64,000 nucleotides of DNA, taken from IMG/VR virus record IMGVR_UViG_3300043411_002794, positions 1-64,000 of that record. One strand, given 5' to 3'. Source of the DNA: a virus. Under the pieces are notes generated by a model. The model was given only the letters and a program-made list of their open reading frames with translations, ran no database searches and was not told where the DNA came from. Positions 1-64,000 of this stretch are shown one piece after another (within the stretch, counting starts at the first letter, position 1; the number at the start of each line of letters is the position of its first letter). The translations under genes were made by a program, and so were the position numbers.

Positions 1-24
1 TAAACGTAGTAGTGCATCTGCCGC

Positions 25-498
25 CTAACTGTCAAAAACGGCCTGCAGGCGTTCCAGCGTGACCGTGTTCGTGGTCACCGGGAACGACCCGTGCTTCGGG
101 ATAGCGTACCACTCGATCTCGGCGGGCAGTGCTACGCCATCCTGCAGACCGGGAGGCAGACGGAGCAGCAGCTGATGACATTCCATCGAACGCAGTTGGG
201 GCTCGTATCGCTCCGGATCGAAGTCCGACAGCACGGCGGCATCGCCGGCGGCGGGCTCAGCATCCAGCTCGTTCAGCAGGTCGTAGCAGTAGTAGTCGAT
301 GAGCCCGCACCAGAAGTACGTTTCATAGACATCGGGCTCTGCTTGCTTCCACTTCCGCATACCCGCGATCAGGCGGGTCAGCTTGTCGAGCAGGGCCTGG
401 GTCACGGGCACAACGGCAACCCGCGACGGGCCCTCGGTGTCGTACTGCATGCTCGTGTCGAGCAGGAGATAGCGGACCTTCGTTGGTTGGTCGGTCAT
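25..498 (-). CDS. hypothetical protein (157 aa)
   Basis: I do not recognise this family. It is a 157-residue soluble protein, acidic overall, with Trp/Tyr/Cys-rich stretches (for example WCGLIDYYCYDLL) and no membrane segment. Its ATG overlaps the TGA of the upstream gene as ATGA, which indicates translational coupling within the minus-strand operon. A function cannot be inferred from position alone. Confidence 0.75.
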   Translation of the reverse strand: MTDQPTKVRYLLLDTSMQYDTEGPSRVAVVPVTQALLDKLTRLIAGMRKWKQAEPDVYETYFWCGLIDYYCYDLLNELDAEPAAGDAAVLSDFDPERYEPQLRSMECHQLLLRLPPGLQDGVALPAEIEWYAIPKHGSFPVTTNTVTLERLQAVFDS

Positions 499-1538
499 TT
501 CTTCTTTGGCTTAATGAGTCGCGACGGGGTACTCGGCGGCGGCGGGAGATCCGGCCGCACGATCACGGGCGCCAAGAAGCGGACCTTCCGCTCCTGTCGT
601 CCCGGGCCGCACCAATAGGCATGGAAATGCCCGGTGCGGATGTGTTGGTGTCGCAGCTCGTACTGCTCGTCGGTCTCGCCCTCGATCCGCTCCGGCTTCT
701 GGGCCAGCACGTCGATAGCGTGGAACTTGCCGATCGTGAAGCCGCGGGAGCTGCGGCGACGGTCCGCCTTGTCTCCCAGCTTGGCGATCAGCTCCTGATC
801 GCCGTCGGTTAGAGCGGCCCGATACTTCTGCACGTCGTCGGACAGCACGTCACGGTTCACGAACTTGTATTCCCCGGTGGCAATGAACGCCACGGAGAGC
901 ACGAGCCGCAGCATGTCGCCGGTGGACTCGCACCAAGACTCGTCCGTCGGATCTCCGGGCCGCGAGAACGGCCTCACCGTACTGGATCGCTGGTGGTCGA
1001 TCGCATCTTCGACGGTCGCGCCGGGTCGCGTCTCCAGGATATGCGAGATGTTCAGCGTCACGGCCGAATCGACGCGGTTGCCCTCGTCGTTGAACATGTT
1101 GATCTGCAGGTAGAGCAACTTCTCCGTGCCATCCGCCATTGGATTCGCCGGCACGTTTCCTTCCGTGTGCCGTCGCAGCATGGCGCTACGCTCGGCGTCG
1201 GTCGAGAAGTACACGGAGATGGTCGCTGCCTTGCGGCCCAGCAAAATGATCGGATGCTCGACGGGCAACTGCAGCGTCCAGGCCGGGAACGGAAACCGCA
1301 ACGACGTCAGCGGGATGTTGTCCAGCCGCGTCTTGAGGAACATGTCCACGTACTCAGGCCAAACCTTGTAGTAGGTCCAGTTGCTCTCCGCCAGCGCTAG
1401 GCTGCTGTTGAGGATCATCACCATCGACATTCGCGCCACAGGCCCATCCTGGGCCGCCGGCATGAACGAAGTACGCCAGCCTTGGATGATCTCTCCCGGC
1501 TTACGCCCGAGGATCGGCACCGTGTTGTAGAACTGCAT
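495..1538 (-). CDS. hypothetical protein with AcrVA2-like C-terminus (347 aa)
   Basis: Seen: a 347-residue protein whose C-terminal part carries HIRTGHFHAYWCGPG followed by a basic strand and APVIVRPD, then a Pro/Lys tail. From memory, the pattern of basic residues, G/A-H-[WF]-H-x-[YF]-W-x-G-P, basic residues and x-P-[VI]-[LI]-V is the C-terminal signature of a widespread plasmid and phage family whose founding member is the Cas12a inhibitor AcrVA2. Length (AcrVA2 is about 320 residues) also fits. The ATG has AAGGA about seven bases upstream. Function as an anti-CRISPR is inference: the family is broad and most members are untested. Confidence 0.6.
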   Translation of the reverse strand: MQFYNTVPILGRKPGEIIQGWRTSFMPAAQDGPVARMSMVMILNSSLALAESNWTYYKVWPEYVDMFLKTRLDNIPLTSLRFPFPAWTLQLPVEHPIILLGRKAATISVYFSTDAERSAMLRRHTEGNVPANPMADGTEKLLYLQINMFNDEGNRVDSAVTLNISHILETRPGATVEDAIDHQRSSTVRPFSRPGDPTDESWCESTGDMLRLVLSVAFIATGEYKFVNRDVLSDDVQKYRAALTDGDQELIAKLGDKADRRRSSRGFTIGKFHAIDVLAQKPERIEGETDEQYELRHQHIRTGHFHAYWCGPGRQERKVRFLAPVIVRPDLPPPPSTPSRLIKPKKK

Positions 1539-1577
1539 CAGGGTTTCCTTGTCGCCGGCAGCGGATCAGGTACGTCG

Positions 1578-1862
1578 TTAGTCGACTGGGTCATCAGACA
1601 GATCTCCGTTACCGGGAAACTCTACCGAGGGTAATTCAACGGCGTTCAAGAAGTATCGCAGCTTGGCCGCGTCTTCCGGGGAGATGAGCACACGGACGGA
1701 GATGTGCGCACTATCGTTCTCCCGGCTGCCTTTGAAAGACAGATAGACACCAGCATAGCCATCCATCCGCCCTTCCGTGATCTCCGCCGAGCCCCACTCA
1801 TCCAACCGGGCTACGTAGATGGAATCGCGGTACACGATTTTGGACTTCTCTTCGTCGGCCAT
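1578..1862 (-). CDS. hypothetical protein (94 aa)
   Basis: Unrecognised small acidic protein. The frame is open further upstream, but the ATG at 1862 is preferred because it has AGGA eight bases upstream and lies just after the TAA of the preceding gene. The sequence begins MADEEKSKIVYRDSIYVARL and continues with alternating hydrophobic residues suggestive of a beta-rich fold. No motif gives a function. Confidence 0.7.
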   Translation of the reverse strand: MADEEKSKIVYRDSIYVARLDEWGSAEITEGRMDGYAGVYLSFKGSRENDSAHISVRVLISPEDAAKLRYFLNAVELPSVEFPGNGDLSDDPVD

Positions 1863-1866
1863 GCGG

Positions 1867-2418
1867 TTATTCCTCGTCGAATTCTTCGTCATCGTCCTCG
1901 AAGTCGTCGTCCTCATCATCATGATCACCGACGACATTCCCGGAGCGGTCGAAGATGACGTCGGGCTGCTCGGTGCCGTCCTCGTTTCTCCACCGCAAGA
2001 CATGCGTAGTCATCTTCCAGCCGTCGTCCATGAAGGCCTGAATCGTCTCGATGCAGGTGGCCTTGTTGACGACAATCGGGTCATGGGGTGCCATACCCGG
2101 ATGCCGTTCGACCATGTCGGCATTGATCTCGTTGCGTTCCCGTTGCCACTTGGCCAGATCCAGCTCAAGTAGGCTCACGTGCAGATACGGTTCCTCGTCG
2201 TCCGGATCATCGACGCTAGCGACTTCTTTGACCCTAAACCCGTCGGGTCGCAGCATAACGGCACTGTCGCCGAGATCGACGTGCGCCTGTCCGACCATCG
2301 GCATGCCGGGCCAATTGAACCACTTCTCCAGCAAGAAATGCCCGTAAGAGCCGTCGTCGGCGTTGTAGACGACCTCCAGGAATAGGCAGCAGCGCGTGCA
2401 GGCAAACACAGTTCGCAT
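1867..2418 (-). CDS. hypothetical protein with polyacidic tail (183 aa)
   Basis: Unrecognised. The N-terminus holds a CxxCC cysteine group (ACTRCCLF) that could bind metal. The last roughly 25 residues are almost entirely Asp/Glu. Acidic tails of this kind are common in phage DNA mimics, ssDNA-binding proteins and scaffold-like proteins, but nothing here discriminates among them. Four bases separate its stop from the next start. Confidence 0.7.
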   Translation of the reverse strand: MRTVFACTRCCLFLEVVYNADDGSYGHFLLEKWFNWPGMPMVGQAHVDLGDSAVMLRPDGFRVKEVASVDDPDDEEPYLHVSLLELDLAKWQRERNEINADMVERHPGMAPHDPIVVNKATCIETIQAFMDDGWKMTTHVLRWRNEDGTEQPDVIFDRSGNVVGDHDDEDDDFEDDDEEFDEE

Positions 2419-2449
2419 AGGTTACTGTTCCAGTTAAATGTTAAGGCTG

Positions 2450-2617
2450 TTAGTCCTCGTCGCGGTCCGCGAGCTCGACGACGACCAACGAATGTAACGT
2501 CGGATTTTGCCGCCGCAGCTCAGTGAGCTTTTTGCCGAGGCCCGGCTTTCTCAGGTTCTCGGCAACAAAGGCCCGAGCCTGCTGGATCAACTGCATGGGC
2601 GTAATGGGTTCGTTCAT
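2450..2617 (-). CDS. small hypothetical protein (55 aa)
   Basis: Short, mostly helical, basic/acidic protein beginning MNEPITPMQLIQQ. The frame stays open upstream, but AGGAG lies four bases before the ATG at 2617 (one base before the alternative ATG at 2620), and the start overlaps the TGA of the preceding gene. Function unknown. Confidence 0.6.
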   Translation of the reverse strand: MNEPITPMQLIQQARAFVAENLRKPGLGKKLTELRRQNPTLHSLVVVELADRDED

Positions 2618-3444
2618 CATTCTCCTGCTTGTAAATCGATATTGCGCCGCGGGATCTCCGCCGGCGCGCCTCGTCTGCGTCGCAGCGGGGCGATCTCCGC
2701 CACTTCGAGCAGTCGCTGCATGATCTGCAGCATGCCCTGCGGCTTCCGGCTGACCCAACCGATCGTATAGTCGGCGATCATCGGGTCATTGTTCTGCTCG
2801 TCCTCGTACGACGACACGCGCACGTAGACGAACCCGTGCTTCCCGGGCTCCGGCGGATCAAACGAGATCTCCGGATCGTAGCCCAGTTCGGCAGCCTTGA
2901 GATAGCACTGCACCAGATGCTCATCATTCGCGGTCAGGCCGATATGCAGGTCCAGCAGCTCGTGCCTTGTCCGACGAACCGGGCCACGCGCAGGGGCCGT
3001 CTCAACGGCGACCCGGACAGCCTCGTGCGAGATCTCCGTCAGGATGTTGTAGACGTCGTTCAAGCGAGCTGCTGCCCGCTTACTGGCATCAGGCACCGGA
3101 TTACCGAGCGGGATCGCGTTCTTGTGTACCCGCAGCGTCTTCCGCAGATATGCCACGGCCGTCTGGGCGTAGCCGATCCCTTGCATCGCCCGGTTGATGT
3201 AGAACAGGAACTGGGCTTCGATCGGCAGGCTGCGGAACAGCGTGCGGGTGCGTCGCTGCAGGGTCGTCAACGGCTCGTGGAAGTCCACGTCGTTAAGTGG
3301 GCCGCGACTCTCCTCATGCGTTGTGCACTGGAACGGAGCCGGTGGTTCGTAGTCCGGCTCGACGACGCGAGCCATTTTGACCATCAACGCCAGCTGCAGC
3401 ATGTCGACGGGATCGGACGGCCAGGGATGTCGGTTGATCGACAT
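2617..3444 (-). CDS. hypothetical protein (275 aa)
   Basis: Unrecognised 275-residue protein. The central region is helix-rich (RTRTLFRSLPIEAQFLFYI onwards) and the C-terminus is very basic, with an RRRRG cluster, which could contact nucleic acid. It overlaps the stop codon of the upstream gene as TAATG and its own stop overlaps the next start, so the three genes are translationally coupled. Confidence 0.7.
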   Translation of the reverse strand: MSINRHPWPSDPVDMLQLALMVKMARVVEPDYEPPAPFQCTTHEESRGPLNDVDFHEPLTTLQRRTRTLFRSLPIEAQFLFYINRAMQGIGYAQTAVAYLRKTLRVHKNAIPLGNPVPDASKRAAARLNDVYNILTEISHEAVRVAVETAPARGPVRRTRHELLDLHIGLTANDEHLVQCYLKAAELGYDPEISFDPPEPGKHGFVYVRVSSYEDEQNNDPMIADYTIGWVSRKPQGMLQIMQRLLEVAEIAPLRRRRGAPAEIPRRNIDLQAGE

Positions 3445-4028
3445 TAGTCGGCGAGCTCCACGATCGGGTCTTCTTCAAACGGCACCCACGCGCCGATCTT
3501 CGCCATGATCCAGTTGAGATCTCGCCCGGTGTGCTTGATCACTTCGTTGAAGCGGACCTTCTGCTTCTCTTGATCGGCGGCGTACGCTGCCAGGGCGTCC
3601 TTCGCCGCCTCGTTGTCCTTGGTGATGTTCTGCGTCTCTTTCAACGCTTTGATGTCGAACATGTCGAACGGCAGCGTCTCACGGTAGTACGTGCGGGACG
3701 GCTCGCGCGTGGTGACCTCGATGTAATACGGCTCGGTGATCAGGCCCTGCGAAGCCTTCTTCACGAACTCCAGCAACGCTTCCTTGCTGTCCCAGGTCTC
3801 GAACCCGAACCAGCAGCCGCGGATGTCGGTGAAGTCCTTCAGATAGAAGTACTTCTGCGACTTGCTTACGATCATCGCCAGCGTTTCCGGGATCTCGCCC
3901 ACGAAGGGTCGCTTGATGCCAATCGACGACGAGTACGTTTCACTGGGCCTGTGCTCGGCGGCCAGCGTGAAGCCGTCATCCTTGATCAGCGTCACGGGGT
4001 CCAGACGGTAGATACGTTTCCGTGCCAT
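3444..4028 (-). CDS. hypothetical protein (194 aa)
   Basis: Unrecognised. The start at 4028 (MARKRIYRLDPVTL) is chosen over an upstream in-frame extension because it has AGGAG six bases upstream. The protein has mixed alpha/beta character with many aromatic residues (YFYLKDFTDIRGCWFGFETW). It is the first gene after a terminator on the minus strand, so it probably begins a transcript. Confidence 0.75.
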   Translation of the reverse strand: MARKRIYRLDPVTLIKDDGFTLAAEHRPSETYSSSIGIKRPFVGEIPETLAMIVSKSQKYFYLKDFTDIRGCWFGFETWDSKEALLEFVKKASQGLITEPYYIEVTTREPSRTYYRETLPFDMFDIKALKETQNITKDNEAAKDALAAYAADQEKQKVRFNEVIKHTGRDLNWIMAKIGAWVPFEEDPIVELAD

Positions 4029-4123
4029 GTGGGGCTCCTGAGGAGAAGAGATGCGACGGGTGTTAAATATCCCGCCAAGCCTTGGAAGTGGCAAGCAGCC
4101 AGCTGCCGACTGCGTACTAGCGC

Positions 4124-4157
4124 AAAAAGAGCGGCGAGCCTGATGCGGGCCCGCCGC
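4124..4157 (-). terminator. Rho-independent terminator
   Basis: Read on the minus strand, a 10-bp stem (arms 4148-4157 and 4131-4140, one G-U pair) encloses a 7-base loop and is followed by TCTTTTT. It lies 30 bases beyond the stop of the 4187-4495 gene and ahead of the gene starting at 4028, so it separates two minus-strand units. Confidence 0.85.
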
Positions 4158-4186
4158 CTGTATTCAATCGTGAAATAGAATACCGA

Positions 4187-4495
4187 TTAGTACGTCCAGT
4201 ACGCCGTATAGGGCGAGCCCCACGACGGCATCTCCGGCGGATTGATCGGCATCGGGTCGGGCGGAGCCGAACCCGGATTGAACGACGGACTCGAGCTGTA
4301 GTAGCCGATTCCGTTGACGTTGGCCACGAGATCGACACGGACTTCCGTGTTTTCGGGCACGTCGATTTCATACTGACTCATGGGACCGACCCCGTCCTGC
4401 GCGAACTGGAAGTTGTTGTTGAAGTAGACCTCCAACCGCAACGAACCTTGATCGCCCCAACTGTTGATCGGAATCACCACATGTGCGGACGGCAT
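4187..4495 (-). CDS. hypothetical protein (102 aa)
   Basis: Small beta-rich protein (VVIPINSW, LRLEVYFNN, TEVRVDLVANVNG) with a Gly/Pro/Tyr-rich tail ending WTY. A strong AGGAGG lies five bases before the ATG at 4495; a GTG six bases further up abuts the ribosome site and is unlikely. It directly follows the giant virion-like gene and precedes a terminator, so it may be a minor structural protein. That role is inferred from position only. Confidence 0.7.
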   Translation of the reverse strand: MPSAHVVIPINSWGDQGSLRLEVYFNNNFQFAQDGVGPMSQYEIDVPENTEVRVDLVANVNGIGYYSSSPSFNPGSAPPDPMPINPPEMPSWGSPYTAYWTY

Positions 4496-4520
4496 AGGCA
4501 CCTCCTGTGCTAACGTACCT

Positions 4521-4535
4521 GGGTTTCTAATTACC
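4521..4535 (-). repeat. TAATTA-centred intergenic motif, copy 1
   Basis: On the minus strand this reads GGTAATTAGAAACCC. It lies in the 50-base gap between the giant protein gene and the 102-residue gene, 25 bases before the ATG at 4495. Four other copies occur in the window. Confidence 0.7.
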
Positions 4536-4545
4536 TGACCAAGGC

Positions 4546-7500
4546 CTACACAGTACCAGAAGGCCCCGGATCGATCATCTTCATTATGCTTTCGGACGCA
4601 CGCGGGATCGCTGCCCGCACCAGACCCATCCCGGCACCCATGCCCGCGGCCTGCACCCGCTCGCGGTCGATCGTCTTCTGGGGCAGCTCGCGGCCGTAGT
4701 ACGTGTCGAGCAGATGCCGCATCACTTCGTTCATGGCCAGGCCGCCGACGGCGCCGATGGCCGGCTGCACGATGAAGGGAGCAGCAGGGTGCGTGACGAG
4801 CTCGTGGAGCCCGGCTTCCTTTCCGATGGTGCGGCGAACAGTTTCTCCCACATAATCCGGCATCATGTCAGCAATGACTTTGCTGGCGCTGAGTTGGCCG
4901 GCAACATGTGGAAGTTGGTGCAAAATCGGAGACAGCCATGTCCCGTTACGACGCATTTGCGGGGCATAGTTCCAGTTGCCGAAAAAGCGACCGAGTTCCA
5001 GCGCTTTACCCAATGTCGAGTGCGCCCCTGCAAGATGCGCTGCTGTTTCATCCAACAACGGTTCTGCTGTCCTCGCGATAAACGAACGACTCCGCCTTGC
5101 CTTAGATGCGAGTCTGGCCACGAGTGGAAGGCCGGCAGGATCGGCATTGTTAATAAGCCCGTGCATTACTTCATGCCGCCGCGTATTGATCGCCGAAAGG
5201 CTTGGCGGCGTACGAACAACACCAAGACCCATACCCGGATAATACGTACCGTCGGATTGGCTTCCCTTCATCGCATAATCCACGTCAGAAGAACGTACCG
5301 ACGTGCGACCACCAACAGCCCGTAGGTTAAACCCGCTCGGCGTATCCGGGTTGCCGATCTTGCTCGGCCGTACCATCGTGAACGTGCGGCGACCAGCAAG
5401 CATCTTCGGGATACTGGCAGCTTCCTTTTCGGACTCGTCTGCCCCGGCCGGCACGCCTGCCAAGGTCTTGGCGGCCTGTAGGCTGCGCGTTCCCACCGCG
5501 CGCAGGGCATTACCGAAGCCCGCTTCCTTGTCCTGCTCGCCGTCGGCGATTATCGCACCGCCTTCGCACCGTGCGATTTTTTTAGCTGTCAGAGCTCCGG
5601 TACCCGAGACGTCCATCCCCAGGGCTTCAAGCAAGTTCTGGACCTGCGGCTGAGACAGAAAGTCAGGGCTCAGCGGTACTTGCGGCTCTTTCTTCCACCG
5701 CGGCAGGGGCTCGACGCCCGCCTGCTTGGTTGCCTTTTCCTCATCCTGTCGTGTCGTTTTCGGTTTTTTGGACTGTAGTCCGCGATAAAGTCCATACCCG
5801 CCCAGCGATGTCGCCGCGCCGCCGAGCCCCAGCTTGGCGACAAGCACAGCAAGCTCCCGTTGCGACGGTTGCGACGGTTGCGACGGTTGCGACGGTTGCG
5901 ACGTCGCAGACTGTCCGCTGCGAATAACTTGCGGACTAGCCGGCGTACGGCGGGGGGCGGCGATGCGCCGCACCGTCGGCACCACTTTCTTGACAGCCGC
6001 CACGGCAGGGGCAACCGCATCTGCGGTCGGCAGCAATTTCGCCGGGTTGTAAAACGCGTGATCGAAGACAACTCCGCGACCGCCATCATTGCTGGGCGGC
6101 ATCATCCCGTGCATAAAACTTCGCAGCAGGTTCTGATTTTGCGTGTAAGAGGCTTCAGTGGGATAAGCAGCACGCTCCGCATCATTCAGCGCAAAATCCC
6201 ACAAATCCGTCAACCGCTCTTTGCCGTACGGCGTGATCTTGTGGCCGTAGCCTCCCCCCAACAATGCCGCATAATCACCCTTCAAAAAATCAAGCGACCC
6301 GCGAGGCTCCACCGTCCGATAATTCCCAGACGGTACGCCTTGCCCCTTGGCGGCTGTGAACCACTGTTCCCCGACATCCTTAAAATAAGATTTCGCGTCA
6401 TCCACCGGCAGCCCAAATGAACGACGCAGCAGCTCACGACGCATGTCGGTTGTGTCGGCCTCATACCAGCCGTGCGTCGTCGACTTAGCGCCCGGGCTTG
6501 AATTCAACGCACTCTGTAGCACCTTCTCTGCATCGTACCCAAACGGGTCTACCCGATCGATTACGTGCTCAAGTGCCTTGTCGGCGTACGGGAAATGTCG
6601 TGCAATTCTGCCGGCCGTTTCAGCGATATCCGGACCGTATTGCGTACTGAGCACGGCGTCGGCCCCCATGGTGGCGAGCAGCCCTTGATGGGCAGTACGC
6701 ACGACATTACCTGCCAACTGGCGCGTGCGATCTAATACCCGTGGCGGCCGAACCGCGCCCGTCGGCAGTTGTGGTCGATGTAGCCCCGGGATGCGCGGAG
6801 CTACCAAGAACTTAGCGGCCCTCCCCGCTGCAATTTCCATGGCATTCGGGGGCTTTGCTGTCGGTTTGAGCTTGCTCGCCAACGACCGCAACTGCAGCTT
6901 GAAACCAGCCTGCTTCGTGACCGAGTGCTCGGCCGCCGTGTCCGGCGAATCGGACTTGGCTTCCATCATTTGGTAGATGCTCTGGGGCATCAGCCCCAGC
7001 GTGGCCGGCCAATCGATCGCTCCGGCCTTCTTCTCGGTCTTCTGGCACTCGTGGCACAGCTCGGCCCGCTTCTCCCGGATCAGCTTCCCGCCGTGGCATC
7101 GGCAACCTTCGATGCGATGGCCGCAGGATCCCAGCACGCAGCCGTGTCCCATTGTGAGACCGTCCATCTGGTCGTCGGTCAGCGGACCGTTGTACGACTC
7201 CCAGAGGGAGCGATCATTTGCCATTTTTTCCGTCTTCGGTTTTTCTGGTCGTAACCAGCGATAGAGTCCGTAACCACCGGCCGCGGCCGCTGCACCACCA
7301 AGCCCCCACTTTGCTGCAGTCGGCATGTCAGCCCAAAACTGCGACATACGAGACACTCCGGACGACGCTGGCGGTGAAACAACTGGCGGTGAAGCGGCGG
7401 TCGGCGTCGCAGCCGCGGCATCGCTAGTTGCTGGTACAGTCTGCGTCGCTACAGCCGCAGACGGCGGCAAATTACGCGGCGCACCGCGCTGATTCAACAA

Positions 7501-9210
7501 ATACGCACCCGTACCTGCGGCAGCCGCAGCACCGCCAAGCACAACTGGTTTAAGTTTATTCGACGCATTCGTGACGTCGATTACGGCATCACGCACGGGC
7601 GAAAGTACCGCAGCCGGCGTCGCCCCGCCCGCCGGTTTACCAGGATAATATGCCGGGCTCGGCGTACGTAATGCTTCCTGCATCGCGAGACGGCCGCGCG
7701 TAGTAGAAAGCCACATACGGTTTGCAACAGCTTGCCCGCCAGGCAGCTGACTTAATTCACTAACAATCGGCGTAAAATGCTGGGATTGTGCGCCGGTACT
7801 CCGTGCGCGACCACGCAAGGCGTCCTCAATCACAGCCAGATCGCTGCTTGGTTGAATTCCGGCCCGTGCATTTCGCCATGTTTGTGCCAAAAAACTACGC
7901 GTAGCCGGAGCCGTTTTCGGTACAAGCGTGCCGAACAAGTTGAATTTACCGGCCTGCTTGAATAGCGACCCCGGCACCTGGTTGGCCGGCATGTGGATCC
8001 GGAAGTTGGTCGGGATGTGCGTTAGGCCCGCAAACCGACCTAGTTCGGAATCCACCCGGAACGCATCCGGAGTTTCTGCCAACAAGGCCTGCAGGATCCC
8101 GTGCTTGGCCGGATACTGCTTACGATCAGAGTGCTCCTTGGCCCGGAGCAACCTCGCGAGCGCGCTCTCCCCTTCATTCGGGATAGCCGCTCCGCTCTTT
8201 GCCGCTCCGCCCAATGCATTGTTGCGGGTGCCGAACGCAGCGTTCCCGTTGACGGTCCCCGGGGCGCCGAGACCGCTGTAGCTGGTGATCGGGTGAATGC
8301 TCGGGCTGTTACCCGGTCCCACAGACGTCCCGGTTCCCGGCTGGTCGCCGGTGGCGCCTGACTGGAAACCAATGGCCTGCTGGGCGCCGTCCGTTTGGTG
8401 GAAGCCTGGGGGCGGAGCGTCGGTCTTGGTCTTCTTTGCCAGCTCGGCTGCCTCTTCCGCCTGACGGGCCTGCAATGCGTGCAGGGCGGCCGCTGTGGGC
8501 GTTCGGAGGTGTCCCATGTGTGGAATGACCAGTTTCGCCTGGAGCGTCGTAACCGGCACAGGAGCCGCGGCACGCTTGGAAGCCGCATCCGCGAAGAATG
8601 ACCGGACCGGCCCGAAACGGCCATTATTCCTGGCCCCGAACTCTGCATTAACCCTGGCCAGATAAGGACTTACGCCCTCCAAATCCTCGTACTCATTGGC
8701 CGAAGATTTGGTTTCCAAGTCCACCATGCTTAACAAGCTTACCGGAATATGGTCCGCCTGGGCCGCTTTTGGCCGCATTTGGCAGGCATCCGCCTGGCTG
8801 GCCAGAGCTAGAAACCGGCTGAAGGGGCCGTCCGTGAGCCCTGCCAGAGCCATTTTGGTCCGGGCTAAGCCGTCCTGCAGACAGACAATCGGGGTTTGAC
8901 CCTCCGAAACCTCGCGATCAACGGCGCGGAGGCTGGGCAACTTATGGGCGAGTTCGATCGCCTCATTGAGGTTGGCCTGCTTGTGCTGCACGTGCTCAGG
9001 CAGGTGCTTGAGGTCCTTCGTATGCTCGGCCCAGCGGTGAGCCATCGCAGGGTGGTTCGCAAACATAAATTTGCGCTGGGCCTGAGACTTGAATGGCATG
9101 GCACGAGCCTCCTGCTCGCTGTGCATCGGGGCCGCGTAGGCGCCGATCTGAAAGAGAACGCAGACTGCTGCTAGGCAGCCCAAGGATACACGATAGGCTT
9201 GGTGGAACAC
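4546..9210 (-). CDS. giant virion-like protein with metallopeptidase motif (1554 aa)
   Basis: Seen: a GTG start at 9210 with GAGGAG eight bases upstream gives a signal-peptide-like N-terminus (hydrophobic VSLGCLAAVCVLFQIGAYA, then AP). An ATG at 9099 with AGGAGG eight bases upstream gives 1517 residues beginning MPFKSQAQRKFMFANHP, a module I recall from the start of phage proteins. Inside are glycine-zipper hydrophobic segments followed by Trp/Tyr-Arg and KPKT, a Cys/His-rich patch near 7050-7140, a QPS x4 repeat, and HEVMH (residues about 1346-1350) with DETAAH about 40 residues later, a gluzincin-like zinc-peptidase arrangement. A K-x-A-G motif recurs seven times. Inference: an internal or ejection protein of the virion, possibly a processed polyprotein. 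No family assignment was possible for the whole chain. Confidence 0.7.
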   Translation of the reverse strand: MFHQAYRVSLGCLAAVCVLFQIGAYAAPMHSEQEARAMPFKSQAQRKFMFANHPAMAHRWAEHTKDLKHLPEHVQHKQANLNEAIELAHKLPSLRAVDREVSEGQTPIVCLQDGLARTKMALAGLTDGPFSRFLALASQADACQMRPKAAQADHIPVSLLSMVDLETKSSANEYEDLEGVSPYLARVNAEFGARNNGRFGPVRSFFADAASKRAAAPVPVTTLQAKLVIPHMGHLRTPTAAALHALQARQAEEAAELAKKTKTDAPPPGFHQTDGAQQAIGFQSGATGDQPGTGTSVGPGNSPSIHPITSYSGLGAPGTVNGNAAFGTRNNALGGAAKSGAAIPNEGESALARLLRAKEHSDRKQYPAKHGILQALLAETPDAFRVDSELGRFAGLTHIPTNFRIHMPANQVPGSLFKQAGKFNLFGTLVPKTAPATRSFLAQTWRNARAGIQPSSDLAVIEDALRGRARSTGAQSQHFTPIVSELSQLPGGQAVANRMWLSTTRGRLAMQEALRTPSPAYYPGKPAGGATPAAVLSPVRDAVIDVTNASNKLKPVVLGGAAAAAGTGAYLLNQRGAPRNLPPSAAVATQTVPATSDAAAATPTAASPPVVSPPASSGVSRMSQFWADMPTAAKWGLGGAAAAAGGYGLYRWLRPEKPKTEKMANDRSLWESYNGPLTDDQMDGLTMGHGCVLGSCGHRIEGCRCHGGKLIREKRAELCHECQKTEKKAGAIDWPATLGLMPQSIYQMMEAKSDSPDTAAEHSVTKQAGFKLQLRSLASKLKPTAKPPNAMEIAAGRAAKFLVAPRIPGLHRPQLPTGAVRPPRVLDRTRQLAGNVVRTAHQGLLATMGADAVLSTQYGPDIAETAGRIARHFPYADKALEHVIDRVDPFGYDAEKVLQSALNSSPGAKSTTHGWYEADTTDMRRELLRRSFGLPVDDAKSYFKDVGEQWFTAAKGQGVPSGNYRTVEPRGSLDFLKGDYAALLGGGYGHKITPYGKERLTDLWDFALNDAERAAYPTEASYTQNQNLLRSFMHGMMPPSNDGGRGVVFDHAFYNPAKLLPTADAVAPAVAAVKKVVPTVRRIAAPRRTPASPQVIRSGQSATSQPSQPSQPSQPSQRELAVLVAKLGLGGAATSLGGYGLYRGLQSKKPKTTRQDEEKATKQAGVEPLPRWKKEPQVPLSPDFLSQPQVQNLLEALGMDVSGTGALTAKKIARCEGGAIIADGEQDKEAGFGNALRAVGTRSLQAAKTLAGVPAGADESEKEAASIPKMLAGRRTFTMVRPSKIGNPDTPSGFNLRAVGGRTSVRSSDVDYAMKGSQSDGTYYPGMGLGVVRTPPSLSAINTRRHEVMHGLINNADPAGLPLVARLASKARRSRSFIARTAEPLLDETAAHLAGAHSTLGKALELGRFFGNWNYAPQMRRNGTWLSPILHQLPHVAGQLSASKVIADMMPDYVGETVRRTIGKEAGLHELVTHPAAPFIVQPAIGAVGGLAMNEVMRHLLDTYYGRELPQKTIDRERVQAAGMGAGMGLVRAAIPRASESIMKMIDPGPSGTV
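5859..5903. repeat. 9-bp tandem repeat, five units
   Basis: Five perfect copies of GTTGCGACG on the plus strand. On the minus (coding) strand they encode a (Q-P-S) repeat in the giant protein, probably a flexible linker between domains. Confidence 0.9.
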
Positions 9211-9242
9211 TACGGAAACTCCTCAACAAACGGGGCTGGATC

Positions 9243-10544
9243 ATGACGCTGGTATGGAGCCTGAATAACTGCACGGTGCGAGAACTCGACAATGCATCGA
9301 CTGTGTCGGTCGAGCGGGTTTCCCGACCCGGATCGGCGGTGAACAGCGATATGGGGCACTACGAGGCCAATCAGATCATCGACAAATGCGAGACGGTTCA
9401 CTGCGTGCACGTCGGGTCGGATCTGGTCGGGCTAGTTACCAGGCTGGAGCACGGGCGCGTGATGTTGGACGCCATCGTGCGGACGGAATTGAAGTTCCTC
9501 GGCCAAGCGGAGCTGTGGTTGCGGTTTGGCTTGACCATGCGGCAGGAGTATCCGGAGGCCTGGGACGACGATCTGCTCTACCTCTGGATGCGGTGGCAAT
9601 ACCTCTGCGGGACGCCCTGTCAATTGCACGCTACAGGGCTTGTGAAGCTGTTCTACGCCCTGAACTGGTCCCAGGTGACGCAGCTCGGTGAAGCCCGTCG
9701 CAACATCCAGCTCGATGAAGAGGGCGGCGCGCAGCCCGTAGCCGAGATCACCGTGCAGGCGAGTTGGACGGCGGCCCAACGACGATTCCTCGAGGAATTG
9801 CACAACCCGTTACGAGCAGCTGCGCGACGAGAGGCAGAACCGCAGGCAGGCGGACCGCAGCCGGCCGAGGCTACGGATATGTCGCTGGAAGCGCAATGGC
9901 GGCGGGCACAAGTGCGAAGCACGATCCCGCCCGGCCCTATCGGTACAACAGGCATTCCCGGGCCGACAGGGCCGGTCGGCGACCCGGGACCAACAGGACC
10001 ACGGGGCGTCCAAGGATACACTGGAATCGCAGGTCCGGTCGGCGTACAGCATGCAACACGACGACCCGAAGCAAACGCCTACATCGCGTCCCGCCTCGAT
10101 CAGGATCGCGTACACGATCAGTTATTGACGTCAGTAGGGGTGCCGAATGAGATGCAGGCAGCTTACCGAGAAATGAGTGGCGCAGACGCACCAAGCACCG
10201 GCAGCAGCATTCTCGACGGCGTTACCGGCAACACGATCGAAGCGAACGGCGGCTCCGGAGGAAACGGCGGCTACCAGATCATGGAAACCGGTATGACCGT
10301 CGGCCTCGACACGTCGCGGTTTGATCGGATGGAGTCGGACATTCAGCGACTCACGGGCGTGCTGACGTCTTTGATTTCTCGTCTCATGCCGCACGACGGG
10401 ATGTTGCACCAAGACCCGCGGCTAAGCGACCAACGGGCTGCCGACAACCGCCTGATGGCGTTGCAACAGGCTGCCGCAGCTCGCCAAGCTGCCGCAGCGC
10501 CAACACGGACGCAGTATCCGCTACCGCGGAGCCAGGATTGCTAA
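9243..10544 (+). CDS. collagen-like phage protein (433 aa)
   Basis: This is the only convincing plus-strand protein gene. The frame is open upstream to 9093, but the ATG at 9243 avoids overlapping the divergent gene; no strong ribosome site is visible. Residues 1-200 form a globular, Trp-rich domain. Residues about 225-265 are a run of roughly 12 G-x-y triplets rich in Pro and Thr (GPIGTTGIPGPTGP and on), then a Ser/Gly/Asn-rich linker, a predicted coiled-coil stretch (RMESDIQRLTGVLTSLIS) and an Ala/Gln tail. Collagen-like triplets trimerise phage tail fibres and head fibres, so a trimeric appendage is the likely role. The neighbour is the giant virion-like gene. Confidence 0.7.
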   Translation: MTLVWSLNNCTVRELDNASTVSVERVSRPGSAVNSDMGHYEANQIIDKCETVHCVHVGSDLVGLVTRLEHGRVMLDAIVRTELKFLGQAELWLRFGLTMRQEYPEAWDDDLLYLWMRWQYLCGTPCQLHATGLVKLFYALNWSQVTQLGEARRNIQLDEEGGAQPVAEITVQASWTAAQRRFLEELHNPLRAAARREAEPQAGGPQPAEATDMSLEAQWRRAQVRSTIPPGPIGTTGIPGPTGPVGDPGPTGPRGVQGYTGIAGPVGVQHATRRPEANAYIASRLDQDRVHDQLLTSVGVPNEMQAAYREMSGADAPSTGSSILDGVTGNTIEANGGSGGNGGYQIMETGMTVGLDTSRFDRMESDIQRLTGVLTSLISRLMPHDGMLHQDPRLSDQRAADNRLMALQQAAAARQAAAAPTRTQYPLPRSQDC

Positions 10545-10810
10545 AAGCGAGGTTCGGCGAGCTGTACCAGGTTACCAGGATCGGATCGTATCCCGGTTAT
10601 GTTCGCGTTCGCGATGGAGGGCCGCAGCATCCTAAGTCGCAACAGGGCCCGGTACACGGAAGGTCTTTGCTGGATTTTCGCCGCTAATCTTCCACACAAT
10701 GCAGAGTGTCCGCGCGGTGCTGATCGACAGAGTTGTACCAGCGACACCGGCGTTTCACTCGCCAGAACCTCGCAGGGCGTAAGTATGCCCTGCGAGGAAA
10801 AACTCGGCAA
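10545..10810. other. convergent intergenic region (266 bp)
   Basis: The region lies between the end of the plus-strand collagen-like gene and the end of the minus-strand 172-residue gene. Short frames exist on both strands, but none has a ribosome site or protein-like composition. The only structured element is the perfect hairpin at 10768-10797. Confidence 0.6.
10768..10797. terminator. perfect 11-bp hairpin between convergent genes
   Basis: Arms 10768-10778 and 10787-10797 pair perfectly around an 8-base loop. AAAAA follows on the plus strand, so there is no canonical T-run after the stem in the plus direction, and only TTCT follows in the minus direction. Its position between convergent genes suggests a terminator or an RNA 3'-end stabiliser, but the type is uncertain. 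Confidence 0.5.
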
Positions 10811-11329
10811 CTAGACCAAATCGATGCCGCGTCGCTTCTCCTGCACGGCCGGCACGGCGCCGGGCACGAAGTCATTGACCCAGGTCAAGCCGAGCTCGGC
10901 GAACTTGGTGGGCAACTGCAGGGCCAGTTGTTCGTGCCCCTGCACGCAGTGCCGATGACAATGCCAGGCCATCAACGGGGAGCAGTCGTTACGAGCGTCG
11001 ACGGACAGCGAAGACCACATCTGGTGATACATGTGCCCCTGCAGGATCACGCCGCTATTGGGCGTAATGCCGCTCAGAACGTCGTAGAACTGCATCACCT
11101 CGGTCGGGCCGATCGCCATGAGCAAGGCGCCCTTGGTGTCGCTGTTGGGCCCAGCGGCCGGGGGCATGATCCAAACACCCGTACCGACGCGTTCGGTGTG
11201 CGTCGGCCAGCGGCGAAAGAGTTCGTGGTGCGGCGGGAGATCCGACAAGCGGAGCGGGGCCGGTCGCAAGCGGCTCAGACAGCCGAGCGGGTGGAGATCG
11301 CCAATTACGTCTTCAACGAAAGTAGCCAT
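10811..11329 (-). CDS. hypothetical protein (172 aa)
   Basis: Unrecognised. It contains a His/Cys cluster (AWHCHRHCVQGHEQ, residues about 122-135) that could bind a metal. The ATG at 11329 lies two bases after a copy of the repeated GGTAATTAGAAACCC motif and has no Shine-Dalgarno sequence of its own. It is the last minus-strand gene before the convergent region. Confidence 0.7.
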   Translation of the reverse strand: MATFVEDVIGDLHPLGCLSRLRPAPLRLSDLPPHHELFRRWPTHTERVGTGVWIMPPAAGPNSDTKGALLMAIGPTEVMQFYDVLSGITPNSGVILQGHMYHQMWSSLSVDARNDCSPLMAWHCHRHCVQGHEQLALQLPTKFAELGLTWVNDFVPGAVPAVQEKRRGIDLV

Positions 11330-11331
11330 TT

Positions 11332-11346
11332 GGGTTTCTAATTACC
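11332..11346 (-). repeat. TAATTA-centred intergenic motif, copy 2
   Basis: GGTAATTAGAAACCC on the minus strand. It begins within the TAG stop of the upstream gene and ends two bases before the ATG at 11329. Confidence 0.75.
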
Positions 11347-11633
11347 TAAGTAGGGTCGTCGTACTCGCTGGTGTCGAACATCGCCCGGAACTCTTGGATG
11401 AGCTCGGTGAGGTCGGACGGCAGCGGTGCGTATTTCGTAATCGCCTGCAGCGCGGATCGCAGCATGGCGGACAGATCGGCGTCGGAGCAATGCACGACGT
11501 CGTCATTGGAATAACGCTGCACCGCGGCAACCAGATGCTCGTAAGCACGGTCGCCGCAGCCGGGATAACGCGAATCGAGAATGGCGGAGATCTCCCCGCA
11601 AATCGACTGAGCGATGACAAGTTCTCGGTACAT
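11346..11633 (-). CDS. hypothetical protein (95 aa)
   Basis: Small, predicted helical acidic protein (MYRELVIAQSICGEISAIL) with scattered cysteines. ATG start with a weak GAGA ribosome site; its stop runs into the repeated intergenic motif. Not recognised. Confidence 0.65.
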   Translation of the reverse strand: MYRELVIAQSICGEISAILDSRYPGCGDRAYEHLVAAVQRYSNDDVVHCSDADLSAMLRSALQAITKYAPLPSDLTELIQEFRAMFDTSEYDDPT

Positions 11634-11640
11634 AGATCTC

Positions 11641-12789
11641 TCAGCGGAAATCGGCTAAAGCTACGCGGCGGTCGTCCATGATCGCGACACCGGGGCGGGA
11701 AGGGGCAGGTATAGATGACTGACGGTTCCACCGCTGTATATTGGGTTGCTGCATACGGTAAGGCAGCACTTCGTCCATTCCAATGGCCGCATTAAGCTGC
11801 TGCCGGGAGTAATGTACCTCGGCGTAAAACTCCTCGAATTCATCGCCGACGGCCACCCGTTGCACCGGAAACTCAGCTACGGTCACCATCTCGTGCGGCC
11901 ACCGGCCGGGTATGCGCGACACCCGTTTCCACGAAGAATCCATCAACGGATAGTCGGTCGTCGATTCCAACGCACCCCCTGCCAGCAAATCATGCAGCGG
12001 AAACATACTACGCGGAAACTGCGACTGATTCTGTGCTTCGCGTTTGTACAGGCGCTCGAACGGACTGCCAAGAAACGGATCGCTAGTGAAAGACAAGTGC
12101 AGATGCGAAAGCCGCGACCAATGCGGCAAGTACTTGCTCAGGTAATGCTGCAGCTCCTGCCAACCTAGCTGTCGCGTGGGATGCAAGAGATGTGCCGACA
12201 GCACGTGTTCGCGAACCATCACGTCGTCGCTGAACGGGAAGTCGTTACCTGCCCGCCGGACGGTCGCCGTGTCGGTGTAGAGGTATTCTCGCCGGGCCCA
12301 GCGTTTCATGGCTGCCCAGTGCTGCGGCGAGAACTTGTCGATCGTTGCTTGCCATGGATCCGGGCAGCTGCCGTTGATCCAGCGAAGCCAACGCCAACTG
12401 CTGCGAACACGACGGCGAGTGTCCGACGTACGCGTGAACCAAACGTGTCCTTGGTCATCAACACGCGCATCACCGGCGATGGTCGTCACGTACAGCCAAA
12501 CATAGGCGTTGTACGTTGTTTCGCTCGGCATACCGACCGGACCCGCGTCGCTTCGCTTCAGTTCCGGCAATTCATACAGCGACACGTGCCTGCGGCGCAT
12601 CGAATGAAGCGACGGAACCATATAACTCGGCTGCCTAAGCACAGCCACGGACTGGGCTGCGATCGTGCGCAGGGCAGACAAACGCGTGTGCGTGTAAAGC
12701 GCAATAGCAGATCGCGAGACACGACAGCGCACGCCCAGGGACCGCAACTCGCCGACGAGTCGCGATGCGTCGGGAGAAACAACAAGCAT
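11641..12789 (-). CDS. hypothetical protein (382 aa)
   Basis: Unrecognised, basic protein rich in Arg and aromatic residues (for example RRVRSSWRWLRWINGSCPDPW). There is no signal peptide or membrane segment. Its position in the block between the collagen-like gene and the portal suggests a structural or assembly role, which is inference only. Confidence 0.7.
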   Translation of the reverse strand: MLVVSPDASRLVGELRSLGVRCRVSRSAIALYTHTRLSALRTIAAQSVAVLRQPSYMVPSLHSMRRRHVSLYELPELKRSDAGPVGMPSETTYNAYVWLYVTTIAGDARVDDQGHVWFTRTSDTRRRVRSSWRWLRWINGSCPDPWQATIDKFSPQHWAAMKRWARREYLYTDTATVRRAGNDFPFSDDVMVREHVLSAHLLHPTRQLGWQELQHYLSKYLPHWSRLSHLHLSFTSDPFLGSPFERLYKREAQNQSQFPRSMFPLHDLLAGGALESTTDYPLMDSSWKRVSRIPGRWPHEMVTVAEFPVQRVAVGDEFEEFYAEVHYSRQQLNAAIGMDEVLPYRMQQPNIQRWNRQSSIPAPSRPGVAIMDDRRVALADFR

Positions 12790-12795
12790 GGCAGC

Positions 12796-13425
12796 TCAAT
12801 GAAAGCGAATTTCCGGAGTAATCGCCGACCGCCCTGGCGGCGGTGACGGAGGCGGCGGCGGATTCGGGGGACCCGACACCAACCCTGCCGAATATAACAA
12901 CCGTCCGCTGAGATCGCGAACTACGGCGCTGCGTCCCATGACGTTGGCGTGCATTCGTGCTCGGGCAATTGTGGCGAACGGGCTGGCCTGCGTGCCGTGG
13001 CCGTCTTCACGTCCCGTGGCACGATCAACATAAACGGTCAGCGGGGCGGCCGTGTTGACCACGGTGACGCCCATCCCCTGCAGGTGATCGGCCAGATTGG
13101 CTACCACGCGATCAATTGCAGCATCCGAGTCTTCTTGCGGCGGAATCGAAGAAGTGACGCTGGTCGCTACGTCCCCGTGTACCCGCGACGGGAGATTGAC
13201 GTTGAGCCCTTCCACCACGTGCCGCAGCTGCGGGCACGGATAGATGTTCGAGGCGTGCAGGATCTTATTGGCGGCCTCGACCATGGCCCGTACCACGGCG
13301 GCCCGCGAGGCGAGCGGCAACGGAGTCAGCGTAAAGGTCACCGTGCAGTCCGTGATCTCCCGCGCTGCGGCAGTCGGTAACGGGCCGTCATCCAGCCACA
13401 TACCGCGGGCGGGTTCGTCGCTCAT
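12796..13425 (-). CDS. putative tail/appendage protein with pectin-lyase-like motif (209 aa)
   Basis: Seen: residues about 140-180 contain YVDRATGREDGHGTQASPF followed by a short helix. This matches the start of many right-handed beta-helix (pectate-lyase-like, DUF1565-type) proteins, where Y-V-D/S-x-x-x-G-x-D-x-x-x-G-T/S-x-x-x-P-F-x-T-I is typical. The tail is poly-proline (NPPPPPSPPPG). The start at 13425 overlaps the previous TGA as ATGA. Only the entry strand of a beta-helix is present, so this may be an adaptor or fibre base rather than an enzyme. Confidence 0.6.
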   Translation of the reverse strand: MSDEPARGMWLDDGPLPTAAAREITDCTVTFTLTPLPLASRAAVVRAMVEAANKILHASNIYPCPQLRHVVEGLNVNLPSRVHGDVATSVTSSIPPQEDSDAAIDRVVANLADHLQGMGVTVVNTAAPLTVYVDRATGREDGHGTQASPFATIARARMHANVMGRSAVVRDLSGRLLYSAGLVSGPPNPPPPPSPPPGRSAITPEIRFH

Positions 13426-13682
13426 AAAGGACTCGGTGTTACGCGGAACTCGATGGCATGGCCGCCGAGTGATACCCAGCAGCAACTGTTCTCGTTACTG
13501 CCGAGCGAGATCTCGATCCACTTGTCGTTGACCGTACGAGGCTCACCGCCGCCATAAAGCCGAATCCGCTCTAGTCGCCCGCATTCCCGGGTGTACTTAG
13601 CGACACGGAACAACACCTCGTCAGCCGGACAGCCGTCGACGTGCTTACGTAGCTCCGCTAAGAACGTCTGTATTGTGGCCAT
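13422..13682 (-). CDS. hypothetical protein (86 aa)
   Basis: Small unrecognised protein. The ATG at 13682 (MATIQTFLAELRKHV) has GAGG seven bases upstream and is preferred to a TTG at 13700. It ends in an overlap with the following gene. Confidence 0.65.
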   Translation of the reverse strand: MATIQTFLAELRKHVDGCPADEVLFRVAKYTRECGRLERIRLYGGGEPRTVNDKWIEISLGSNENSCCWVSLGGHAIEFRVTPSPL

Positions 13683-13715
13683 CCGTGACCCTCGTACCAA
13701 AGTCGCATCGTACGA

Positions 13716-14387
13716 CTACGCGACGGCTGGAACCAGAGCTTTCTGATATCGCTCCGGCATATGTTGCCAAATATTACCGGCCACGACGTCCGGCAGGCGA
13801 TCACCGTTGATGGTATTGCAACGAGTGCCGGCCGTGAATTGCGCGTCGGGTTGGATGTAAATATTGAACGTCTGTCGGCGAGCTAGGATCATCGACGTCG
13901 GCATTGCCTCAAATCGATCGTGCTGATTCATCTGTCGCCGCTGAAACGCCGTCTCCGCGTCAACATCCAGCACGAGGTACAAATTCGGCTGGATCGTGCA
14001 GTGCCGAATCAAATCAAGTATCAGCGTGCGGGAAACCCCCGGCAAATTTCCTTGATACGCCAACAGGGAAAGCGTCCAACGATCAGCGACAACCACCTCG
14101 TCGTTAGCCATCCGCTCTTTGACGATATCCACCGTCTCGCGACGAGCCGCTGCAAACAGCAGGGCCTGTGTGTCGGGCAGCATCGGCAAATCCTTGTCGA
14201 GCAGCAACTCCCGCAGCTTTTTGCCTACGGGAGTTGTGCCCGGGTCTTGCACCAGGAACGCCGGATGCCCGCCGGCCTGCAGCGAATCGACCAAACGCTT
14301 TGCCTGGGTCGTCTTGCCGCAGCCGTCGATACCGTCGAGCGCGACGAAGTAGCCTTTACGCGTCTCGTTTTTGGGTTGCTCGGACAT
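13716..14387 (-). CDS. tmk: thymidylate kinase
   Basis: A 223-residue dTMP kinase-like protein that would phosphorylate dTMP to dTDP for phage DNA synthesis. Seen: a P-loop GIDGCGKTT at residues 19-27; DPGTTPVG in place of the usual REPGGTPLGE; and ADRWTLSLLAYQG matching the conserved DRY/F-SxxAYQ segment. Length is close to bacterial Tmk (about 210). AAGGA lies eight bases upstream of the ATG. The DR motif is intact; the EPGG to DPGT change could alter nucleobase preference, possibly toward a modified dNMP, but that is speculative. Confidence 0.85.
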   Translation of the reverse strand: MSEQPKNETRKGYFVALDGIDGCGKTTQAKRLVDSLQAGGHPAFLVQDPGTTPVGKKLRELLLDKDLPMLPDTQALLFAAARRETVDIVKERMANDEVVVADRWTLSLLAYQGNLPGVSRTLILDLIRHCTIQPNLYLVLDVDAETAFQRRQMNQHDRFEAMPTSMILARRQTFNIYIQPDAQFTAGTRCNTINGDRLPDVVAGNIWQHMPERYQKALVPAVA

Positions 14388-14745
14388 GTCTCAAATCCTT
14401 AGGGCCTGTGATGGGATAATCGCCCATCTGAATCGTACTGCTCTTGCTGCCTCGCGAGAGGTTGGCGCCCATCGCGTCAATGCCGCCGTTTTGATTCGGG
14501 GCGGCGATCGCCGGAATGAACGCCAGGTCGGTGCCGTCGGCCAGATGCAGCGCAATCCCGGCCTCCGTGTAGACCAGCGACTGCGGCGCCATCTTGGTCA
14601 GTTGATCACGAGCATGCGTGATGAACTTGTGGAGGAATGCATTCTCCGCCTCGCTCGGCGGTTCGCCGATATCCGCTACGGAGTCGTAGAATTGTTGGAG
14701 GAGATGGCCGAGGAGATCTTGGGTTTCGTTGTCGGTAGGGGGCAT
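14356..14745 (-). CDS. hypothetical protein (129 aa)
   Basis: Unrecognised. The N-terminal half is helical and the C-terminal half is a Gly/Ala/Asn-rich, likely beta region (GIALHLADGTDLAFIPAI). It overlaps tmk by 32 bases in another frame, at the low end of the longer overlaps in this window. Confidence 0.6.
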   Translation of the reverse strand: MPPTDNETQDLLGHLLQQFYDSVADIGEPPSEAENAFLHKFITHARDQLTKMAPQSLVYTEAGIALHLADGTDLAFIPAIAAPNQNGGIDAMGANLSRGSKSSTIQMGDYPITGPKDLRHVRATQKRDA

Positions 14746-15539
14746 TTCGGTACTCGCTTTCTGGTGGTCGGCGGAGCGTGGTTGTTGCGGGCCGTGGCCA
14801 TGTGCGGCCGCGTTCGTAATGCTTGTTTGAGGTAAGCTTCGACGCCGCCAAGATGATTGTCAACTTCACGGATCCATTGCCGGATCGGACCCCGCCGCGG
14901 AATCGCGTGCAGACAATCCAGCAGGGCATGCATGGCGGCGGTTTGACCTGAGACGACGCGAGCAGCCTCTTCAAGCTGTTCGCGTCGTACCAGTTTGTTC
15001 TCCACCAAACTCTTGATCCAATCGGTCTGGTTGGCGGCCGTCAGCGAGACATCGGCCAGGCTGATGAGCTGGGCGGCAATACCGCCCTCCGAAACACGTG
15101 CACGTAGATCAAGATCTCGCTTGGGTAACGGCAGCCGCGGATCGTAGGACACGGCTGCCAGCAGATCCGCTACGCTGACATTTGTGACGTCGTTGATCTC
15201 CTCGTAAGTACGGCCGAAGCGGCTCATCAGTGCGAACATGCGGCAGACGTGCCGCGAGTGTTCGATCATCTCCTGCCACTTGGGCAGAATAAAATCGATA
15301 TTCCGGAATTGTCGTCGCCACAGTTTCTCGGTTGCGGCCTGGAGATCGTCGGCGTAGCTGCAATACGCCTGGCCGGTGGGTAGGCGTGCATCGCCGTAAC
15401 ACCCGTCGGCGTAGACAGTAGTGGCCGTAAAATCGAGCGGTATCCGTACCACCAAACAGTACCTATTTGTACAAGGACTTCCTGACCAGGCTGCAATCGT
15501 AACCCGCGTTTCCGCGAATTGTAAAGCAACTAGGCACAA
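14676..15539 (-). CDS. hypothetical protein (up to 287 aa)
   Basis: Unrecognised mostly helical protein. The start is uncertain. The longest frame begins at a TTG at 15539 inside the end of the glycosyltransferase gene without a ribosome site. A TTG/GTG pair at 15455/15452 preceding VRIPLDFTATTVYADG is a more protein-like beginning. The last 70 bases overlap the next gene in a different frame. Confidence 0.55.
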   Translation of the reverse strand: MCLVALQFAETRVTIAAWSGSPCTNRYCLVVRIPLDFTATTVYADGCYGDARLPTGQAYCSYADDLQAATEKLWRRQFRNIDFILPKWQEMIEHSRHVCRMFALMSRFGRTYEEINDVTNVSVADLLAAVSYDPRLPLPKRDLDLRARVSEGGIAAQLISLADVSLTAANQTDWIKSLVENKLVRREQLEEAARVVSGQTAAMHALLDCLHAIPRRGPIRQWIREVDNHLGGVEAYLKQALRTRPHMATARNNHAPPTTRKRVPKCPLPTTKPKISSAISSNNSTTP

Positions 15540-16561
15540 AGAACGCCGTTCCAGAAGGCGTCAAAGCAGGCCCGGCGGTCGAGTAAATAGTCCGGTTCGG
15601 TAGGCCGCATGGCGGGAATCATCAACGGATCGATGAGCACGCCGAGAAGGAACTGCAAATAGGTTGCGTAGTCCGGGACCACGGTCGGGATGCCCAGTGC
15701 GTTCTCTCGCAGCTTGCAGGGCACGACCACCGAATCCGTATTGGTGATCATGTTTTCGGCTACAGGCGAAGCGAACGCCAACACCGGCGTACCGACCGCT
15801 AACGAGTACATCGCCCCATAGGCCATGTTGTCCTGCAGGCAGGGCCAAAGCGTCAGATCATGCTGCTGGAACAACAAGGGCCGGTCGTGCTCCCGGATAC
15901 TCGGTAGCAGTGTCAAACGCCCGCCGCGGCTCAGCCCGCGTAACTGGGAAAGCTCGTCGCCCTGCCAGCGACTAGGTACGTAACTCACGGTGATCGTAGT
16001 GTCCGGACAGGTCATCAAAACCTGATCCAACATTGCCCCAATTTCCGGCGAGAACTGCGGGCAGAGCAAGTCCGTGGGCAACAGTACGCGAGGCGCAAGT
16101 ACCGGCGTCGTATCGTCCTGCGTCGTGATCGGTAGCCCGGCGTCCCAGTGGCATACTATGACATTAGTAAGCTTCCACCGTTTGCGGAGCACCGTGGCGA
16201 CGACCTTACTAGGGCAAAGCACCAACGAGGCCTGCTTGAGGGCCTTACGATCACACGTACGCAGCTCGTGCCAAAGCACCAAGACAACCGTCCGCTTGCC
16301 CTGCTTGGTCGCCCAGTGGATCTGCCCCTCGGGCGGCACGTGCGTCCAGAAGATGACGTTCTGTTTGGCGGCCCACTCGGTGAACTTGCCTGGGCCTGCG
16401 GCAATGACCGCCGAATCCCAGATCCTGCAGACGCGGGCCTGGTGGCGATCGTCCGTAAGCAAGCTGGCATCCCAGCCGCGTCGCTTCGCGTGCTCGGCTA
16501 CGCGGATTGCCGCGTAGGTTGCCTCGTGGCGATGGTATCGCGTATAGACGCCCAGCCGCAT
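15530..16561 (-). CDS. GT-B-fold glycosyltransferase
   Basis: A 343-residue protein with the organisation of GT-B (GT1/GT4-like) glycosyltransferases. The N-terminal Rossmann half begins MRLGVYTRYHRHEATY; the linker carries LVLCPSKVVATVLRKRW, the usual 'presumed Ser-Lys' acceptor region; the C-terminal half has LLPSIREHDRPLLFQQHDLT and NMAYGAMYSLAVGTPVLAF, matching the donor-binding E/G-rich segment before the conserved 'G-x-P-V' turn. It would transfer a sugar to a virion protein, phage DNA or a host surface glycan. The acceptor cannot be told from sequence. The start overlaps the upstream stop as TAATG. Confidence 0.7.
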   Translation of the reverse strand: MRLGVYTRYHRHEATYAAIRVAEHAKRRGWDASLLTDDRHQARVCRIWDSAVIAAGPGKFTEWAAKQNVIFWTHVPPEGQIHWATKQGKRTVVLVLWHELRTCDRKALKQASLVLCPSKVVATVLRKRWKLTNVIVCHWDAGLPITTQDDTTPVLAPRVLLPTDLLCPQFSPEIGAMLDQVLMTCPDTTITVSYVPSRWQGDELSQLRGLSRGGRLTLLPSIREHDRPLLFQQHDLTLWPCLQDNMAYGAMYSLAVGTPVLAFASPVAENMITNTDSVVVPCKLRENALGIPTVVPDYATYLQFLLGVLIDPLMIPAMRPTEPDYLLDRRACFDAFWNGVLCA

Positions 16562-16788
16562 TAGTAGGCCTTATCCAGCGCGTCCAATTCATTCATAAGC
16601 CGCTTGTATCCCTGTTCGTCCAAGGGACACGCCGGATCGGCAAATTGGTTCGTGATCCGGGCACGTACGGCCGCAAATTGATCCGAGCGGAACAGGTAGA
16701 TGAAGTGCTGAGAGTCGTCGGTGGCAACTTCATCCGGACAATATTGAATAACGAATAAGTCCTTCTTGACGGCAATGCGATTTGCCAT
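16561..16788 (-). CDS. small hypothetical protein (75 aa)
   Basis: Unrecognised small protein (MANRIAVKKDLFVIQYCPDE). ATG start; the stop overlaps the start of the glycosyltransferase gene, which suggests coupled translation. It follows the portal gene by eight bases. Confidence 0.65.
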   Translation of the reverse strand: MANRIAVKKDLFVIQYCPDEVATDDSQHFIYLFRSDQFAAVRARITNQFADPACPLDEQGYKRLMNELDALDKAY

Positions 16789-16796
16789 GCATGCTC

Positions 16797-18740
16797 CTAC
16801 GCCGCTTGTGGTGGCGCCTGACCTTGTCCTTGCCCCTGCATTTGTGCACGAGCTTGCTGCGAAGCCTGCGAGTCGATCTGACGTCGCTTCTCATCCAGCA
16901 TGCTGTTCACAAGTTGGTGAATGGTTCTATCGCCTTTGCGGAGTTTCGCCAACTCCCCGCGGCGTTGAGCATCCGGACGTTGCAACAAGTCGTCGGAGAT
17001 GGCCTGCGCCTGGGCTTCCAACTCTTCGGGCGTCGTGAAGCCCTTCGGGTTGTTCATCTTGTTCTGCAGGAACTGATCGACGGCCGTCATGGCGCCGCCT
17101 GCAGGTGCCCCGCCAGGCGGAGCTCCGCCGCCGGGTGCACCGCCGCCCTGCGCACCGAGCTGCTGAATCATCTGCGTCGTCGGCGTGGGCGCCAGCATGT
17201 CCATGAGCTCGTCGGTCTGAGCCTTCTGTTCGAGCTCCTTCTGCTTCTTCTGCTGTTCTTCGCCCTCCATCTCCGCTTCGTCCAGCATGCGTCGCGTTTC
17301 GGTCCCGTGGTCGAGACCCACGGACTCGAGCCCGGTGGTCTTGCTGATCTGGTTACCCATCATCAGCTGCAGCTTGGCCATCTGGCGATTCAAGTCGTCG
17401 GCGTGGGTCACGCGAACCATTCGCGCCTTGACGGGCTCCCAGCGCAGGATCTTGGAGACCTGTTGCACCAGCTTGTTCACAAACACGTTCATCGCGTGCA
17501 CAAGATGCGACCAATTAGCCTCAAACAGCCGCAGGGCAGCCGGAGCTGATTGAACAGAGAGCGAACCCTTATAGAACTCGACCGGCACACCGATCGACGT
17601 GAGCAGCGTATCCAGGCCTTGGTCGATGAGATCCTTCGGGGCCAGCTCGTTCGCCTCGCCGCCCAGGGCCTGATATTTCAGAGCCATCGGCAAGACGTTC
17701 CACTTAGCCGGATCTCGTCGATGCTCCGCTAGGAGCTTGTTCACGCGGCCGACGAAGCCGCCCAGGTTGATCGAGTGCACCGGATCGCTGCTCTCGGGCG
17801 AGGCGCCGGGACGAGCATCCGGCGTCAGTACCCGGAACGGCACGACGTAATCGAGGGCAATGGCCTCGTTGTATCGCCACAGGAGCTGCAGGTACCACGC
17901 GATGCGGAAGTTGGTGAGCACGCGACTCAGGCCCCAGCCGCGGTTACGCATACCGGCCAGCGTGTACTCCCGCATGTGATAGATCACGTCGCGGTCGAAC
18001 AGCAGGTTCTGATTGTTCTTGACGGCCTGAATGACTTCCCAGCTGGCCCGCTCCAAATGGTGCAAATGGCCCTGCCGGATCAGCGTGCGGTACTCTTCAG
18101 GGATTTTCCAAACGTAGGAAACCTCGTCCGTGAACGGATCCCAGATCAGATCGATCTCGTGCGGGCTCCACCGCTTGACCTTGATCGCCCCTTCCTCTTG
18201 GCTGCGGCGATCAATATGCCGCCATTCGCCGACGTAGTTGCAGCAGGGGCAGGTCGCGTTGAAGGCGAAGTTACGCCACGAGAAGTTGAACTTCGGCGTG
18301 TTGTAGATCTTCTTGAGCGGAGCCTCGAAACCGCACTGCTTGCAACTCAGGTAGCGGCGGAAGGGCGTCAGCAAACTGGTGAAGCTGTTGCCGTACGTGA
18401 TGTAGTCGAGGGCGATCGAATGCAGCACCGTCTTGATGCCGATCGTATCTTCCAGAAAGGTTTGGTATTTCTGGTGCTCGTCGTGCCCGACTCGCTTGTC
18501 CTCTTGATCGCTGATCTCGATATCGGTGATGAAGTACGAGATCACCCGCTCGACGGCCTGCCGGTAGACGCCATTGCTGTTGAGCAGGTATTCGCACCAC
18601 CGCATGGCTTCCTGGATGCTCGTCGGCATCGCGGTGGAGGCCATGTCACAGAACGGGTCGGGCCAGCGATCATCGTGCCCGAGCGCATTTCGCGCGGGGC
18701 CGAAGTTACCGAGACTCTGTCCGTTGATCGTGGTCGTCAT
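16797..18740 (-). CDS. portal protein with embedded zinc-finger-like insert (647 aa)
   Basis: Likely portal protein, the dodecameric ring at the head-tail vertex. Seen: the N-terminal part resembles phage portals (YRQAVERVISYFITDIEI, SIALDYITYGNSF, then WSPHEIDLIWDPFTDEVSYVW and FDRDVIYHMREYTLAG), followed by a long helical stem and an Ala/Gly/Gln-rich C-terminus. An unusual insert holds CKQC (133-136) and CPCC (164-167), a zinc-ribbon-like pair. Length is within the portal range (about 450-750). The assignment is from pattern memory and could be confirmed by profile search. The neighbouring 381- and 448-residue genes are then probably virion proteins. Confidence 0.7.
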   Translation of the reverse strand: MTTTINGQSLGNFGPARNALGHDDRWPDPFCDMASTAMPTSIQEAMRWCEYLLNSNGVYRQAVERVISYFITDIEISDQEDKRVGHDEHQKYQTFLEDTIGIKTVLHSIALDYITYGNSFTSLLTPFRRYLSCKQCGFEAPLKKIYNTPKFNFSWRNFAFNATCPCCNYVGEWRHIDRRSQEEGAIKVKRWSPHEIDLIWDPFTDEVSYVWKIPEEYRTLIRQGHLHHLERASWEVIQAVKNNQNLLFDRDVIYHMREYTLAGMRNRGWGLSRVLTNFRIAWYLQLLWRYNEAIALDYVVPFRVLTPDARPGASPESSDPVHSINLGGFVGRVNKLLAEHRRDPAKWNVLPMALKYQALGGEANELAPKDLIDQGLDTLLTSIGVPVEFYKGSLSVQSAPAALRLFEANWSHLVHAMNVFVNKLVQQVSKILRWEPVKARMVRVTHADDLNRQMAKLQLMMGNQISKTTGLESVGLDHGTETRRMLDEAEMEGEEQQKKQKELEQKAQTDELMDMLAPTPTTQMIQQLGAQGGGAPGGGAPPGGAPAGGAMTAVDQFLQNKMNNPKGFTTPEELEAQAQAISDDLLQRPDAQRRGELAKLRKGDRTIHQLVNSMLDEKRRQIDSQASQQARAQMQGQGQGQAPPQAA

Positions 18741-18783
18741 TGGCTACCATCCCTGGTGACCTAAGCTGGCGTCTCAACGCGAC

Positions 18784-18960
18784 TTAGCGAGGCTTCTTAC
18801 TGCTGCCGTTTGCGGCGCGGTCGGCTAATCGCTTGTTAATGTCGTCGTCGAGCTCCCGTCGTGCCGCTTCCGTGTCAGCGGTCTTTTCCCGCGGCAGCTT
18901 CTGCTCCGTGTCGGGCGTGACGCCCGAACGAATATCCCCTGTCTTAATCATCTCATCCAT
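18784..18960 (-). CDS. small hypothetical protein (58 aa)
   Basis: A short charged protein beginning MDEMIKTGDIRSGVTPDTEQ and ending in SSKKPR. It fills the gap between the 381-residue gene and the portal gene, with TAGGA about five bases before the ATG. The composition (helical, KRDE-rich) and tight spacing support a real gene. Function unknown. Confidence 0.6.
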   Translation of the reverse strand: MDEMIKTGDIRSGVTPDTEQKLPREKTADTEAARRELDDDINKRLADRAANGSSKKPR

Positions 18961-18971
18961 GGCGTCCTACC

Positions 18972-20117
18972 CTAGCCGCCTACGTCCAGCGGCCCGCTTT
19001 GTTTGATAACGAGCTGAATGAGCTCGAACCCTTGGAAAACGTAGCGGATAGGCATGGCCTGCACAAGATAAGCCACCGGTTGGTCGCCGATCTGAACGCC
19101 CACGTCAGGAGCGTTTTCACCGTCCGGCGGCAGCCAAACACCGGAGCCGGGCCGCGTGGCCAGCAGGATGCTACTGCGATCCTGGGAGAACTGCACGTCG
19201 TAAAAGTAGCTGTCCTGTTTGACGGCCACAGGTTGCTGCTGGTGATTGAACAGCTGCATCTCGAAGTGCACGAGGTGCTGCGGCGCCGCCGGTTGTTGCT
19301 GCAGGAGCTGAGCTGCCGGAGCGTCCATCTGCACAGGTGCTGCTTGAGCGCCCATTGCGGCCGCCGTCAACGAGCGTACGGCGCGGCCGGCACCTGGACG
19401 AATCGGAGCAGCCCGCTGGGACGCGGGTTGCGGGGCGGGCGGCGGAGAACCTGCAGTAGCCATCGGAATCGTTCCTCGCTTCTCGGTAGCACCATGGACA
19501 TGGACCTGGATCGCGGGCCGTGCCGGTGCTGCCTGAGAGCCTCCTTGCTCGCGTTCCTTAGCTGTCTGCCGGTAATCTTCGTCGTCGTACGTGACCGGCA
19601 TCTCCGGAACGACGTCACCCTCACGCTCAGCGCGGGCAATCAGGTGATAGGCGGTGGCTGCCCGGAACCGACGATCACGCGGAGAGGTCAGCGTAGGCAT
19701 CATGCGCATCGAGGCGTCGACGGCGGCCGCAGCGAAATTACGGGCCTGGCCCAACTCCAGCTCGGTGCTCTGATGCGGAATGTGCGGATCGATGACGATG
19801 TGCACGCCATCCAGAATGTTCGGCGAAACGCCGTAGGGTACGCCGCCTTCGTTGGCGGGCGGCACAATTACGGTCGGGGCAACGGTGTCACCCTTGAAGG
19901 ACGGCCGCAAGACGGACGACAACGGGCGACCTGCCAAGGCACCAAACATCTGATCGCCGCGCAGGCCTGCCGTAGCGAACGTATCCTCAGAAGGACTGCG
20001 ATAGCCGGCGGGCGCTGTGACTTGTTGCGGGATGTTGGTCGGTATACCGCCACGACCATAGGCGTCAGATCCGTCAAAGAACGGATCGTAAAATACGGGG
20101 CGCGACGCTGCGTTCAC
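18972..20117 (-). CDS. putative structural protein (381 aa)
   Basis: Unrecognised. GTG start with GGAGG five bases upstream, immediately after a terminator, so it likely opens the portal transcript. It has a Pro/Gly-rich N-terminus, a helical middle, an Ala/Pro/Gln-rich low-complexity linker, and a beta-rich C-terminal domain (VHFEMQLFN, FYDVQFSQDRSSILLATRPG). The domain-linker-domain plan and position next to the portal fit a virion protein; this is inference. Confidence 0.7.
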   Translation of the reverse strand: MNAASRPVFYDPFFDGSDAYGRGGIPTNIPQQVTAPAGYRSPSEDTFATAGLRGDQMFGALAGRPLSSVLRPSFKGDTVAPTVIVPPANEGGVPYGVSPNILDGVHIVIDPHIPHQSTELELGQARNFAAAAVDASMRMMPTLTSPRDRRFRAATAYHLIARAEREGDVVPEMPVTYDDEDYRQTAKEREQGGSQAAPARPAIQVHVHGATEKRGTIPMATAGSPPPAPQPASQRAAPIRPGAGRAVRSLTAAAMGAQAAPVQMDAPAAQLLQQQPAAPQHLVHFEMQLFNHQQQPVAVKQDSYFYDVQFSQDRSSILLATRPGSGVWLPPDGENAPDVGVQIGDQPVAYLVQAMPIRYVFQGFELIQLVIKQSGPLDVGG

Positions 20118-20142
20118 AACAACCTCCCTGTCATAGCTAAGG

Positions 20143-20185
20143 AAAAAGCAATGGGCCCCGGGCGTTCTTCGCCTCGGGGCCCATT
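20143..20185 (-). terminator. Rho-independent terminator
   Basis: On the minus strand an 11-bp perfect outer stem (20150-20160 with 20175-20185) continues after one unpaired base into a 4-bp inner stem around a 5-base loop, followed by GCTTTTT. It ends the transcript of the 88- and 448-residue genes and precedes the 381-residue gene. Confidence 0.9.
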
Positions 20186-20202
20186 GTAATCAGCTTTCGC
20201 CG

Positions 20203-20469
20203 TTATGTGAAACTACTCGGCTCCAGGCCGTCGACGTACTCGTAAAGAGTCGCCTTCGGGATTAGGAAGTACAGCCGATTAGGGCCGTATTGCGGATCGA
20301 CCTCGCGATCGAGCTCCACTGCCGAAGTAATCACATGAAAGCGTAGGCCTTTTCCCTTCTCTACCTGGACCAGAGCCAGACTACTGGACGAAGGCCATGT
20401 CGGGGCTACCGACGGGCTGCTGTCCAGCTTGTGTAGCCACGGCAGGTTCAGCGTTGGCGCTGGAACCAT
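20203..20469 (-). CDS. small hypothetical protein (88 aa)
   Basis: Begins MVPAPTLNLPWLHKL at an ATG with AAAGGAG four to five bases upstream, a strong ribosome site that sits inside the preceding 448-residue gene. The C-terminal half is protein-like and beta-rich (GLRFHVITSAVELDREVD, YFLIPKATLYEYVDG). The 89-base overlap is therefore probably true dual coding. Function unknown. Confidence 0.65.
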   Translation of the reverse strand: MVPAPTLNLPWLHKLDSSPSVAPTWPSSSSLALVQVEKGKGLRFHVITSAVELDREVDPQYGPNRLYFLIPKATLYEYVDGLEPSSFT

Positions 20470-21727
20470 GCTTCTCCTTTCGCGGACGCGGGCGAGCCGT
20501 ATCCGTTTCCAGTTCGGCGATAATACGGCGCCCGAGCAGTTCGGGCGTCCAGACGTTCGCTTCTTCAACCGGCACCGGTTCGAGCCGGATCACTTGCGGG
20601 CGACAGACCCGACTGAGCACCAACGGCCGATTGAGGTCGGCGGCGGCGATCAGCAAGTCTTCGTCGGTCGGGAGCTTGGCTTGGTCGTCCGGCATGTAAC
20701 TCCGCAGCAACCCAAGATAGGCGGTATCGCCAATCGCGAGCTGCAACGTCGTGCCGTCGGCCTTTACCGGCGCCCGGTCGTCGACCAGTGCTTCCACGAA
20801 GTCTTCATCGCTGAAGACTTCGTGGTGAACGCCGAGTACGCCCCGCATCTTCTTCACGGCTTCCGTCACCTGCCCTTCTTCCATCGCCGCCAAGTGCTGG
20901 TGACGGAAGCCGAGCGACTTCAAGGCGTCGCGACCGGCGTCGGCGATCCGACGACCCGGGTTCCAGACGTGCAGCCCGAGCAGATGCCGATAGTCTTCGA
21001 CAAACGCGCAGTTGTGCAAGTCGCCGACAAAGTAGTCGGTGCGAACCAAGAACCCGCCGGTCTTATTCTCCGGATGCTCCGGCCCGATGACCGCCTCGCG
21101 GAAGATAGTATGCAGGAGTTGTTCTCCCAGTTCCATCTTGCGCAATTCGGCTTCCGAGCAATGCAGGCGAGCACAAGCCTCGGCTACCAACGCCGGGGTT
21201 TCTTGATACTCGGGCATCTGCGGCATCACCGCGTAAAAGAATGGCAACCGCGGCACCGTCGGCAGCTTGATCTCAAACTCGTCCATCGCTCTCAATTCCG
21301 AACCGGTGGCCTTGTCCATCCCCAGGCACTTCAGCAACAAGTGCTCATGCCGATAGAGATCGAACACCTTGCCGCGGCCGCCGGGCATCGGGCGGCTCCC
21401 CATGTCCAACGTAAACTCGACGCCGCGGGTACCGCCGTAGCGGACCATTCCGTCGCCTTCCGCTTCCGCGGTGAAGCCGCGAACCGGCATCTGGCGAAGC
21501 AAGCGCGTCGAGATCTGTTGAAGGCGATACCACAGCACGGCCATGATACCGACGCCGATCTGCTGAATCGTATTTTCGAAACGATCCAAACCCCTTCCAG
21601 GGAAGAAGTTCACGACGGACAACCCGGTGCGGGCGTCGTACTGCTTGTCGGTATGGCGTTGGCGGTACCAACGACCCAGACCAACGGACTGACGACGAGC
21701 CGACTTCTTCGAATTCTGTGCGTTCAT
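20381..21727 (-). CDS. putative structural protein (448 aa)
   Basis: Unrecognised. ATG at 21727 with AGGAGG five bases upstream. The N-terminus is very basic (KKSARRQSVGLGRWYRQR), followed by an amphipathic segment near residue 50-65 and a mixed alpha/beta core. The last roughly 40 residues are Ala/Glu/Gln-rich and overlap the next gene. Position upstream of the portal suggests a virion or assembly protein, but no capsid or protease motif was seen. Confidence 0.7.
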   Translation of the reverse strand: MNAQNSKKSARRQSVGLGRWYRQRHTDKQYDARTGLSVVNFFPGRGLDRFENTIQQIGVGIMAVLWYRLQQISTRLLRQMPVRGFTAEAEGDGMVRYGGTRGVEFTLDMGSRPMPGGRGKVFDLYRHEHLLLKCLGMDKATGSELRAMDEFEIKLPTVPRLPFFYAVMPQMPEYQETPALVAEACARLHCSEAELRKMELGEQLLHTIFREAVIGPEHPENKTGGFLVRTDYFVGDLHNCAFVEDYRHLLGLHVWNPGRRIADAGRDALKSLGFRHQHLAAMEEGQVTEAVKKMRGVLGVHHEVFSDEDFVEALVDDRAPVKADGTTLQLAIGDTAYLGLLRSYMPDDQAKLPTDEDLLIAAADLNRPLVLSRVCRPQVIRLEPVPVEEANVWTPELLGRRIIAELETDTARPRPRKEKHGSSANAEPAVATQAGQQPVGSPDMAFVQ

Positions 21728-21784
21728 ACGGACCTCCTCGAGGACTGTAGCAACGATGAAAATAAACCAGCTGCGACTTGCTAC

Positions 21785-21967
21785 TTATCGCGTTGGTTTC
21801 TTTCTGAGAAACTGCTCTTTGCCGTGTGCTTTCCACTCGGCGTCGGAGATGGTGATGTACTCACCCCTTTCTCCGGGCGTGCTGCTCTTAATCTTCAAGA
21901 GCAAGCCAGCAGCGACATTACGTCGGCTAACTACTGTCCGGCCTTTGTAGGTTACGTGCAGAGGCAC
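21785..21967 (-). CDS. small hypothetical protein (60 aa)
   Basis: Short basic protein (TYKGRTVVSRRNVAAG, ending LRKKPTR). GTG start with GGAGG seven bases upstream. The gap on either side is non-coding (57 and about 100 bases). Function unknown; composition suggests a nucleic-acid or virion-associated peptide. Confidence 0.6.
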   Translation of the reverse strand: MPLHVTYKGRTVVSRRNVAAGLLLKIKSSTPGERGEYITISDAEWKAHGKEQFLRKKPTR

Positions 21968-22068
21968 GTGGGACCCTCCGGGCGTATCGGTGTAGGGTCC
22001 TGGTGCACACCAAGACCAATTGCGACTAAGTCGCGGCTCACCTTATATGCCCGAAAAGAAGGCTGTTT

Positions 22069-22605
22069 TTAGATGACGCCTTCGTCCTCTTCCGGGAACT
22101 CGCCGCCTTCTTCATCCCCGGTTTGGTCGGCCGCATCGCCTTCCGGCGAGGCTGCTTCCTCGTCATCGTCGGAAGGTTGCTGCAGCTCGATCGGCGCAGT
22201 GAGCACGCGGTAGGTCGGGCCCACGAAACCTTCCGTATCCGGTACGAGATCCGCGGGAATGTCAAACAGCGGGATCGGCTGTTTGGTCGGCACCAGCAGA
22301 TATCGCATCAACGGCTGCGACGTGGATGCTGCCGACAACGGCAGCGGCACACCAACGAACGCCCGCAAGGAAACCTCTCGCCCGATGTAACCCACCAGCG
22401 TCGCACGCAGTTCTTCCAGCGTCGCGATCGTGAGCAACGAGAAACTACCGTTCTCGTCGAGCACGCAGAGCTGGTAGGCAGCCTGCGGATCAGTCGGCGC
22501 CTGCCGCTTCGCTGCAATGTCTTGCAGAAGCTTCTCGGCTTCCGTGACACTGACACGAGCGACGGGCGGCGGGGCATTACTGGGACGACGCGCGTTGGGT
22601 GGCAT
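22069..22605 (-). CDS. hypothetical protein with acidic tail (178 aa)
   Basis: Unrecognised. ATG at 22605 (MPPNARRPSNAPPP) with a weak ribosome site; overlaps the preceding gene by 29 bases. The middle is a mixed alpha/beta domain and the last 35 residues are mostly Asp/Glu/Gly. Confidence 0.65.
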   Translation of the reverse strand: MPPNARRPSNAPPPVARVSVTEAEKLLQDIAAKRQAPTDPQAAYQLCVLDENGSFSLLTIATLEELRATLVGYIGREVSLRAFVGVPLPLSAASTSQPLMRYLLVPTKQPIPLFDIPADLVPDTEGFVGPTYRVLTAPIELQQPSDDDEEAASPEGDAADQTGDEEGGEFPEEDEGVI

Positions 22606-22894
22606 CCGTGCTTCGCGGCTCGTAGAGGTAAACGATAATGATGGTCTGACGCAGAATCTTGCCCTGCATTTCCATAGCCCGGTCAATCGCCGGAGCACTG
22701 GCAAACACCAAGCGGTTGCCGGTCTGTTGTACCCAATCGTTACATTGCTGGTCGATGGACCGCAAGTCATGCCCGCCTGCAGCGAGCTCTTCTACCGGGA
22801 TCAACACCCAGTCGTTAGGTGCGGCAGTCGGGCCGCGTCGATAGTACGCGGTCTCCATGAAAGTCTTACTTTTTTGCAGCGTGACGGGCGGCAT
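22577..22894 (-). CDS. hypothetical protein (105 aa)
   Basis: Unrecognised. The ATG at 22894 is one base after the TAA of the upstream gene, making it preferable to a TTG further upstream. The protein ends in a strongly hydrophobic beta strand (QTIIIVYLYEP) and a short polar tail. Confidence 0.65.
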   Translation of the reverse strand: MPPVTLQKSKTFMETAYYRRGPTAAPNDWVLIPVEELAAGGHDLRSIDQQCNDWVQQTGNRLVFASAPAIDRAMEMQGKILRQTIIIVYLYEPRSTDATQRASSQ

Positions 22895-22895
22895 C

Positions 22896-23522
22896 TTATC
22901 TCTGGCGGTCGGGTTTGAGGAGGGCAATCGCCATGGCGACCACGTCGCCCCGGGCTACCTCGCGAACCACGCGAGGCATCGTCCGCGGCGGATCGCCGGC
23001 CGGGGCGATGTAAAAGAATCCTCCGCTCGTAGAAGCGCACACGGCGTGCACGCGAACAAACGGCAGCTCCGTCAACGTGTGCGCGCCTTCCATCGAGAGC
23101 GGGTCGATGATCGGGAATTCGTTCCAGCCAAACTGCGTGTAACGCTTATTGGCGTGGTCGAGTAACGTGATGGAACCCAGGAAGGCGTTGCAGTCTTGCC
23201 AACCTTCCTTACGGACCATGTACAAGCGATGAGCCCAGCGAACCTCGACGCCCCCAATGATGGAGGCGCCGAGGTTGCCGAAAAACGGGCGTGGCGAATC
23301 AATCGCGACGGGCCGCAGCTCTTCCTTGACTTCACGTGTTGCAATGTATTCCGCTACCGGATCTTTGTTGAACATCCCGACCTGCAGGATTAGCGCAGGC
23401 GTGAAGAACACGAACTCGTCGGCTAAGTCGCAGAGCGTCTTGGGCTGCGGTTCTTCCGGTGCCGGGGGCGGCGTCGGATCGTGCTCATGCACGGAGGTCG
23501 GCGGTAGCGGTTTATCGAGCAT
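22896..23522 (-). CDS. hypothetical protein (208 aa)
   Basis: Unrecognised. A Pro-rich N-terminus (residues 5-28) leads into a mixed alpha/beta domain with no membrane segment or catalytic motif I can name. Two bases separate its start from the stop of the preceding gene. Confidence 0.65.
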   Translation of the reverse strand: MLDKPLPPTSVHEHDPTPPPAPEEPQPKTLCDLADEFVFFTPALILQVGMFNKDPVAEYIATREVKEELRPVAIDSPRPFFGNLGASIIGGVEVRWAHRLYMVRKEGWQDCNAFLGSITLLDHANKRYTQFGWNEFPIIDPLSMEGAHTLTELPFVRVHAVCASTSGGFFYIAPAGDPPRTMPRVVREVARGDVVAMAIALLKPDRQR

Positions 23523-23524
23523 GG

Positions 23525-24163
23525 TTAGACCAGACCAATGGCCTTAGCGATGTTGAGTGCAACCTTCGCCTTGTCGAGCGCCGTGGTCGTTACGGGCGGG
23601 GCAATCCCCAGGGCCGTACACAAGACCGACAACGTCAACTGGCGTCGTTGCTCGGAAGGGATCACGTATTCGTAAACGTCGAAGACGCGGGACGGACCGT
23701 TGCTCGGCATCCGCCAGTGCGAGAACGAGCAGACCTCGCGAAGCTTCGGACCGGCGGCCAAGGCTGCGATCCGCAGCTCTTCCTTGATGTCGATGCCGAA
23801 CAACTGCGTCTGCCCTTCGCCGGGCGGCGTCGCCAGTCCGGCGGGAAACGCAGAAGCGAGCACGGCCAACAAGGCCGCATCGGGATGGCCGGCGACAAGC
23901 GTCGGGTTAGCGACCTGCATGCCGGTTTTGATTGCGGCGCCGAGGGCGTGAAAGACGATCTCACCCTGCGTATTCAACAACACGATCTCGTCGTGATAGG
24001 CCAAGATCGGTAGATCGATGAGCCCGGCGATGGCGGCGTCACGTGCCTCTTGGATCTTAACGGGATCCTTGAGATTCTTCGGGACGGCAACTTCGGGAAT
24101 GATGTCTTGCCAATCCGAGCGAAGCGTTCGCGTACAGCCAAGAAATAAATGGGAACTACTCAT
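23525..24163 (-). CDS. hypothetical protein (212 aa)
   Basis: Unrecognised. The start is the ATG at 24163, which overlaps the last codons of the preceding gene (ATGAGTAG); a long in-frame extension upstream is an antisense-like shadow. Hydrophobic strands such as EIVLLNTQGEIVFHALG suggest an alpha/beta fold. Confidence 0.65.
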   Translation of the reverse strand: MSSSHLFLGCTRTLRSDWQDIIPEVAVPKNLKDPVKIQEARDAAIAGLIDLPILAYHDEIVLLNTQGEIVFHALGAAIKTGMQVANPTLVAGHPDAALLAVLASAFPAGLATPPGEGQTQLFGIDIKEELRIAALAAGPKLREVCSFSHWRMPSNGPSRVFDVYEYVIPSEQRRQLTLSVLCTALGIAPPVTTTALDKAKVALNIAKAIGLV

Positions 24164-24737
24164 GCGGTTCAGTGGATTCCTGAGGGGCAACCACAACGGT
24201 CGCCGGTGCGGGTTCGGTAATTTCGCTGTCCAACAACTCACGCGCCCGACGAGGGCCAAGCAGTTGCGTGACGAGACGACAGATCTGCGCCGGATTATCG
24301 AATTGCGGCGGCTGCAGATCGAGAGCGATACGAGCATACTGCCGCAGGTTTCCGGAGATCCCGCGGCGTAAGAGATAGGCAGCCAGCACTTCTTCGGCCG
24401 GACCCGGGATCGCTTCGATCCCGTATTGGTCGTAGGCCTGCTCGGCAATCGACGTCAGCAACGCCAAAAGGCCCTGCAGCTGCTGACGCGCATACGGGTC
24501 CGTGATTTCCGTCAGCTGGCTGCGGAGATACGTCTGCTGGCTTTGCAGCGCGGCCCCGTCTACCAGCAAATCGTACAACTGTGGCGGCGGAAGCTGATCA
24601 CCACTAACCGCGTCGGCCGGATTTGCGTTTACGGGTACCGGGCTTGCCGAGGCCGCTGGACGCGCTGAATCGCTGGGCGCGGGAGTTGAGGACGGCTCTG
24701 AGGTCTGCGACGACGTCTCCGACGTTGGCATGCTCAT
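24156..24737 (-). CDS. hypothetical protein (193 aa)
   Basis: Ser/Thr/Pro/Ala-rich disordered N-terminus (about 45 residues), then a helical domain (QLYDLLVDGAALQSQQTYL onwards) and a Glu/Pro tail. The disordered part overlaps the preceding gene by 134 bases, the longest overlap in the window. Because no start codon follows the overlap, dual coding is likely. Confidence 0.6.
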   Translation of the reverse strand: MSMPTSETSSQTSEPSSTPAPSDSARPAASASPVPVNANPADAVSGDQLPPPQLYDLLVDGAALQSQQTYLRSQLTEITDPYARQQLQGLLALLTSIAEQAYDQYGIEAIPGPAEEVLAAYLLRRGISGNLRQYARIALDLQPPQFDNPAQICRLVTQLLGPRRARELLDSEITEPAPATVVVAPQESTEPHE

Positions 24738-25113
24738 TTTCTTCGACCTTCTGCTGGAACATGGTGGCCGCCGCCAAGCCTTCGAAATAGGGCGGCACGA
24801 GCTCGATCGCCTCCGCTTCGAGATCCTTCACCGTGAACTTGCCGGTCTCCCGTAAAGCTCGCGATGTCTCCCGCACGATCCGCAACGCAATATCGGGATT
24901 GGACGTCCCGATCTTGAGCTGCCGGTCCACGGCGGAGAGGGCGATCATACTGAGTCGTCGGCAAAACAAACAGACAGCCAGGCTGTTTGCGACGATCGGA
25001 TCTTGCATCATCTCGGCAACTTCGTCGGCTACTTTGTTGACCAATTCCGGGTCAACCTCTAGTAGCTCCGACAGTGCCTTGCGATCCAGCGGCAGCACTT
25101 CGGGCTCGCTCAT
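24604..25113 (-). CDS. hypothetical protein (169 aa)
   Basis: Helical protein with an acidic N-terminal half and a very basic C-terminus (GKPGTRKRKSGRRG) that may touch DNA or the capsid interior. ATG start inside the preceding zinc-ribbon gene. Not recognised. Confidence 0.65.
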   Translation of the reverse strand: MSEPEVLPLDRKALSELLEVDPELVNKVADEVAEMMQDPIVANSLAVCLFCRRLSMIALSAVDRQLKIGTSNPDIALRIVRETSRALRETGKFTVKDLEAEAIELVPPYFEGLAAATMFQQKVEENEHANVGDVVADLRAVLNSRAQRFSASSGLGKPGTRKRKSGRRG

Positions 25114-25279
25114 CGGTAATCCTTTTCCAGTGCTTGAGGCAGTTGATACAGCACAAATCAGATACGGGCGGTGTTTCCTGAAACCACTGTGCCTGTCGAT
25201 TCACCGGTGACGGGACGAGCTTACCGCAAAAGGTCCGCGGGTCGCCCGGGTCGGCAATGTGAATCCGCGTCAGCGGCAT
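25052..25279 (-). CDS. small zinc-ribbon-like protein (75 aa)
   Basis: Begins MPLTRIHIADPGDPRTFCGK and later has LCCINCLKHW; the single Cys plus the CCxxC group could form a zinc site. The 'H-x-A-D-x-x-x-P-R-x-x-C-G-K' opening recurs, as I remember it, in small phage and plasmid zinc-ribbon proteins of unknown role. No clear Shine-Dalgarno sequence precedes the ATG at 25279, and 62 bases overlap the next gene. Confidence 0.55.
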   Translation of the reverse strand: MPLTRIHIADPGDPRTFCGKLVPSPVNRQAQWFQETPPVSDLCCINCLKHWKRITDERARSAAAGSQGTVGATRG

Positions 25280-25328
25280 CAAAAGTCTAAGCGTTGCACC
25301 GCAAAGATGCCACTGCACGAAAAGGTAG

Positions 25329-26222
25329 TTATGCGCCAAGTGGTATCGCGCCGGCCAGCTCGTCGCCGACCTTGGCGGCCTCCAGCCGTTCTTGCGCAAT
25401 ACGGGCGTAGTCAACGGAGAGCTCCGTACCAGCCGCCTTGCGACCCAGCTTTTTCGCGGTAATCGCAAAAGAGCCTGAGCCCGAGCACGGATCAAACAGC
25501 AGGTTGCCTTCGTTGGAGCACATGTTGATGATGCGGCCCAGCAGCTGCTCGGGCATCTGGTTCGGTGTCCCGGCCCGCTCCTTGAACGTCCCGTTGATCC
25601 GCGGCACGTACCACGTATCTTGCGTTTGGTAGAAGCCCTCCTGACACCACTGCGGGCGAAGCACCCAGGTATCGTCGGGATTGCGGCCTTTCGCCTTGGC
25701 CCGCTTATCGCCGTACACAAGCTGGCGAGCGCTCGGCACACGCTGCGGATTGAAGGTGAACTTCTCTTTGTGCTTCGTGTAGTACAGCAAATGGGCGTGC
25801 GACCGGGTCAGCTTGTTCTCACAATTGACCCCGAAGGTGTAATGCCAGACGACCCAGCTGCGTCGATGGAAACCGATCTTCTTGGCGATGATGTCGAGCT
25901 CGCTGACTTGCTCATCGCCGATCGCCAGCCAGAACGTGCCCTGCGGCTCCAGCAGTTCATAGAGCCGCCGCATCCACGCCCCGACCATTCCTTCGTAGTC
26001 GGCCTGCTTCTTGCGATCGTGGTATTCGTCGTACTCGTAGCCGATGTTAAAGGGCGGATCCATGAACGCCAGGTCGAGCCCACCGTCGGCCATGCCCTTG
26101 GCAACTTCTAAGAAGTCACCCTGGAAGATCCGCTCCGCCATCACGTATCGATTGCCGTCTTTCAGCAGCGGCGACAGCGGCTGCTTACTCGTCAGCAGGC
26201 TCCTCTTTGGCTTTTTTGCCAT
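25329..26222 (-). CDS. beta-class DNA N6-adenine / N4-cytosine methyltransferase
   Basis: A 297-residue AdoMet-dependent DNA methyltransferase. Seen: catalytic motif IV as MDPPFN at residues 54-59 and, near the C-terminus, the AdoMet-binding motif I FDPCSGSGSF around 243-252. Motif IV before motif I defines the beta class, which includes CcrM, RsrI and many phage enzymes. DPPF is compatible with either adenine-N6 or cytosine-N4 methylation. No restriction endonuclease is adjacent, so this is most simply a solitary phage methyltransferase protecting DNA from host restriction or marking replicated DNA. The N-terminus overlaps the RuvC-like gene by 38 bases. Confidence 0.9.
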   Translation of the reverse strand: MAKKPKRSLLTSKQPLSPLLKDGNRYVMAERIFQGDFLEVAKGMADGGLDLAFMDPPFNIGYEYDEYHDRKKQADYEGMVGAWMRRLYELLEPQGTFWLAIGDEQVSELDIIAKKIGFHRRSWVVWHYTFGVNCENKLTRSHAHLLYYTKHKEKFTFNPQRVPSARQLVYGDKRAKAKGRNPDDTWVLRPQWCQEGFYQTQDTWYVPRINGTFKERAGTPNQMPEQLLGRIINMCSNEGNLLFDPCSGSGSFAITAKKLGRKAAGTELSVDYARIAQERLEAAKVGDELAGAIPLGA

Positions 26223-26919
26223 GCTTTTTCTTTCGTCGTGGTTTGGCTTCAGGTTCCTTCTCGTGCAGCACGAACGGCACGGACAGGCCCTCGGAATAAG
26301 TGGCGACGCCCAGCATCATGACGAATGCCGCGTCGCATAGATTGTCAGCCCCGGTCTTCTCGTACGTCTCCGGATCGAAGTCGGTCCCAAAGACCTTGTT
26401 GCAGGCCCGGATCATGTCTTCCTTGTTGGCCGTGCCCTTCTTGATCATCTCAGCTTTATGCAGGGCAAAAGCCTTGATCTCACGGATCCCGACACCCTGG
26501 CAGGGAACGTCGTTCTCCTGGCACCAATAGGCCACGGCGCCCTTGAGCACGCCGAAGAACTCCTGGGTCGAAGCAACGCGGGCAATGATCGCCTGAATCG
26601 GCTGCGGGCGGCCCGGCTCCTGAGGCGGCGTAAACCGCACGTCCTCGAACAACACGACGTCCGGATCGACAATCGCCAGGAACTGGCGTAGTCGCAAGAG
26701 TCGCATCATCGAGGTGTCGTACGGGCCGGTGGAGAGATCCCACAGTTCCAGGTAGCTCCGCACAGACTCCTGCGGCTGCCCGGGTACGATGTCGCAGAAA
26801 GCCGCCCCGCAGTTGGTGCCGAGATCGAGGCCCAGCACGCGACACGTGTCCGCACTCTTTCGGGCAACGCCCCGTTGATAGACGCGGGGATCTTTCTGCA
26901 TCGTGAAGATGGCGGTCAT
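26185..26919 (-). CDS. RuvC-like Holliday junction resolvase
   Basis: A 244-residue RNase-H-fold nuclease resembling RuvC. Seen: LGLDLGTNCGAA (first catalytic Asp, about residue 32), VLFEDV (Glu, about 91-94) and GADNLCDAAFVMML (the D-x-x-D/A-D carboxylates near 190-197). The C-terminus is a basic-acidic tail (KPRRKKKHGKKAKEE). It probably resolves branched DNA made during recombination-dependent replication and packaging. The gene is flanked by an exonuclease and a methyltransferase. The start overlaps the upstream stop as TAATG. Confidence 0.8.
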   Translation of the reverse strand: MTAIFTMQKDPRVYQRGVARKSADTCRVLGLDLGTNCGAAFCDIVPGQPQESVRSYLELWDLSTGPYDTSMMRLLRLRQFLAIVDPDVVLFEDVRFTPPQEPGRPQPIQAIIARVASTQEFFGVLKGAVAYWCQENDVPCQGVGIREIKAFALHKAEMIKKGTANKEDMIRACNKVFGTDFDPETYEKTGADNLCDAAFVMMLGVATYSEGLSVPFVLHEKEPEAKPRRKKKHGKKAKEEPADE

Positions 26920-27788
26920 TACAACCAGAATCGCCCTGCGGCGACCTCCCGGAATGTTTCGTAGGTGCGATGAATGACGAGGCTGTCGTAAGCTCCGCCG
27001 TGGGCATTTATGTTATCGACGCCGTGCCGAATCGCTAGTCGGTACTTAGGCGTGATCCAGTTGTCGAGCGACCAGCGGACATTGTAAGGCGGCTTTGCGA
27101 TCCGCGTCTGCCAGCTGTAGAGCGAGTCCTCCGGGAACGGAGCAGAGTATTGCTGGACCGCTTTCTCCATCAGGCCGACGTCAAAGATCGTGGTATTGCT
27201 CCACGACAACGGACGACCGTAACGGTGCAAGAAGCCATCCAGCATGTACCGATCGAACTGGAACAGATTAGCGCCGACGGTGAGCCGGTGCTTGCCGAGC
27301 ATCTCGCTAAGAAACGCATGCAGCTGCTGCGTCGCCAGCTCGGCCGGAATGCCTTCGCGCTGCAGCCGCTCCGGGGTGAAATGGTACGTGCGACCCTTCT
27401 CCGCAAAGCGTTGCTGCAGGGCCGTCATCCGGCTGCAGACCCAGTCCCAGGAGACGAAGGGATGCCGGGACCAATCGAAAACGATGCTGCCGCAGTGTAC
27501 GACCTGCCGGTTTCTAATTACCGCCCAGCCGGCTTCCAGAACCAAGTCGACGAGAAAGTCCACGCCGGTCGTTTCTAGATCCAGCACAAAGTAGTCATCG
27601 GAATGGATACCCTGGGCCATCCAGTGCAGCATGTAATTCCGCAGATTCCACAGCTGTTGCTGCAGGTCCTGCGGATCTTCATACGGACGGACTAACTCCG
27701 CCGGAGCAGCTTCAACCAACCCCGCTTGATCGCCGAGCCCAGGCGGTACAGCGGACGACGCTTCAGGGAGAGAAGTTCGGCCAAACAT
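26919..27788 (-). CDS. DEDDh 3'-5' exonuclease (DnaQ-like)
   Basis: DnaQ-superfamily exonuclease. Seen: ExoI FVLDLETTGVDF (about residues 67-78, catalytic D and E), ExoII GANLFQFDRYMLDG, and ExoIII NAHGGAYDSLVIH with the His and Asp five apart, giving the DEDDh pattern. It likely degrades ssDNA or proofreads in the recombination module next to the RuvC-like gene. Start uncertain: the ATG at 27788 overlaps the preceding gene by 97 bases; an ATG at 27632 (14 residues before ExoI) would also leave a whole domain. The coding sequence contains one copy of the GGTAATTAGAAACC motif. Confidence 0.8.
   Translation of the reverse strand: MFGRTSLPEASSAVPPGLGDQAGLVEAAPAELVRPYEDPQDLQQQLWNLRNYMLHWMAQGIHSDDYFVLDLETTGVDFLVDLVLEAGWAVIRNRQVVHCGSIVFDWSRHPFVSWDWVCSRMTALQQRFAEKGRTYHFTPERLQREGIPAELATQQLHAFLSEMLGKHRLTVGANLFQFDRYMLDGFLHRYGRPLSWSNTTIFDVGLMEKAVQQYSAPFPEDSLYSWQTRIAKPPYNVRWSLDNWITPKYRLAIRHGVDNINAHGGAYDSLVIHRTYETFREVAAGRFWL
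27509..27522 (-). repeat. TAATTA-centred motif, intragenic copy
   Basis: GGTAATTAGAAACC on the minus strand, 14 bases identical to the intergenic copies, but inside the exonuclease gene, where it encodes part of WAVIRNRQ. Confidence 0.6.
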
Positions 27789-28390
27789 TCGTTGCGTTCT
27801 TTCGCGAGAGATCCGTTGCGAGCACGCTCAGCTTTAAGCTTGTGCAAGACCTCCGAGTGATAATTGCGTAAATGCCGTAGTTGCTCGGCAAGCACGGCTG
27901 CAGCCAGCTGCGGATCTTCCGGAGCTACCGGCACCGCTTCCTGTCGCAGGTTGGCGGCCACGGACAGAGCAGCGTAGTAGTACCGTGAGATGTCTTCCTG
28001 GTTGGCCGGAGCATCTTCGATATGGGTCGTATCACGGACGGCCTGAAACCAAGCTCCGAGCAGCACGCGGCCGAATGCCGCTAAGACGACGCCCTGGACG
28101 GTGCCGGGCAGGTCCAAGAAGCCGGCAGCCTGTAATGCGTCGTACGGCGATCGTACGTCGAGCGTGCCGACAAACAGCGTCTGGGCCTCGGCAACCGCGT
28201 TGATCGCCTTAGCCAGGTCTTCATCGGTCACGCCGTGCTGGTCCATATAGGCCCGCAACGACGGCAGAATATTGGGCGGATCCAACGACACGATCGCCGC
28301 CCGCAACAGCGTGGGGGCGATATAGGCAAGATCCCGTTCGGGGGCGTACATCGGCCCGGCAGCACCAGGCGGCCGCATATTAACCGGCAT
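27692..28390 (-). CDS. hypothetical protein (232 aa)
   Basis: Unrecognised. Largely helical, Ala-rich, ending in a coiled-coil-like stretch and a basic amphipathic tail (YRLGSAIKRGWLKLLRRS) that could bind membrane or nucleic acid. Start overlaps the preceding stop by 11 bases. Confidence 0.65.
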   Translation of the reverse strand: MPVNMRPPGAAGPMYAPERDLAYIAPTLLRAAIVSLDPPNILPSLRAYMDQHGVTDEDLAKAINAVAEAQTLFVGTLDVRSPYDALQAAGFLDLPGTVQGVVLAAFGRVLLGAWFQAVRDTTHIEDAPANQEDISRYYYAALSVAANLRQEAVPVAPEDPQLAAAVLAEQLRHLRNYHSEVLHKLKAERARNGSLAKERNECLAELLSLKRRPLYRLGSAIKRGWLKLLRRS

Positions 28391-28913
28391 GAATGAATTC
28401 CTCTTGATAGCCCTGCAGCTTCAGCTCGTAAGCGAAGTTGGGCTTAGGGTGGTCCGGAGCCTTAACAAACTTGCAGCTGACCGGGTCAAGCTTGCCGGTG
28501 GCAACCTTGAGCATGTTGTTGGCGTCCACGCATTCCAGCACCGGCGTCATGCGTACGCCGCAGGCAATGAACGCCCCGGTGTTCACAACGCTGATGTCGG
28601 CCAAGGCGTCGATCATGCCGACCAACGACGGCTCACGGCCCTCAATGTTCACCAGCGCGTAGGTGCCGTCCGGAGCGACGAGATCGCTGATATAGCCGCG
28701 CTGCTGGGTCAACGTGACCCACTCGCCGTCGTGCATGATGCAGACGTCGACTGCGGACTCTTCGGCAAACTCCAGTACTTCTTCCAACAAGAACGCAACC
28801 CGTGCGGCACGTATCTCCTGAGACGGCATAGTCGGACAAGCGGGCACGTGTTGCCCGAAGCCCAGCATCATGGCCGCGACACGTCGCTCGTGGTCCGTTA
28901 CGGGAAACAGCAT
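28380..28913 (-). CDS. MazG-like nucleotide pyrophosphohydrolase
   Basis: A 177-residue all-alpha NTP pyrophosphatase-like protein. Seen: RVAFLLEEVLEFAEES, matching the MazG/PRA-PH E-x-x-E metal site, and DALADISVVNTGAFIACGV plus VDANNMLKVATGKL, matching the second acidic helix (D-A-x-x-D) and the 'N-x-S/L-K' phosphate-binding segment of phage MazG-like enzymes. A roughly 40-residue insert (residues 60-100) separates the two halves, longer than usual. It would hydrolyse an NTP or dNTP to the monophosphate, shaping the nucleotide pool or lowering ppGpp. Substrate not predictable. Confidence 0.7.
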   Translation of the reverse strand: MLFPVTDHERRVAAMMLGFGQHVPACPTMPSQEIRAARVAFLLEEVLEFAEESAVDVCIMHDGEWVTLTQQRGYISDLVAPDGTYALVNIEGREPSLVGMIDALADISVVNTGAFIACGVRMTPVLECVDANNMLKVATGKLDPVSCKFVKAPDHPKPNFAYELKLQGYQEEFIHAG

Positions 28914-29383
28914 TACGATTCTTCTCCGGTTTGCCGACGGAGGAACTGCTGCACGACGGCGGTGTCCCGCGCGGCATGATGCGCCCGGAAGTCGGCCGGG
29001 GTGGTGAAAGCAAAATTGACGGCATTACGGGCCGCCAACGTCAGTTTGTAGAGCTGCTGCGGGAAGACACGACCATCGTCGCCATATTCCCGCTTGCTGT
29101 AATCGAAACCAATCCGCACGGCCCGCACGACGCGAAGCGTCCGGTAGGCCTGCCAGACGGAGATGGCGCCCATCAGCTCGATCTCCGGCAGCGGCGACAT
29201 CGGTGAATTCTGTCGCAAGATGGCCAAACTGTCGGGCGCAAAGCATTCTTCGACCAATGCGATCCACTCGCAAAGGCGAACCAGGGCGGCGTACAGCGCA
29301 CGGGCCGTGGTCTCTTCGGTCACAAACGGCGGCACCGGAACCGTACGCGGATCTCGTAGCGTCGCCTGGGTATCATCACTCAT
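28913..29383 (-). CDS. hypothetical protein (156 aa)
   Basis: Unrecognised helical protein (ARALYAALVRLCEWIALVEEC). Both ends overlap neighbours (ATGA upstream, TAATG downstream), so it is translationally coupled to the MazG-like gene. Confidence 0.65.
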   Translation of the reverse strand: MSDDTQATLRDPRTVPVPPFVTEETTARALYAALVRLCEWIALVEECFAPDSLAILRQNSPMSPLPEIELMGAISVWQAYRTLRVVRAVRIGFDYSKREYGDDGRVFPQQLYKLTLAARNAVNFAFTTPADFRAHHAARDTAVVQQFLRRQTGEES

Positions 29384-30228
29384 GTGGTCCTCGCAAATAC
29401 CGCACGCTCAGTGCAGTGTACGCAGACGCCGGTATCGACCTCAGGGTCGAATGGTTGAGCCGAGTTACAGCCCTGGCAGATCTGCAGGATGAAATCTTTC
29501 AAATGCGTGCCGGCGGGACAATTCTCGTAGCCGACGGCACAACGGTGGCACTCGTGCGTCCAGTTGTTGGGGCACGGGATGATCTTAAAGCGACGCTTGA
29601 GAACTTCAAGATTGTAATCAACATACGACTTCGTGCACCCGACCTCGCTAAATACGGGCCGCTGTGTTGAAAGCTTTACGTCGAGCTTCACCATGAAGCG
29701 GAGATTGACGAACTGTTTGGCATCCCGAAACGGCCGCTGGCCCCACTTGGGCGTAAACCCAACACGGGCCGAGACCACACCGAACATGCCTCGCTTCCAG
29801 AACTTCGTCAGCCTCGTCGGACAGCAGCTGCCCGCCAGTACGAGCAACTGCAGGTTGTAACCGACGTCGTCGCGCTTACGGGCCATTTCGACGCGGGTCA
29901 CGTGCACGGGGACCCATTCATCCTCCCCCTGTGCCGTCCACGGTAAAGCCGGTCGGTGCTTCCGTAACGTATGAAGATTACCAGCGATGCGGGCAGCAAA
30001 GGTACGCGCAACGCCTTCTGTAATTTCGTGCCCGAGCAGCTGCCTCGCGGTTTCGTACACTACAGAGTAGCGAACGTCGCGAGGCAGCTCTCGGTGAAGA
30101 TCTGCAACCAACGACTCAAATGATGGACCAGCGGGTACGACGCATAGCCGCGGGTACATGACCCGTCGAAAGATGTCGTCTCGTAACGCGGAGATCCGTT
30201 TGAGGTTGTAAACAGGCAGATCAGACAC
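29380..30228 (-). CDS. hypothetical protein with C-terminal zinc-binding cysteines (282 aa)
   Basis: Unrecognised. The C-terminal third contains paired cysteines (CHRCAVGYENC, CQGCN, CVHC) forming one or two zinc ribbons; the N-terminal part is basic and alpha/beta. GTG start whose ribosome site (TAGGT) overlaps the stop of the histone-like peptide gene. Several Cys-rich proteins of similar layout occur elsewhere in this genome (about 51.6, 53.6 and 56.4 kb). Confidence 0.65.
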   Translation of the reverse strand: MSDLPVYNLKRISALRDDIFRRVMYPRLCVVPAGPSFESLVADLHRELPRDVRYSVVYETARQLLGHEITEGVARTFAARIAGNLHTLRKHRPALPWTAQGEDEWVPVHVTRVEMARKRDDVGYNLQLLVLAGSCCPTRLTKFWKRGMFGVVSARVGFTPKWGQRPFRDAKQFVNLRFMVKLDVKLSTQRPVFSEVGCTKSYVDYNLEVLKRRFKIIPCPNNWTHECHRCAVGYENCPAGTHLKDFILQICQGCNSAQPFDPEVDTGVCVHCTERAVFARTT

Positions 30229-30235
30229 AAGGCAC

Positions 30236-30310
30236 CTACTTCGCCTTCTTCGCGGCCTTAGCCGGCTTCTTAGCCGATTTCTTGGCAGCGGACTTCTTGG
30301 CAGCAGCCAT
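30236..30310 (-). CDS. histone-H1-like Lys/Ala peptide (24 aa)
   Basis: Seen: a 24-codon gene composed almost only of Ala, Lys, Ser and Pro, beginning MAAAKKSAAKKSAKK and ending in AAKKAK. It has AAGGAG eight bases upstream and fills the gap exactly between its neighbours. The composition matches the C-terminal tails of histone H1 and of bacterial Hc1/AlgP-type DNA-condensing proteins. A DNA-compacting or charge-neutralising role in replication or packaging is inferred. Confidence 0.7.
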   Translation of the reverse strand: MAAAKKSAAKKSAKKPAKAAKKAK

Positions 30311-30324
30311 GGTAGTCACTCCTT

Positions 30325-30825
30325 CTAAAGTGTCAGACCCAGGTCATCGCCTTCGGTCATCTGTGCTTCTCGTCGCATTGCATCCTGTAGTTGATCAGGT
30401 GTGCAAATCTCGGAAAAGTTGTCTTCAACGACACACAGATAATTACCGTCAGGTAGCAGAAACGTCCGGGCATGGGTCTCTTCCGACTCGGACGCAACAA
30501 GCTCTGCATCGACAGTCGCCTGAATATGATTCCTGGCTATTTCTTCCAGGAGCAGGACGACGTCGGTAGTTCCTCCCTCATTGAAAAATCGTACGAACGC
30601 ACCAAGCAGTTTCTCCAGCCGGCGGAATTTTGGCAACTCCGCAGTCAGCATCGGCTTGTCACACTGCTTCTCCCATAGCATTCGTTTCCATTGCAGTTTG
30701 TTACCGTACAAGTAGTAAAGCTGCAAGCTAAGGAAGGCGCCTCCGTCGGGACGTTCGTCCGCCACGGAGTGGATCCGATAACCGTCGTAGTGCGATGTCG
30801 CCAATGCGGCCGGCATGTCGACCAC
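30325..30825 (-). CDS. hypothetical protein (166 aa)
   Basis: Unrecognised mixed alpha/beta protein. GTG start at 30825 with GGAG eight bases upstream, overlapping the preceding TAG; the in-frame ATG at 30816 has no ribosome site. No motif recognised. Confidence 0.65.
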   Translation of the reverse strand: MVDMPAALATSHYDGYRIHSVADERPDGGAFLSLQLYYLYGNKLQWKRMLWEKQCDKPMLTAELPKFRRLEKLLGAFVRFFNEGGTTDVVLLLEEIARNHIQATVDAELVASESEETHARTFLLPDGNYLCVVEDNFSEICTPDQLQDAMRREAQMTEGDDLGLTL

Positions 30826-31157
30826 TAGGACGGCTCCGGTGGAGGCGGCGGGGCCGGGATCGCCGCCAGCGCCTGTTCGGCGGCTTTGAGCAAATCCGTC
30901 CAGGCGGCGTGCAGCGCAGCATTGAGATGCGCCCCGCTAGAAGCCAACAAGTTGATCAGCGTGTCCTTGTCGGGCAGAGGCAACTGCATCACGTCGCCGT
31001 CGACGGGCTGCAGGAACAACGTGCCGGTCGGGACTTCCCCGGCCTGCAGCTTTCCGTGCAACTCCCGCCCTTGTTTGTATTGGGCCTGGATTTGATCGAG
31101 CTGCTGCACGGCTTCCCGTGCCTGCTCGAAGCAAGTGACCAGCAAAGGTTTCGTCAT
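30825..31157 (-). CDS. hypothetical protein with proline tail (110 aa)
   Basis: Helical protein beginning MTKPLLVTCFEQAREAVQQL, likely a coiled coil over residues 8-35, and ending in PAPPPPPEPS. An in-frame extension above 31157 is Arg-rich shadow sequence. Function unknown. Confidence 0.6.
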   Translation of the reverse strand: MTKPLLVTCFEQAREAVQQLDQIQAQYKQGRELHGKLQAGEVPTGTLFLQPVDGDVMQLPLPDKDTLINLLASSGAHLNAALHAAWTDLLKAAEQALAAIPAPPPPPEPS

Positions 31158-31162
31158 GACTT

Positions 31163-31552
31163 CTATCCCAGTAATAAGCCGAAGCCCAGCCAGTAGCGCA
31201 TCACGAGATCGCCCTGAGCTTCGGCAGGATCCACTTCTACGACCGGCACGCCGGTCACGATATGCAGCCGCTTCACCTGGCGGCGAACGTCGTACTGCAC
31301 GCACTTCAGTCCGAAGCCGAACATGGCGGCGAACGCGAGGTCCGGCTCCCTGTGCAGCAAATACGGATAGAGCGGCACATAAAACTGCTCCTCATCGGCA
31401 AACAGCGTGAAGTCCGTCCTTCCGGCCATGGTGACCGGAGACTGACAAACAACCCAGTGCTCGCCGGGCTTGCGGGGCACAACCAGCCCCGGATTATCTA
31501 CGCCTGCCGCGGCACTGCGTAGAAGATCGACGCGATTCCAGGTGAGATCCAT
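31163..31552 (-). CDS. hypothetical protein (129 aa)
   Basis: Unrecognised beta-rich protein (MDLTWNRVDLLRSAAAG). The ATG at 31552 shares a base with the TGA of the glycosyltransferase gene. Confidence 0.6.
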   Translation of the reverse strand: MDLTWNRVDLLRSAAAGVDNPGLVVPRKPGEHWVVCQSPVTMAGRTDFTLFADEEQFYVPLYPYLLHREPDLAFAAMFGFGLKCVQYDVRRQVKRLHIVTGVPVVEVDPAEAQGDLVMRYWLGFGLLLG

Positions 31553-32385
31553 CAAAGGTCCAAGGTGAAGGGCGTCGCCGCTACGGGCTTCTCCGGCGGC
31601 TGTCGTGGAGGCTCGCCGGCGGTTCGCCGGATCGCCGCTGAAACGTCCAACGGCAGTTGAGACGCGACACGACGGTGGTAGTTATAACCGACGGGCTGCT
31701 CATCGAAACCTCTTCGCGGAGATTTTGATCGCTGCCCTTTGTCGTCGGCATTGACGGCCACGCCCTGTGTGTCGGACACAAGCGATATGTCCTGTTGCCG
31801 ACACAGCTCGCCGAGCATGACATCGCCGCCGCGATGGCGGATGTCCGCTACCGGCCAGCCGTACTGATGAATGATGTCGGTATCGATGACCCAGCCGCCG
31901 CCGGTAGCAAACCGCACCCGATGGTTGTTCAACACCGGTTTATTGCCATACCAGGGTTGATCGCGAATCCAGTCGGCCTGCGACCCAGTCAGTCGTTGAA
32001 ACCAAATGTCGCCCCGCATCGATCGCGGGGTCATCCGCGACGCCACCTGAGCCCACTCGGCAGGCGACACGGTGATGTACGAATCATCGTCGAACCAGGC
32101 CGTATAAGGCGTCCTAATCGGGTACTCGATGTCGTGAAACATCCGCCGCATGGCCGGATACTTGTAGACGTTCTTCTCAGCTTCGTAGAGCACCGGAAAC
32201 AAGTCCGGCATCTTCGTCCGAAGCTCGTGCACGTAGTCCGTCGTCTCCGGGCTGCATTCGTTGAGGAATACGCGGATCTGATACGGGGCGTCGTGCTTGG
32301 CTAGTGACCCCAGGCAACGACGCGCCAAGGCCGGGAAGTCTCCGTAACACAGCACGAAGACGGTCAGCTTATGCGGTTCCGGCAT
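31552..32385 (-). CDS. GT-A-fold glycosyltransferase (family 2-like)
   Basis: A 277-residue GT-A glycosyltransferase. Seen: an N-terminal nucleotide-sugar Rossmann strand (LTVFVLCYGDFPALARRCL), the DxD metal site in AWFDDDSYITV (about residue 97-101), and RFATGGGWVIDTDI, which corresponds to the acceptor-side loop of family 2 enzymes. C-terminal 40 residues are Pro/Arg-rich. It probably glycosylates a phage protein, phage DNA or a host surface polymer, perhaps with the GT-B enzyme at 15.5 kb. Start overlaps the upstream gene by 17 bases. Confidence 0.75.
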   Translation of the reverse strand: MPEPHKLTVFVLCYGDFPALARRCLGSLAKHDAPYQIRVFLNECSPETTDYVHELRTKMPDLFPVLYEAEKNVYKYPAMRRMFHDIEYPIRTPYTAWFDDDSYITVSPAEWAQVASRMTPRSMRGDIWFQRLTGSQADWIRDQPWYGNKPVLNNHRVRFATGGGWVIDTDIIHQYGWPVADIRHRGGDVMLGELCRQQDISLVSDTQGVAVNADDKGQRSKSPRRGFDEQPVGYNYHRRVASQLPLDVSAAIRRTAGEPPRQPPEKPVAATPFTLDL

Positions 32386-32935
32386 CAGGGATCACCACGT
32401 GAACGGATCGAACAGGAGTAGGCGACTGAGCTAAGATCATGATCAGCTCGGCCGCATCACGAGGAGACGGGTTATTCCCGTCACGTACGGCAGCCTGCAT
32501 CTTTTCCAGCAGGCTGAGATAACGACGGCGGGCGTGCTCGTCGTGGAAGGTATGTCGAATCGAAGGGAACAGCTCACGCAGGCCCGTCACTTCCTGGGCC
32601 AGTTCCACCTCGTCCAACCCGCGGGCCGAACGACTGAGCAAACGCGTGAGTTGCCCGGTATGCGAATAGGCTAACGCGATGGTGCAATCTCGGATGGCGA
32701 CATGATCACCAAAGATATGCGCCTCTTGAACCGTCCGTGTAAACGGTAACTCCGCAGCATCCACCAGTACGCGACAGAACTGCCGGTATTGTTTCCTTGA
32801 GCCGTCATCCATGCAGGCGTCAATGGACGGTGATGTTGGATCGATGCTAAGCGGGTATTGAGTCAGACGTGAGTTAGTCACAGTAGTCAGATTCCGTAAT
32901 AGTGACGGCACGAGGCATCCCGCCGACGCCGTCAT
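32369..32935 (-). CDS. hypothetical protein (188 aa)
   Basis: Unrecognised helical protein. The ATG at 32935 has GGGGA upstream; an internal ATG at 32812 is an alternative with no ribosome site. No motif recognised. Confidence 0.6.
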   Translation of the reverse strand: MTASAGCLVPSLLRNLTTVTNSRLTQYPLSIDPTSPSIDACMDDGSRKQYRQFCRVLVDAAELPFTRTVQEAHIFGDHVAIRDCTIALAYSHTGQLTRLLSRSARGLDEVELAQEVTGLRELFPSIRHTFHDEHARRRYLSLLEKMQAAVRDGNNPSPRDAAELIMILAQSPTPVRSVHVVIPDAGTA

Positions 32936-32953
32936 TAAAGTATCCCCGCGACG

Positions 32954-33919
32954 TTACCCGGCCGTCGCAGTCTTGCGCTTCGCCGCGTCTGCGGCGCGTG
33001 CAGCGGCCCGAGAAGCAGCCACTGGGGTCTTGGGAGGCGAAGCCTTCGCACCCTTGTCCTTAGTCTCCTTTTCAGGCGGCTTCGGTTTCTCGTCATCGGT
33101 CGCCCGATTGTCGAGAACCTGCTGCACATATTGTTGCGTTCGTGTGCAGGCTTGCAACTCATCATCGAGTGCTGCCCGCATATCGCCCAGCGACGCAGAT
33201 ACGTCGTTCAACGATTTTAACGTGTCCGGCGTAATTCCGGAGTCACCTTGCTGCATGACGTTTGTGTAGACGCTGTGGGCCTTCCCATTCCAGACGTCGG
33301 TGTGCCGCTTGATCCAGAGTCGCGACATCTCGCGGATCTGCTCCAGCTGCTTATCGACCGTCTTCGGGATCCCCAGCGGCCGGCCGCCGCCTGCCCGGGC
33401 GCCACCGTAGAACCGCACGATCGCGTTGTGCAGATCCTGTGGCGTCCACATGTTGGTAACGATGTCCCGCTCAAAGCGGAGGCGTGTCGGATCGTCTTCG
33501 ATCGACAGCAGGTAAATGATATGACCCCACAAGATGCGGAAGTCTTCGATCGTCTTACTCCGGTACCCGAGCAGGCGTTGCACGGCTTCCTTGTCATAGG
33601 TCGCCGCAAACTGCATCGCCTTCTTGAGCGTCTCGAAGCCTGCGCCGGCCGAGCTGGCACGCCGGATGAGATCCAGCGGATCCACTCCGTTATGCTTCTG
33701 CTTTTCGGTCAGAAAGTCTTCCGGGCGCTCCTTAATCTCCAGGGCTTGCGTCCCGAGATTATGCAGAAACAAAATCGTCGCCTGCGTGTGATGGACGAAG
33801 TCCACCTGCAGCTGCTTGAATTTCTGCCGAAGCGCCGGGCACATCTCTTTGATCGCGGCCTGGCTATCAGCCAAGGCCTGTGACCGCTGCAGCATCCCGA
33901 CGGCACTTGTACGTCCCAT
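32954..33919 (-). CDS. hypothetical protein with Lys/Ala-rich tail (321 aa)
   Basis: Unrecognised, predominantly helical. The last 55 residues are Lys/Pro/Ala/Arg-rich (for example KDKGAKASPPKTPVAASRAA) and histone-tail-like, suggesting DNA contact. It sits in the recombination region between the RecA-like gene and a glycosyltransferase. Confidence 0.65.
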   Translation of the reverse strand: MGRTSAVGMLQRSQALADSQAAIKEMCPALRQKFKQLQVDFVHHTQATILFLHNLGTQALEIKERPEDFLTEKQKHNGVDPLDLIRRASSAGAGFETLKKAMQFAATYDKEAVQRLLGYRSKTIEDFRILWGHIIYLLSIEDDPTRLRFERDIVTNMWTPQDLHNAIVRFYGGARAGGGRPLGIPKTVDKQLEQIREMSRLWIKRHTDVWNGKAHSVYTNVMQQGDSGITPDTLKSLNDVSASLGDMRAALDDELQACTRTQQYVQQVLDNRATDDEKPKPPEKETKDKGAKASPPKTPVAASRAAARAADAAKRKTATAG

Positions 33920-33927
33920 ACGTACTC

Positions 33928-35121
33928 CTAAAACTTGTGCTTTCCAATTAGTAGATCGAATGCCAGTCGATCAATAGCTTCACGACGACGGCCCAGGGAA
34001 ATGCTGGCCCGCAACGTCGCGGCAATGAGGTCAAACACAGTTCGCTTAGCGTTCATGCTGTAACTATCCTCGATACCTGACCGTTGCTCGGCATTGTTGC
34101 CGCCACGGACAATGGCGTCGCGAACGACGTCTCGAGTGATTTGCGGATGCCACTTGTCGCACCAGTCGGCCAGTTTCTTAGCCAAATAGTTACGACGCTC
34201 GTGCAGCTTTGCGACATCCTGCGGCAGCTCCAATGACCGCTTCGCTACGAACTCCGTACGAAACTTCCACCGCTCCACGTCCGGCTGTTTGGCGAAGACC
34301 GCCCGGAAGGCGGCGGCCGCACGCGCCGAGAAATGACGACCTAGATGCACTTCGCGACGGCCGTACTCTTTGAACGGGGCCAGACAGGCGCCCTTACGAA
34401 AGAACAACACGGCCGTACCGCGTAGACTGGTCGACGTCGCCTCCCCGTTACAGAAGTAGCAACCGGCATGAAACTGCTGCGGCTGCCCGTCAATGTTCGC
34501 GGTGAAGATCGGCTCTTGCGTGCGGTACCAAACCGTCAGCGTTCGCCCGTAGGCGACGCCCCCGTAGAACTCCATCGGCGTCCAGGCACTTTCAGCAGCC
34601 TCTTGGATTGCCGCGAAGATCACAGCACTTTCCATATGGGCGTACTGGGGCCCCACCATGCCGTCGAGCAGCTTCTGCTCTTCGTTCCGAATTAGTCGCC
34701 GCGAGGCCAGCCGATTAAAGCGAGCCTTGATCAAGTTGTTGAGGATGTTGATCGCATCCTGCAACTGGAACTCGGCGGGATCTCCGTCAGCAACACCATC
34801 AACGCCTGCCACGTCGGTAAGAAACGAAAAGCCGCGATGACTGATCGGCCGCATGACTTGCGACAACCCGGCCGACGTATAGCGATAGCCATGCAGTCGC
34901 GTCTTGCCGGAGGGTAAGAGCATCAACTCTTCCACCGAGGCGGGCGGGGACAGGCGGGTCGTTGCGTCCATCTTCGCCAGGTATGCGGCAAACTCGCCGA
35001 TATTGCCTTTGGCGAATTTGGCGCTGAGCGGCTCGACGTACAGCAACGGCCCACCTCCGCTGCTATTCCCGCCAGTCGCGACCGACGGCTGGGATGAAGG
35101 TTTTAAGAGTTTCGATGACAT
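33928..35121 (-). CDS. hypothetical protein (397 aa)
   Basis: Unrecognised. The ATG at 35121 (MSSKLLKPSSQPSVATGG) is chosen because residues before it read as shadow sequence, but it lacks a clear ribosome site and overlaps the preceding gene by 59 bases. A single CYFC pair (GCYFCNGEAT) is present. The central domain (QLQDAINILNNLIKARFN) is helical. Confidence 0.65.
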   Translation of the reverse strand: MSSKLLKPSSQPSVATGGNSSGGGPLLYVEPLSAKFAKGNIGEFAAYLAKMDATTRLSPPASVEELMLLPSGKTRLHGYRYTSAGLSQVMRPISHRGFSFLTDVAGVDGVADGDPAEFQLQDAINILNNLIKARFNRLASRRLIRNEEQKLLDGMVGPQYAHMESAVIFAAIQEAAESAWTPMEFYGGVAYGRTLTVWYRTQEPIFTANIDGQPQQFHAGCYFCNGEATSTSLRGTAVLFFRKGACLAPFKEYGRREVHLGRHFSARAAAAFRAVFAKQPDVERWKFRTEFVAKRSLELPQDVAKLHERRNYLAKKLADWCDKWHPQITRDVVRDAIVRGGNNAEQRSGIEDSYSMNAKRTVFDLIAATLRASISLGRRREAIDRLAFDLLIGKHKF

Positions 35122-35650
35122 AAGTGATCGGTGGTGCCCCGACGCTCCGCACAACCAGCGTACCGCCGTCGTAGAAGGAGTCATCGTTCCCGATTTGACT
35201 GTTGCGTCGCAAATTGTGCAAGACAACGGTCCCGATCCCCGGCCATTCAAAAATCAGCCCTGCGTTCCGGGTGCGAAGGTCGAGACCGTCCGCCCGCACC
35301 TTCTCTTCAAACACCGTCAGGAACTTGAGCTTAGTGAACCGCAGAAACAAGTCCGCAATGGTGACCTCGTGCACGTACCGCAATTTCTCGGCGTACAGGA
35401 CAACCGGAAACTGCGGATAACGTGAACGAAACCAAGCAAACGTCAACTGCGCCTCGCCGGTGTCCGCCTTGGCCTGGGCTTCTAATACGCCCCGACCGAG
35501 CCGCACACCGGCCTCCTGAAAGAACCGGAGGACGAACTTCGCCTCGTAGTTCTCCTGACGCTCCGCATCCTTCTCTTCGCGGATCTGCGTCGCGTCAGGC
35601 CCCTGCATTGCGCTGAAAAAGCTGTCGTTACGCTCCAGCGGGTTCGCCAT
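35063..35650 (-). CDS. hypothetical protein (195 aa)
   Basis: Unrecognised. ATG at 35650 with GGGAG six bases upstream; overlaps the RecA-like gene by 23 bases. Residues 25-110 are helical and charged, the rest beta-rich. Tight coupling to the recombinase gene may indicate a recombination accessory role, which is inference. Confidence 0.65.
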   Translation of the reverse strand: MANPLERNDSFFSAMQGPDATQIREEKDAERQENYEAKFVLRFFQEAGVRLGRGVLEAQAKADTGEAQLTFAWFRSRYPQFPVVLYAEKLRYVHEVTIADLFLRFTKLKFLTVFEEKVRADGLDLRTRNAGLIFEWPGIGTVVLHNLRRNSQIGNDDSFYDGGTLVVRSVGAPPITYVIETLKTFIPAVGRDWRE

Positions 35651-37028
35651 TTTCTTCTCCCGTCGCAAGGTCGCCGTCACCGTCTTCGTCGGACGCTTCG
35701 GATTCGGCCACCACGGAGTCGGCAGCCAGGGCACGCGCCTGCTGCTGTTCGGCCCGCCGTGCGGCGGCCGCCTTGGCCCGCTCTTCCGCGGCCCGGTAGT
35801 CGATCCCCGGCGTGAACGGCACCCCAATGTTAATACCCAGCAACGGGTACAACTGGGAGAGCAGATCCGGACGGGACTCGAGCATTTCCCCTGCCACGCG
35901 ATACGGCACGTTCTCGCAGCCCAGGACGGGGCTACTCACGGTCTTGGTCGACCGCTTGGCGTCGAGCCGCAGAATCGCATTGAGGGCCTTGAAGAGGGTC
36001 TTCTTGCCGTCGATGTTCTCGAACCGAACCAACATGTCGATCGTAGCGGCGTGCCAGTCCCAGCCGTGTCGCTGGATAACCGTACGGCCGCGGCTGTCCG
36101 GAACGGCCAGCTGCTGCTGCCACCACAGGAAGTCGACCTCGATGTACTTACGGCTGGCCCCGGCCGAATTCTTCTGCAGCTTGAGCCGCAGCCGAACCCC
36201 GCCGACGTCCGCCAGATCGATATCGCAGATCCGCTTGTTCATGATGATGTAGGTCGCCATGAACGGGACTGCCTTACCACCGGGTACGTTATCGGTGGGA
36301 ATGCCGGTCATCGGATCGGTGGACGGCTTCAAGTGGTTGGTGCCAACCAGCGAGAAAGGATAGCCTCGGAAGTTACGGGCCATGCCCTGCCGCATGAAGC
36401 GGGAGATCAACATGGCGATCGTACCGAAGCCGCGGCTGGCGAAGCCGTCCTTCTGCGTCTTTTCGATTTCCTTCTGGCTGTCCACGGCCGTCAGCGAATC
36501 GACGCCGAACATCATCGGCACCGTACGTCCCGGACCGCCGTCAGCATCCATGATGCCACGAGCGACGTTGACGTTGACCGTCATGAACTGCTGCCACTCT
36601 TCCAGCGAATTGCACGGCCCGATCGTCAAACGGTTAAGCAACCGCTCGTCGTAATTGAGGATGGAGCTGCGAAGCTCGGCAGCATCTTTGTTTTCGGTCT
36701 CGGCGATAACACCGCCGCCGCCGAAGTGCATGTGCCACCGCAAGATCTCGTCGAGCAGGGCCGTCTTACACGTGCCCTCTTCGCCGATGATCTGCCAGAT
36801 ACGGCTGAGCGGGAATACGTCGCACTGGGCCAAATAGCGAAGGCATAGTGCGGGGAGCGGGAGACCGACGTTAAGCTCGTCGGCCCGCGAACCGACGACC
36901 AGGTCGGTTCGGTTGAGCGCGTCGGATGCGGCGTTACGCATCGACGCAAACATGGAATCAAGGCTCGACTCTCGCTGGGTGGTCCAAGCGTTGCGAACCT
37001 GCGGACTAGAACGGCGGCGTGCTGCCAC
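35628..37028 (-). CDS. RecA-family recombinase (UvsX/RecA-like)
   Basis: A 466-residue RecA-superfamily ATPase. Seen: Walker A GEEGTCKT (82-89), a Walker-B-type strand MMFGVDSL (about 171-178), an N-terminal helical extension, and the DNA-binding-loop region with VPGGKAVPFMATYI, matching the RecA 'P-G-G-N/K-A-L/V-F' segment. The C-terminal tail is Ala/Glu/Asp-rich, as in RecA where the acidic tail restrains DNA binding. It would form filaments on ssDNA for strand exchange in recombination-dependent replication. GTG start with GGAG seven bases upstream, directly after a terminator. Confidence 0.85.
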   Translation of the reverse strand: MAARRRSSPQVRNAWTTQRESSLDSMFASMRNAASDALNRTDLVVGSRADELNVGLPLPALCLRYLAQCDVFPLSRIWQIIGEEGTCKTALLDEILRWHMHFGGGGVIAETENKDAAELRSSILNYDERLLNRLTIGPCNSLEEWQQFMTVNVNVARGIMDADGGPGRTVPMMFGVDSLTAVDSQKEIEKTQKDGFASRGFGTIAMLISRFMRQGMARNFRGYPFSLVGTNHLKPSTDPMTGIPTDNVPGGKAVPFMATYIIMNKRICDIDLADVGGVRLRLKLQKNSAGASRKYIEVDFLWWQQQLAVPDSRGRTVIQRHGWDWHAATIDMLVRFENIDGKKTLFKALNAILRLDAKRSTKTVSSPVLGCENVPYRVAGEMLESRPDLLSQLYPLLGINIGVPFTPGIDYRAAEERAKAAAARRAEQQQARALAADSVVAESEASDEDGDGDLATGEENGEPAGA

Positions 37029-37040
37029 GTGTTGTCTCCG

Positions 37041-37079
37041 AAGAAAAGCTCACCCCGGCGATAGGCACCGGGGTGAGCT
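37041..37079 (-). terminator. Rho-independent terminator
   Basis: On the minus strand a perfect 12-bp stem (37068-37079 with 37047-37058) with a 9-base loop is followed by TTTTCTT. It separates the candidate SSB gene from the RecA-like gene, which then needs its own promoter or readthrough. Confidence 0.9.
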
Positions 37080-37106
37080 GCAGGAATCATTACCGAACGA
37101 AACGAA

Positions 37107-38918
37107 CTACCGACCGAGAGCGCGACGAGCAGCTTCCAGCGGATCCAGCCCCGGCGCCCCGGCGGGCGGGGCGACCGATGCAACAGGCATCTGTTGCTGG
37201 ACCGGTTGCTGTTGCTGCGGCATCGTAAACGGTGCCGTAACAGTCTGCGGCATCGGAGCCGACGGCATGACCGGAGCCGGAGGCATGGTCATAGCCGGAA
37301 TGCTCCCGGACGGAATGCTGGCGTCGGGCGGCGGCGGTGCGAACACCGTCGCCGGCACGGTCTGACCGAGGGGCAACTGACCGGCTCCCGGCATGCCGGG
37401 AAATTGCATCTGCGCACCGGGTTGCTGTGCCTGCGGTTGACCGCCGAAACCGCCACCACCGAACCCGCCACCGACGAAGCCGCCCCCGCCGAAGCCGGTT
37501 TGCGGCTGTTGGACGGGAGGTTGCTGCGGGGCTGGTTGGAACTGCTGCGGGGCAGGTTGGAACTGCTGCTCGACCTGAGGCTGCTCGGGCTGCCCCGGCA
37601 TCATCACGTGCGGCATCGTGGTTGCGGGAATGCCGCCACCACCGAACCCACCGAAGCCGCCTTGCGGTTGCTCCGGAACCGGATTAGGTCCGCCGAACCC
37701 GGCGCCGAATTGCTGCGGAGCAACCATCGGCATGCCCGGCATCATCGGCATTCCGGGCATCATCGGCATACCCGGCATCATCTGACCGCCCATCATCGGC
37801 ATTTGCGGCATACCGGGCATACCCGGCATCGCCACCTGCGTGGCAGCAACGGCACGGCGACGGATGTCTTCCGTGATCCATTGCGGGTGATCACGCCACG
37901 CGTACATCAGCATGTCGCCGGGGAACCGCGGGGCGAGCATCGCAGCCTGCTCGTCGAACGTCGGTTGGTGCAGGATGTCGTCCCACAGCTGCGTGCGCTG
38001 CAGCACGTATTCCGGCGGCACCGGCAGCGTCGCCGGGACCGTGCCCATGAACGACTGCTCCCAAATGAAGTCGAACCCGATCTCTTCGCGACCGCCGCCG
38101 TTGTCGTTGCTCGGCATGCCGCCAGCAGGACCACCGAACGTCGAAACCGGTCCGGCCGCGGCTGCGTTAGCAGCCCGCGTACGGGGGTTACCGTCGGTCT
38201 TGCGGAAGATCGTCAAGAACCGCCCGTGCTGCAGCGACACCGGGTCGCCCGCTTCCATGCTGTTCTCGTAGTCGGCAGGGTCGCCGTTGAAGTTCGCCTT
38301 CACGCGATTCAGCGACTCCACGATCAGCTTGCCGAGCCCTTGGCTGAGCTCGTAGACGATGGCCTTTTCGTTCGGCCCGCTGCCCTTCCACGGCTGGAAC
38401 ATCTTCTGGCCGTTGGCGAGGATCGCCACCTGCACCAAGTAGATGCCGCCCGGCTTCGGCAAGTCGGCCGAACGCCCTTGCCCGCCACGGAGGTAGCCAC
38501 CCCAGCCGCGATCTTGCTTAGCCGCCACGGCGCGTTCGATGGCGTTGTAGAGCACGTGGGCCGGGCTCATCGCCAATTCGCTCGCTTCGCCGGAAGGCGT
38601 CGCAATGATGAACGTCGTCTTGTCGTTGCCCATGCCGAATTGACGGGCGGCAGGGTAGTAACGAATCCAGTCGCCGAAGTGGTTCGGCTTCTGCGAGGTC
38701 CGGTACGGCTCCAGGACGCTCGGGTTCTCCGGCGAAGGCGGAGGCAGGAAACGCACGGTCGAAACCGAGCCCTGCTGATACGACGGCTTCCAGTACTGTG
38801 CCGCACCCGGCTTCAATACGAAATTACCACGCTCGGAGTTACGATCTCCAGCTGCGGTGAGCGCGTCCGCAGTAGAGTAGGACCGGGCCGAACGGCCCGT
38901 CGTCGAAGGCATGCTCAT
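37107..38918 (-). CDS. candidate ssDNA-binding protein with Met/Pro/Gly repeat tail (603 aa)
   Basis: Seen: residues 1-320 form a globular domain with STVRFLPPPSPENPS and NHFGDWIRYYPAARQFG. This resembles the 'R-x-L-P-P' and aromatic segments of T4 gp32-like SSBs, but I could not confirm the fold. The rest is low complexity: a Met-Pro-Gly repeat, then Gly/Phe-rich, Gln/Pro-rich and Pro/Ala segments. Location beside the RecA-like, polymerase, primase and helicase genes supports an SSB, and disordered tails in SSBs recruit partners, though here the tail is not acidic. ATG at 38918 follows GGGGGA closely; a second ATG two codons on is possible. Confidence 0.55.
   Translation of the reverse strand: MSMPSTTGRSARSYSTADALTAAGDRNSERGNFVLKPGAAQYWKPSYQQGSVSTVRFLPPPSPENPSVLEPYRTSQKPNHFGDWIRYYPAARQFGMGNDKTTFIIATPSGEASELAMSPAHVLYNAIERAVAAKQDRGWGGYLRGGQGRSADLPKPGGIYLVQVAILANGQKMFQPWKGSGPNEKAIVYELSQGLGKLIVESLNRVKANFNGDPADYENSMEAGDPVSLQHGRFLTIFRKTDGNPRTRAANAAAAGPVSTFGGPAGGMPSNDNGGGREEIGFDFIWEQSFMGTVPATLPVPPEYVLQRTQLWDDILHQPTFDEQAAMLAPRFPGDMLMYAWRDHPQWITEDIRRRAVAATQVAMPGMPGMPQMPMMGGQMMPGMPMMPGMPMMPGMPMVAPQQFGAGFGGPNPVPEQPQGGFGGFGGGGIPATTMPHVMMPGQPEQPQVEQQFQPAPQQFQPAPQQPPVQQPQTGFGGGGFVGGGFGGGGFGGQPQAQQPGAQMQFPGMPGAGQLPLGQTVPATVFAPPPPDASIPSGSIPAMTMPPAPVMPSAPMPQTVTAPFTMPQQQQPVQQQMPVASVAPPAGAPGLDPLEAARRALGR
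37727..37832. repeat. Met-Pro-Gly codon repeat
   Basis: Imperfect tandem repeats of CAT/GGC/CGG-type triplets encode repeated MPG and MMPGMP units in the candidate SSB on the minus strand. Confidence 0.85.
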
Positions 38919-39042
38919 ACATCCCCCAAAGCAAAAAAGAAAAACAGAAAAGTGAAAAACGAAGCAGAAAACAGTGAAGAAAAATAAAGTGCCATAAAGG
39001 CAATAAGGCGTCCAACATACCAGACGGATTGCAGCCGCCAAG
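38919..39042 (-). promoter_or_regulatory. pyrimidine-rich leader of the candidate SSB gene
   Basis: A 124-base gap. On the minus strand the roughly 70 bases nearest the ATG are almost entirely T and C with scattered A and G and no stable hairpin. TTGGCG and TATGTT, 16 bases apart further upstream, could be a weak sigma-70-type promoter. T4 gp32 represses its own translation by coating an unstructured leader, so this leader is a candidate autoregulatory site. Confidence 0.45.
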
Positions 39043-39453
39043 TCAGTCGACATTTTGTGGCACGGCCGGTGTCGAACACTGTAGGTCGTAGGCCTTGTCG
39101 AGTTCCGAGTGATACAGGTGATGCTCGGCAAAATGTGGCGTAACGATACCCGGAAAGAGCATCACATAATCGCCCTCTTCGTTGAGCAGCCCCCATACCG
39201 GTACGCCCGGCGCACTACTGCGGGGTACTGCCTCCGGGTCGTACCAGTGGAGCCGTCGCAGTTCAAACTCAAACATGGTGTCCAGCAAATGTGCAACCCA
39301 TTCCGTGCAACCCGTGCCGGAGAGCAGCTCGCTGCGGTTGAACATCTGCTTGATCTGATCCGGAGTGGGCTCCGGGTCATAAAGCATGAAGTGTTGTTTA
39401 CCGAGGCCGCGAATGTGATCGCCAAACGTATACAGAGAAACGGGAGCGATCAT
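39043..39453 (-). CDS. hypothetical protein (136 aa)
   Basis: Unrecognised alpha/beta protein (FMLYDPEPTPDQIKQMFNRS, then GLLNEEGDYVMLFPGIVTPH). The ATG overlaps the polymerase stop as ATGA, so it is probably co-translated with the polymerase. Confidence 0.65.
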   Translation of the reverse strand: MIAPVSLYTFGDHIRGLGKQHFMLYDPEPTPDQIKQMFNRSELLSGTGCTEWVAHLLDTMFEFELRRLHWYDPEAVPRSSAPGVPVWGLLNEEGDYVMLFPGIVTPHFAEHHLYHSELDKAYDLQCSTPAVPQNVD

Positions 39454-42400
39454 GCGGCCATTGCCTCTTCATAGGTCTTGGGCGGATTCAACATCCACCG
39501 CGGAAGATTGCGCTCGGCAACTTCCTCTTCACTGATGTGCTCACCCCAGTGGATGAACATTTCTTTGTCGATGCCGAAGTAGTACGGCCCCGCATTCAGC
39601 GGCGTGCCGTCCAGGTCCCGTGGTTGGAACGGAACCGACGTCATGCAGCGGGCCATCGTGTCGTAATAAACACGGGCCGCATGCTCAACGGGCACCAACA
39701 GAATGATCGCATCGTGGATCTGCAGCATCAGATGGTAGTAGAACTCGCGGGGATCGAACTGTTTGCGGTAATCAACGAAGTTGAACAACATCTCGTTGAC
39801 CGCTTCGGCCACGCCGTTTTGAATCCCGAAGTTCTGGAACTGCCGCTGCTGCTCGCCGATCACTTGGCGGTCATTTGTGGACTGCAATCTTCGATAGCTA
39901 AGATACGCTCCGCTCATCCAGTGCTGGTTTACGGCCCGTTCACGACAGCGGGCCAGATAAGCATCAACGCCGGAATAGTCATGCAGGTAGCTATCGATCA
40001 TCGCCTGGCACTGATCAACGGTGACGTTCACGCCTTCTTCGGCACACTGCCGGGCGATGGCTTCCGCCGACCGCCCGTACGGGATACCGAAGTTCACGTT
40101 TTTGGCCGCCACATAAAGGCCCTTGTTGCCGGAGTCGCTAAGACCCTTCTTCGTCGGAGCGCACGACAACTGAAACGTGGAACAGGCCCGGCGGGCATGC
40201 ATACCGAAGTAGTCCGGATCGTCCTCTTCCAGATCATTACGCCGGACGTGTTCGATCATCAGCGTATCCTGGGCCTGCCAGGCCAATACGGCCAACTCGG
40301 CGCCCTTGATATCTGCTTCAATCCCGACGTAGCCCGGCGGCACGGTCAACACGGAGCGGATGGGATGGTGATACAACCGTTCGACGCGGAAGATGTCCTT
40401 GTAGGCGCCGTTCAGAATGCGGTTGTAATCGTCCTCGCGTCGCTTCGAGATGTTCTGCAAATTCGGCCTGCGACTGGCAAACCGACAGGTTTCGAGCGTC
40501 TGCAATAAGTGCGTCCGCACCCGGCCGTCGGTACACATGGAGCCGAGCAGGCCGGCGTCATACTCGAAGTTGCCGTCTTCGTCCCGGTTGAACTCTCCGG
40601 TCGATTCATCCTGCGTCGGTTTCCGCAGCACGGTCTTAACGACCTGCGTAAGAAACTTGAGGTCACGAAGCTGCCGCGCAAGCGGATTACGGTGGCCCAG
40701 GATGCCAAGCACTTCTTTGTCGACGGACGGGGCGAAGTTGCCGTCTTCGCGGCGATTGATCAAATCGACCCACAGCTTCTTCCGCTTGCCGGTACTCGTG
40801 ATCGGCTGCAGTCCCAGCGACACAGGTTCCGGATGACCCGGTTCCGGCGTCGGTCGGATCCGCACGAACTGCCCGGTCTGCTTGTCGCGCTTACGGGCAT
40901 ATTCGTCACCGAACAACATGGCGACGCATTGCGGATGGCTCTGATGATTGAAGTTCGGCCAGTTGAGTTTGGTGCGCAAGTCGGCCAGCAACACTTCGCT
41001 GGCCTGCAAGAACACCGAGGTCAGCTCGTCCGCCCGATCCTTATCGATCTGGAAGCCGCACCGTTCCATCTCCAACACCGCCGCAGAGGCTTTGTGATGG
41101 CGATGATACGCGGCCCAGCAGTTGTTACCGAACCGATCGGCGTCCAACAACCCGCCCGGCTTCGTGTGCTGCACGTGGATCCGCAGCGTCACGTCTACGT
41201 CGTAGCAGCCGTAGTGCGGGTTCGTGTCGCCCCGTCGCAACTTGTCAGGGCACAACACTTCCGCCGGACATTCGCCGTACCCTTCCAGGTCCTCGAACTT
41301 GAGATGGTTCACGCTGCAGAAGCGTTTCTTCCATTCGCTCAAAGCCGTGTCGTAGCGAGGACACGTCGTGAGCTTCATGGCCACTTCTTCCAGCTTGAGC
41401 CGTGCCGTCTCGTTAATCGAGTGATGCTCTAACGACGTATCCCAACCGCCCGCACGCGGGTCCGCAGGATCCGGGAAGTATTCGTCCCGTACGTCGAGCC
41501 CCTCGTTGACGAGCCACGGCATATCCGCCCGAAGGAAGTGCCCGCCAATCTTCACCCGACGCCCCGGCGTGCTCTTGCAAAGCCGCCGCATATGGAACAT
41601 CAGGCGTTCGATCGACGGAGAACAGGCCACGGCGCCGCCAGGATGCCGAAGCACCAAGCAGCGGGCCCACTTCTCCTTGTAGGTGAACTGGATCGTACGC
41701 ACGTAAGATCCGGGCTCGCCCGGCTGCTCTCCGTGCCACTCAGCGTCCAGCGCGATCGTGCTGTTCTGCTCCACCGGCAACGCCAAGATCTCGTCCACAA
41801 CGCGAGACAACTCCCGCTCGGTGTAGATGTTGCCGTGATCGACATCCTTCTCCTCGGCTCCGACCTCGCCTCCGTTGATCATGTGCCAGAACAGCCGCAG
41901 CTGCTCCATGAACGGATCTTCAAGCTCAGGTGTCCGGTGCACGGCAGCAGGATGCAGGGCCGCCATGACGCGGATCTTATGCATCTGCGGCTGCTCACCT
42001 TCCCGAGCTTGCAGCGGAACCTCAATATCGATCACCCGGCCGTGCATGTTCGTGACACCGAACGACGACCCGAGCACCGCCTTAGAGGCTTCGGAGCCGA
42101 GACAGAGCAGGTACTTCGGCCGCACGAGCCGCAGCTCTTCGTGGAGCAGCGGCAGGCAATTCTTGATCCACGTCGTCGGCATGCTGCCGAGATTCGGATC
42201 AAGGGCCCCGTGCTTCACGAGGTTGGTGACGTACCAGCTATTGGCGACGTCGGTCGGAATGCCGAGCTCGTACACCGCTTTGTGCAGCTCATCGCTTGCC
42301 GGGCCGATGAAGTTGCATCTGCGCGACAACTCATCCTGCCCGGGCTGCTTGCCGAGAATCATGACGTCCGACTGCATCGGGCCGCCGCCGAAGTTGTCTG

Positions 42401-42752
42401 TGGAATAGCCCCACAGATGCCCCGGCACAAACTGAGCCGGCAAGAGCCGACCCTTGAGATCCACCTGGATCATAAACGTCGGGTCATACAGAGCCCGGCG
42501 ATAGAGGTAGTGCAAACACGGACCAATGGATCGCAGGCGTTTATTGACGCCCGTGCCCATGAAGACCGTGTCGGTGTCGCCCATCAATTCTGCTTGCCGC
42601 AGGAAGTCGGGTCCCGGCAAGGGCATCCCGACGGCGTCCAGCGGATAGAACGGGAATTCGCGGTCGAGATGTTCGCTCGGTCGTCCCTGCAAAATCCCTG
42701 AAAAAGCTTCCAACGTCTGTTCGTAGCTCGTTGGAACGGCAGTTGTCGTCAT
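39450..42752 (-). CDS. DNA polymerase I-family protein with N-terminal UDG-like domain (1100 aa)
   Basis: Three domains. (1) Residues about 120-300: family-4/5-type uracil-DNA-glycosylase-like, with GKQPGQDE (motif A position), SWYVTNLVKH, LLCLGSEASKAVLG and ALHPAAVHR. (2) About 330-525: 3'-5' exonuclease with LDAEWH (ExoI), GHFLRADMPWL (ExoII, near 404) and YGCYDVD (ExoIII). (3) About 590-1100: family A polymerase, with EADIKGAELAVLAW (motif A), KNVNFGIPYG (motif B) and LQIHDAIILLVP (motif C, HDA rather than HDE). It would be the replicative polymerase. A UDG-like extension occurs, to my knowledge, on SPO1-type phage polymerases and may not be catalytic. A copy of the repeated motif lies 11 bases before the ATG; no Shine-Dalgarno sequence is seen. 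Confidence 0.92.
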   Translation of the reverse strand: MTTTAVPTSYEQTLEAFSGILQGRPSEHLDREFPFYPLDAVGMPLPGPDFLRQAELMGDTDTVFMGTGVNKRLRSIGPCLHYLYRRALYDPTFMIQVDLKGRLLPAQFVPGHLWGYSTDNFGGGPMQSDVMILGKQPGQDELSRRCNFIGPASDELHKAVYELGIPTDVANSWYVTNLVKHGALDPNLGSMPTTWIKNCLPLLHEELRLVRPKYLLCLGSEASKAVLGSSFGVTNMHGRVIDIEVPLQAREGEQPQMHKIRVMAALHPAAVHRTPELEDPFMEQLRLFWHMINGGEVGAEEKDVDHGNIYTERELSRVVDEILALPVEQNSTIALDAEWHGEQPGEPGSYVRTIQFTYKEKWARCLVLRHPGGAVACSPSIERLMFHMRRLCKSTPGRRVKIGGHFLRADMPWLVNEGLDVRDEYFPDPADPRAGGWDTSLEHHSINETARLKLEEVAMKLTTCPRYDTALSEWKKRFCSVNHLKFEDLEGYGECPAEVLCPDKLRRGDTNPHYGCYDVDVTLRIHVQHTKPGGLLDADRFGNNCWAAYHRHHKASAAVLEMERCGFQIDKDRADELTSVFLQASEVLLADLRTKLNWPNFNHQSHPQCVAMLFGDEYARKRDKQTGQFVRIRPTPEPGHPEPVSLGLQPITSTGKRKKLWVDLINRREDGNFAPSVDKEVLGILGHRNPLARQLRDLKFLTQVVKTVLRKPTQDESTGEFNRDEDGNFEYDAGLLGSMCTDGRVRTHLLQTLETCRFASRRPNLQNISKRREDDYNRILNGAYKDIFRVERLYHHPIRSVLTVPPGYVGIEADIKGAELAVLAWQAQDTLMIEHVRRNDLEEDDPDYFGMHARRACSTFQLSCAPTKKGLSDSGNKGLYVAAKNVNFGIPYGRSAEAIARQCAEEGVNVTVDQCQAMIDSYLHDYSGVDAYLARCRERAVNQHWMSGAYLSYRRLQSTNDRQVIGEQQRQFQNFGIQNGVAEAVNEMLFNFVDYRKQFDPREFYYHLMLQIHDAIILLVPVEHAARVYYDTMARCMTSVPFQPRDLDGTPLNAGPYYFGIDKEMFIHWGEHISEEEVAERNLPRWMLNPPKTYEEAMAA

Positions 42753-42762
42753 AGGTGCTTTC

Positions 42763-42777
42763 GGTAATTAGAAACCC
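42763..42777 (+). repeat. TAATTA-centred intergenic motif, inverted copy
   Basis: GGTAATTAGAAACCC on the plus strand, so inverted relative to the other copies. It occupies the gap between the primase stop and the polymerase start and ends 11 bases before the polymerase ATG. Confidence 0.75.
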
Positions 42778-42779
42778 GA

Positions 42780-43895
42780 CTACCAGGCAGGCAACGTGAT
42801 ATTGGCCTGGAAAGCCGCATTGCGAATCATTTGAACGTCGAGCTCGTGAGTGTAATCGCCCGGATCGAATTTGTCGGGCAAGCGCACCATTGCGACCGGG
42901 CTAGTGCCGAGTCGCTGTAGCTCGCGGAGGATCCCTTCCGATTGTTGAATGGCGTCATTGTCGAGCATGATGATGATCGGCTTGCCGGTCCACGTCCGCA
43001 GCAGCATCTGCTGCGGGCCGGTGAGAGTCTTGCCGAGCAACGCCACTGCCGGGCCGCCGATGCGCCACACGCTCGGAGCCCCTTCCACCACGACCACGAA
43101 GGGCCAGTCTTTGGCCGTATCGAAGTTGTAGAGCATCCGACTCTTCGGCATGCCCGGACGGCCGTAGTACTTGGGAATACCGCTGGTCTTCCAGTCCACG
43201 TCTTCCAGGTACCGTGTCTGCCAGCCGACGAGCTGGCCCTGCATCTTGATCGGGATGTACAACCGATCGCGGGCGGCCCAGAAGTCCCGCTCCGCTTCCA
43301 GCACATAACCGATATCGAAGGCCTGCTGCAAATATTCCGGCGTGTACTGACGACGCCCGATGTACTGCAAAGCCTTGTGACCCGGATACAGCTCACTAAG
43401 CCGCAGGATCGATCCCGGCGGGCGGACCTGAATCAGCGCGGAGGAGATATCCTCTCCCGGCAAGATGACGGCCTCGCGTCGCATATGGCGACCGATGCTG
43501 CGGAAGATCAGATCTTCCAATGCCCGCCGATTGCCGAAGGTGTCCATGCACGGCTCGTTGAAGCAGTGGGCGAGCCAATGCTGCGGAGCCCCGCGGTCAT
43601 CTTCTTGTCCGTACAAATAGTTGATCCACAGCCGCTGCCGTGAATCGTGACAGAACGGACAATTGACCCGGTAGTACTCGCCCCAGGTCAAGGGACGAGA
43701 CTGCCGACGACGGTTGTTAAACGGCCCCGCCGGCAATCCGGAAGATGCCCGACTGAAACTGTCGCCCGGCATCGTCATGGCCGTCGCCGTCGCCATCGCC
43801 GGAGCGCCGGACATCTGAATGCCCTCGTTGGCGATCATGACGTGTTTGAACTGCTGCACCAGCAAAGAGTAAAGCAGCGGGTTTAATCCTGGCAT
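42780..43895 (-). CDS. DnaG-type primase (Toprim)
   Basis: A 371-residue primase. Seen: a zinc-binding N-terminal segment (CPFC at 79-82, then HCFNEPC about 110-116), a conserved RLYIPI segment, and a Toprim domain with the Glu motif VVVEGAPSVW (about 275) and the DxD motif IIIMLDNDA (about 315). It would synthesise RNA primers for lagging-strand replication together with the adjacent DnaB-like helicase. Start at 43895 overlaps the helicase stop as TAATG; upstream in-frame sequence is shadow. Shorter than bacterial DnaG (about 600), typical of phage primases that lack the helicase-binding domain. Confidence 0.85.
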   Translation of the reverse strand: MPGLNPLLYSLLVQQFKHVMIANEGIQMSGAPAMATATAMTMPGDSFSRASSGLPAGPFNNRRRQSRPLTWGEYYRVNCPFCHDSRQRLWINYLYGQEDDRGAPQHWLAHCFNEPCMDTFGNRRALEDLIFRSIGRHMRREAVILPGEDISSALIQVRPPGSILRLSELYPGHKALQYIGRRQYTPEYLQQAFDIGYVLEAERDFWAARDRLYIPIKMQGQLVGWQTRYLEDVDWKTSGIPKYYGRPGMPKSRMLYNFDTAKDWPFVVVVEGAPSVWRIGGPAVALLGKTLTGPQQMLLRTWTGKPIIIMLDNDAIQQSEGILRELQRLGTSPVAMVRLPDKFDPGDYTHELDVQMIRNAAFQANITLPAW

Positions 43896-45589
43896 TAGTC
43901 CACACCGATCCCGTAGTCTGACTGCGTAGTAGGTCCGACCGCCGGACGAAAGCCCGGCGGACCGTGGCCCGCAGGACCACGCGACACACCCTGAATCTGC
44001 ATCGCCGTCGACGAATCGATGAAGCGACCGCTGGCCAGGTCTAGTTGGTAATTGTTGGCAATCACCATCTGCGAATAGTCGTAATCGATGCGAAGCACGG
44101 CCGGTTGCTTGTTGGCGGCTTCGTGATAACGAACCTTCGACCAGTTGAGCAACAGACATCCCGTCTGTTTGTCCTTCACGCCGAGGCAGCCGCACGCCGC
44201 CAGATTTTCCGCAAACGCCTTCGATTCCGCGGCATCCGAGTGATGCAGCAGTGTCGTCGGAGCCCGCTTATTCTGGTCGCCGTTGAACTGGTGCGCGAGC
44301 CAAACCGTGGCCTGAAACTTCTCCGCCACCTGTTGTCGCAGCTGGTCGCCCAACCGACGTAAGTGATAACGGAGACGATCAGGATCTTCGTCACGAGCTT
44401 CCATGAACCGCGTACAGAGCAAACCGGCGTAGTCGATGTGGACCGTGCCGATCTCCTGCCCGCGTTCTTCTCGTAGCCGAGTCAGCAAACTGACGATCTC
44501 TGCCACGCCGCCGCGGCCTGCATTAGGGAAGCGCTCCGAGCCCGAAGCATCGAGCAGCACGAACGACTTGTTGACCCATTCGCAAGCCCGGGCGTATCGC
44601 TCCGACTCGCTCAGCACCATACCGCCGAACCGCCTCGCTTGCTCCGCACCAAGTTCCAGATCTGCAGGCGACAAATTGGCCTGCGTAGTGAGCTTGGTCC
44701 AGTCCATCTCTTCGATCGTACTGCGCTTGATCTTGGCGGCGTAGGACCAGATACGCGGCCGGATCTTACCCTCCGGTTCTTCGTACGAGATCAAAACCGC
44801 CAGCGGCGATGCAGTGTTGAATTGACGCGAACGCTCGAAATAGTTCTGCGCGTTCTGCAGTGCCAGGTGGCACAACTGCGTCGTCTTACCGCTGCCGAAC
44901 ACGCCCAGCAACCCATTACAGTCGCCCGGCCGCTGCCCCTTGATGTAATCGTCGAAGTGCGGGATCCCGGTCTTGTTGTACAACTGCGGCGGCGGCAACG
45001 GCGTGCCGAACAACGGCATCGCCTCGGCCACCGGCATGTCGCGCATCGCTTCGATCCGCATCATGCGATTCTGTGCATCTTCCAAGATGCCTTGCACATC
45101 GGAGACGTACGTCTGCTCGGCGCCCTGGGCTAACCGCGACTGCAGCGGGAACACCACCAAGCGCTCACGGAGGAAGCGTCGCAAGACGTCGCGGCCCTGA
45201 TCAGGCATCAACTCGGACGTTTTCGTGTTATAGATCGTCCAGATCAAACCGCCCTGCCCGTTGTACACGAGTTGCTGCAGGTCCTGCGGCAACAACGCCG
45301 TCGGGTCAGCGGCGACGCGTCGCTCAATCTCATAGATGAGCGCCATCACGGTCCAGTCCCGGTACTGATCGACCATCGTGGCGAACGTCGCCCACAAGAC
45401 GGCCCAGTGTGCCTCCGTTTGCTGCCGGAACAAATCCGGTCGCAACAGAGGGCGGGCCTCGGCGTAAATCGCCGGGCACCGCATGATGTACAAAAACATG
45501 CAGTAAATTTCTTGCTCGGAAACCGGCACCGTGTGTTCGGCCAGTTGAGTATCTAGTCGACGTTGCGTCCGTTCTGAACGATGCGACAT
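43895..45589 (-). CDS. DnaB-like replicative helicase
   Basis: A 564-residue RecA-fold hexameric helicase. Seen: a helical N-terminal domain (residues 20-110), a linker, Walker A GVFGSGKTT (229-237), ISYEEPEG (catalytic Glu region), IGTVHIDYAGLL (Walker B), TVWLAHQFN (the sensor 'Q' motif) and a Gly/Pro-rich C-terminal tail. It would unwind the fork 5'-3' and recruit the primase encoded directly downstream. Length is slightly above that of bacterial DnaB (about 470). Confidence 0.88.
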   Translation of the reverse strand: MSHRSERTQRRLDTQLAEHTVPVSEQEIYCMFLYIMRCPAIYAEARPLLRPDLFRQQTEAHWAVLWATFATMVDQYRDWTVMALIYEIERRVAADPTALLPQDLQQLVYNGQGGLIWTIYNTKTSELMPDQGRDVLRRFLRERLVVFPLQSRLAQGAEQTYVSDVQGILEDAQNRMMRIEAMRDMPVAEAMPLFGTPLPPPQLYNKTGIPHFDDYIKGQRPGDCNGLLGVFGSGKTTQLCHLALQNAQNYFERSRQFNTASPLAVLISYEEPEGKIRPRIWSYAAKIKRSTIEEMDWTKLTTQANLSPADLELGAEQARRFGGMVLSESERYARACEWVNKSFVLLDASGSERFPNAGRGGVAEIVSLLTRLREERGQEIGTVHIDYAGLLCTRFMEARDEDPDRLRYHLRRLGDQLRQQVAEKFQATVWLAHQFNGDQNKRAPTTLLHHSDAAESKAFAENLAACGCLGVKDKQTGCLLLNWSKVRYHEAANKQPAVLRIDYDYSQMVIANNYQLDLASGRFIDSSTAMQIQGVSRGPAGHGPPGFRPAVGPTTQSDYGIGVD

Positions 45590-45591
45590 TG

Positions 45592-46281
45592 TTATCCTTT
45601 CGGGCTAGTCATTTCGCGCTGAATCTGCGTAGCTTCATCGCGAATAGGTTGCGGCAGCGTCGGTAGTAATCGGTCGTACGCAACGCGATTGAACAGGTAT
45701 TCCACGGCGGCCTGACGGAGAAAGTCCGCCGCCAATTCATGCAGACCAAACTCAGTTGCCATGCAGTACCGCAGCAGCGGTCCCGCCTGCACGCGGTGTC
45801 GGTCACAAATAGCCGTGACCTGAATGGCTCGATCCGTTTGGGCCGGATAGAGTCGTTTCAAAGCCCAGATCTCGGTCTGCACGACTTCCCGTTGTCGATG
45901 CCACGACTCGGCAATCTCTGAGCTGCGCTCGGCGGTGATCTGGTAATAGTGCGAAAGAATATCACCGTGTGTCAGCGTATTCGGGGCAGGCGGCGTACGC
46001 CCGCGACGAAGTGCAAACGCCGCCTGGATGTACACGATCGGATCGAGCTGGTGCTGCGTGAAGAAGTCGGCCAGCCGCGGCCAGATCGGCCGGTGGTTAC
46101 GACCAAACGAATCGCGACCGCCATCCCAGTGCGGGATCTCTTCATCGCCGTAGGTCAGCGCCGACGGACACGCACGACGATACTCGGCGCAGTAGATGCT
46201 CCGAATAAACGTCGGCAGTACCGCTTCGGTGATCTCTCCCAAACCTTCGCCGAGAGAGATTCCTCGTCTCGGGTCGGTCAT
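45592..46281 (-). CDS. hypothetical protein, possible helicase accessory (229 aa)
   Basis: Unrecognised helical protein. It lies between the SF2 helicase and DnaB-like helicase genes, its start overlapping the SF2 stop, and two bases before the DnaB-like start. A loader or accessory role for the helicase is a position-based guess only. Confidence 0.6.
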   Translation of the reverse strand: MTDPRRGISLGEGLGEITEAVLPTFIRSIYCAEYRRACPSALTYGDEEIPHWDGGRDSFGRNHRPIWPRLADFFTQHQLDPIVYIQAAFALRRGRTPPAPNTLTHGDILSHYYQITAERSSEIAESWHRQREVVQTEIWALKRLYPAQTDRAIQVTAICDRHRVQAGPLLRYCMATEFGLHELAADFLRQAAVEYLFNRVAYDRLLPTLPQPIRDEATQIQREMTSPKG

Positions 46282-47792
46282 AGGAAAGATCTCGTCATTT
46301 CGGCTTGGCCAATTTGTCGCTTACCCTGGTCCCAGTCCTGATCCCACTCCAGTTCCTTGTAGGTTCCATAGCGGGACTTGGAGCGACGCAAGAAGTCGTC
46401 GTCCCAGTAGTCGATCGTGTCGATCACCTGGCCGTACTCTTTGCCGTCGTGCAAACGAGAGGCACGACCAGGGCCCTGGGTATCCAGGATTTCCGAACTG
46501 CGGGCATCGGCCCGCACGACGGTCTGCAGGGCGGTGAAGTCGACGCCGGTCGCCCAGACGTCAGTGGCGATCACTCGCTTGAGCTGTTGCTGTTCGAACG
46601 CGAGCTGCATGTTGTAGCGCACTTCCGACGTCACATCGACGAAGTGCTGCGGCAACATTCCCGTCGCCTTGTAGTTGTTGAATTCCTCCGGCTTCATTTC
46701 CGCATAGCACAGCGCGAAGTCTTTCAACTCCTGCCACAGGTGCACGGCATGCTCAACGGTCTCGACCAACACGAGCACCTGCTCGTCGGCCGGGATCGTA
46801 CGAACCTCGTCGGCGATGATCCTGTTGCGGAACGCATTTCGCCAGATTCCCCATCGCTTCTGTGCCGTGTCCTTCTTGCCCTTCGCCGGATTCTTGTCCA
46901 TGCGAATCGGCAACCAACGTACGCGGATCGGAACGACCAACCCGAGACGCACGGCCTCGGCGTAGGACATCTCGAAAAGCAACGGGCCGAACAAACCTTC
47001 CAACCGGACTTCGGCTCCATCCATCCGACCGAACGGCGTGGCGGAGAACCCGAAGTTACGGCTAAACCGATAAATCTCGGCCAGCTTGTTGGCATAGTTG
47101 TCGGTCACCAGCTGGTGACATTCATCGCCAAAGAGGAAGTCGGCGTCGCCGTTGCTGCGATGCACGCTATCGGCCGTGATAACCATGACGCGCCCCCACT
47201 GGGCCTTTCCGCCGCCCAGCATCCCGACGCTCGGCAAGTACTTCCGCAGCTGCCGCATGATACGACTGGCCACGGCTACCTGCTTCACAACGATGTGGAT
47301 GTTGGCATACGGATAGCGAAGCGCCATGGCGCAGATCAGCGAGGTCTTACCGAAACCGGTCGGAGCCTTGATGACCCCGCCGCGGTGGCGATCCATCGTC
47401 TCCACGCACTCCTGCTGCCGTGCCCGGTACTGCAGCACCTGCTCGATGTTGTTGGCAAACAGCTGGAAGCGATTCGGTCGATGATGATCGGCCGTCAGAT
47501 CGAGCTCACGGACATGGTGCCCGAGCGAACGAAGCTTCTGTACGATCGACTGTGCGAAGCCGGCCGCACAAGTAAAGCGGCCTTCGTCCAAACGATAGAG
47601 CGTCCGTGTCTGCAGCGAGACGGGGCGGTAGACGCCCTCGGGGTTGGCGTACGCTGCGCGGCCGCGAAGAAAAGTTTTATGGGTGTAGGTCAGCCCTGGC
47701 GCCAGGGCCGAGACTATCTCGGGAGGAAGAGGATTCTTTCCGTCCGGCGAGACGTCGATGAGATTTGCGCTGCGACGAATAAGAATGTGCAT
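46278..47792 (-). CDS. superfamily 2 helicase (UvsW-like)
   Basis: A 504-residue SF2 ATPase. Seen: an N-terminal extension of about 120 residues, Walker A APTGFGKT (143-150), DECH box in LFGDECHQL (about 222-226), motif III FSATPF, and motif VI QGPGRASR with the arginine finger. This resembles UvsW-type phage helicases that remodel forks and Holliday junctions. ATG at 47792 preceded by GGTGG four bases upstream. A candidate plus-strand small RNA lies in the gap to the preceding gene. Confidence 0.88.
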   Translation of the reverse strand: MHILIRRSANLIDVSPDGKNPLPPEIVSALAPGLTYTHKTFLRGRAAYANPEGVYRPVSLQTRTLYRLDEGRFTCAAGFAQSIVQKLRSLGHHVRELDLTADHHRPNRFQLFANNIEQVLQYRARQQECVETMDRHRGGVIKAPTGFGKTSLICAMALRYPYANIHIVVKQVAVASRIMRQLRKYLPSVGMLGGGKAQWGRVMVITADSVHRSNGDADFLFGDECHQLVTDNYANKLAEIYRFSRNFGFSATPFGRMDGAEVRLEGLFGPLLFEMSYAEAVRLGLVVPIRVRWLPIRMDKNPAKGKKDTAQKRWGIWRNAFRNRIIADEVRTIPADEQVLVLVETVEHAVHLWQELKDFALCYAEMKPEEFNNYKATGMLPQHFVDVTSEVRYNMQLAFEQQQLKRVIATDVWATGVDFTALQTVVRADARSSEILDTQGPGRASRLHDGKEYGQVIDTIDYWDDDFLRRSKSRYGTYKELEWDQDWDQGKRQIGQAEMTRSFL

Positions 47793-47821
47793 ACGTCCAC
47801 CGTATTTCGTATCCGGAAGAC

Positions 47822-47850
47822 TTGCACACCCCAACAGCTTGCGCTATCAT
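47822..47850 (+). promoter_or_regulatory. candidate sigma-70-type promoter (plus strand)
   Basis: TTGCAC (47822-47827) and TATCAT (47845-47850) are separated by exactly 17 bases, the optimal spacing; the -10 matches five of six consensus positions and the -35 three. It points rightward, against all genes around it, and leads into a terminator about 75 bases away. Confidence 0.45.
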
Positions 47851-48407
47851 TGTGAAGTCGTTCCATTGGTGCCAGCCGATTGGAAGCCACAGGGGTCTTG
47901 CGATGCCGGTCGCAAGACCCCATTTTTTATGCGCTGTTCTTCCGAGAAGACTCGGCGTCCCAACGCGGTAATTTCAAACGTACCGTACTTCTCCCGTTTG
48001 TCGTGATAGGGCGAGAAGCCTCGCTCTTTCCCGATAAACGTCAACAGTCGATGGAACGCCGGCAGCTCCATCTCCTCGGGCAACTTAGCGTGCACTTGAA
48101 TCGTGCTGCCGGGCTCGAACTGCTCATGAAACACAAAGGCCTGCGGACCAGCGGCCGTCTTTCTGCGATACGACTGCGTGGACGGAACCCCGTGAATCAC
48201 GAGATCCCAAGCAACGCGATCGACCATCCCTTGACAACTGTTCGTCGTCATGGCGGCGTACCGCAATAACGACTCCCACTGCTCAGGAAGAAAGATGATT
48301 TGCCGCTGCGCGTTGCGGAGAAAGCGAAACCAAGCCCCTTTGCCGCGGCGCTCTCGCACAGTCCCTAAACAAGGGAACGTGAATTCGAGCGTAGCGGTGA
48401 CTTCCAT
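47847..48407 (-). CDS. conserved phage protein of unknown function (186 aa)
   Basis: Unrecognised by name. The segment FSPYHDKREKYGTFEI near residue 138, preceded by a helix, resembles a signature I recall from phage proteins of unknown function (G-x-S-P-x-x-x-x-x-x-Y-G-x-F). The C-terminal 30 residues (after ALGRR) have unusual composition and are encoded within the candidate plus-strand small RNA region, so the family-typical part may end earlier. Confidence 0.65.
   Translation of the reverse strand: MEVTATLEFTFPCLGTVRERRGKGAWFRFLRNAQRQIIFLPEQWESLLRYAAMTTNSCQGMVDRVAWDLVIHGVPSTQSYRRKTAAGPQAFVFHEQFEPGSTIQVHAKLPEEMELPAFHRLLTFIGKERGFSPYHDKREKYGTFEITALGRRVFSEEQRIKNGVLRPASQDPCGFQSAGTNGTTSQ
47857..47928 (+). 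ncRNA. candidate small RNA on the plus strand (about 72 nt)
   Basis: Predicted from a promoter-like sequence plus terminator. Stem 1 (47861-47869 with 47876-47885, 9 bp, one bulge, 6-base loop) is followed by a perfect 11-bp stem (47892-47902 with 47911-47921) and A plus six T. No open frame fits, so it would be a structured antisense or trans-acting RNA. It is complementary to the 3' end of the 186-residue gene's mRNA, just upstream of the SF2 helicase start. Not matched to any known family. Confidence 0.45.
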
Positions 48408-48458
48408 TTCTCAACTCCGAGCGCGGTCGGCCATCCTAGCTTCGTGCCATATGGCGTG

Positions 48459-49388
48459 TCAAACAGTAGTCGCGAACTCCGCGAGGTGCGACTTATAAGC
48501 CGTGAGCTCATCATCAGTTTTGAAGATTCTAGTCGGATCAAAAACATCAACCTGCTGTCGATTGAGTCCCTGCAGCCAGGTGTAATTCAGGAACGACAAG
48601 AACATTTGTGAGGCCCGCAGATCACCCCGCGCGCCGCGTCCGGCAGCATGCCAGATGCGCCACAAGAAATGCCCGGGGATTTGCATCTCAGCCGCGGAAG
48701 GCGGTTCCCGGTGCTGCCATGCTGCTAGCACGCAGAAGTTGCGTCGCGACTGCGCATCAATCACCAGCGACGTTGACGACGAAACCTGGGCCTGTTGCTG
48801 CACGTCGAGCCCCATGAACCGCCGCAACTTGTTGGTACGGTAAGGAGTATCCGAAGCAACATACCAACGCGGATCGCGAATCGCCGCCACCACGTGTGCG
48901 ACGAAGTAGGGATGCAGATCCTGCAGAAAACACAGCGAGGACCATGCCGGATGCCGTCGCAAGAGCTCGAGTCCCGTGGCGTCCAAGTCACCCGCATTTT
49001 CACGTAATCGTTTTGCCAGGGCATAGGTCACGTAATCTCCGGCAGTCATCGTATGCCAGCCGCCTAGTGCCGGCGGCAACGAACACTGCCGCATCCGAAA
49101 CAAAGCAATCTGCGGATTCTGCAGCTCGCGACGCGTGCTGCAAAGCAACGGACTAGCCACCTCAAAACGAGCCACCGACTGACCCAACTGCTGGTAGAGG
49201 CCTACCAGCAGGTCCACGTTGCCCTCGGTGCCGAGCAGACGAATACTGCGCGGCCGGGTGAATAACGGCCCAGTCACAAAATTGTGTGACGGCATACGAG
49301 ACGAACACGGCGACCGCGTACCGTCGGAGTACCACACGATGCCGTCCGGCGCCGTGTGAATTTTAAGCGTAAGTTCTTCGGCAATCAC
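48459..49388 (-). CDS. hypothetical protein (309 aa)
   Basis: Unrecognised alpha-helical protein rich in Arg and aromatic residues, located between the SbcC-like gene and the 186-residue gene. GTG start with a distant GGAG. No motif was recognised. Confidence 0.65.
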   Translation of the reverse strand: MIAEELTLKIHTAPDGIVWYSDGTRSPCSSRMPSHNFVTGPLFTRPRSIRLLGTEGNVDLLVGLYQQLGQSVARFEVASPLLCSTRRELQNPQIALFRMRQCSLPPALGGWHTMTAGDYVTYALAKRLRENAGDLDATGLELLRRHPAWSSLCFLQDLHPYFVAHVVAAIRDPRWYVASDTPYRTNKLRRFMGLDVQQQAQVSSSTSLVIDAQSRRNFCVLAAWQHREPPSAAEMQIPGHFLWRIWHAAGRGARGDLRASQMFLSFLNYTWLQGLNRQQVDVFDPTRIFKTDDELTAYKSHLAEFATTV

Positions 49389-49406
49389 GGGTACGGCGCT
49401 CCGTAA

Positions 49407-51617
49407 TTACAGGGAGATGACGTGGTCGAACAGCGGCGCGAGTTCTTCTTCGTGCGTGACGATGATCACCTGCAGGCCGCGATCGGCCAGGATCCCGCGT
49501 AAACGGTCGAACACCGGGGCAAATGCGGCAATCGCCTTCTTGTCGAGATAGGCGGTTGGCTCGTCGAGGAACAGTACATCCAGATTCTCAGCGAACTGGA
49601 CGGCGGCAGCAATCCGGAACAACCAGGCAAGCAGGGTCTTCTGCCCGCCGGAAAGCCGTCGAGCACCCTGGCGGCGGCCGTCGTGAAAGAGGGCTGAGAA
49701 GTTCAGCGAGTCGTCGGCCATGACGGTAAACGGGGCGTCGCAGATCCGGAGCAAGTCGTTCAGCTCGCCCTCGGCCCGCTGCAAACGGGTCTGCAGCACG
49801 ATCTTTTGCGATTGCTTGAGGGCTTCCTGAACTTCCGTGCCTTCCTGGATCCAGTTACGCATCCGGTTCGCCTCAGCAATCCGCTGCGACATCCGTTGCG
49901 ACTCGGCCAGCAGCTGCTCGACCTGCGGCCGCAACCCGGCTACCCGCGTCGAGCAGGTCACGTGGAGCTGCTGCTGCGACGTACGCTGCATGATCCGCGT
50001 GGCGGCCGCCTGAGCCTCTTCCGGCTTCGGTGCGTTCAGCCAACGCTGCGTAAGGGCCTGCAGCTGCTCCTGCTTGGCCGCTATCGATCCTTCCGACTTG
50101 GCGACGCGTTCTTCGATCGTCGAGATCTTGGCCCGTACCTGAGTCAGCATCACCGATGCCTCGTCGTAGGTCTTGATCTTGGACTGCCACTCCACGGCGT
50201 TGCCGTCGACCGGCGTCAACGTCTGCGGCGACTGAAGTTGCGTCCGCAGCGTCTTGAGTTCGCTTTCACGCACGGCATTAGCCTGCGACCAAGCCGCGTG
50301 CGCCTGCTGTTGCTGTACCCGCTTCGCCCGGGCCTGCTGATAAGTCGTAGTAGCGGCTAGGTATTGATCTGCAGCCTGTTGAGCAACAGCCCGCAACTCC
50401 GTAAGCTCGGCCTGCAGAGTAGCCAGTTGCTGCGACTTACCCGGGATTCCGGCCTCCACCTTGGACACGGTGTCCGCGATGTTGGTCGTAGGAGTCCGGC
50501 ACGTCGGGCACTCGGCAATCCCGGTCAAACGAAACTGCGAAACATACGACTGATCCTTGAGGATCTCGGCAGTAATAGCCGCAATCGCATTGCCCAGCTC
50601 GGCGACGCGGGGATTCGTTTCCGGCGGCTTCGGCGCCTCCGGTTCGGCATCGACGGTCGGTTCGGGTGTACCGCTCCGCTCCAGCACGGCAACACGGTCC
50701 TGCCATTGCTGCCGCTGCTCCAGCACTTGCTGGTAATTGCGCAAGTTGATGATCGCCGCCCGAATCGCGTCCACGTTCTGGCGTTCCGCGGTGATCATGT
50801 TCTCCAGGCTAAGCGCCGCCGATCGCAGTTCAATCAGCGAGGACTTGTCCGGAAAGATCGCTGCGGTGAGCTGGCTGATCTCCATCGCCAAGGCGTCCTG
50901 CTGCCCGGTGGCGGCAAGATACCCGGCATAAGCATCTACGATCTTTTGATCGGCAGACTGGGCCGTCGCGAAGTCCGCGATCGAATCCACTACCGCCAGT
51001 TGCTGCTCGGCCTGCGCCAATTCAGCTTGCTTCTGCTGCAAATTAAGCAGCAGCGTATCGAGGTTGCCCTGCGTCTCCGCAGGCACCTGCAGCTTAGAAT
51101 CGTGGTCGGCGATCGCCTTGATGCAGCGGGCCGCGTGCGTCGTGTCGAACAGCTGCTGAAACAGCTTCAGCCGTACCTCGGGCTGCTCGGCCAAGAACCC
51201 GAAGATATCTTCCTGGGCCACGAGCATAAAACGATCCACGAGCTTCGGATCAAGCCCATACAACTCGGCCAGCTTAGCGGTGACCTTCGTCTCGCCGGCC
51301 GCCGCCAGGACGCCGTCGTACTGTAGCGTCGCTTGATCCGTGTCGGGACGGAGGCTGCGGTACAACTCGAAGTTGTGTCCGCGCTTGGTCATCTTCATCC
51401 GCGCGTTCGCCCGTTCGTGCGGCGGGGCGAGCTGGTAGATGTTTTCCTGCTTGGTCCCGAAGTTCGGGTTCAAGCCGGTCCACAGCCATTTCACCGCCGC
51501 CTGGATGTTTGACTTACCGGACCCGTTCGGCCCGATCAGGGCCGTGATTCCAGGCCCGAATTCAAGCACACGGTGACTGTGCTGGCACCAATTGACCAGC
51601 GTCAACTCCGTAATCAT
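49407..51617 (-). CDS. SbcC/Rad50-like ATPase (736 aa)
   Basis: SMC-type ATPase corresponding to T4 gp46 and SbcC. Seen: Walker A LIGPNGSGKSN (27-37), long coiled coils, a zinc hook CPTC about residue 366, ABC signature LSGGQKTLLAWL near the C-terminus, Walker B DVLFLDEPTAYLD, and the H-loop IIVTHEEE. With the Mre11-like nuclease it would process DNA ends for recombination-dependent replication. The start overlaps the next upstream stop as ATGA. Length is shorter than E. coli SbcC (about 1050), normal for phage versions. Confidence 0.92.
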   Translation of the reverse strand: MITELTLVNWCQHSHRVLEFGPGITALIGPNGSGKSNIQAAVKWLWTGLNPNFGTKQENIYQLAPPHERANARMKMTKRGHNFELYRSLRPDTDQATLQYDGVLAAAGETKVTAKLAELYGLDPKLVDRFMLVAQEDIFGFLAEQPEVRLKLFQQLFDTTHAARCIKAIADHDSKLQVPAETQGNLDTLLLNLQQKQAELAQAEQQLAVVDSIADFATAQSADQKIVDAYAGYLAATGQQDALAMEISQLTAAIFPDKSSLIELRSAALSLENMITAERQNVDAIRAAIINLRNYQQVLEQRQQWQDRVAVLERSGTPEPTVDAEPEAPKPPETNPRVAELGNAIAAITAEILKDQSYVSQFRLTGIAECPTCRTPTTNIADTVSKVEAGIPGKSQQLATLQAELTELRAVAQQAADQYLAATTTYQQARAKRVQQQQAHAAWSQANAVRESELKTLRTQLQSPQTLTPVDGNAVEWQSKIKTYDEASVMLTQVRAKISTIEERVAKSEGSIAAKQEQLQALTQRWLNAPKPEEAQAAATRIMQRTSQQQLHVTCSTRVAGLRPQVEQLLAESQRMSQRIAEANRMRNWIQEGTEVQEALKQSQKIVLQTRLQRAEGELNDLLRICDAPFTVMADDSLNFSALFHDGRRQGARRLSGGQKTLLAWLFRIAAAVQFAENLDVLFLDEPTAYLDKKAIAAFAPVFDRLRGILADRGLQVIIVTHEEELAPLFDHVISL

Positions 51618-52492
51618 CGAGTCTCCATGGAGATATTTCGTAAAGGTTTGTGATAACCGCCGACTTCACGTTCATCGACAGTCAGCGTTTTGACGCACCA
51701 TTCCTGCAACTGCATTGCACGCGCCCGCTGCGGATCGTATTCAAAGTTGTAGTCGCACTGCTCAGTAAGAAACACGGCGACCTTGCGGGGCAGCGCCGGT
51801 GCCGCCCCACTAAACAAAACCGACGGATCCGTACGCTGGAAACAACTTCGACACTGCCCGTCGACGTACCAACCGCCGCACCGACCGCAGAAAGAAAAGT
51901 TGATCCGCGGTAACTCGCAGTCAAGTTGCGCAGACTCTTCGTTGTACTTCACGAGAGTGACAATCGAATTATCCAGCACCTCGCAAAGCGGGTTGTGGTC
52001 GGCCATCGTCAAAATTGTGGCCCAGTTTTCGCGAAGCGCACCAAACACGGAACGGACGACGGCACCCTTCTCGCCCATCAAGCAGAAGTTGGCTGTCGAT
52101 CGATACCGGGGCGGCGGCTCGGTTGTCGGGCTGTACTCGTCGGCTGCCTTAGCCTGCGCATAATCCGGCGAGTTCGGCTGCAACAAAAAGTGCGAATCAC
52201 CAGGACCGGGCAAGGTATCCAACCAACGGGCGCCGGCGAAGTACATGCTGCGCATCTTCCAGTTCAGCGCTTCGCGAATGCAATACCGACAAACGACACC
52301 GCGGAACAATGTCCCCGGTCCGTAAAAATACGTCACCCGCCCGGTAGTCTTGCGAGTCTCCGGATCCAACAGACGAACAATCTCGTCGTCGGACAGCTGC
52401 GGTGCAATTCGCCGAATGTCCGCATGGCCCGGCCCATAAATTACGCCGGTACGTTCCGGCGGATTTAAGCTGTAGTCTGTGGTGTCTGGCAT
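51614..52492 (-). CDS. hypothetical protein with zinc-ribbon cysteines (292 aa)
   Basis: Unrecognised. Seen: CRYC near residue 70 and FCGRCGGWYVDGQCRSC near 210-226, together likely zinc sites. It sits between the SbcC-like and SbcD-like genes and overlaps the latter by 28 bases, so it may belong to the same complex. ATG at 52492; a longer upstream frame is shadow. Confidence 0.65.
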   Translation of the reverse strand: MPDTTDYSLNPPERTGVIYGPGHADIRRIAPQLSDDEIVRLLDPETRKTTGRVTYFYGPGTLFRGVVCRYCIREALNWKMRSMYFAGARWLDTLPGPGDSHFLLQPNSPDYAQAKAADEYSPTTEPPPRYRSTANFCLMGEKGAVVRSVFGALRENWATILTMADHNPLCEVLDNSIVTLVKYNEESAQLDCELPRINFSFCGRCGGWYVDGQCRSCFQRTDPSVLFSGAAPALPRKVAVFLTEQCDYNFEYDPQRARAMQLQEWCVKTLTVDEREVGGYHKPLRNISMETR

Positions 52493-53565
52493 GTGTCCCG
52501 TTCGTACTGCGCGTATTGTTCTTTCGTCTCGGCGTCCGGATCCGGTGACGCCAACAAACGGGCGCACCGCTCCTGCACGCGCGGGTTCAAGCTGACGACG
52601 CGCACGGCGGCCGCCAGTGACTCCGTCGTACTGGGCGGCAGTTCCCGTACGGCGATTTCCATCTCCATCTGACGCGGAATACGCTTCCAGAAAAGATGGC
52701 AGTTCCCGCTCGCAGCCTCGGTGAGCCGCGAGTACACATCCGGAACATCTTCATAGAAGATGATACGAACAAGCGGCAGCAGTTGCTGGTCGCAATGCTC
52801 AGAGATCGTCAGCCCGCTCCGCATGAACGTACAAAGCTGATCCAGTTCTGCGGCCGCACTAATCGTGAACTCGAAGTACGGCCGTGTACGCAAATAGATC
52901 GGCGTCGGATCGGTCATCGCCGTGTCGAGCAGGAACACGCACTTCTGCGGCGGCTCGGCAATGTTGCGCATATGCGTCGAGCCGGTGGAAAGAACCTTCA
53001 TCCGCTGCCCGGTCTTACCGACGGCTTCCTTGATGTAGGTGTCGTGATAGTCGCCAGTGAGTACCCAACCGGCGTACGGAACATCAACAAACGCTCCGTC
53101 CGTCTTACCGACGCCCATCACGTCCGACCACACCTCGTGGCAAAGCAGCACGGACGTATCCGGCGAGATCTCGTCGAGAGCTTGCTGCAACTCGATGCGC
53201 GGCAGCCAGTCCAGGCCGTACACGACGCTGTCGCCAAGCTGCTGGCTACGGCGATTCATATGCGTCGGATGCCCGTGCACCAACAACCACGGCGTCACGC
53301 GGTCCAGTTCGTGCTGACCCTGAATCACCAACACGGGCAGCCCTGCTTCCTGCATTCTGTCCATTTGCCGACAGAAGCATTCCACGGAGCGGGGGTCAGG
53401 ACGTCGCTTCTCGAAGACGTCGCCTAACAAGAACAGCGGCAACTGCATGCCGATCGCAATATCGACGACCTGTGCAAAAGCACGGTAAGCGTCCCCGTCA
53501 ATTTCCGGTCGATCGACCCAAGCACCTGGGGAAAGGTGCGGGTCGCCGCAAACGATTGCTCGCAT
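52465..53565 (-). CDS. SbcD/Mre11-like nuclease (366 aa)
   Basis: Calcineurin-like metallophosphoesterase corresponding to T4 gp47 and SbcD. Seen: GDPHLS (7-12, motif I), LLGDVFEKRRPD (motif II), IQGQHELDR (motif III, usually G-N-H-D/E), LLCHEVW (motif IV) and LTGDYHD (motif V, usually G-H-x-H). The catalytic Asp and His residues are largely conserved, with Asn replaced by Gln in motif III. It would act with the SbcC-like ATPase on DNA ends. The ATG directly abuts a copy of the repeated motif, and no Shine-Dalgarno sequence is visible. Confidence 0.88.
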   Translation of the reverse strand: MRAIVCGDPHLSPGAWVDRPEIDGDAYRAFAQVVDIAIGMQLPLFLLGDVFEKRRPDPRSVECFCRQMDRMQEAGLPVLVIQGQHELDRVTPWLLVHGHPTHMNRRSQQLGDSVVYGLDWLPRIELQQALDEISPDTSVLLCHEVWSDVMGVGKTDGAFVDVPYAGWVLTGDYHDTYIKEAVGKTGQRMKVLSTGSTHMRNIAEPPQKCVFLLDTAMTDPTPIYLRTRPYFEFTISAAAELDQLCTFMRSGLTISEHCDQQLLPLVRIIFYEDVPDVYSRLTEAASGNCHLFWKRIPRQMEMEIAVRELPPSTTESLAAAVRVVSLNPRVQERCARLLASPDPDAETKEQYAQYERDTCQTPQTTA

Positions 53566-53580
53566 GGGTTTCTAATTACC
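53566..53580 (-). repeat. TAATTA-centred intergenic motif, copy 3
   Basis: GGTAATTAGAAACCC on the minus strand. It begins within the TAG of the preceding gene and ends exactly at the ATG of the SbcD-like gene; it is the whole intergenic gap. Confidence 0.8.
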
Positions 53581-53921
53581 TATGGGTTGAAAAACCCCGC
53601 GATATACGCGGCAGTTTCCTTAGGACCAAACAGTTGGTAGCCCTCCGGGACAAATACTGCGTCAGGGCAGTCCGGATTATGGCAGAACGGGCACTGATGT
53701 CGCCCGCGTCGTACGCGGAGCCGCACGTCGTACGCCGTCTTGGTCAGCTTGGCGTCGAACTCCGCGAACAGCGGCTGCATGCCGTTGACGATGCGGACCC
53801 CGGTCGGCCAGGAGAACGTGTTCAGCTTGTCGGCACGGATCCGCCCGACCTGCCGCAGCAGCACGTGCATCCGTGCCTCGGCCTTCTTGTAGAGTTCGTC
53901 AAACAGTGCTTCCGCGTCCAC
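53580..53921 (-). CDS. hypothetical zinc-binding protein (113 aa)
   Basis: Begins VDAEALFDELYKKAEARMHV at a GTG with GAGG six bases upstream; the longer in-frame sequence upstream is shadow of the HldE gene. Seen: a helical N-terminus and CPFCHNPDC near residue 76-84, a compact zinc site. Overlaps HldE by 23 bases. Function unknown. Confidence 0.6.
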   Translation of the reverse strand: MDAEALFDELYKKAEARMHVLLRQVGRIRADKLNTFSWPTGVRIVNGMQPLFAEFDAKLTKTAYDVRLRVRRGRHQCPFCHNPDCPDAVFVPEGYQLFGPKETAAYIAGFFNP

Positions 53922-55347
53922 TGAGAACCTCAGCAATCTGCGTGGTACTAAAGTTGGGTAGCATCGGGATGAAGACGACTTCACCGCCGCGGGCCGCCAC
54001 GAAGTCGGCACCGACCACATTCTGGTCGATATACTCGTCGCCCTTGAACAAAAACTGCGGATGAATCGCTTTGATGATATCCAGCGGTGTGTCGTCGTCG
54101 AACTCGACGAGGGCATCCACCAGCGGCAACAACAAAGGGCGACGCAAAGAAGCGTCACCAACCGGACGACCGGGACCCTTCAACCGACTGATCGACGCAT
54201 CGGAATTGGCGGCGACGATCAGTACGTCGCAACGACTGCGGGCCTGTTGCAGTAAATACACGTGCCCTGGATGCATGAGATCGAAGCAGCCGTTGGTAAA
54301 GCCGATTCGCTTGCCCTTACGATGCTGCCGGGCCGCATACTTGGCGACCTCTGCGTCATTCATCAGCTTCCCGGCGTCGCCTTTGAGGCCCAGCACGAGA
54401 TCTTCTAACTCGTCGCCGCCGATAGTGACGGTGCCGTAACGAGAAACCGCCATAGCTCCTGCCAGCGTTGCCCGGCGGGCGGCTTCGCAAACACCATGAC
54501 CAGCCACGACTCCGGCGACAAGCGTCGCCAGAAACGTGTCACCGGCCCCGGTCACGTCCGCCACCTGGTGGTGCGACGCATCGGTGGACGAGTCCCGGTC
54601 GCCGGCCAGCAGCACGGATCCGGCGGCGCCCAGCGTCACGCACACGGCCGAGATCTGCGGATGTGTCCGCAGAATCTCCCGACCGTAAACGATCCCGTGC
54701 TGCACAGGATCATCCGTCTCCAGCGCCGGGTGCAACACCGGCCCGGCCATTGCTGCCGCTTCCCGCAGGTTCGGCTTCAACATGAACACCGAACCGTACT
54801 CCTTCAGGTACTCCGGCTTAGTGTCGACGTAGAGCGGTAACTTGTACGACTCGCACAAATTGCTGATGACATTGCGCAGGCCGTCCAGCGTACCCTTCCC
54901 GTAATCCGAGACAACGACGGCGGACGGCTGCTCGTGCAACAGGTGATGCAACGAACGAACGTACTCCGCCTGCACTTCCGGCGGATCGTAGAGCTTCGGA
55001 TACGTGGTATCGACGCGAAGCAACTGCTGCCCGGACGCGTAACGGTGCTTAACCTCCGGAGGAACCTTGCTGGCGTACCCTGCCCGCATATCGACACCAT
55101 GAATGGCCAACATGCGGCAGATCCGCTCGGAGTCAGGACAGTCATGACAATCAACACGCCGCCCGAAATACCGCGTACGGATCCCGAGCGAGCTCAGGTT
55201 CATCGCCACGTTCCCGGCGCCGCCCGGAGCTTCAATCGTCTGCGTGGCGACGAGCACCGGTACGGGCGCTTCCGGAGAGCAGCGAGACACGGTGCCGGTC
55301 GTCCACCGATCCAGAAACACGTCGCCGAGAACGAGGACCCAACTCAT
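53899..55347 (-). CDS. hldE: bifunctional heptose-7-phosphate kinase / heptose-1-phosphate adenylyltransferase
   Basis: A 482-residue HldE (RfaE)-like protein. The N-terminal ribokinase-family domain has VLGDVFLDRW, GGAGNVAMN and the catalytic DVTGAGDTF (about 267-275). The C-terminal cytidylyltransferase-fold domain has FTNGCFDLMHPGHVYLL (about 348) and NSDASISRLKGPGRPV. In bacteria HldE makes ADP-D-glycero-beta-D-manno-heptose for lipopolysaccharide. Differences: the usual V-K-G-G-D-Y is FKGDEY and the 'ADR' segment is changed to ASLRR, so activity of the second domain is uncertain. Both domains are full length. Possible roles: altering host lipopolysaccharide or supplying an ADP-heptose for glycosylation; unproven. 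Confidence 0.82.
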   Translation of the reverse strand: MSWVLVLGDVFLDRWTTGTVSRCSPEAPVPVLVATQTIEAPGGAGNVAMNLSSLGIRTRYFGRRVDCHDCPDSERICRMLAIHGVDMRAGYASKVPPEVKHRYASGQQLLRVDTTYPKLYDPPEVQAEYVRSLHHLLHEQPSAVVVSDYGKGTLDGLRNVISNLCESYKLPLYVDTKPEYLKEYGSVFMLKPNLREAAAMAGPVLHPALETDDPVQHGIVYGREILRTHPQISAVCVTLGAAGSVLLAGDRDSSTDASHHQVADVTGAGDTFLATLVAGVVAGHGVCEAARRATLAGAMAVSRYGTVTIGGDELEDLVLGLKGDAGKLMNDAEVAKYAARQHRKGKRIGFTNGCFDLMHPGHVYLLQQARSRCDVLIVAANSDASISRLKGPGRPVGDASLRRPLLLPLVDALVEFDDDTPLDIIKAIHPQFLFKGDEYIDQNVVGADFVAARGGEVVFIPMLPNFSTTQIAEVLSGRGSTV

Positions 55348-55589
55348 GCCAACGCTCCGTTTTCGGTCAGGTAATGCTGCAGTTGCATATACACCTGCAT
55401 CGCAACAGCCGGATTCATGACGATTTGATTTCCGTCAATCTGAATCTCGGCGTTCGGGATAGTCTTCACCACGGCCGCAGGGGGCGTCGCGGGCGGCGGA
55501 GTCACAGGCGACGCAGCGACGGGCAGCTTCGCAGGAAGTCGCGAAATGTCGCCGAAGACGTCAAGCATAGTTCCGAGTGCTTGGCTCAT
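55344..55589 (-). CDS. small hypothetical protein (81 aa)
   Basis: Unrecognised. Pro/Ala/Thr-rich middle flanked by helices. ATG and stop both overlap neighbours (ATGA at both ends), so it is coupled to HldE translation. Confidence 0.65.
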   Translation of the reverse strand: MSQALGTMLDVFGDISRLPAKLPVAASPVTPPPATPPAAVVKTIPNAEIQIDGNQIVMNPAVAMQVYMQLQHYLTENGALA

Positions 55590-56386
55590 TGCAGTTTGAT
55601 CTCGACCGCGATCGTGGCGTCCTTACCACGAAGCACGTAGTTGTTGAGGATGTCGGTACACAGCGTATCGACAGGCATGTCGGCGATCACTTCGCCGCCA
55701 CGTTCGAAATAGATGTCGACGGACGGCCGCGGCTCGCCGTTGACGACGTCGACATGCAACTTACCGCCGAAACAGTCGACGACCCAGTTGAGCAACGGAT
55801 CGCCGACGGCGACGCCGCCGACGGCACTACCGAGGTTCAGGTATTCGACGGCCTTGGCGCGTTCGGCCGGGCTGATGCCGACCTGCACTTGCGGGATCGT
55901 CGGATCGACGGGTGCAGCCGCAGGTGGCGGCTGTACGGGCTGCACAGGCTGCACGGGTGCCGGTGTTGCTGCTGCGGGCGGCAGAGGAGGCGGAGAAGGC
56001 GGAGTTGCAGCTGCAGCCGGAGCTGTCGGCGTCTCCGCGGGTGCTGCCCCGAGCACAGCCGCCATGAACGCATCGAACGAAATCGCAGACGCTCCGGTGG
56101 CGGTCGCGTAATCGATATACGTGGCCATGAACTTGACCCGCTCTTCGGGCGTGTGCTTGGAGCCCTTAGTCGGCATCCAGTGGTCGAGCGCGTCTTTCGG
56201 GAACAGGCGATTCTCGTCCGTCGCGCCGAGCAGGTTGTCGGAAGCGGTCAGATACTGGGCCAAGCTAATGGCCGGAAACAACAGCCGCACGACCAAGTAA
56301 CCGAGCAGCAGTTTGACCTGCTGGGCGGGTTTCAGCTCACGCGACTTCGAATGGGCGGAAAATTGAACTAAAGCAGATTCAGTCAT
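55586..56386 (-). CDS. hypothetical protein with Pro/Ala linker (266 aa)
   Basis: Helical N-terminal domain (residues 1-110), a linker of PAAA and PVQ repeats (about 115-160), then a beta-rich C-terminal domain (KLHVDVVNGEPRPSVDIYF). The N-terminus has a hydrophobic stretch (KLLLGYLVVRLLFPAISLA) that may be a membrane segment or buried helix. Two-domain linker proteins of this type are common phage virion or scaffold proteins; function unknown. Confidence 0.65.
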   Translation of the reverse strand: MTESALVQFSAHSKSRELKPAQQVKLLLGYLVVRLLFPAISLAQYLTASDNLLGATDENRLFPKDALDHWMPTKGSKHTPEERVKFMATYIDYATATGASAISFDAFMAAVLGAAPAETPTAPAAAATPPSPPPLPPAAATPAPVQPVQPVQPPPAAAPVDPTIPQVQVGISPAERAKAVEYLNLGSAVGGVAVGDPLLNWVVDCFGGKLHVDVVNGEPRPSVDIYFERGGEVIADMPVDTLCTDILNNYVLRGKDATIAVEIKLQ

Positions 56387-57320
56387 CTAGTGCTCGTTGT
56401 TGGCGAAGAGCGCCCGACGTTGCGTGCAAACGCAAACCGGCGGACGCCCGCAAAATGATACTGGTAAGTAACGGGTTCCCGCGGAACATTCCGGCGGGAT
56501 AACGACAAGTTGATGCCAGGGTCCGCAACAAGCAGGCCCGTGACAGATCCGTATGCCGAAAACAAACGCCGCGAGTCAGCTGCGGAAGCTGCAGCTCGAT
56601 GCGATCATCCGGCCGCACAAGAAACAATTGGCGAACACGCAGTCGCCATCCGGACACCCGCGGTTCAACCGTCATTTGAGAGTACGAACCGTAAGGACGC
56701 AACTTCTGCAGCATGTTGCTGCGAACCGTGATACGTTCTCGTAAGAACGTCCGCAAATGCTCGGTCATAGTTGCAAACATTTGGTCGTCGATCGTTTCCG
56801 TCGATCCAATTCCAAACGAGATATCCGCCATGTTTCGCCGCTCCACCAAGTGAAACGGCGAACTAGCCGGCGGCGTCTCTTCCAGCTGAATCGCCCGCAG
56901 CGGAACGTCGTCACCAAATGGGTCGGCAACGACGGGTGGCGGCAGGGCCGAAGTAAACAACGGCCACAGCTTGCCGATCCGCCTCGCGTAGCAAAACGGA
57001 CAGATCCGATCGTACTTGCACGTACGCGTCTCTTGTTTGAACCAATGAAACGCAGGCTGACAATTCTGGATGTACACCAGCGTATCGTCGTAGTTGCCGA
57101 ATTTGCGGGGCAGCGGCCAGCCATACTGACGCAAGGCCGCCACGCGATCCCGCCATTCGCAAATCATCCGGATAATCGCTCGCTTGGCCAGCTCCGAGTT
57201 CGGCGGTTTGCCGCGGACTGCAGGCATGAGCGCCCACAGCACGGCTCGCCGTTCTAACTCGGCGACGTAACTGCGAGACGGTTGCCCGTCCGTAAACACA
57301 AAGTTGGTCGGCGAGACCAT
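56379..57320 (-). CDS. hypothetical Cys-rich protein (313 aa)
   Basis: Unrecognised. Seen: TCKYDRICPFCYARRIGK near residue 100, similar to the zinc motif of some phage and plasmid replication initiators (C-x-x-x-R-x-C-P-x-C-x-x-R-R), and an Arg/Leu-rich C-terminus. It may bind nucleic acid; no catalytic motif is visible. Confidence 0.65.
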   Translation of the reverse strand: MVSPTNFVFTDGQPSRSYVAELERRAVLWALMPAVRGKPPNSELAKRAIIRMICEWRDRVAALRQYGWPLPRKFGNYDDTLVYIQNCQPAFHWFKQETRTCKYDRICPFCYARRIGKLWPLFTSALPPPVVADPFGDDVPLRAIQLEETPPASSPFHLVERRNMADISFGIGSTETIDDQMFATMTEHLRTFLRERITVRSNMLQKLRPYGSYSQMTVEPRVSGWRLRVRQLFLVRPDDRIELQLPQLTRGVCFRHTDLSRACLLRTLASTCRYPAGMFRGNPLLTSIILRASAGLRLHATSGALRQQRALDD

Positions 57321-57321
57321 G

Positions 57322-57555
57322 CTAACTTGCCGGGATTTGAGGTCGTACCGACGTCGGTAATTGCGACAACGCCGTTAATTGGCGATCGCGTTCCTCCGGA
57401 CTGACTTGATCACAGATGTTGTCGGCTAACACCTGGTTCCAGAATAACGCCGTGTCCGTGTCGGCGTGGCTGAACGGAGGGTTCGCCACGTTGAGCACGG
57501 AACGACGGGCCGCCGCCACGCGGAGGCAGGAAGTACATTTTCCGCAGCGATTCAT
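57322..57555 (-). CDS. small zinc-finger-like protein (77 aa)
   Basis: Begins MNRCGKCTSCLRVAAARRS; CxxCxxC at the N-terminus and a later Cys (NICD) can bind zinc. A pattern of CxxC, then PP, then W and C is familiar to me from small phage proteins of unknown role. Start overlaps the GHKL gene stop as ATGA. Confidence 0.6.
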   Translation of the reverse strand: MNRCGKCTSCLRVAAARRSVLNVANPPFSHADTDTALFWNQVLADNICDQVSPEERDRQLTALSQLPTSVRPQIPAS

Positions 57556-59252
57556 CGCCGCACCGTCTGTTCTTTGACGCCGGCCACCTTTGTCGCCGCA
57601 GTCGTAACCTTGGTGACTCGATCGATCTGCCGGGCGTGATTCTTATTGTAAGCACCTTCGACGCCGCGCACGATGGACGGGAAATAGTGCAAGGCAGTAC
57701 CCACAAACTCATGAAGCGACTTCATCGTCCAGTCGTGGTACCGCTCGTAGAAATCCTGGCCGTGAATATGCGTCCCCTGGTCGGATTCGTCGTGACTCAG
57801 CTCGTGAATCATGACCTGCCCGTAGGAGATCCAGGCCTCCAGATCGATACCGGTCTTAGCGATGAACTTGCGGTCGATTGCAATGAATTGCTCGCCGTCG
57901 GTCCACGCGTGAGCACAGTCGGACTCCCCGATGTACAGCGCCCGAGTCGACCGACGGATTTCGTCATCAAACTCTTCGCTGTCCTGGGCCGCCCGGCGTT
58001 CGTACTGATAGCTCAGCAGCCGGTACATCGCCCGCCGGATCGTCTTGATGATGATCGTTTCCTGGACCGTCCAGTTGGCCTCAGGGATGATACGGTAGGT
58101 TTCCTTCATCTTGGCCGTCAGATCTTTGAACGGCACAATATTGAACTCGCGATGCGCATCAAACCGATGCGGGCAACTGCACAACACGTGGTAGAGCTCG
58201 TCAAGCGAATCAACGCGGAACTGCTCCAACATATGCTCGCTAAGCACAAAGCCGAGCTTCATTTGCATCAACCGATCGGCCTTCTGACTGCCGTGCTCGC
58301 CGATCGTGAGTTTGCCGTTGAACGCGTCCGGCCGCACCAAGCCGATTGCCCAGTGCCGTCCACAGGCGTCCGTCAACAGCTTCGCACTACTGGGGACGTC
58401 GAGATCTCCGGAGAGCAGCTGATCGATCAACCGCTGCCGAGAACCGTCATTGAGGGCAGGCGCCCGCGTGATCCGTTCCTTAGCCCGTTTGTCGACCAAC
58501 GGCTTGATCTTCTTCCAGACCGGACAGGTCGACATCACCTCGTTGCGGGCGAAGTTGACCGTCAACTGTTGCTTACTGACGACTTCACCGCCGCAGCCGA
58601 ACGTACGATTCGAGTGCGACGTGACCAGCACCCCGCGGTTGTAGACATACAGGTTGCCGGTGTCCCGCAACTTGACGTACGCCTCGTCGGTTTCCTGGTC
58701 CCACTTCTGCTTGGGCGCTTCGAGCGAGATCACCTTCTTGTTGAGCGTGATCTTCGCCGGGACGTACTTAATCCCGATCGGTAAGTCGCGAAGGATGTCG
58801 CAAATATCGGTTTCCCGAATCGGATCGTAGAGCTCGATCTGCACGTCGCAGCCCGGCTTCTCAGCCAGCTTTTCATGCAGATCGTACTCGAGCCCGCGAC
58901 CGCGGATATCGACGTCCATCTTGAACTGGGACGTTCGCCAAGTGTTCTTGCCGAACGCAAAAGCCTGCCCGCGTCCCATGCGAAACTGACCATAGGTCTT
59001 TTTCTCGTGCTCTTCGGGCGGCTGGCCAAACGTACGCCAGTACGTTTGGATGTGTTTCTTATCGGTCATACCGGTCCCGTCGTCGACGACGCGGACCGAC
59101 TTCGTATTGAGCGTGATCTCGATGTTCTCCGCCTTCGCGTCGACAGCATTCATCACCAGCTCAAAGATCGCTTTGATCAGCGTGCCCGCCTGACGACGAA
59201 TAACGTCGTACAGCATGTGCGGGTGCATCCGGAAATCGTGTTTTTCTGCCAT
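57552..59252 (-). CDS. GHKL (HSP90/MutL-type) ATPase with HEXXH metallopeptidase motif (566 aa)
   Basis: Two parts. (1) Residues 25-110 are a Bergerat-fold ATP site: ELVMNAVDA (N-box, E31 and N35), VVDDGTGM (D57), and GRGQAF (about 93-98). (2) Residues about 475-510 hold MIHELSHDESDQG with THIHGQDFYERYHDW, an HExxH zinc-peptidase-like motif followed by further His and Asp. GHKL domains in phages and defence islands (MORC/MutL-like, topo VI B-like) couple ATP-driven dimer clamping to nuclease or protease domains. Here the chain reads like an ATP clamp joined to a metalloprotease; the order and spacing are unusual. AGGA lies four to five bases before the ATG at 59252. Function unknown; DNA repair, virion processing or defence are open. 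Confidence 0.75.
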   Translation of the reverse strand: MAEKHDFRMHPHMLYDVIRRQAGTLIKAIFELVMNAVDAKAENIEITLNTKSVRVVDDGTGMTDKKHIQTYWRTFGQPPEEHEKKTYGQFRMGRGQAFAFGKNTWRTSQFKMDVDIRGRGLEYDLHEKLAEKPGCDVQIELYDPIRETDICDILRDLPIGIKYVPAKITLNKKVISLEAPKQKWDQETDEAYVKLRDTGNLYVYNRGVLVTSHSNRTFGCGGEVVSKQQLTVNFARNEVMSTCPVWKKIKPLVDKRAKERITRAPALNDGSRQRLIDQLLSGDLDVPSSAKLLTDACGRHWAIGLVRPDAFNGKLTIGEHGSQKADRLMQMKLGFVLSEHMLEQFRVDSLDELYHVLCSCPHRFDAHREFNIVPFKDLTAKMKETYRIIPEANWTVQETIIIKTIRRAMYRLLSYQYERRAAQDSEEFDDEIRRSTRALYIGESDCAHAWTDGEQFIAIDRKFIAKTGIDLEAWISYGQVMIHELSHDESDQGTHIHGQDFYERYHDWTMKSLHEFVGTALHYFPSIVRGVEGAYNKNHARQIDRVTKVTTAATKVAGVKEQTVRR

Positions 59253-59278
59253 GGTTTCCTGTGTAAACGGAACGGCTC

Positions 59279-60433
59279 TTAGACGGCTTCGTGCACGCGT
59301 ATCGCAACCGGGAAGCGAGGGACAGGCGGAGTGGTCGTCGTCCATTCCTGGAACTTGACCGTCAACTTCCGCCCGAGCAACTGATCGCGTTGGTCGTAAA
59401 GCTCCCGCTTCTGTGCGTGCGTGCCGGGCGCCAAAACATCGAACGTCGCGTTGGTGGTCGGGACGACACAGGTGAAGATAGCCATCCCGGCGTGCGTACC
59501 GCGACCTTCGGTAACTGAGACGATCCCGAACTCCGCGTCCATGAACGTCTTAACCTTGAGAAGATCCCGTGAACGCTTACCGGCCTGATAGGCCTGCAGG
59601 CCGTGTCGCAGCATCGCACCTTCGTAGCCGTCGGCAACGCACGCGGCCTGAAACGACATCACTTCGTCCGGCGTCGCCACCTTAATGGTTTTGACCGGCA
59701 CGATGATGTCGCGAGGCAGCCGCCGCAGCCGCTCACAGGCCGACGAGTAGCGCGATCCGAACGGACCGGGCAACATCGCGTCGTACACGTGGTACTGGAT
59801 CCTGGTCGGATCCACGGCACCGGCCTTCTTCGAGTTACGGATGGCACTGGCGATCTGCTGGAACGTAATGTCGCCGTGCACGAACAGCTCGCCATCGAGC
59901 GTCTCGCCCGGCTGGATCGCGTTTCGCAGGACCTCTTGAATGTGCCCCATCGTCTCAATCAACGTACCCTTCCGCGAATAGAGCCGAATTTCTCCGTCTT
60001 CATTGCGGGCCAAGCAGCGGTGTCCATCGAGCTTGGGTTGCACGAAGGCCTGCTGCCAGTCGACGATGTTGACGTAGTCACCAAAGCTCTCTGCGAGCAT
60101 CGGCGCCAGTGCCCGGCTGGCAGCGGAATCGGCGACGTTGGTCGCGTAGTGGTGCCGCTGCGTCTGGGCCTTATACCGTGCCTCGGCCTCTTTCACGGCC
60201 TGCTGCAAGGGAGTGGTGGCATTCTTCTTGCCGGGGTTCTTGCCGACGGCGATATTGTCGCGGATGACCTGCTTCACACCGCCCTGCCGTCCGTGATGGA
60301 TGACAATGTCGGCCGTGCCGTTTTCCCGGGCTTCGACACGAATGTCCCATTCTTGGACCCCTTCATCCGCGGTCTGTTTCAACAGCGTATCGCCGCGGTA
60401 GGCGACTTCGCCTAATACCTGGTCGGAATTCAT
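59279..60433 (-). CDS. ATP-dependent DNA ligase with N-terminal WGR-like domain (384 aa)
   Basis: Residues 1-95 resemble a WGR domain (WDIRVEARENGTADIVIHHG, then a helix in QQAVKEAEARYKAQ). The catalytic part has motif I VQPKLDGHR with the adenylated Lys at about residue 134, LDGELFVHG (motif III), GYEGAMLRH (motif IV) and LLKVKTF (motif V), then an OB-fold C-terminal domain. It would seal nicks from replication and recombination. WGR-ligase fusions occur in large phages, to my knowledge; the WGR domain may bind DNA. Confidence 0.88.
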   Translation of the reverse strand: MNSDQVLGEVAYRGDTLLKQTADEGVQEWDIRVEARENGTADIVIHHGRQGGVKQVIRDNIAVGKNPGKKNATTPLQQAVKEAEARYKAQTQRHHYATNVADSAASRALAPMLAESFGDYVNIVDWQQAFVQPKLDGHRCLARNEDGEIRLYSRKGTLIETMGHIQEVLRNAIQPGETLDGELFVHGDITFQQIASAIRNSKKAGAVDPTRIQYHVYDAMLPGPFGSRYSSACERLRRLPRDIIVPVKTIKVATPDEVMSFQAACVADGYEGAMLRHGLQAYQAGKRSRDLLKVKTFMDAEFGIVSVTEGRGTHAGMAIFTCVVPTTNATFDVLAPGTHAQKRELYDQRDQLLGRKLTVKFQEWTTTTPPVPRFPVAIRVHEAV

Positions 60434-60768
60434 TCCGTCTCCTGGATTGAGTGAAGTTGAAGACTCCCCTGCAAAATCTGCAGGGCAGCATCGTAAAAAT
60501 TGATTGTGCGTTTGCTCGGGCGCGTCGCGACGCAGCCGACCGTTACGGGCGTCGGATCCAGGCCGCGGGCTTCCATCGCACTGCGGAACTGCGGGTGGCT
60601 ATGGATGCTTCGATAGTCGCGAAGCACGCGGCGCGACACGGGTAATCCCTGCCCTGCCGCGGCGGCGACCGCGTTGGCATGACGCATCGCCTGGAACTTT
60701 CGTTCCCCGTGCGGGAATCGCTGCAACCACTCCGCCCGCGTGTACTCATGCTCGGATTTGTTCGGCAT
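60430..60768 (-). CDS. hypothetical protein (112 aa)
   Basis: Unrecognised basic helical protein, coupled to the ligase by an ATGA overlap. No diagnostic motif. Confidence 0.65.
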   Translation of the reverse strand: MPNKSEHEYTRAEWLQRFPHGERKFQAMRHANAVAAAAGQGLPVSRRVLRDYRSIHSHPQFRSAMEARGLDPTPVTVGCVATRPSKRTINFYDAALQILQGSLQLHSIQETE

Positions 60769-61048
60769 CTTTTAAGTAATAGTTGACAGGATAGATGAAG
60801 TTGCTCGGCTGCGTCCCAATCGGCCTGCCGAGCTTGTTTTCCAGGGCGCCGGTGTCTTCCAGCGTCTTGAGCGTCCACTTCGGACCGACGGGCATATGCG
60901 ACGTACGCAGTTCGCCTGCGGGCCGCAGCTCCAGATTTTGATAGCAGACGCCGCCGGTCGTTTCCGGATCGTCGAGCTGCGACTGAATCTGCAAATGTAC
61001 GGACGGATCGAACTGCGCGAAGTACTCCTCGCGAGAAAGTTGCTTCAA
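60746..61048 (-). CDS. hypothetical protein (100 aa)
   Basis: Unrecognised small protein (MKQLSREEYFAQFDPSVH), overlapping the next gene by 23 bases. No motif. Confidence 0.6.
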   Translation of the reverse strand: MKQLSREEYFAQFDPSVHLQIQSQLDDPETTGGVCYQNLELRPAGELRTSHMPVGPKWTLKTLEDTGALENKLGRPIGTQPSNFIYPVNYYLKDAEQIRA

Positions 61049-61064
61049 AGGACGCTAGCTCCGG

Positions 61065-61334
61065 TTATTCTTCGTCTTCGTTGAGCGGGTGCCCGTCGAC
61101 ACCGACGACAAAGCGAGCACCACCCTCGCCGTCATGCTCGATACCGAGCGTCATGAACTCCAACTGCGGCCAGTGGTCGGGAGCGTAGTCGTGCCAGGTC
61201 GGGCCCAGCGTCATCGTGTCGGGCAGCCCGGCGATGGCTTGGCGGAGATGCCCCAGTGTCAGCAACTTCTGGCCGAGCCTGGGTTTGATAATCTGATGCC
61301 CGGCTTTAGGCGCAGCCGATTGCTTCTTGGCCAT
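61065..61334 (-). CDS. hypothetical protein (89 aa)
   Basis: Unrecognised. N-terminal basic tail (MAKKQSAAPKAGHQIIKP), then a mixed fold. Overlaps the preceding gene by 29 bases. Confidence 0.6.
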   Translation of the reverse strand: MAKKQSAAPKAGHQIIKPRLGQKLLTLGHLRQAIAGLPDTMTLGPTWHDYAPDHWPQLEFMTLGIEHDGEGGARFVVGVDGHPLNEDEE

Positions 61335-61668
61335 GTAAAAGGCCTTTCTTTAATTTTGGATCAACGCATTCCGCGTGAAACAGTACCTGCCACGGTAATA
61401 ATTCCGCCAAGCGGTAGGCGACAGCGCACGCATGCCCGATCGCCGAGAGGCTCACCCGCAGCTCATCGCGATCGCTGCCGTAACGCCCATAGTGATGATC
61501 GAAGTCAGCGACGATCGTCGTGAACTGCGGGCCGTGAATGCAGACCCGGTAACTGGTCCAACCGGGCCGCGGACAGTGGTGTACCGTGATCGAATATTCA
61601 TTGCGATCACGCGTACCGACGTTCCGTGGAAAATCACGGACGACGTAATACGCGCTAACCTGGGTCAT
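61306..61668 (-). CDS. hypothetical protein (120 aa)
   Basis: Unrecognised alpha/beta protein. ATG at 61668 (MTQVSAYYVVRDFPRNVG); overlaps its upstream neighbour by 14 bases. No motif. Confidence 0.6.
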   Translation of the reverse strand: MTQVSAYYVVRDFPRNVGTRDRNEYSITVHHCPRPGWTSYRVCIHGPQFTTIVADFDHHYGRYGSDRDELRVSLSAIGHACAVAYRLAELLPWQVLFHAECVDPKLKKGLLHGQEAIGCA

Positions 61669-61960
61669 CGCGAATAGTTTCCAGTAGCCGCAAGGCGCCA
61701 ACCGTCGCCTCGTACTGCGCGTCGGTCAAATGCCGCATTAACCCACTGATCGTCACGCACTGTCGTGCCAAATCGTCTTTGCTGACATTCAAAAAGTAAT
61801 TGCGACCCGGTCGCTCCGGTGCCCGCTCCCACGTGCCGCCGCGCGGTAAGTGGTTGAAAAAGTCGTGTTCGTTATCAGTGAACCGAGTACAGAACGCCAG
61901 ATCCGTCCAACCGTGTTCGTTGGACCAGTAGAGCCCATTCTCGTCGACAATGACCCACAT
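61655..61960 (-). CDS. hypothetical protein (101 aa)
   Basis: Unrecognised. ATG at 61960 overlaps the methyltransferase stop as TAATG; a longer frame upstream is shadow of the methyltransferase gene. Trp-rich N-terminus (MWVIVDENGLYWSNEHGW). Confidence 0.6.
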   Translation of the reverse strand: MWVIVDENGLYWSNEHGWTDLAFCTRFTDNEHDFFNHLPRGGTWERAPERPGRNYFLNVSKDDLARQCVTISGLMRHLTDAQYEATVGALRLLETIRDDPG

Positions 61961-63987
61961 TACGCAGCCTGCATTTCGTGTTTCGGAATGTTGGCCTCGA
62001 CCAGAACCTGCGACATCACAGGACAAACCGAATTGCCGATCTTGGCAACCTGATTCGCGGTCGAGCCCGTCAGTTTGTACCCAGCCGCCAACTCCGGCGT
62101 GAACTGGGCGTTCAGCAGCTCTCGCGGCCGGAGCATCCGCATGCCGACGTCGCTGATCAGATACATCTGACCGTCAACCGTCAGAAGCGGCAGCTTGGCC
62201 TTCTTGCCCAGATGCTTCTTGAGAAAGCGATGCACGCGGCGGAAGCCGTCAAACGTCGCCTTGTCGACCTGTTGCTGCAGCTCCTTGTAGACCTGCTTAT
62301 GGTCAGTGAGATCGATCGCGGTCAGATCGGCGTTGACGAGCCCGTTGTGATCGACGGCCGTAACCGTCGAGAGAGGGTCCTCCGGATGCGATCCGACGAC
62401 GCCGCCATAGAACTTGGTAATATGGGCAGCGGAGACGCCCATCGCATGTGCGGCCCCTGCGGGCCTCGCAGCACCTTCGCCGGACGTGATGACGGGCAGC
62501 GGTGTCTCCGCGTCGGTGCCGACGCTGTCGCCCCGCATCTTGGTCACGTGGGCGGCGATCAGCCCAGTGTGCGGGATCTGCGTCTGGGCCGGGGCTGGTG
62601 CGTCCGCCGGCTGACCGATGCTCTGCCCGTTGAACTGAGTGAGGCCTGCCGCGATCTCAGTAATCACCGGCGTAACGACGGCCTGCCGGTTGTCCGTCTT
62701 GACGACGTTCAGCGGTTTATCGACCGGACGCGGCTTAGCGGCGTAGCCGCTGCCGCCAGTACCGACGATAAGCGGTACCGCCGTCGGCTGTACCACGGCT
62801 GTGCCGCGGTGCTGCGTCAACGTATGCAGCGGCCGCGTGACCGGCCCGCCGCGCATATGGTCGGAGCCGTGCTGCGGCTTCACCAAGTAGGCGGGTGTCA
62901 CGGCAAACCGATCCCGCGTCGGGATCGTGTGCAACGGTTCGTCGGCGGCCTGCAACTGCCCGCCCTCGCCGTAGAACTTGTTGATGACCGGAGCAACGAT
63001 CGCCTTGTCGTTGTTGCTGTGTACGACCGAAAGGGGCTGGTCGCACGGCTGCCCGCGAAAGGATCCGCCTTCACCGGACTTCTCACTAAAATGCCCGATC
63101 CGCACGATGAACGGCTTATTTGCCTCGATCACGTAACGGAGCAGCCCGTTGGCCATCCGCCACATGGTCTTGGGTGCCAGCGGTCGCTTGCACTCAATCC
63201 CGGTACGCTTGCGGAGCAACGCTGCTTGCCGCTTCGTGAGAAAGATGCTGGGGCACGGGATGTCCCAGTAGATGCACTCGGCAGCCGTCCGCCAGGGGTG
63301 CATGCCGTGCGGCGCGAGTCCGCTCTTGTCGGGTTTGCCGTGCGTCTGTTTCGGCCAGACGATCGGCTTCCCGTCCCGCCGAGCAATCACGAACAACCGC
63401 TTCCGCGCCGTCGGTACGCCGTAATCGGCCGCGTTGAGCACGCGGGACTCGACCACGTAGCCGAGATCTTCCAAGGCCCGCACCCACCGACGATAAATCT
63501 CGCCTTTACGGGAGTGGATCGGAATCATCTGCGGCTTGCCGTCTTTCTTGACGAGGCGACCGTTCTTCTTCAACAACGTCAACGGGCCCCAGTCTTGGAA
63601 CTCCATGACGTTTTCGAGCATGATCACGTCGGGCAGCACATCCTTCGCCCACTTGACCACGACCCAGGCGAGCATGCGAATCCGCTTCTCGACCGGCTTG
63701 GAGCCCTTGGCCCGCGAATGGTGCTTACAGTCAGGGCTAGCCCAGAACAGTTTCACCTTGCGGCCGAAGGTCGCATCACGGGGATCGACGTGCCAGACGT
63801 CCTCCGTGTAATGCCAAGTCTCCGGATGGTTCATGGCATGCATCTCGATCGCCGCGTAGTCGTGGTTGATCGCGATATGCGGGCTCATGCCCAGGGCCAG
63901 AGTAATCCCCAACGAAGCCCCGCCGCCGCCGGCAAAACTGTCGACGACGATCGGAGCGTTGTGGTTCAGCGTCAGTGTCGGGTTCAT
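61960..63987 (-). CDS. C5-cytosine DNA methyltransferase with repeat-rich recognition region (675 aa)
   Basis: Seen: motif I DSFAGGGGASLG (16-27), motif IV as ASPDCKHHSRAKG (catalytic Cys about residue 87; SPDC in place of PPC), motif VI MLENVMEF, motif VIII ARKRLFVIARR, motif IX region MRMLRPRELLNAQ and motif X GNSVCPVM. Between VIII and IX, about residues 300-570, are six to seven degenerate repeats of 'x-P-L-x-T/V-V...A-V-V-x-P', where the target-recognition domain belongs. It would methylate cytosine C5 to protect phage DNA from restriction. Length is well above M.HhaI (327) because of the repeats. It is the last complete gene at the right end. Confidence 0.88.
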   Translation of the reverse strand: MNPTLTLNHNAPIVVDSFAGGGGASLGITLALGMSPHIAINHDYAAIEMHAMNHPETWHYTEDVWHVDPRDATFGRKVKLFWASPDCKHHSRAKGSKPVEKRIRMLAWVVVKWAKDVLPDVIMLENVMEFQDWGPLTLLKKNGRLVKKDGKPQMIPIHSRKGEIYRRWVRALEDLGYVVESRVLNAADYGVPTARKRLFVIARRDGKPIVWPKQTHGKPDKSGLAPHGMHPWRTAAECIYWDIPCPSIFLTKRQAALLRKRTGIECKRPLAPKTMWRMANGLLRYVIEANKPFIVRIGHFSEKSGEGGSFRGQPCDQPLSVVHSNNDKAIVAPVINKFYGEGGQLQAADEPLHTIPTRDRFAVTPAYLVKPQHGSDHMRGGPVTRPLHTLTQHRGTAVVQPTAVPLIVGTGGSGYAAKPRPVDKPLNVVKTDNRQAVVTPVITEIAAGLTQFNGQSIGQPADAPAPAQTQIPHTGLIAAHVTKMRGDSVGTDAETPLPVITSGEGAARPAGAAHAMGVSAAHITKFYGGVVGSHPEDPLSTVTAVDHNGLVNADLTAIDLTDHKQVYKELQQQVDKATFDGFRRVHRFLKKHLGKKAKLPLLTVDGQMYLISDVGMRMLRPRELLNAQFTPELAAGYKLTGSTANQVAKIGNSVCPVMSQVLVEANIPKHEMQAA

Positions 63988-64000
63988 GCACCAAATTCCA

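What the first reader, a model, noticed from the sequence alone, without database searches (positions are those of the whole stretch)
47822..47928. Plus-strand promoter-sRNA-terminator cassette hidden in the minus-strand operon
A sigma-70-like -35/-10 pair with exact 17-base spacing is followed about 40 bases later by a perfect 11-bp hairpin and six T, with a second stem between them. Everything around is transcribed the other way. The RNA would be antisense to the 3' end of the 186-residue gene, just upstream of the SF2 helicase start. An antisense or trans-acting phage RNA here would be new.
Basis: partly seen in the sequence, partly recalled or inferred. Interest (0 to 1): 0.72.

Follow-up and report, generated by a model that had tools for sequence, protein, structure and literature searches.

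The report
Antisense RNA gene in phage replication operon
A large, little-known phage carries what looks like a tiny gene for a ~70-base RNA, written backwards inside its DNA-replication operon at the spot where the next gene's start signal is folded shut; two distant relatives carry a matching arrangement at the same place, so it is probably a real switch of the kind known from phage lambda's OOP RNA, but nobody has yet shown that the RNA is made.

Summary
The cassette is real as sequence. On the + strand lie TTGCAC-17-TATCAT (47822-47850), then, 41 nt on, a perfect 12-bp hairpin (47892-47921) followed by ATTTTTT. The hairpin ranks 5th of 963 terminator-like sites in the 192-kb phage and the promoter 36th of 383,892 positions; their combination occurs once, and in none of 40 shuffled genomes. 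In a distant syntenic phage (G002, helicase 39% identical), the same junction carries, on the same strand, the 6th-best promoter-like site and the 5th-best terminator-like hairpin, 43 nt apart, with unrelated stem sequence; a third phage, a relative of G002, shares it. About 40 other family members lack it: there the two genes abut. Only cassette carriers have the helicase start locked in a strong hairpin. Best reading: a 70-80-nt cis-antisense RNA at the p186/helicase junction, acting like lambda OOP RNA. Transcription is not shown; the second stem is weak; no trans target stands out. By fold, the overlapped gene encodes a Cas7-like RAMP protein, an unexpected by-product.

The parts
47822..47827 (+). 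-35-like hexamer TTGCAC
   Evidence: 3 of 6 match consensus, 17-nt spacing
47845..47850 (+). -10-like hexamer TATCAT
   Evidence: 5 of 6 match; site ranks 36 of 383,892
47857..47928 (+). predicted antisense RNA, about 70 nt (start inferred 7 nt after the -10, end at the T run)
   Evidence: MFE -37.1, z -5.1 (mostly the terminator stem); inference for the ends
47861..47886 (+). weak upstream stem of the predicted RNA
   Evidence: z -1.65 on +, 0.17 on -; not conserved
47892..47921 (+). terminator-like hairpin, perfect 12-bp stem, 6-nt loop
   Evidence: 5th of 963 in the genome
47923..47928 (+). run of six T after the stem
47847..48407 (-). p186 gene (186 aa); its last ~25 codons overlap the cassette; Cas7-like RAMP fold predicted, tail 161-186 low confidence
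46278..47792 (-). SF2 (UvsW-like) helicase gene, 504 aa from ATG 47792
47782..47832 (-). mRNA hairpin holding the helicase ribosome-binding site and start codon
   Evidence: 18.0 kcal/mol to open, highest of 64 starts
48433..48462 (-). sigma-70-like promoter TTGACA-18-TAGGAT of the p186 gene, rank 2 in the genome

Best explanation
The + strand carries a small RNA gene with its own sigma-70-type promoter and intrinsic terminator. Its ~70-nt RNA is perfectly antisense to the 3' end of the p186 message, just ahead of the replication helicase gene on the same polycistronic mRNA. It most likely works in cis: it pairs with the p186/helicase junction of the mRNA and lowers expression across it, by RNase III cleavage of the duplex and/or by keeping upstream translation from opening the hairpin that locks the helicase start codon. 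Shown: the DNA elements, their joint rarity, their recurrence at the same junction in G002/L021, and the predicted locked helicase start in carriers only. Inferred: transcription, the ends of the RNA, pairing, RNase III, and the effect on helicase level. Confidence is about 0.6 that the RNA gene is real and about half that for this way of working.
For: Promoter rank 36/383,892 and terminator rank 5/963 in the phage; the pair occurs once, 0 of 40 shuffles. Out-of-sample: in G002 the syntenic + site TTGTCA-17-TACACT ranks 6 of 451,404 and the hairpin 5 of 1,091, distance 43 vs 41 nt; L021 keeps TTGTCA-17-TAAACT. Between G002 and L021, 30-nt windows over the promoter (80-87% identical) and the hairpin (83-93%) are conserved, the stretch between them less (63-67%). 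One closing stem pair changes on both sides between them (read from the alignment). The p186 tail under the cassette is unconserved and low-confidence. Helicase start opening cost 18.0, 17.7 and 27.3 kcal/mol in the three carriers against 5.2-12.6 in eight non-carriers; top 1 of 64 in this phage, top 2 of 101 in G002. A giant phage makes antisense RNAs (PMC4848604).
Against: No transcript data. The -35 is poor here (3/6), and non-carrier junctions contain promoter-like scores as high, so the promoter alone proves little. The T run is weak in G002 (TGCTTTTC) and L021 (TGCTTTCC). Only two independent lineages carry it; about 40 relatives do not. The phage encodes its own RNA polymerase, whose promoters are unknown, and the host is unknown. 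Stem sequences of the two lineages do not align, so common descent is not shown.
Confidence: 0.55

Rival explanations
1. The hairpin and its neighbours act on the minus-strand mRNA: junction structures that set mRNA processing or helicase translation. The + strand promoter and T run are incidental.
For: The stem is equally perfect on both strands here; the helicase start is locked in all carriers; the T run is weak in G002/L021; in G002/L021 a 25/26-codon sense ORF ends in an ATGA overlap with the helicase start.
Against: On the minus strand no T run follows the stem, and in G002 the minus stem has a mismatch where the + stem has a G-U pair. It does not predict a top-6 promoter on the + strand at the right distance in G002.
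Confidence: 0.22
2. A + strand terminator without its own small RNA: it stops stray antisense transcription before it reaches the p186 promoter at 48433-48462.
For: Strong unidirectional terminator; a rank-2 minus-strand promoter lies 500 nt beyond it.
Against: A promoter-like site sits 41 nt upstream here and 43 nt upstream in G002; no longer + strand unit is seen upstream of it.
Confidence: 0.13
3. Chance: a palindrome and a promoter look-alike.
Against: 0 of 80 shuffled genomes; recurrence at the same junction in G002.
Confidence: 0.05
4. A programmed -1 frameshift site in p186 on the minus strand (A AAA AAT followed by the stem).
For: Heptamer in frame, immediately before the stem; the -1 frame stays open past the helicase start.
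Against: No spacer between heptamer and stem; heptamer absent in G002 and L021.
Confidence: 0.02

Closest known systems
Phage lambda OOP RNA (pO-oop-tO)
   Same: Short RNA on the opposite strand with its own promoter and terminator; promoter next to the start of a replication gene; terminator inside the 3' end of the preceding gene (52 nt overlap with cII; PMC5869508).
   Different: No sequence relation was found (Rfam and BLAST); unrelated myovirus with its own RNA polymerase; target is a Cas7-like protein gene, not cII; helicase start locked in a hairpin; LexA control and RNase III cleavage not tested.
Plasmid R1 CopA/tap/repA antisense control
   Same: Antisense RNA upstream of a replication gene; in G002/L021 a short leader-like ORF (25/26 codons) runs through the hairpin that locks the helicase start, and the RNA would cover that ORF's start.
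   Different: In the window phage no such ORF ending at the helicase start exists; no sequence relation; CopA-type loop motifs not seen.
Antisense RNAs of giant phage phiR1-37
   Same: Antisense RNAs detected by RNA-seq in a giant phage (PMC4848604), one of them antisense to the 3' end of a gene.
   Different: Most are longer (about 100-400 nt) and without a described promoter-terminator cassette; no homology tested.

Membership tests
lambda OOP RNA | own promoter and intrinsic terminator on the strand opposite the operon | tested here: met
   (as sequence; activity not tested)
lambda OOP RNA | antisense to the 3' end of the gene before a replication gene | tested here: met
   p186 tail and SF2 helicase
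lambda OOP RNA | sequence or covariance-model homology | tested here: not met
   no credible match to any Rfam family; no BLAST match in phage records
lambda OOP RNA | RNase III-dependent cleavage of the target mRNA | not testable with these tools
   needs infected cells
CopA/tap/repA-type control | replication-gene start sequestered in a stable hairpin | tested here: met
   (prediction)
CopA/tap/repA-type control | leader ORF coupled to the replication gene and covered by the antisense RNA | tested here: inconclusive
   present in G002/L021; in the window only ORFs running past the helicase start
Guide RNA of a CRISPR/RAMP or TIGR-Tas system | repeat array or box C/D guide next to the effector | tested here: not met
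   no array; box C/D pattern at chance level
Rfam plasmid antisense RNA ctRNA_pGA1 | score above the gathering threshold | tested here: not met
   25.2 bits against 45 for the G002 locus; no match for the window

The most novel reading that the evidence does not exclude
The RNA is not (only) an antisense regulator but the partner RNA of the two RNA-binding-type proteins encoded beside it: p186 has a Cas7-like RAMP fold, and p309's weak best fold matches are RNA-guided RuvC-Nop proteins (IS621 recombinase, TIGR-TasR; E 0.025). That would be a phage-born ribonucleoprotein coupled to a helicase. Against it: about 40 relatives keep both proteins without the cassette at this place, and no guide array was found.
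Probability: 0.04. Interest if true: 0.93.

Novelty: new member of a known kind. Interest (0 to 1): 0.5.

Why it matters
Antisense RNAs at replication-gene junctions are known mainly from lambdoid phages and plasmids. An OOP-like unit in an unrelated large phage with its own RNA polymerase, present in two deep lineages and absent from a third where the same genes abut, would show that this control scheme has arisen or been lost repeatedly, and gives a natural with/without comparison in one gene order. The neighbouring Cas7-like RAMP gene, conserved in some 40 phages of this group and unnoticed by sequence searches, is a lead worth following in its own right.

Tried and rejected
Close relatives by helicase, p186 and polymerase peptides: none; the RNA polymerase and then the helicase alignment opened the family. 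Exact stem in viral contigs: one hit, apparently the terminator of a tRNA-like gene in an unrelated contig, taken as chance. Trans targets in both genomes: not above shuffled RNA. Bidirectional origin at the cassette: no GC-skew turn there. Frameshift site: not conserved. Known RNA family: none. TIGR or CRISPR guide: no array. Tree: this phage, G002's clade and the non-carriers branch near each other without resolution; one origin in carriers not rejected (p-AU 0.2). Named phages with p186 relatives: none. A first script for opening cost crashed and was redone.

Full report
The thing itself. On the + strand, TTGCAC (47822-47827), 17 bases, TATCAT (47845-47850), 41 bases, then GGGGTCTTGCGA-TGCCGG-TCGCAAGACCCC (47892-47921) and ATTTTTT.

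Setting. The window is part of a 192-kb virus record of about 60% G+C with most genes on the minus strand. Around the cassette the minus-strand order is SbcD-like, a 317-aa unknown, SbcC-like, p309, p186, [cassette], SF2 helicase, p229, DnaB-like helicase, a 471-aa ORF, DNA polymerase. The phage encodes a multisubunit RNA polymerase with an intein. The p186 gene has its own promoter-like site, TTGACA-18-TAGGAT, second best in the genome. The hairpin lies in the last codons of p186, whose tail past residue 161 is low-confidence in the structure prediction and unconserved.

Chance. A consensus count finds promoter-like sites only at the chance rate. A graded score over the whole genome ranks this site 36th of 383,892 positions. 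The hairpin with its T run ranks 5th of 963, while most strong ones sit on the gene strand. Promoter and terminator within 120 nt at these cut-offs: one in the real genome, none in 40 shuffles; one in G002, none in 40 shuffles. The cut-offs were set after seeing the sites. At looser cut-offs (promoter score at least 10, terminator in the top 60, within 300 nt) there are four pairs in this phage and two in G002, and the junction pair is among them in both. The promoter weights are an approximate E. coli sigma-70 matrix written from general knowledge.

Relatives. The RNA polymerase led to IMG/VR relatives at about 59% identity. G002 (226 kb) has the same gene order with a helicase 39% and p186 34% identical. 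At the same junction and strand it has TTGTCA-17-TACACT, 6th best of 451,404 positions, and a 14-bp hairpin 43 nt on, 5th of 1,091. This was a true prediction, since the place was fixed beforehand. L021, whose helicase is 79% identical to G002's, keeps both. Stem sequences of the window and G002 are unrelated. The G002 tail (TGCTTTTC) is a poor T run. About 40 other members (helicase 44-54% to the window) lack it: p186 ends within a few to some tens of bases of the helicase start, and their best hairpins there score at most 20.5 against 32-38.5 in carriers. Promoter-like scores at those junctions are as high as here, so the promoter alone is weak evidence. The polymerase tree does not resolve whether carriers share one origin.

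A second carrier trait. Only in the three carriers is the helicase start buried: 18.0, 17.7 and 27.3 kcal/mol to open, against 5.2-12.6 in eight non-carriers. It is the costliest of 64 starts in this phage and among the top two of 101 in G002. In G002 and L021 a sense ORF of 26 or 25 codons starts just inside the predicted RNA and stops in an ATGA overlap with the helicase start. Here the p186 stop itself overlaps an ATG at 47850.

Mechanism. The best-supported reading is a cis-antisense RNA acting at the p186/helicase junction. Lambda OOP is the closest parallel: opposite strand, promoter beside a replication gene, terminator in the 3' end of the preceding gene with 52 bases of overlap, RNase III-dependent (PMC5869508; PMC12197685). 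Plasmid R1 CopA, which limits RepA by blocking the tap leader peptide (PMC5883639), is the parallel for the locked start. A trans target was sought and not found. Transcription, processing and effect are inferred, not shown.

By-product. p186 has no sequence relatives in Pfam, PHROGs or PDB, but its model matches Cas7-like RAMP proteins (best E 2.7e-6, 99 chains below 1e-3, TM about 0.5) and a phage protein called a Cas-associated RAMP. p309's best matches are the IS621 recombinase and TIGR-TasR at E 0.025, TM 0.35-0.40: a lead only. No guide array is present in the window. TIGR-Tas systems are defined by such arrays (PMC12045711).

Verdict. A probable, ordinary-in-kind but well-placed antisense RNA gene in an unusual phage, supported by recurrence in a distant relative and lacking any transcript evidence.

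Noticed in passing
47850-48407 (minus), p186: Structure model matches Cas7-like RAMP proteins of type III, IV and VII CRISPR complexes; conserved next to the helicase in about 40 phages, no sequence-family hit.
   Followed up: partly
48459-49388 (minus), p309: Model pLDDT 92; best but weak fold matches are RNA-guided RuvC-Nop proteins IS621 and TIGR-TasR (E 0.025).
   Followed up: partly
L007:13277-19771 and L008:3-1850 (rest of the same genome): Phage-encoded RNA polymerase, with beta and beta' parts joined in one 1190-aa ORF and an intein with a LAGLIDADG domain.
   Followed up: partly
L022 3500-5000; L063, L069, L075-L077: Relatives whose helicase match is split; in L022 an intein sits in the helicase near the Walker A motif, the others were not read in detail.
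   Followed up: no
L051 4407-5505, L063 2296-4044: Insertions of about 1.1 and 1.7 kb between p309 and p186 in two relatives, content not examined.
   Followed up: no
L017 4658-4738 (minus) and the matching stretch of L021: Small ORF MPKEVYRAQIALTSPFAQFVTAEGEQ / MPLEVYRAQTALTSPLAQLAAGGAR between p186 and helicase, length differs by one codon, ATGA overlap kept.
   Followed up: partly
L003:1726-3198: Nicotinamide phosphoribosyltransferase gene (phrog_448, E 2e-151).
   Followed up: no
5859-5903: Five perfect copies of the 9-mer GTTGCGACG inside a long minus-strand ORF.
   Followed up: no

Follow-up and report, generated by a model that had tools for sequence, protein, structure and literature searches.

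Does a viral protein of 566 residues join an HSP90-like ATPase to a zinc peptidase, and what would such an enzyme do for the element that carries it? The gene lies in the window, by which we mean the whole 64,000-nucleotide stretch analysed (the start of a 192,194-bp virus record, IMGVR_UViG_3300043411_002794). There, 57552-59252 on the minus strand translates as a single unbroken open reading frame of 566 codons plus stop, with an ATG at 59252 whose position is consistent with homologue starts. The initial annotation had described a GHKL ATPase and an HExxH zinc motif in this one protein; that pairing is conserved across 93 relatives, and we regard the two-module architecture, ATPase and zincin domain in a single protein, as secure (Table 1). 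The only part that Pfam recognises is residues 26-109, the GHKL ATPase domain (HATPase_c_3, E = 3.4e-12; HATPase_c, 1.8e-06), and none of Pfam, PHROGs, NCBIfam and PADLOC names the C-terminal half. The PADLOC anti-phage defence models gave weak matches to the GHKL segment only, none over the whole protein, and no DNA-binding domain was identified in the 566 residues. The whole-protein AF2 model has a pLDDT of 85.6 and a pTM of 0.60.

Table 1. Features of the ATPase-zincin gene and its upstream neighbour (window coordinates; residues are those of the 566-residue protein)
Feature	Position	Strand	Evidence
Whole gene, 566 aa, HSP90-like ATPase-zincin fusion	57552..59252	minus	translation, Pfam, AF2
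Shine-Dalgarno-like AGGA, 4-nt spacer to ATG	59253..59260	minus	sequence
N domain, residues 1-118, GHKL/HSP90 ATP-binding fold	58899..59252	minus	Pfam, conservation, Foldseek
N-domain motifs: E31 (general base), N35, D38, D57-G59-G61, G88-G93			
Middle (S5/transducer) domain, residues 119-265, HSP90-type	58458..58898	minus	Foldseek, HMM alignment
Middle-domain loop SKxxLxLNxARNEIL, aligned with HtpG SSDLPLNVSREIL			
R236, invariant, aligned with HtpG R336 (HSP90 middle-domain arginine)	58545..58547	minus	
Linker alpha/beta region, residues 266-361, poorly conserved	58170..58457	minus	AF2 secondary structure, alignment
Predicted zincin-type metallopeptidase domain, residues 362-545	57618..58169	minus	profile, Foldseek, domain model, HMM-HMM
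Zincin-domain order: helix, beta-hairpin with GES..AxAWTDGxxYIAI, HExxH helix, long helix			
HELSH, residues 483-487, two predicted zinc ligands and catalytic Glu	57792..57806	minus	
H497, predicted third zinc ligand, start of next helix	57762..57764	minus	model, alignment
H506, near-invariant His of (F/Y)HD motif	57735..57737	minus	alignment
ATP-dependent DNA ligase, directly upstream, 26-bp gap (context gene)	59279..60433	minus	Pfam, PHROGs

The ATPase module and its relation to HSP90

The Bergerat motifs of the GHKL superfamily are present in the N domain (E31 and N35, the DxGxG stretch D57-G61, and a glycine-rich lid with G88 and G93), and the earlier placement of E31 is correct. Conservation was measured on 93 diverse relatives, 76 after filtering at <90% identity. 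N35, D38, D57, G59, G61, G88, G93 and R236 are 100% conserved across the 93, as is E31 in all 92 relatives that cover its position.

When the AF2 model was compared with the PDB by Foldseek, the best 50 matches were all HSP90 or TRAP1 (E down to 1e-15), covering the HSP90 N and middle domains. Within the middle domain, HMM alignment superposes the family loop on the LNxSRE loop of HtpG (SSDLPLNVSREIL), with E of 8e-4 against the middle domain alone and 0.42 for the reversed control against whole HtpG. R236 is equated with HtpG R336 because this alignment pairs the two loops. The fold matches and the arginine loop together argue that the module is HSP90-like in both N and M, and in the predicted structure the ATPase is nearest in fold to those two domains of HSP90. 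Thus the protein shares with HtpG and TRAP1 a GHKL N domain, an S5-fold middle domain and an LNxSRE-type loop with an invariant arginine. Unlike HSP90, its N and M portions amount to only about 265 residues, and the zincin domain stands where the C-terminal dimerisation domain would be. That dimerisation domain is absent, and Foldseek of the C-terminal half alone returns no HSP90. We do not class the protein as an HSP90 chaperone, since its C-terminal half is a separate HExxH domain.

The module had been called HSP90/MutL-type, and the second half of that label holds only for the N-terminal motifs. Their best sequence matches are to MutL and bacterial MORC-like GHKL ATPases (PDB profile matches to PMS2/MutL, E about 2e-7 to 5e-6), but the likeness ends at about residue 80 and there is no nuclease domain. 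Membership of the MutL family over the N-terminal 330 residues was rejected, NCBIfam mutl scoring 27.8 bits where 180 are required. A phmmer search of the single protein against the PDB gave nothing significant.

Phage RIIA also has an N-terminal GHKL ATPase within a large phage protein and is among the fold neighbours in BFVD; we know of no RIIA with an HExxH peptidase domain. These fold matches prompted us to consider an RIIA identity, which we rejected. There is no RIIA sequence match, the relatives are plasmid proteins, and neither PHROGs match is RIIA: phrog_6203, of unknown function, covers the GHKL segment, and the other match is weak and likewise unknown in function.

The C-terminal domain as a predicted zincin

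Modelled alone, the C-terminal domain reaches a pLDDT of 89 and a pTM of 0.81. In order, the model shows helices and a beta-hairpin, then a helix that closes with HExxH; after a loop, H497 opens a long helix. The predicted zinc motif has the pattern HExxH-x9-H. HELSH spans H483-H487, which places its glutamate at position 484 and not, as first numbered, at 482. The ‘distal His/Asp’ noticed earlier corresponds to H497, invariant in 48 sequences, and to the near-invariant pair H506-D507.

The kind of zincin is harder to name, and no single match is statistically strong. The domain belongs to no Pfam, NCBIfam or PHROGs family. A search of its profile through the whole PDB sequence set (E<=10) returned four chains only, Wss1 (5jig, 5xbn) and Spartan (6mdx, 6mdw), all of them DNA-protein-crosslink proteases and all with HExxH and the third histidine aligned; as the individual E-values are 0.2-2.7, only the pattern of matches is informative. 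Foldseek with the domain alone gave weak matches (E>=0.14). The top places went to zinc peptidases (M48 3c37 and BepA); archaemetzincin and Spartan ranked below the M48 peptidases. HMM-HMM comparison (hhalign, local mode, with reversed controls) gave probabilities of 77% for WLM-like, 64% for YgjP and 57% for M48 peptidases, against at most 0.15% for the reversed controls, and low values for SprT (10%), ArdC (4%) and IrrE (0.6%). Accepted zincin families give similar scores against each other. Since the ‘WLM-like’ set was taken from bacterial genomes and overlaps YgjP, its 77% does not represent a pure Wss1 sample. The Pfam WLM and SprT thresholds were missed, the best family members reaching E about 0.018 and the window protein having no match.

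The closest relatives therefore appear to be zincins of the minigluzincin type (WLM/Wss1, YgjP, M48 and Spartan), all weakly similar, and we file the predicted domain as a new family of that type that is neither WLM nor SprT. A specific kinship with SprT was considered and dropped, its HMM-HMM support being no better than that of other zincins. Minigluzincin-type relatives include the zinc peptidases that cells use for stripping proteins off DNA. Like Wss1/WLM and Spartan/SprT, the domain has HExxH followed by a third histidine and an aromatic residue (F/Y) in the next helix. Unlike Wss1 and Spartan, to which its similarity is sub-threshold, the protein shows no SUMO, ubiquitin or PCNA elements and carries its ATPase in cis, where those enzymes recruit Cdc48/p97. 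HMM-HMM similarity to M48 and YgjP is comparable, and the beta-hairpin before HExxH aligns with that of M48. In M48 the third ligand is a distal glutamate, and we know of no ATPase fusions among M48 or YgjP-like peptidases.

Conservation argues for the site. When 48 diverse, site-bearing sequences are aligned over the C-terminal 184 residues, no columns are invariant except T451, H483, E484, H487, H497 and F501. H483 is retained in 87 of the 93 relatives, E484 in 89, H487 in 89, H497 in 87 and H506 in 86, and H483, E484, H487 and H497 are intact in 71 of the 76 non-redundant members. Judged from the alignment, the HELSH motif is not a chance occurrence. Homologues lacking it, which had been named beforehand as evidence against the pairing, are confined to two small clades in which the ligands disappeared jointly. 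Five of the 76 lack the three-histidine site (L026 and L027 from phages; L034, L036 and L078 from Bacillota), and the full set of 93 adds a sixth, the phage member L028. The tree requires two separate losses. Joint loss of residues distant in sequence supports one shared metal site. The six are predicted to be natural pseudopeptidases with an intact ATP site, which implies that the ATPase is valuable without the peptidase and that proteolysis is not always the point.

One phage relative (L022:7995-8879), 51% identical in its N-terminal part, ends after the first 295 residues, and no peptidase half is visible downstream of the shortened gene.

Relatives and genomic neighbourhood

The enzyme had been presented as a phage protein, a description that proves too narrow. 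In PLSDB 202 plasmid records match, 104 of them over at least 80% of the query, and most are labelled just ‘ATP-binding protein’. The carrier plasmids come from Pseudomonas, Acinetobacter, Xanthomonas, Burkholderia, Aeromonas, Paenibacillus and haloarchaea. GenBank phage records gave just two distant matches at E below 1e-5. Scans with an alignment query, by which the IMG/VR relatives were found, located 68 loci in GTDB species genomes and 23 in IMG/VR; a single-sequence protein search of viral contigs gave no match. A tree built from 72 proteins groups the phage members into a single supported set (18 rows), within which two cellular contigs also lie. Plasmids, conjugative elements and large phages thus all carry the family, and most known members are on plasmids and other mobile elements.

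Some members depart from the common length. Four plasmid proteins of ~805-812 aa (L005, L007, L012, L019) carry an extra ~200-residue C-terminal extension with a common end motif, ERNAAAAGF. In five relatives (L082, L083, L089, L094, L059) the reading frame is broken early, at 347, 141 or 180 aa, which suggests decaying copies. In two Acinetobacter plasmids, a gene for an M48-family metallopeptidase lies directly upstream of the ATPase-zincin gene (L017:4078-4818 and L018:4114-4854).

In the window the gene sits in a block that also encodes SbcC-like and SbcD-like proteins, a UvsX-like recombinase, a DnaB-like helicase, a primase, a helicase, PolA with a UDG domain and a cytosine methyltransferase. 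The phage terminase, at 83366-84970 of the record, is about 24 kb from the gene. The polymerase (39450-42752, minus strand) is an 1100-aa protein with a uracil-DNA glycosylase domain at 122-279 and a family A DNA polymerase at 736-1037. The methyltransferase (61960-63987, minus strand; 675 aa) has a long repeat-like insert between its catalytic parts, and cytosine methyltransferases lie near the gene in the phage loci L026-L028, where they are homologues of this one, and in plasmids L006 and L019. A bifunctional HldE-like protein (PfkB kinase and cytidylyltransferase; 53899-55347, minus strand) is encoded within the DNA-metabolism block, and a 1554-aa open reading frame at 4546-9210 (minus strand) has no Pfam or PHROGs match.

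DNA-joining and decatenating enzymes recur beside the gene. Of 22 viral loci, 11 (from two phage clades) have an NAD-dependent DNA ligase near the gene. Among non-viral loci the most frequent neighbour is topoisomerase III (22 of 87 loci, same strand in all 22). Both counts are phylogenetically clustered and do not represent independent events. Topoisomerase III lies 10 bp upstream in five loci (L012, L020, L060, L062, L064) and 220-360 bp away in four (L069, L071, L073, L074). The ATP-dependent ligase of the window is unrelated to the NAD ligases of the other viral loci. A Toprim topoisomerase was searched for in the same phage record and none was found, so the link with topoisomerase III is limited to plasmids and other mobile elements.

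Possible functions

So, what might the protein do? The best explanation, to which we give a probability of a little under one half (about 0.45), is an ATP-controlled metallopeptidase that would cut DNA-bound proteins on the element's own DNA. We infer dimerisation, ATP control of proteolysis and DNA-bound substrates. ATP binding would close the N/M module around DNA or substrate, as a dimer by analogy with HSP90 and other GHKL clamps. On closure, the peptidase would be carried to, or opened for, a protein sitting on the DNA of the element; candidate substrates are covalent intermediates that have become trapped and tightly bound nucleoprotein roadblocks. Cutting the blocking protein could then let ligation, topoisomerase III decatenation or replication finish. 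Repair of DNA-protein crosslinks would fit the nearest solved relatives, Wss1 and Spartan, as well as the neighbouring ligase and topoisomerase III genes.

Well-studied ATP-dependent proteases rely on AAA+ motors. More tentatively, the family may define a class in which an HSP90-type dimeric clamp, not an AAA+ ring, powers or gates a metallopeptidase that clears DNA-bound proteins for phages and mobile elements. If true, ATP would be coupled to proteolysis in a different way, by such a clamp on the same chain as a Wss1/Spartan-like peptidase, and the enzyme would be an ATP-driven protease of a new kind. The protein would also be a candidate bacterial enzyme for DNA-protein crosslinks or nucleoprotein clearing on mobile DNA, giving a testable function to a widespread gene that databases name only ‘ATP-binding protein’. 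The domains themselves are of known kinds; neither their combination nor the concept of an ATP-dependent protease of HSP90 type appears to have been described in the literature searched. That search, outside which most subscription papers and all bioRxiv preprints lay, found no pairing of a GHKL or HSP90-like ATPase with a metallopeptidase. A jumbo-phage survey, the one paper found to mention both a GHKL ATPase and a zincin, lists GHKL proteins and SprT-like peptidases as separate proteins (PMC7824862), and a MutL/MORC survey names no peptidase fusions (PMC2292703).

Among the alternatives, the protein could be an ArdC-like establishment factor that shields incoming plasmid or phage DNA from restriction, by cutting or occluding restriction enzymes. 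We consider this unlikely. ArdC of plasmid R388 joins an ssDNA-binding domain to a Spartan-like metallopeptidase domain, and its protease activity is unnecessary for antirestriction (PMC7213743), a precedent that keeps an establishment role in view and that the pseudopeptidase members would match. Like ArdC and MPTase-PolyVal, the protein carries a metallopeptidase domain, fold-related to Spartan, on mobile elements, and the element classes are the same (conjugative plasmids and phages). The cytosine methyltransferases near the gene also fit. However, the partner domain is an ATPase here, no ssDNA-binding domain was found in the protein, the HMM probability to the ArdC peptidase is only 4%, and the third metal ligand, a glutamate in ArdC, is a histidine in this family. 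The gene also lies in replication and repair blocks, beside topoisomerase III or ligase, and no early-entry cluster was identified.

Somewhat less probable is that the protein works as a chaperone or remodelling clamp of HSP90-like type, with a zinc domain that mainly binds clients or is structural. The HSP90-like N and M domains would suit it, as would an essentially invariant ATP site in a family that twice lost its zinc site, and RIIA, a structural neighbour, is a GHKL phage protein that is not a peptidase. Yet the catalytic glutamate, and not the metal ligands alone, is kept in 89 of the 93 members, and the zinc-site residues are among the sole invariant positions of the C-terminal half.

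Zincin peptidases of mobile elements often cleave repressors or other specific proteins, and an ImmA/IrrE-like regulatory peptidase, with ATP binding as its switch, could do the same. Some family members do lie near regulators, but IrrE/M78 gave the poorest HMM match (probability 0.6%) and the neighbour clusters show no conserved adjacent repressor gene, so that we find this role distinctly improbable.

Large phages have head-maturation proteases, and a part in head maturation had been proposed for this one. Although proteases with such a role are known (PMC7824862), this reading is very unlikely because capsid-less plasmids and integrated elements carry the gene, and in the window it belongs to the DNA-replication and repair block, well away from the terminase.
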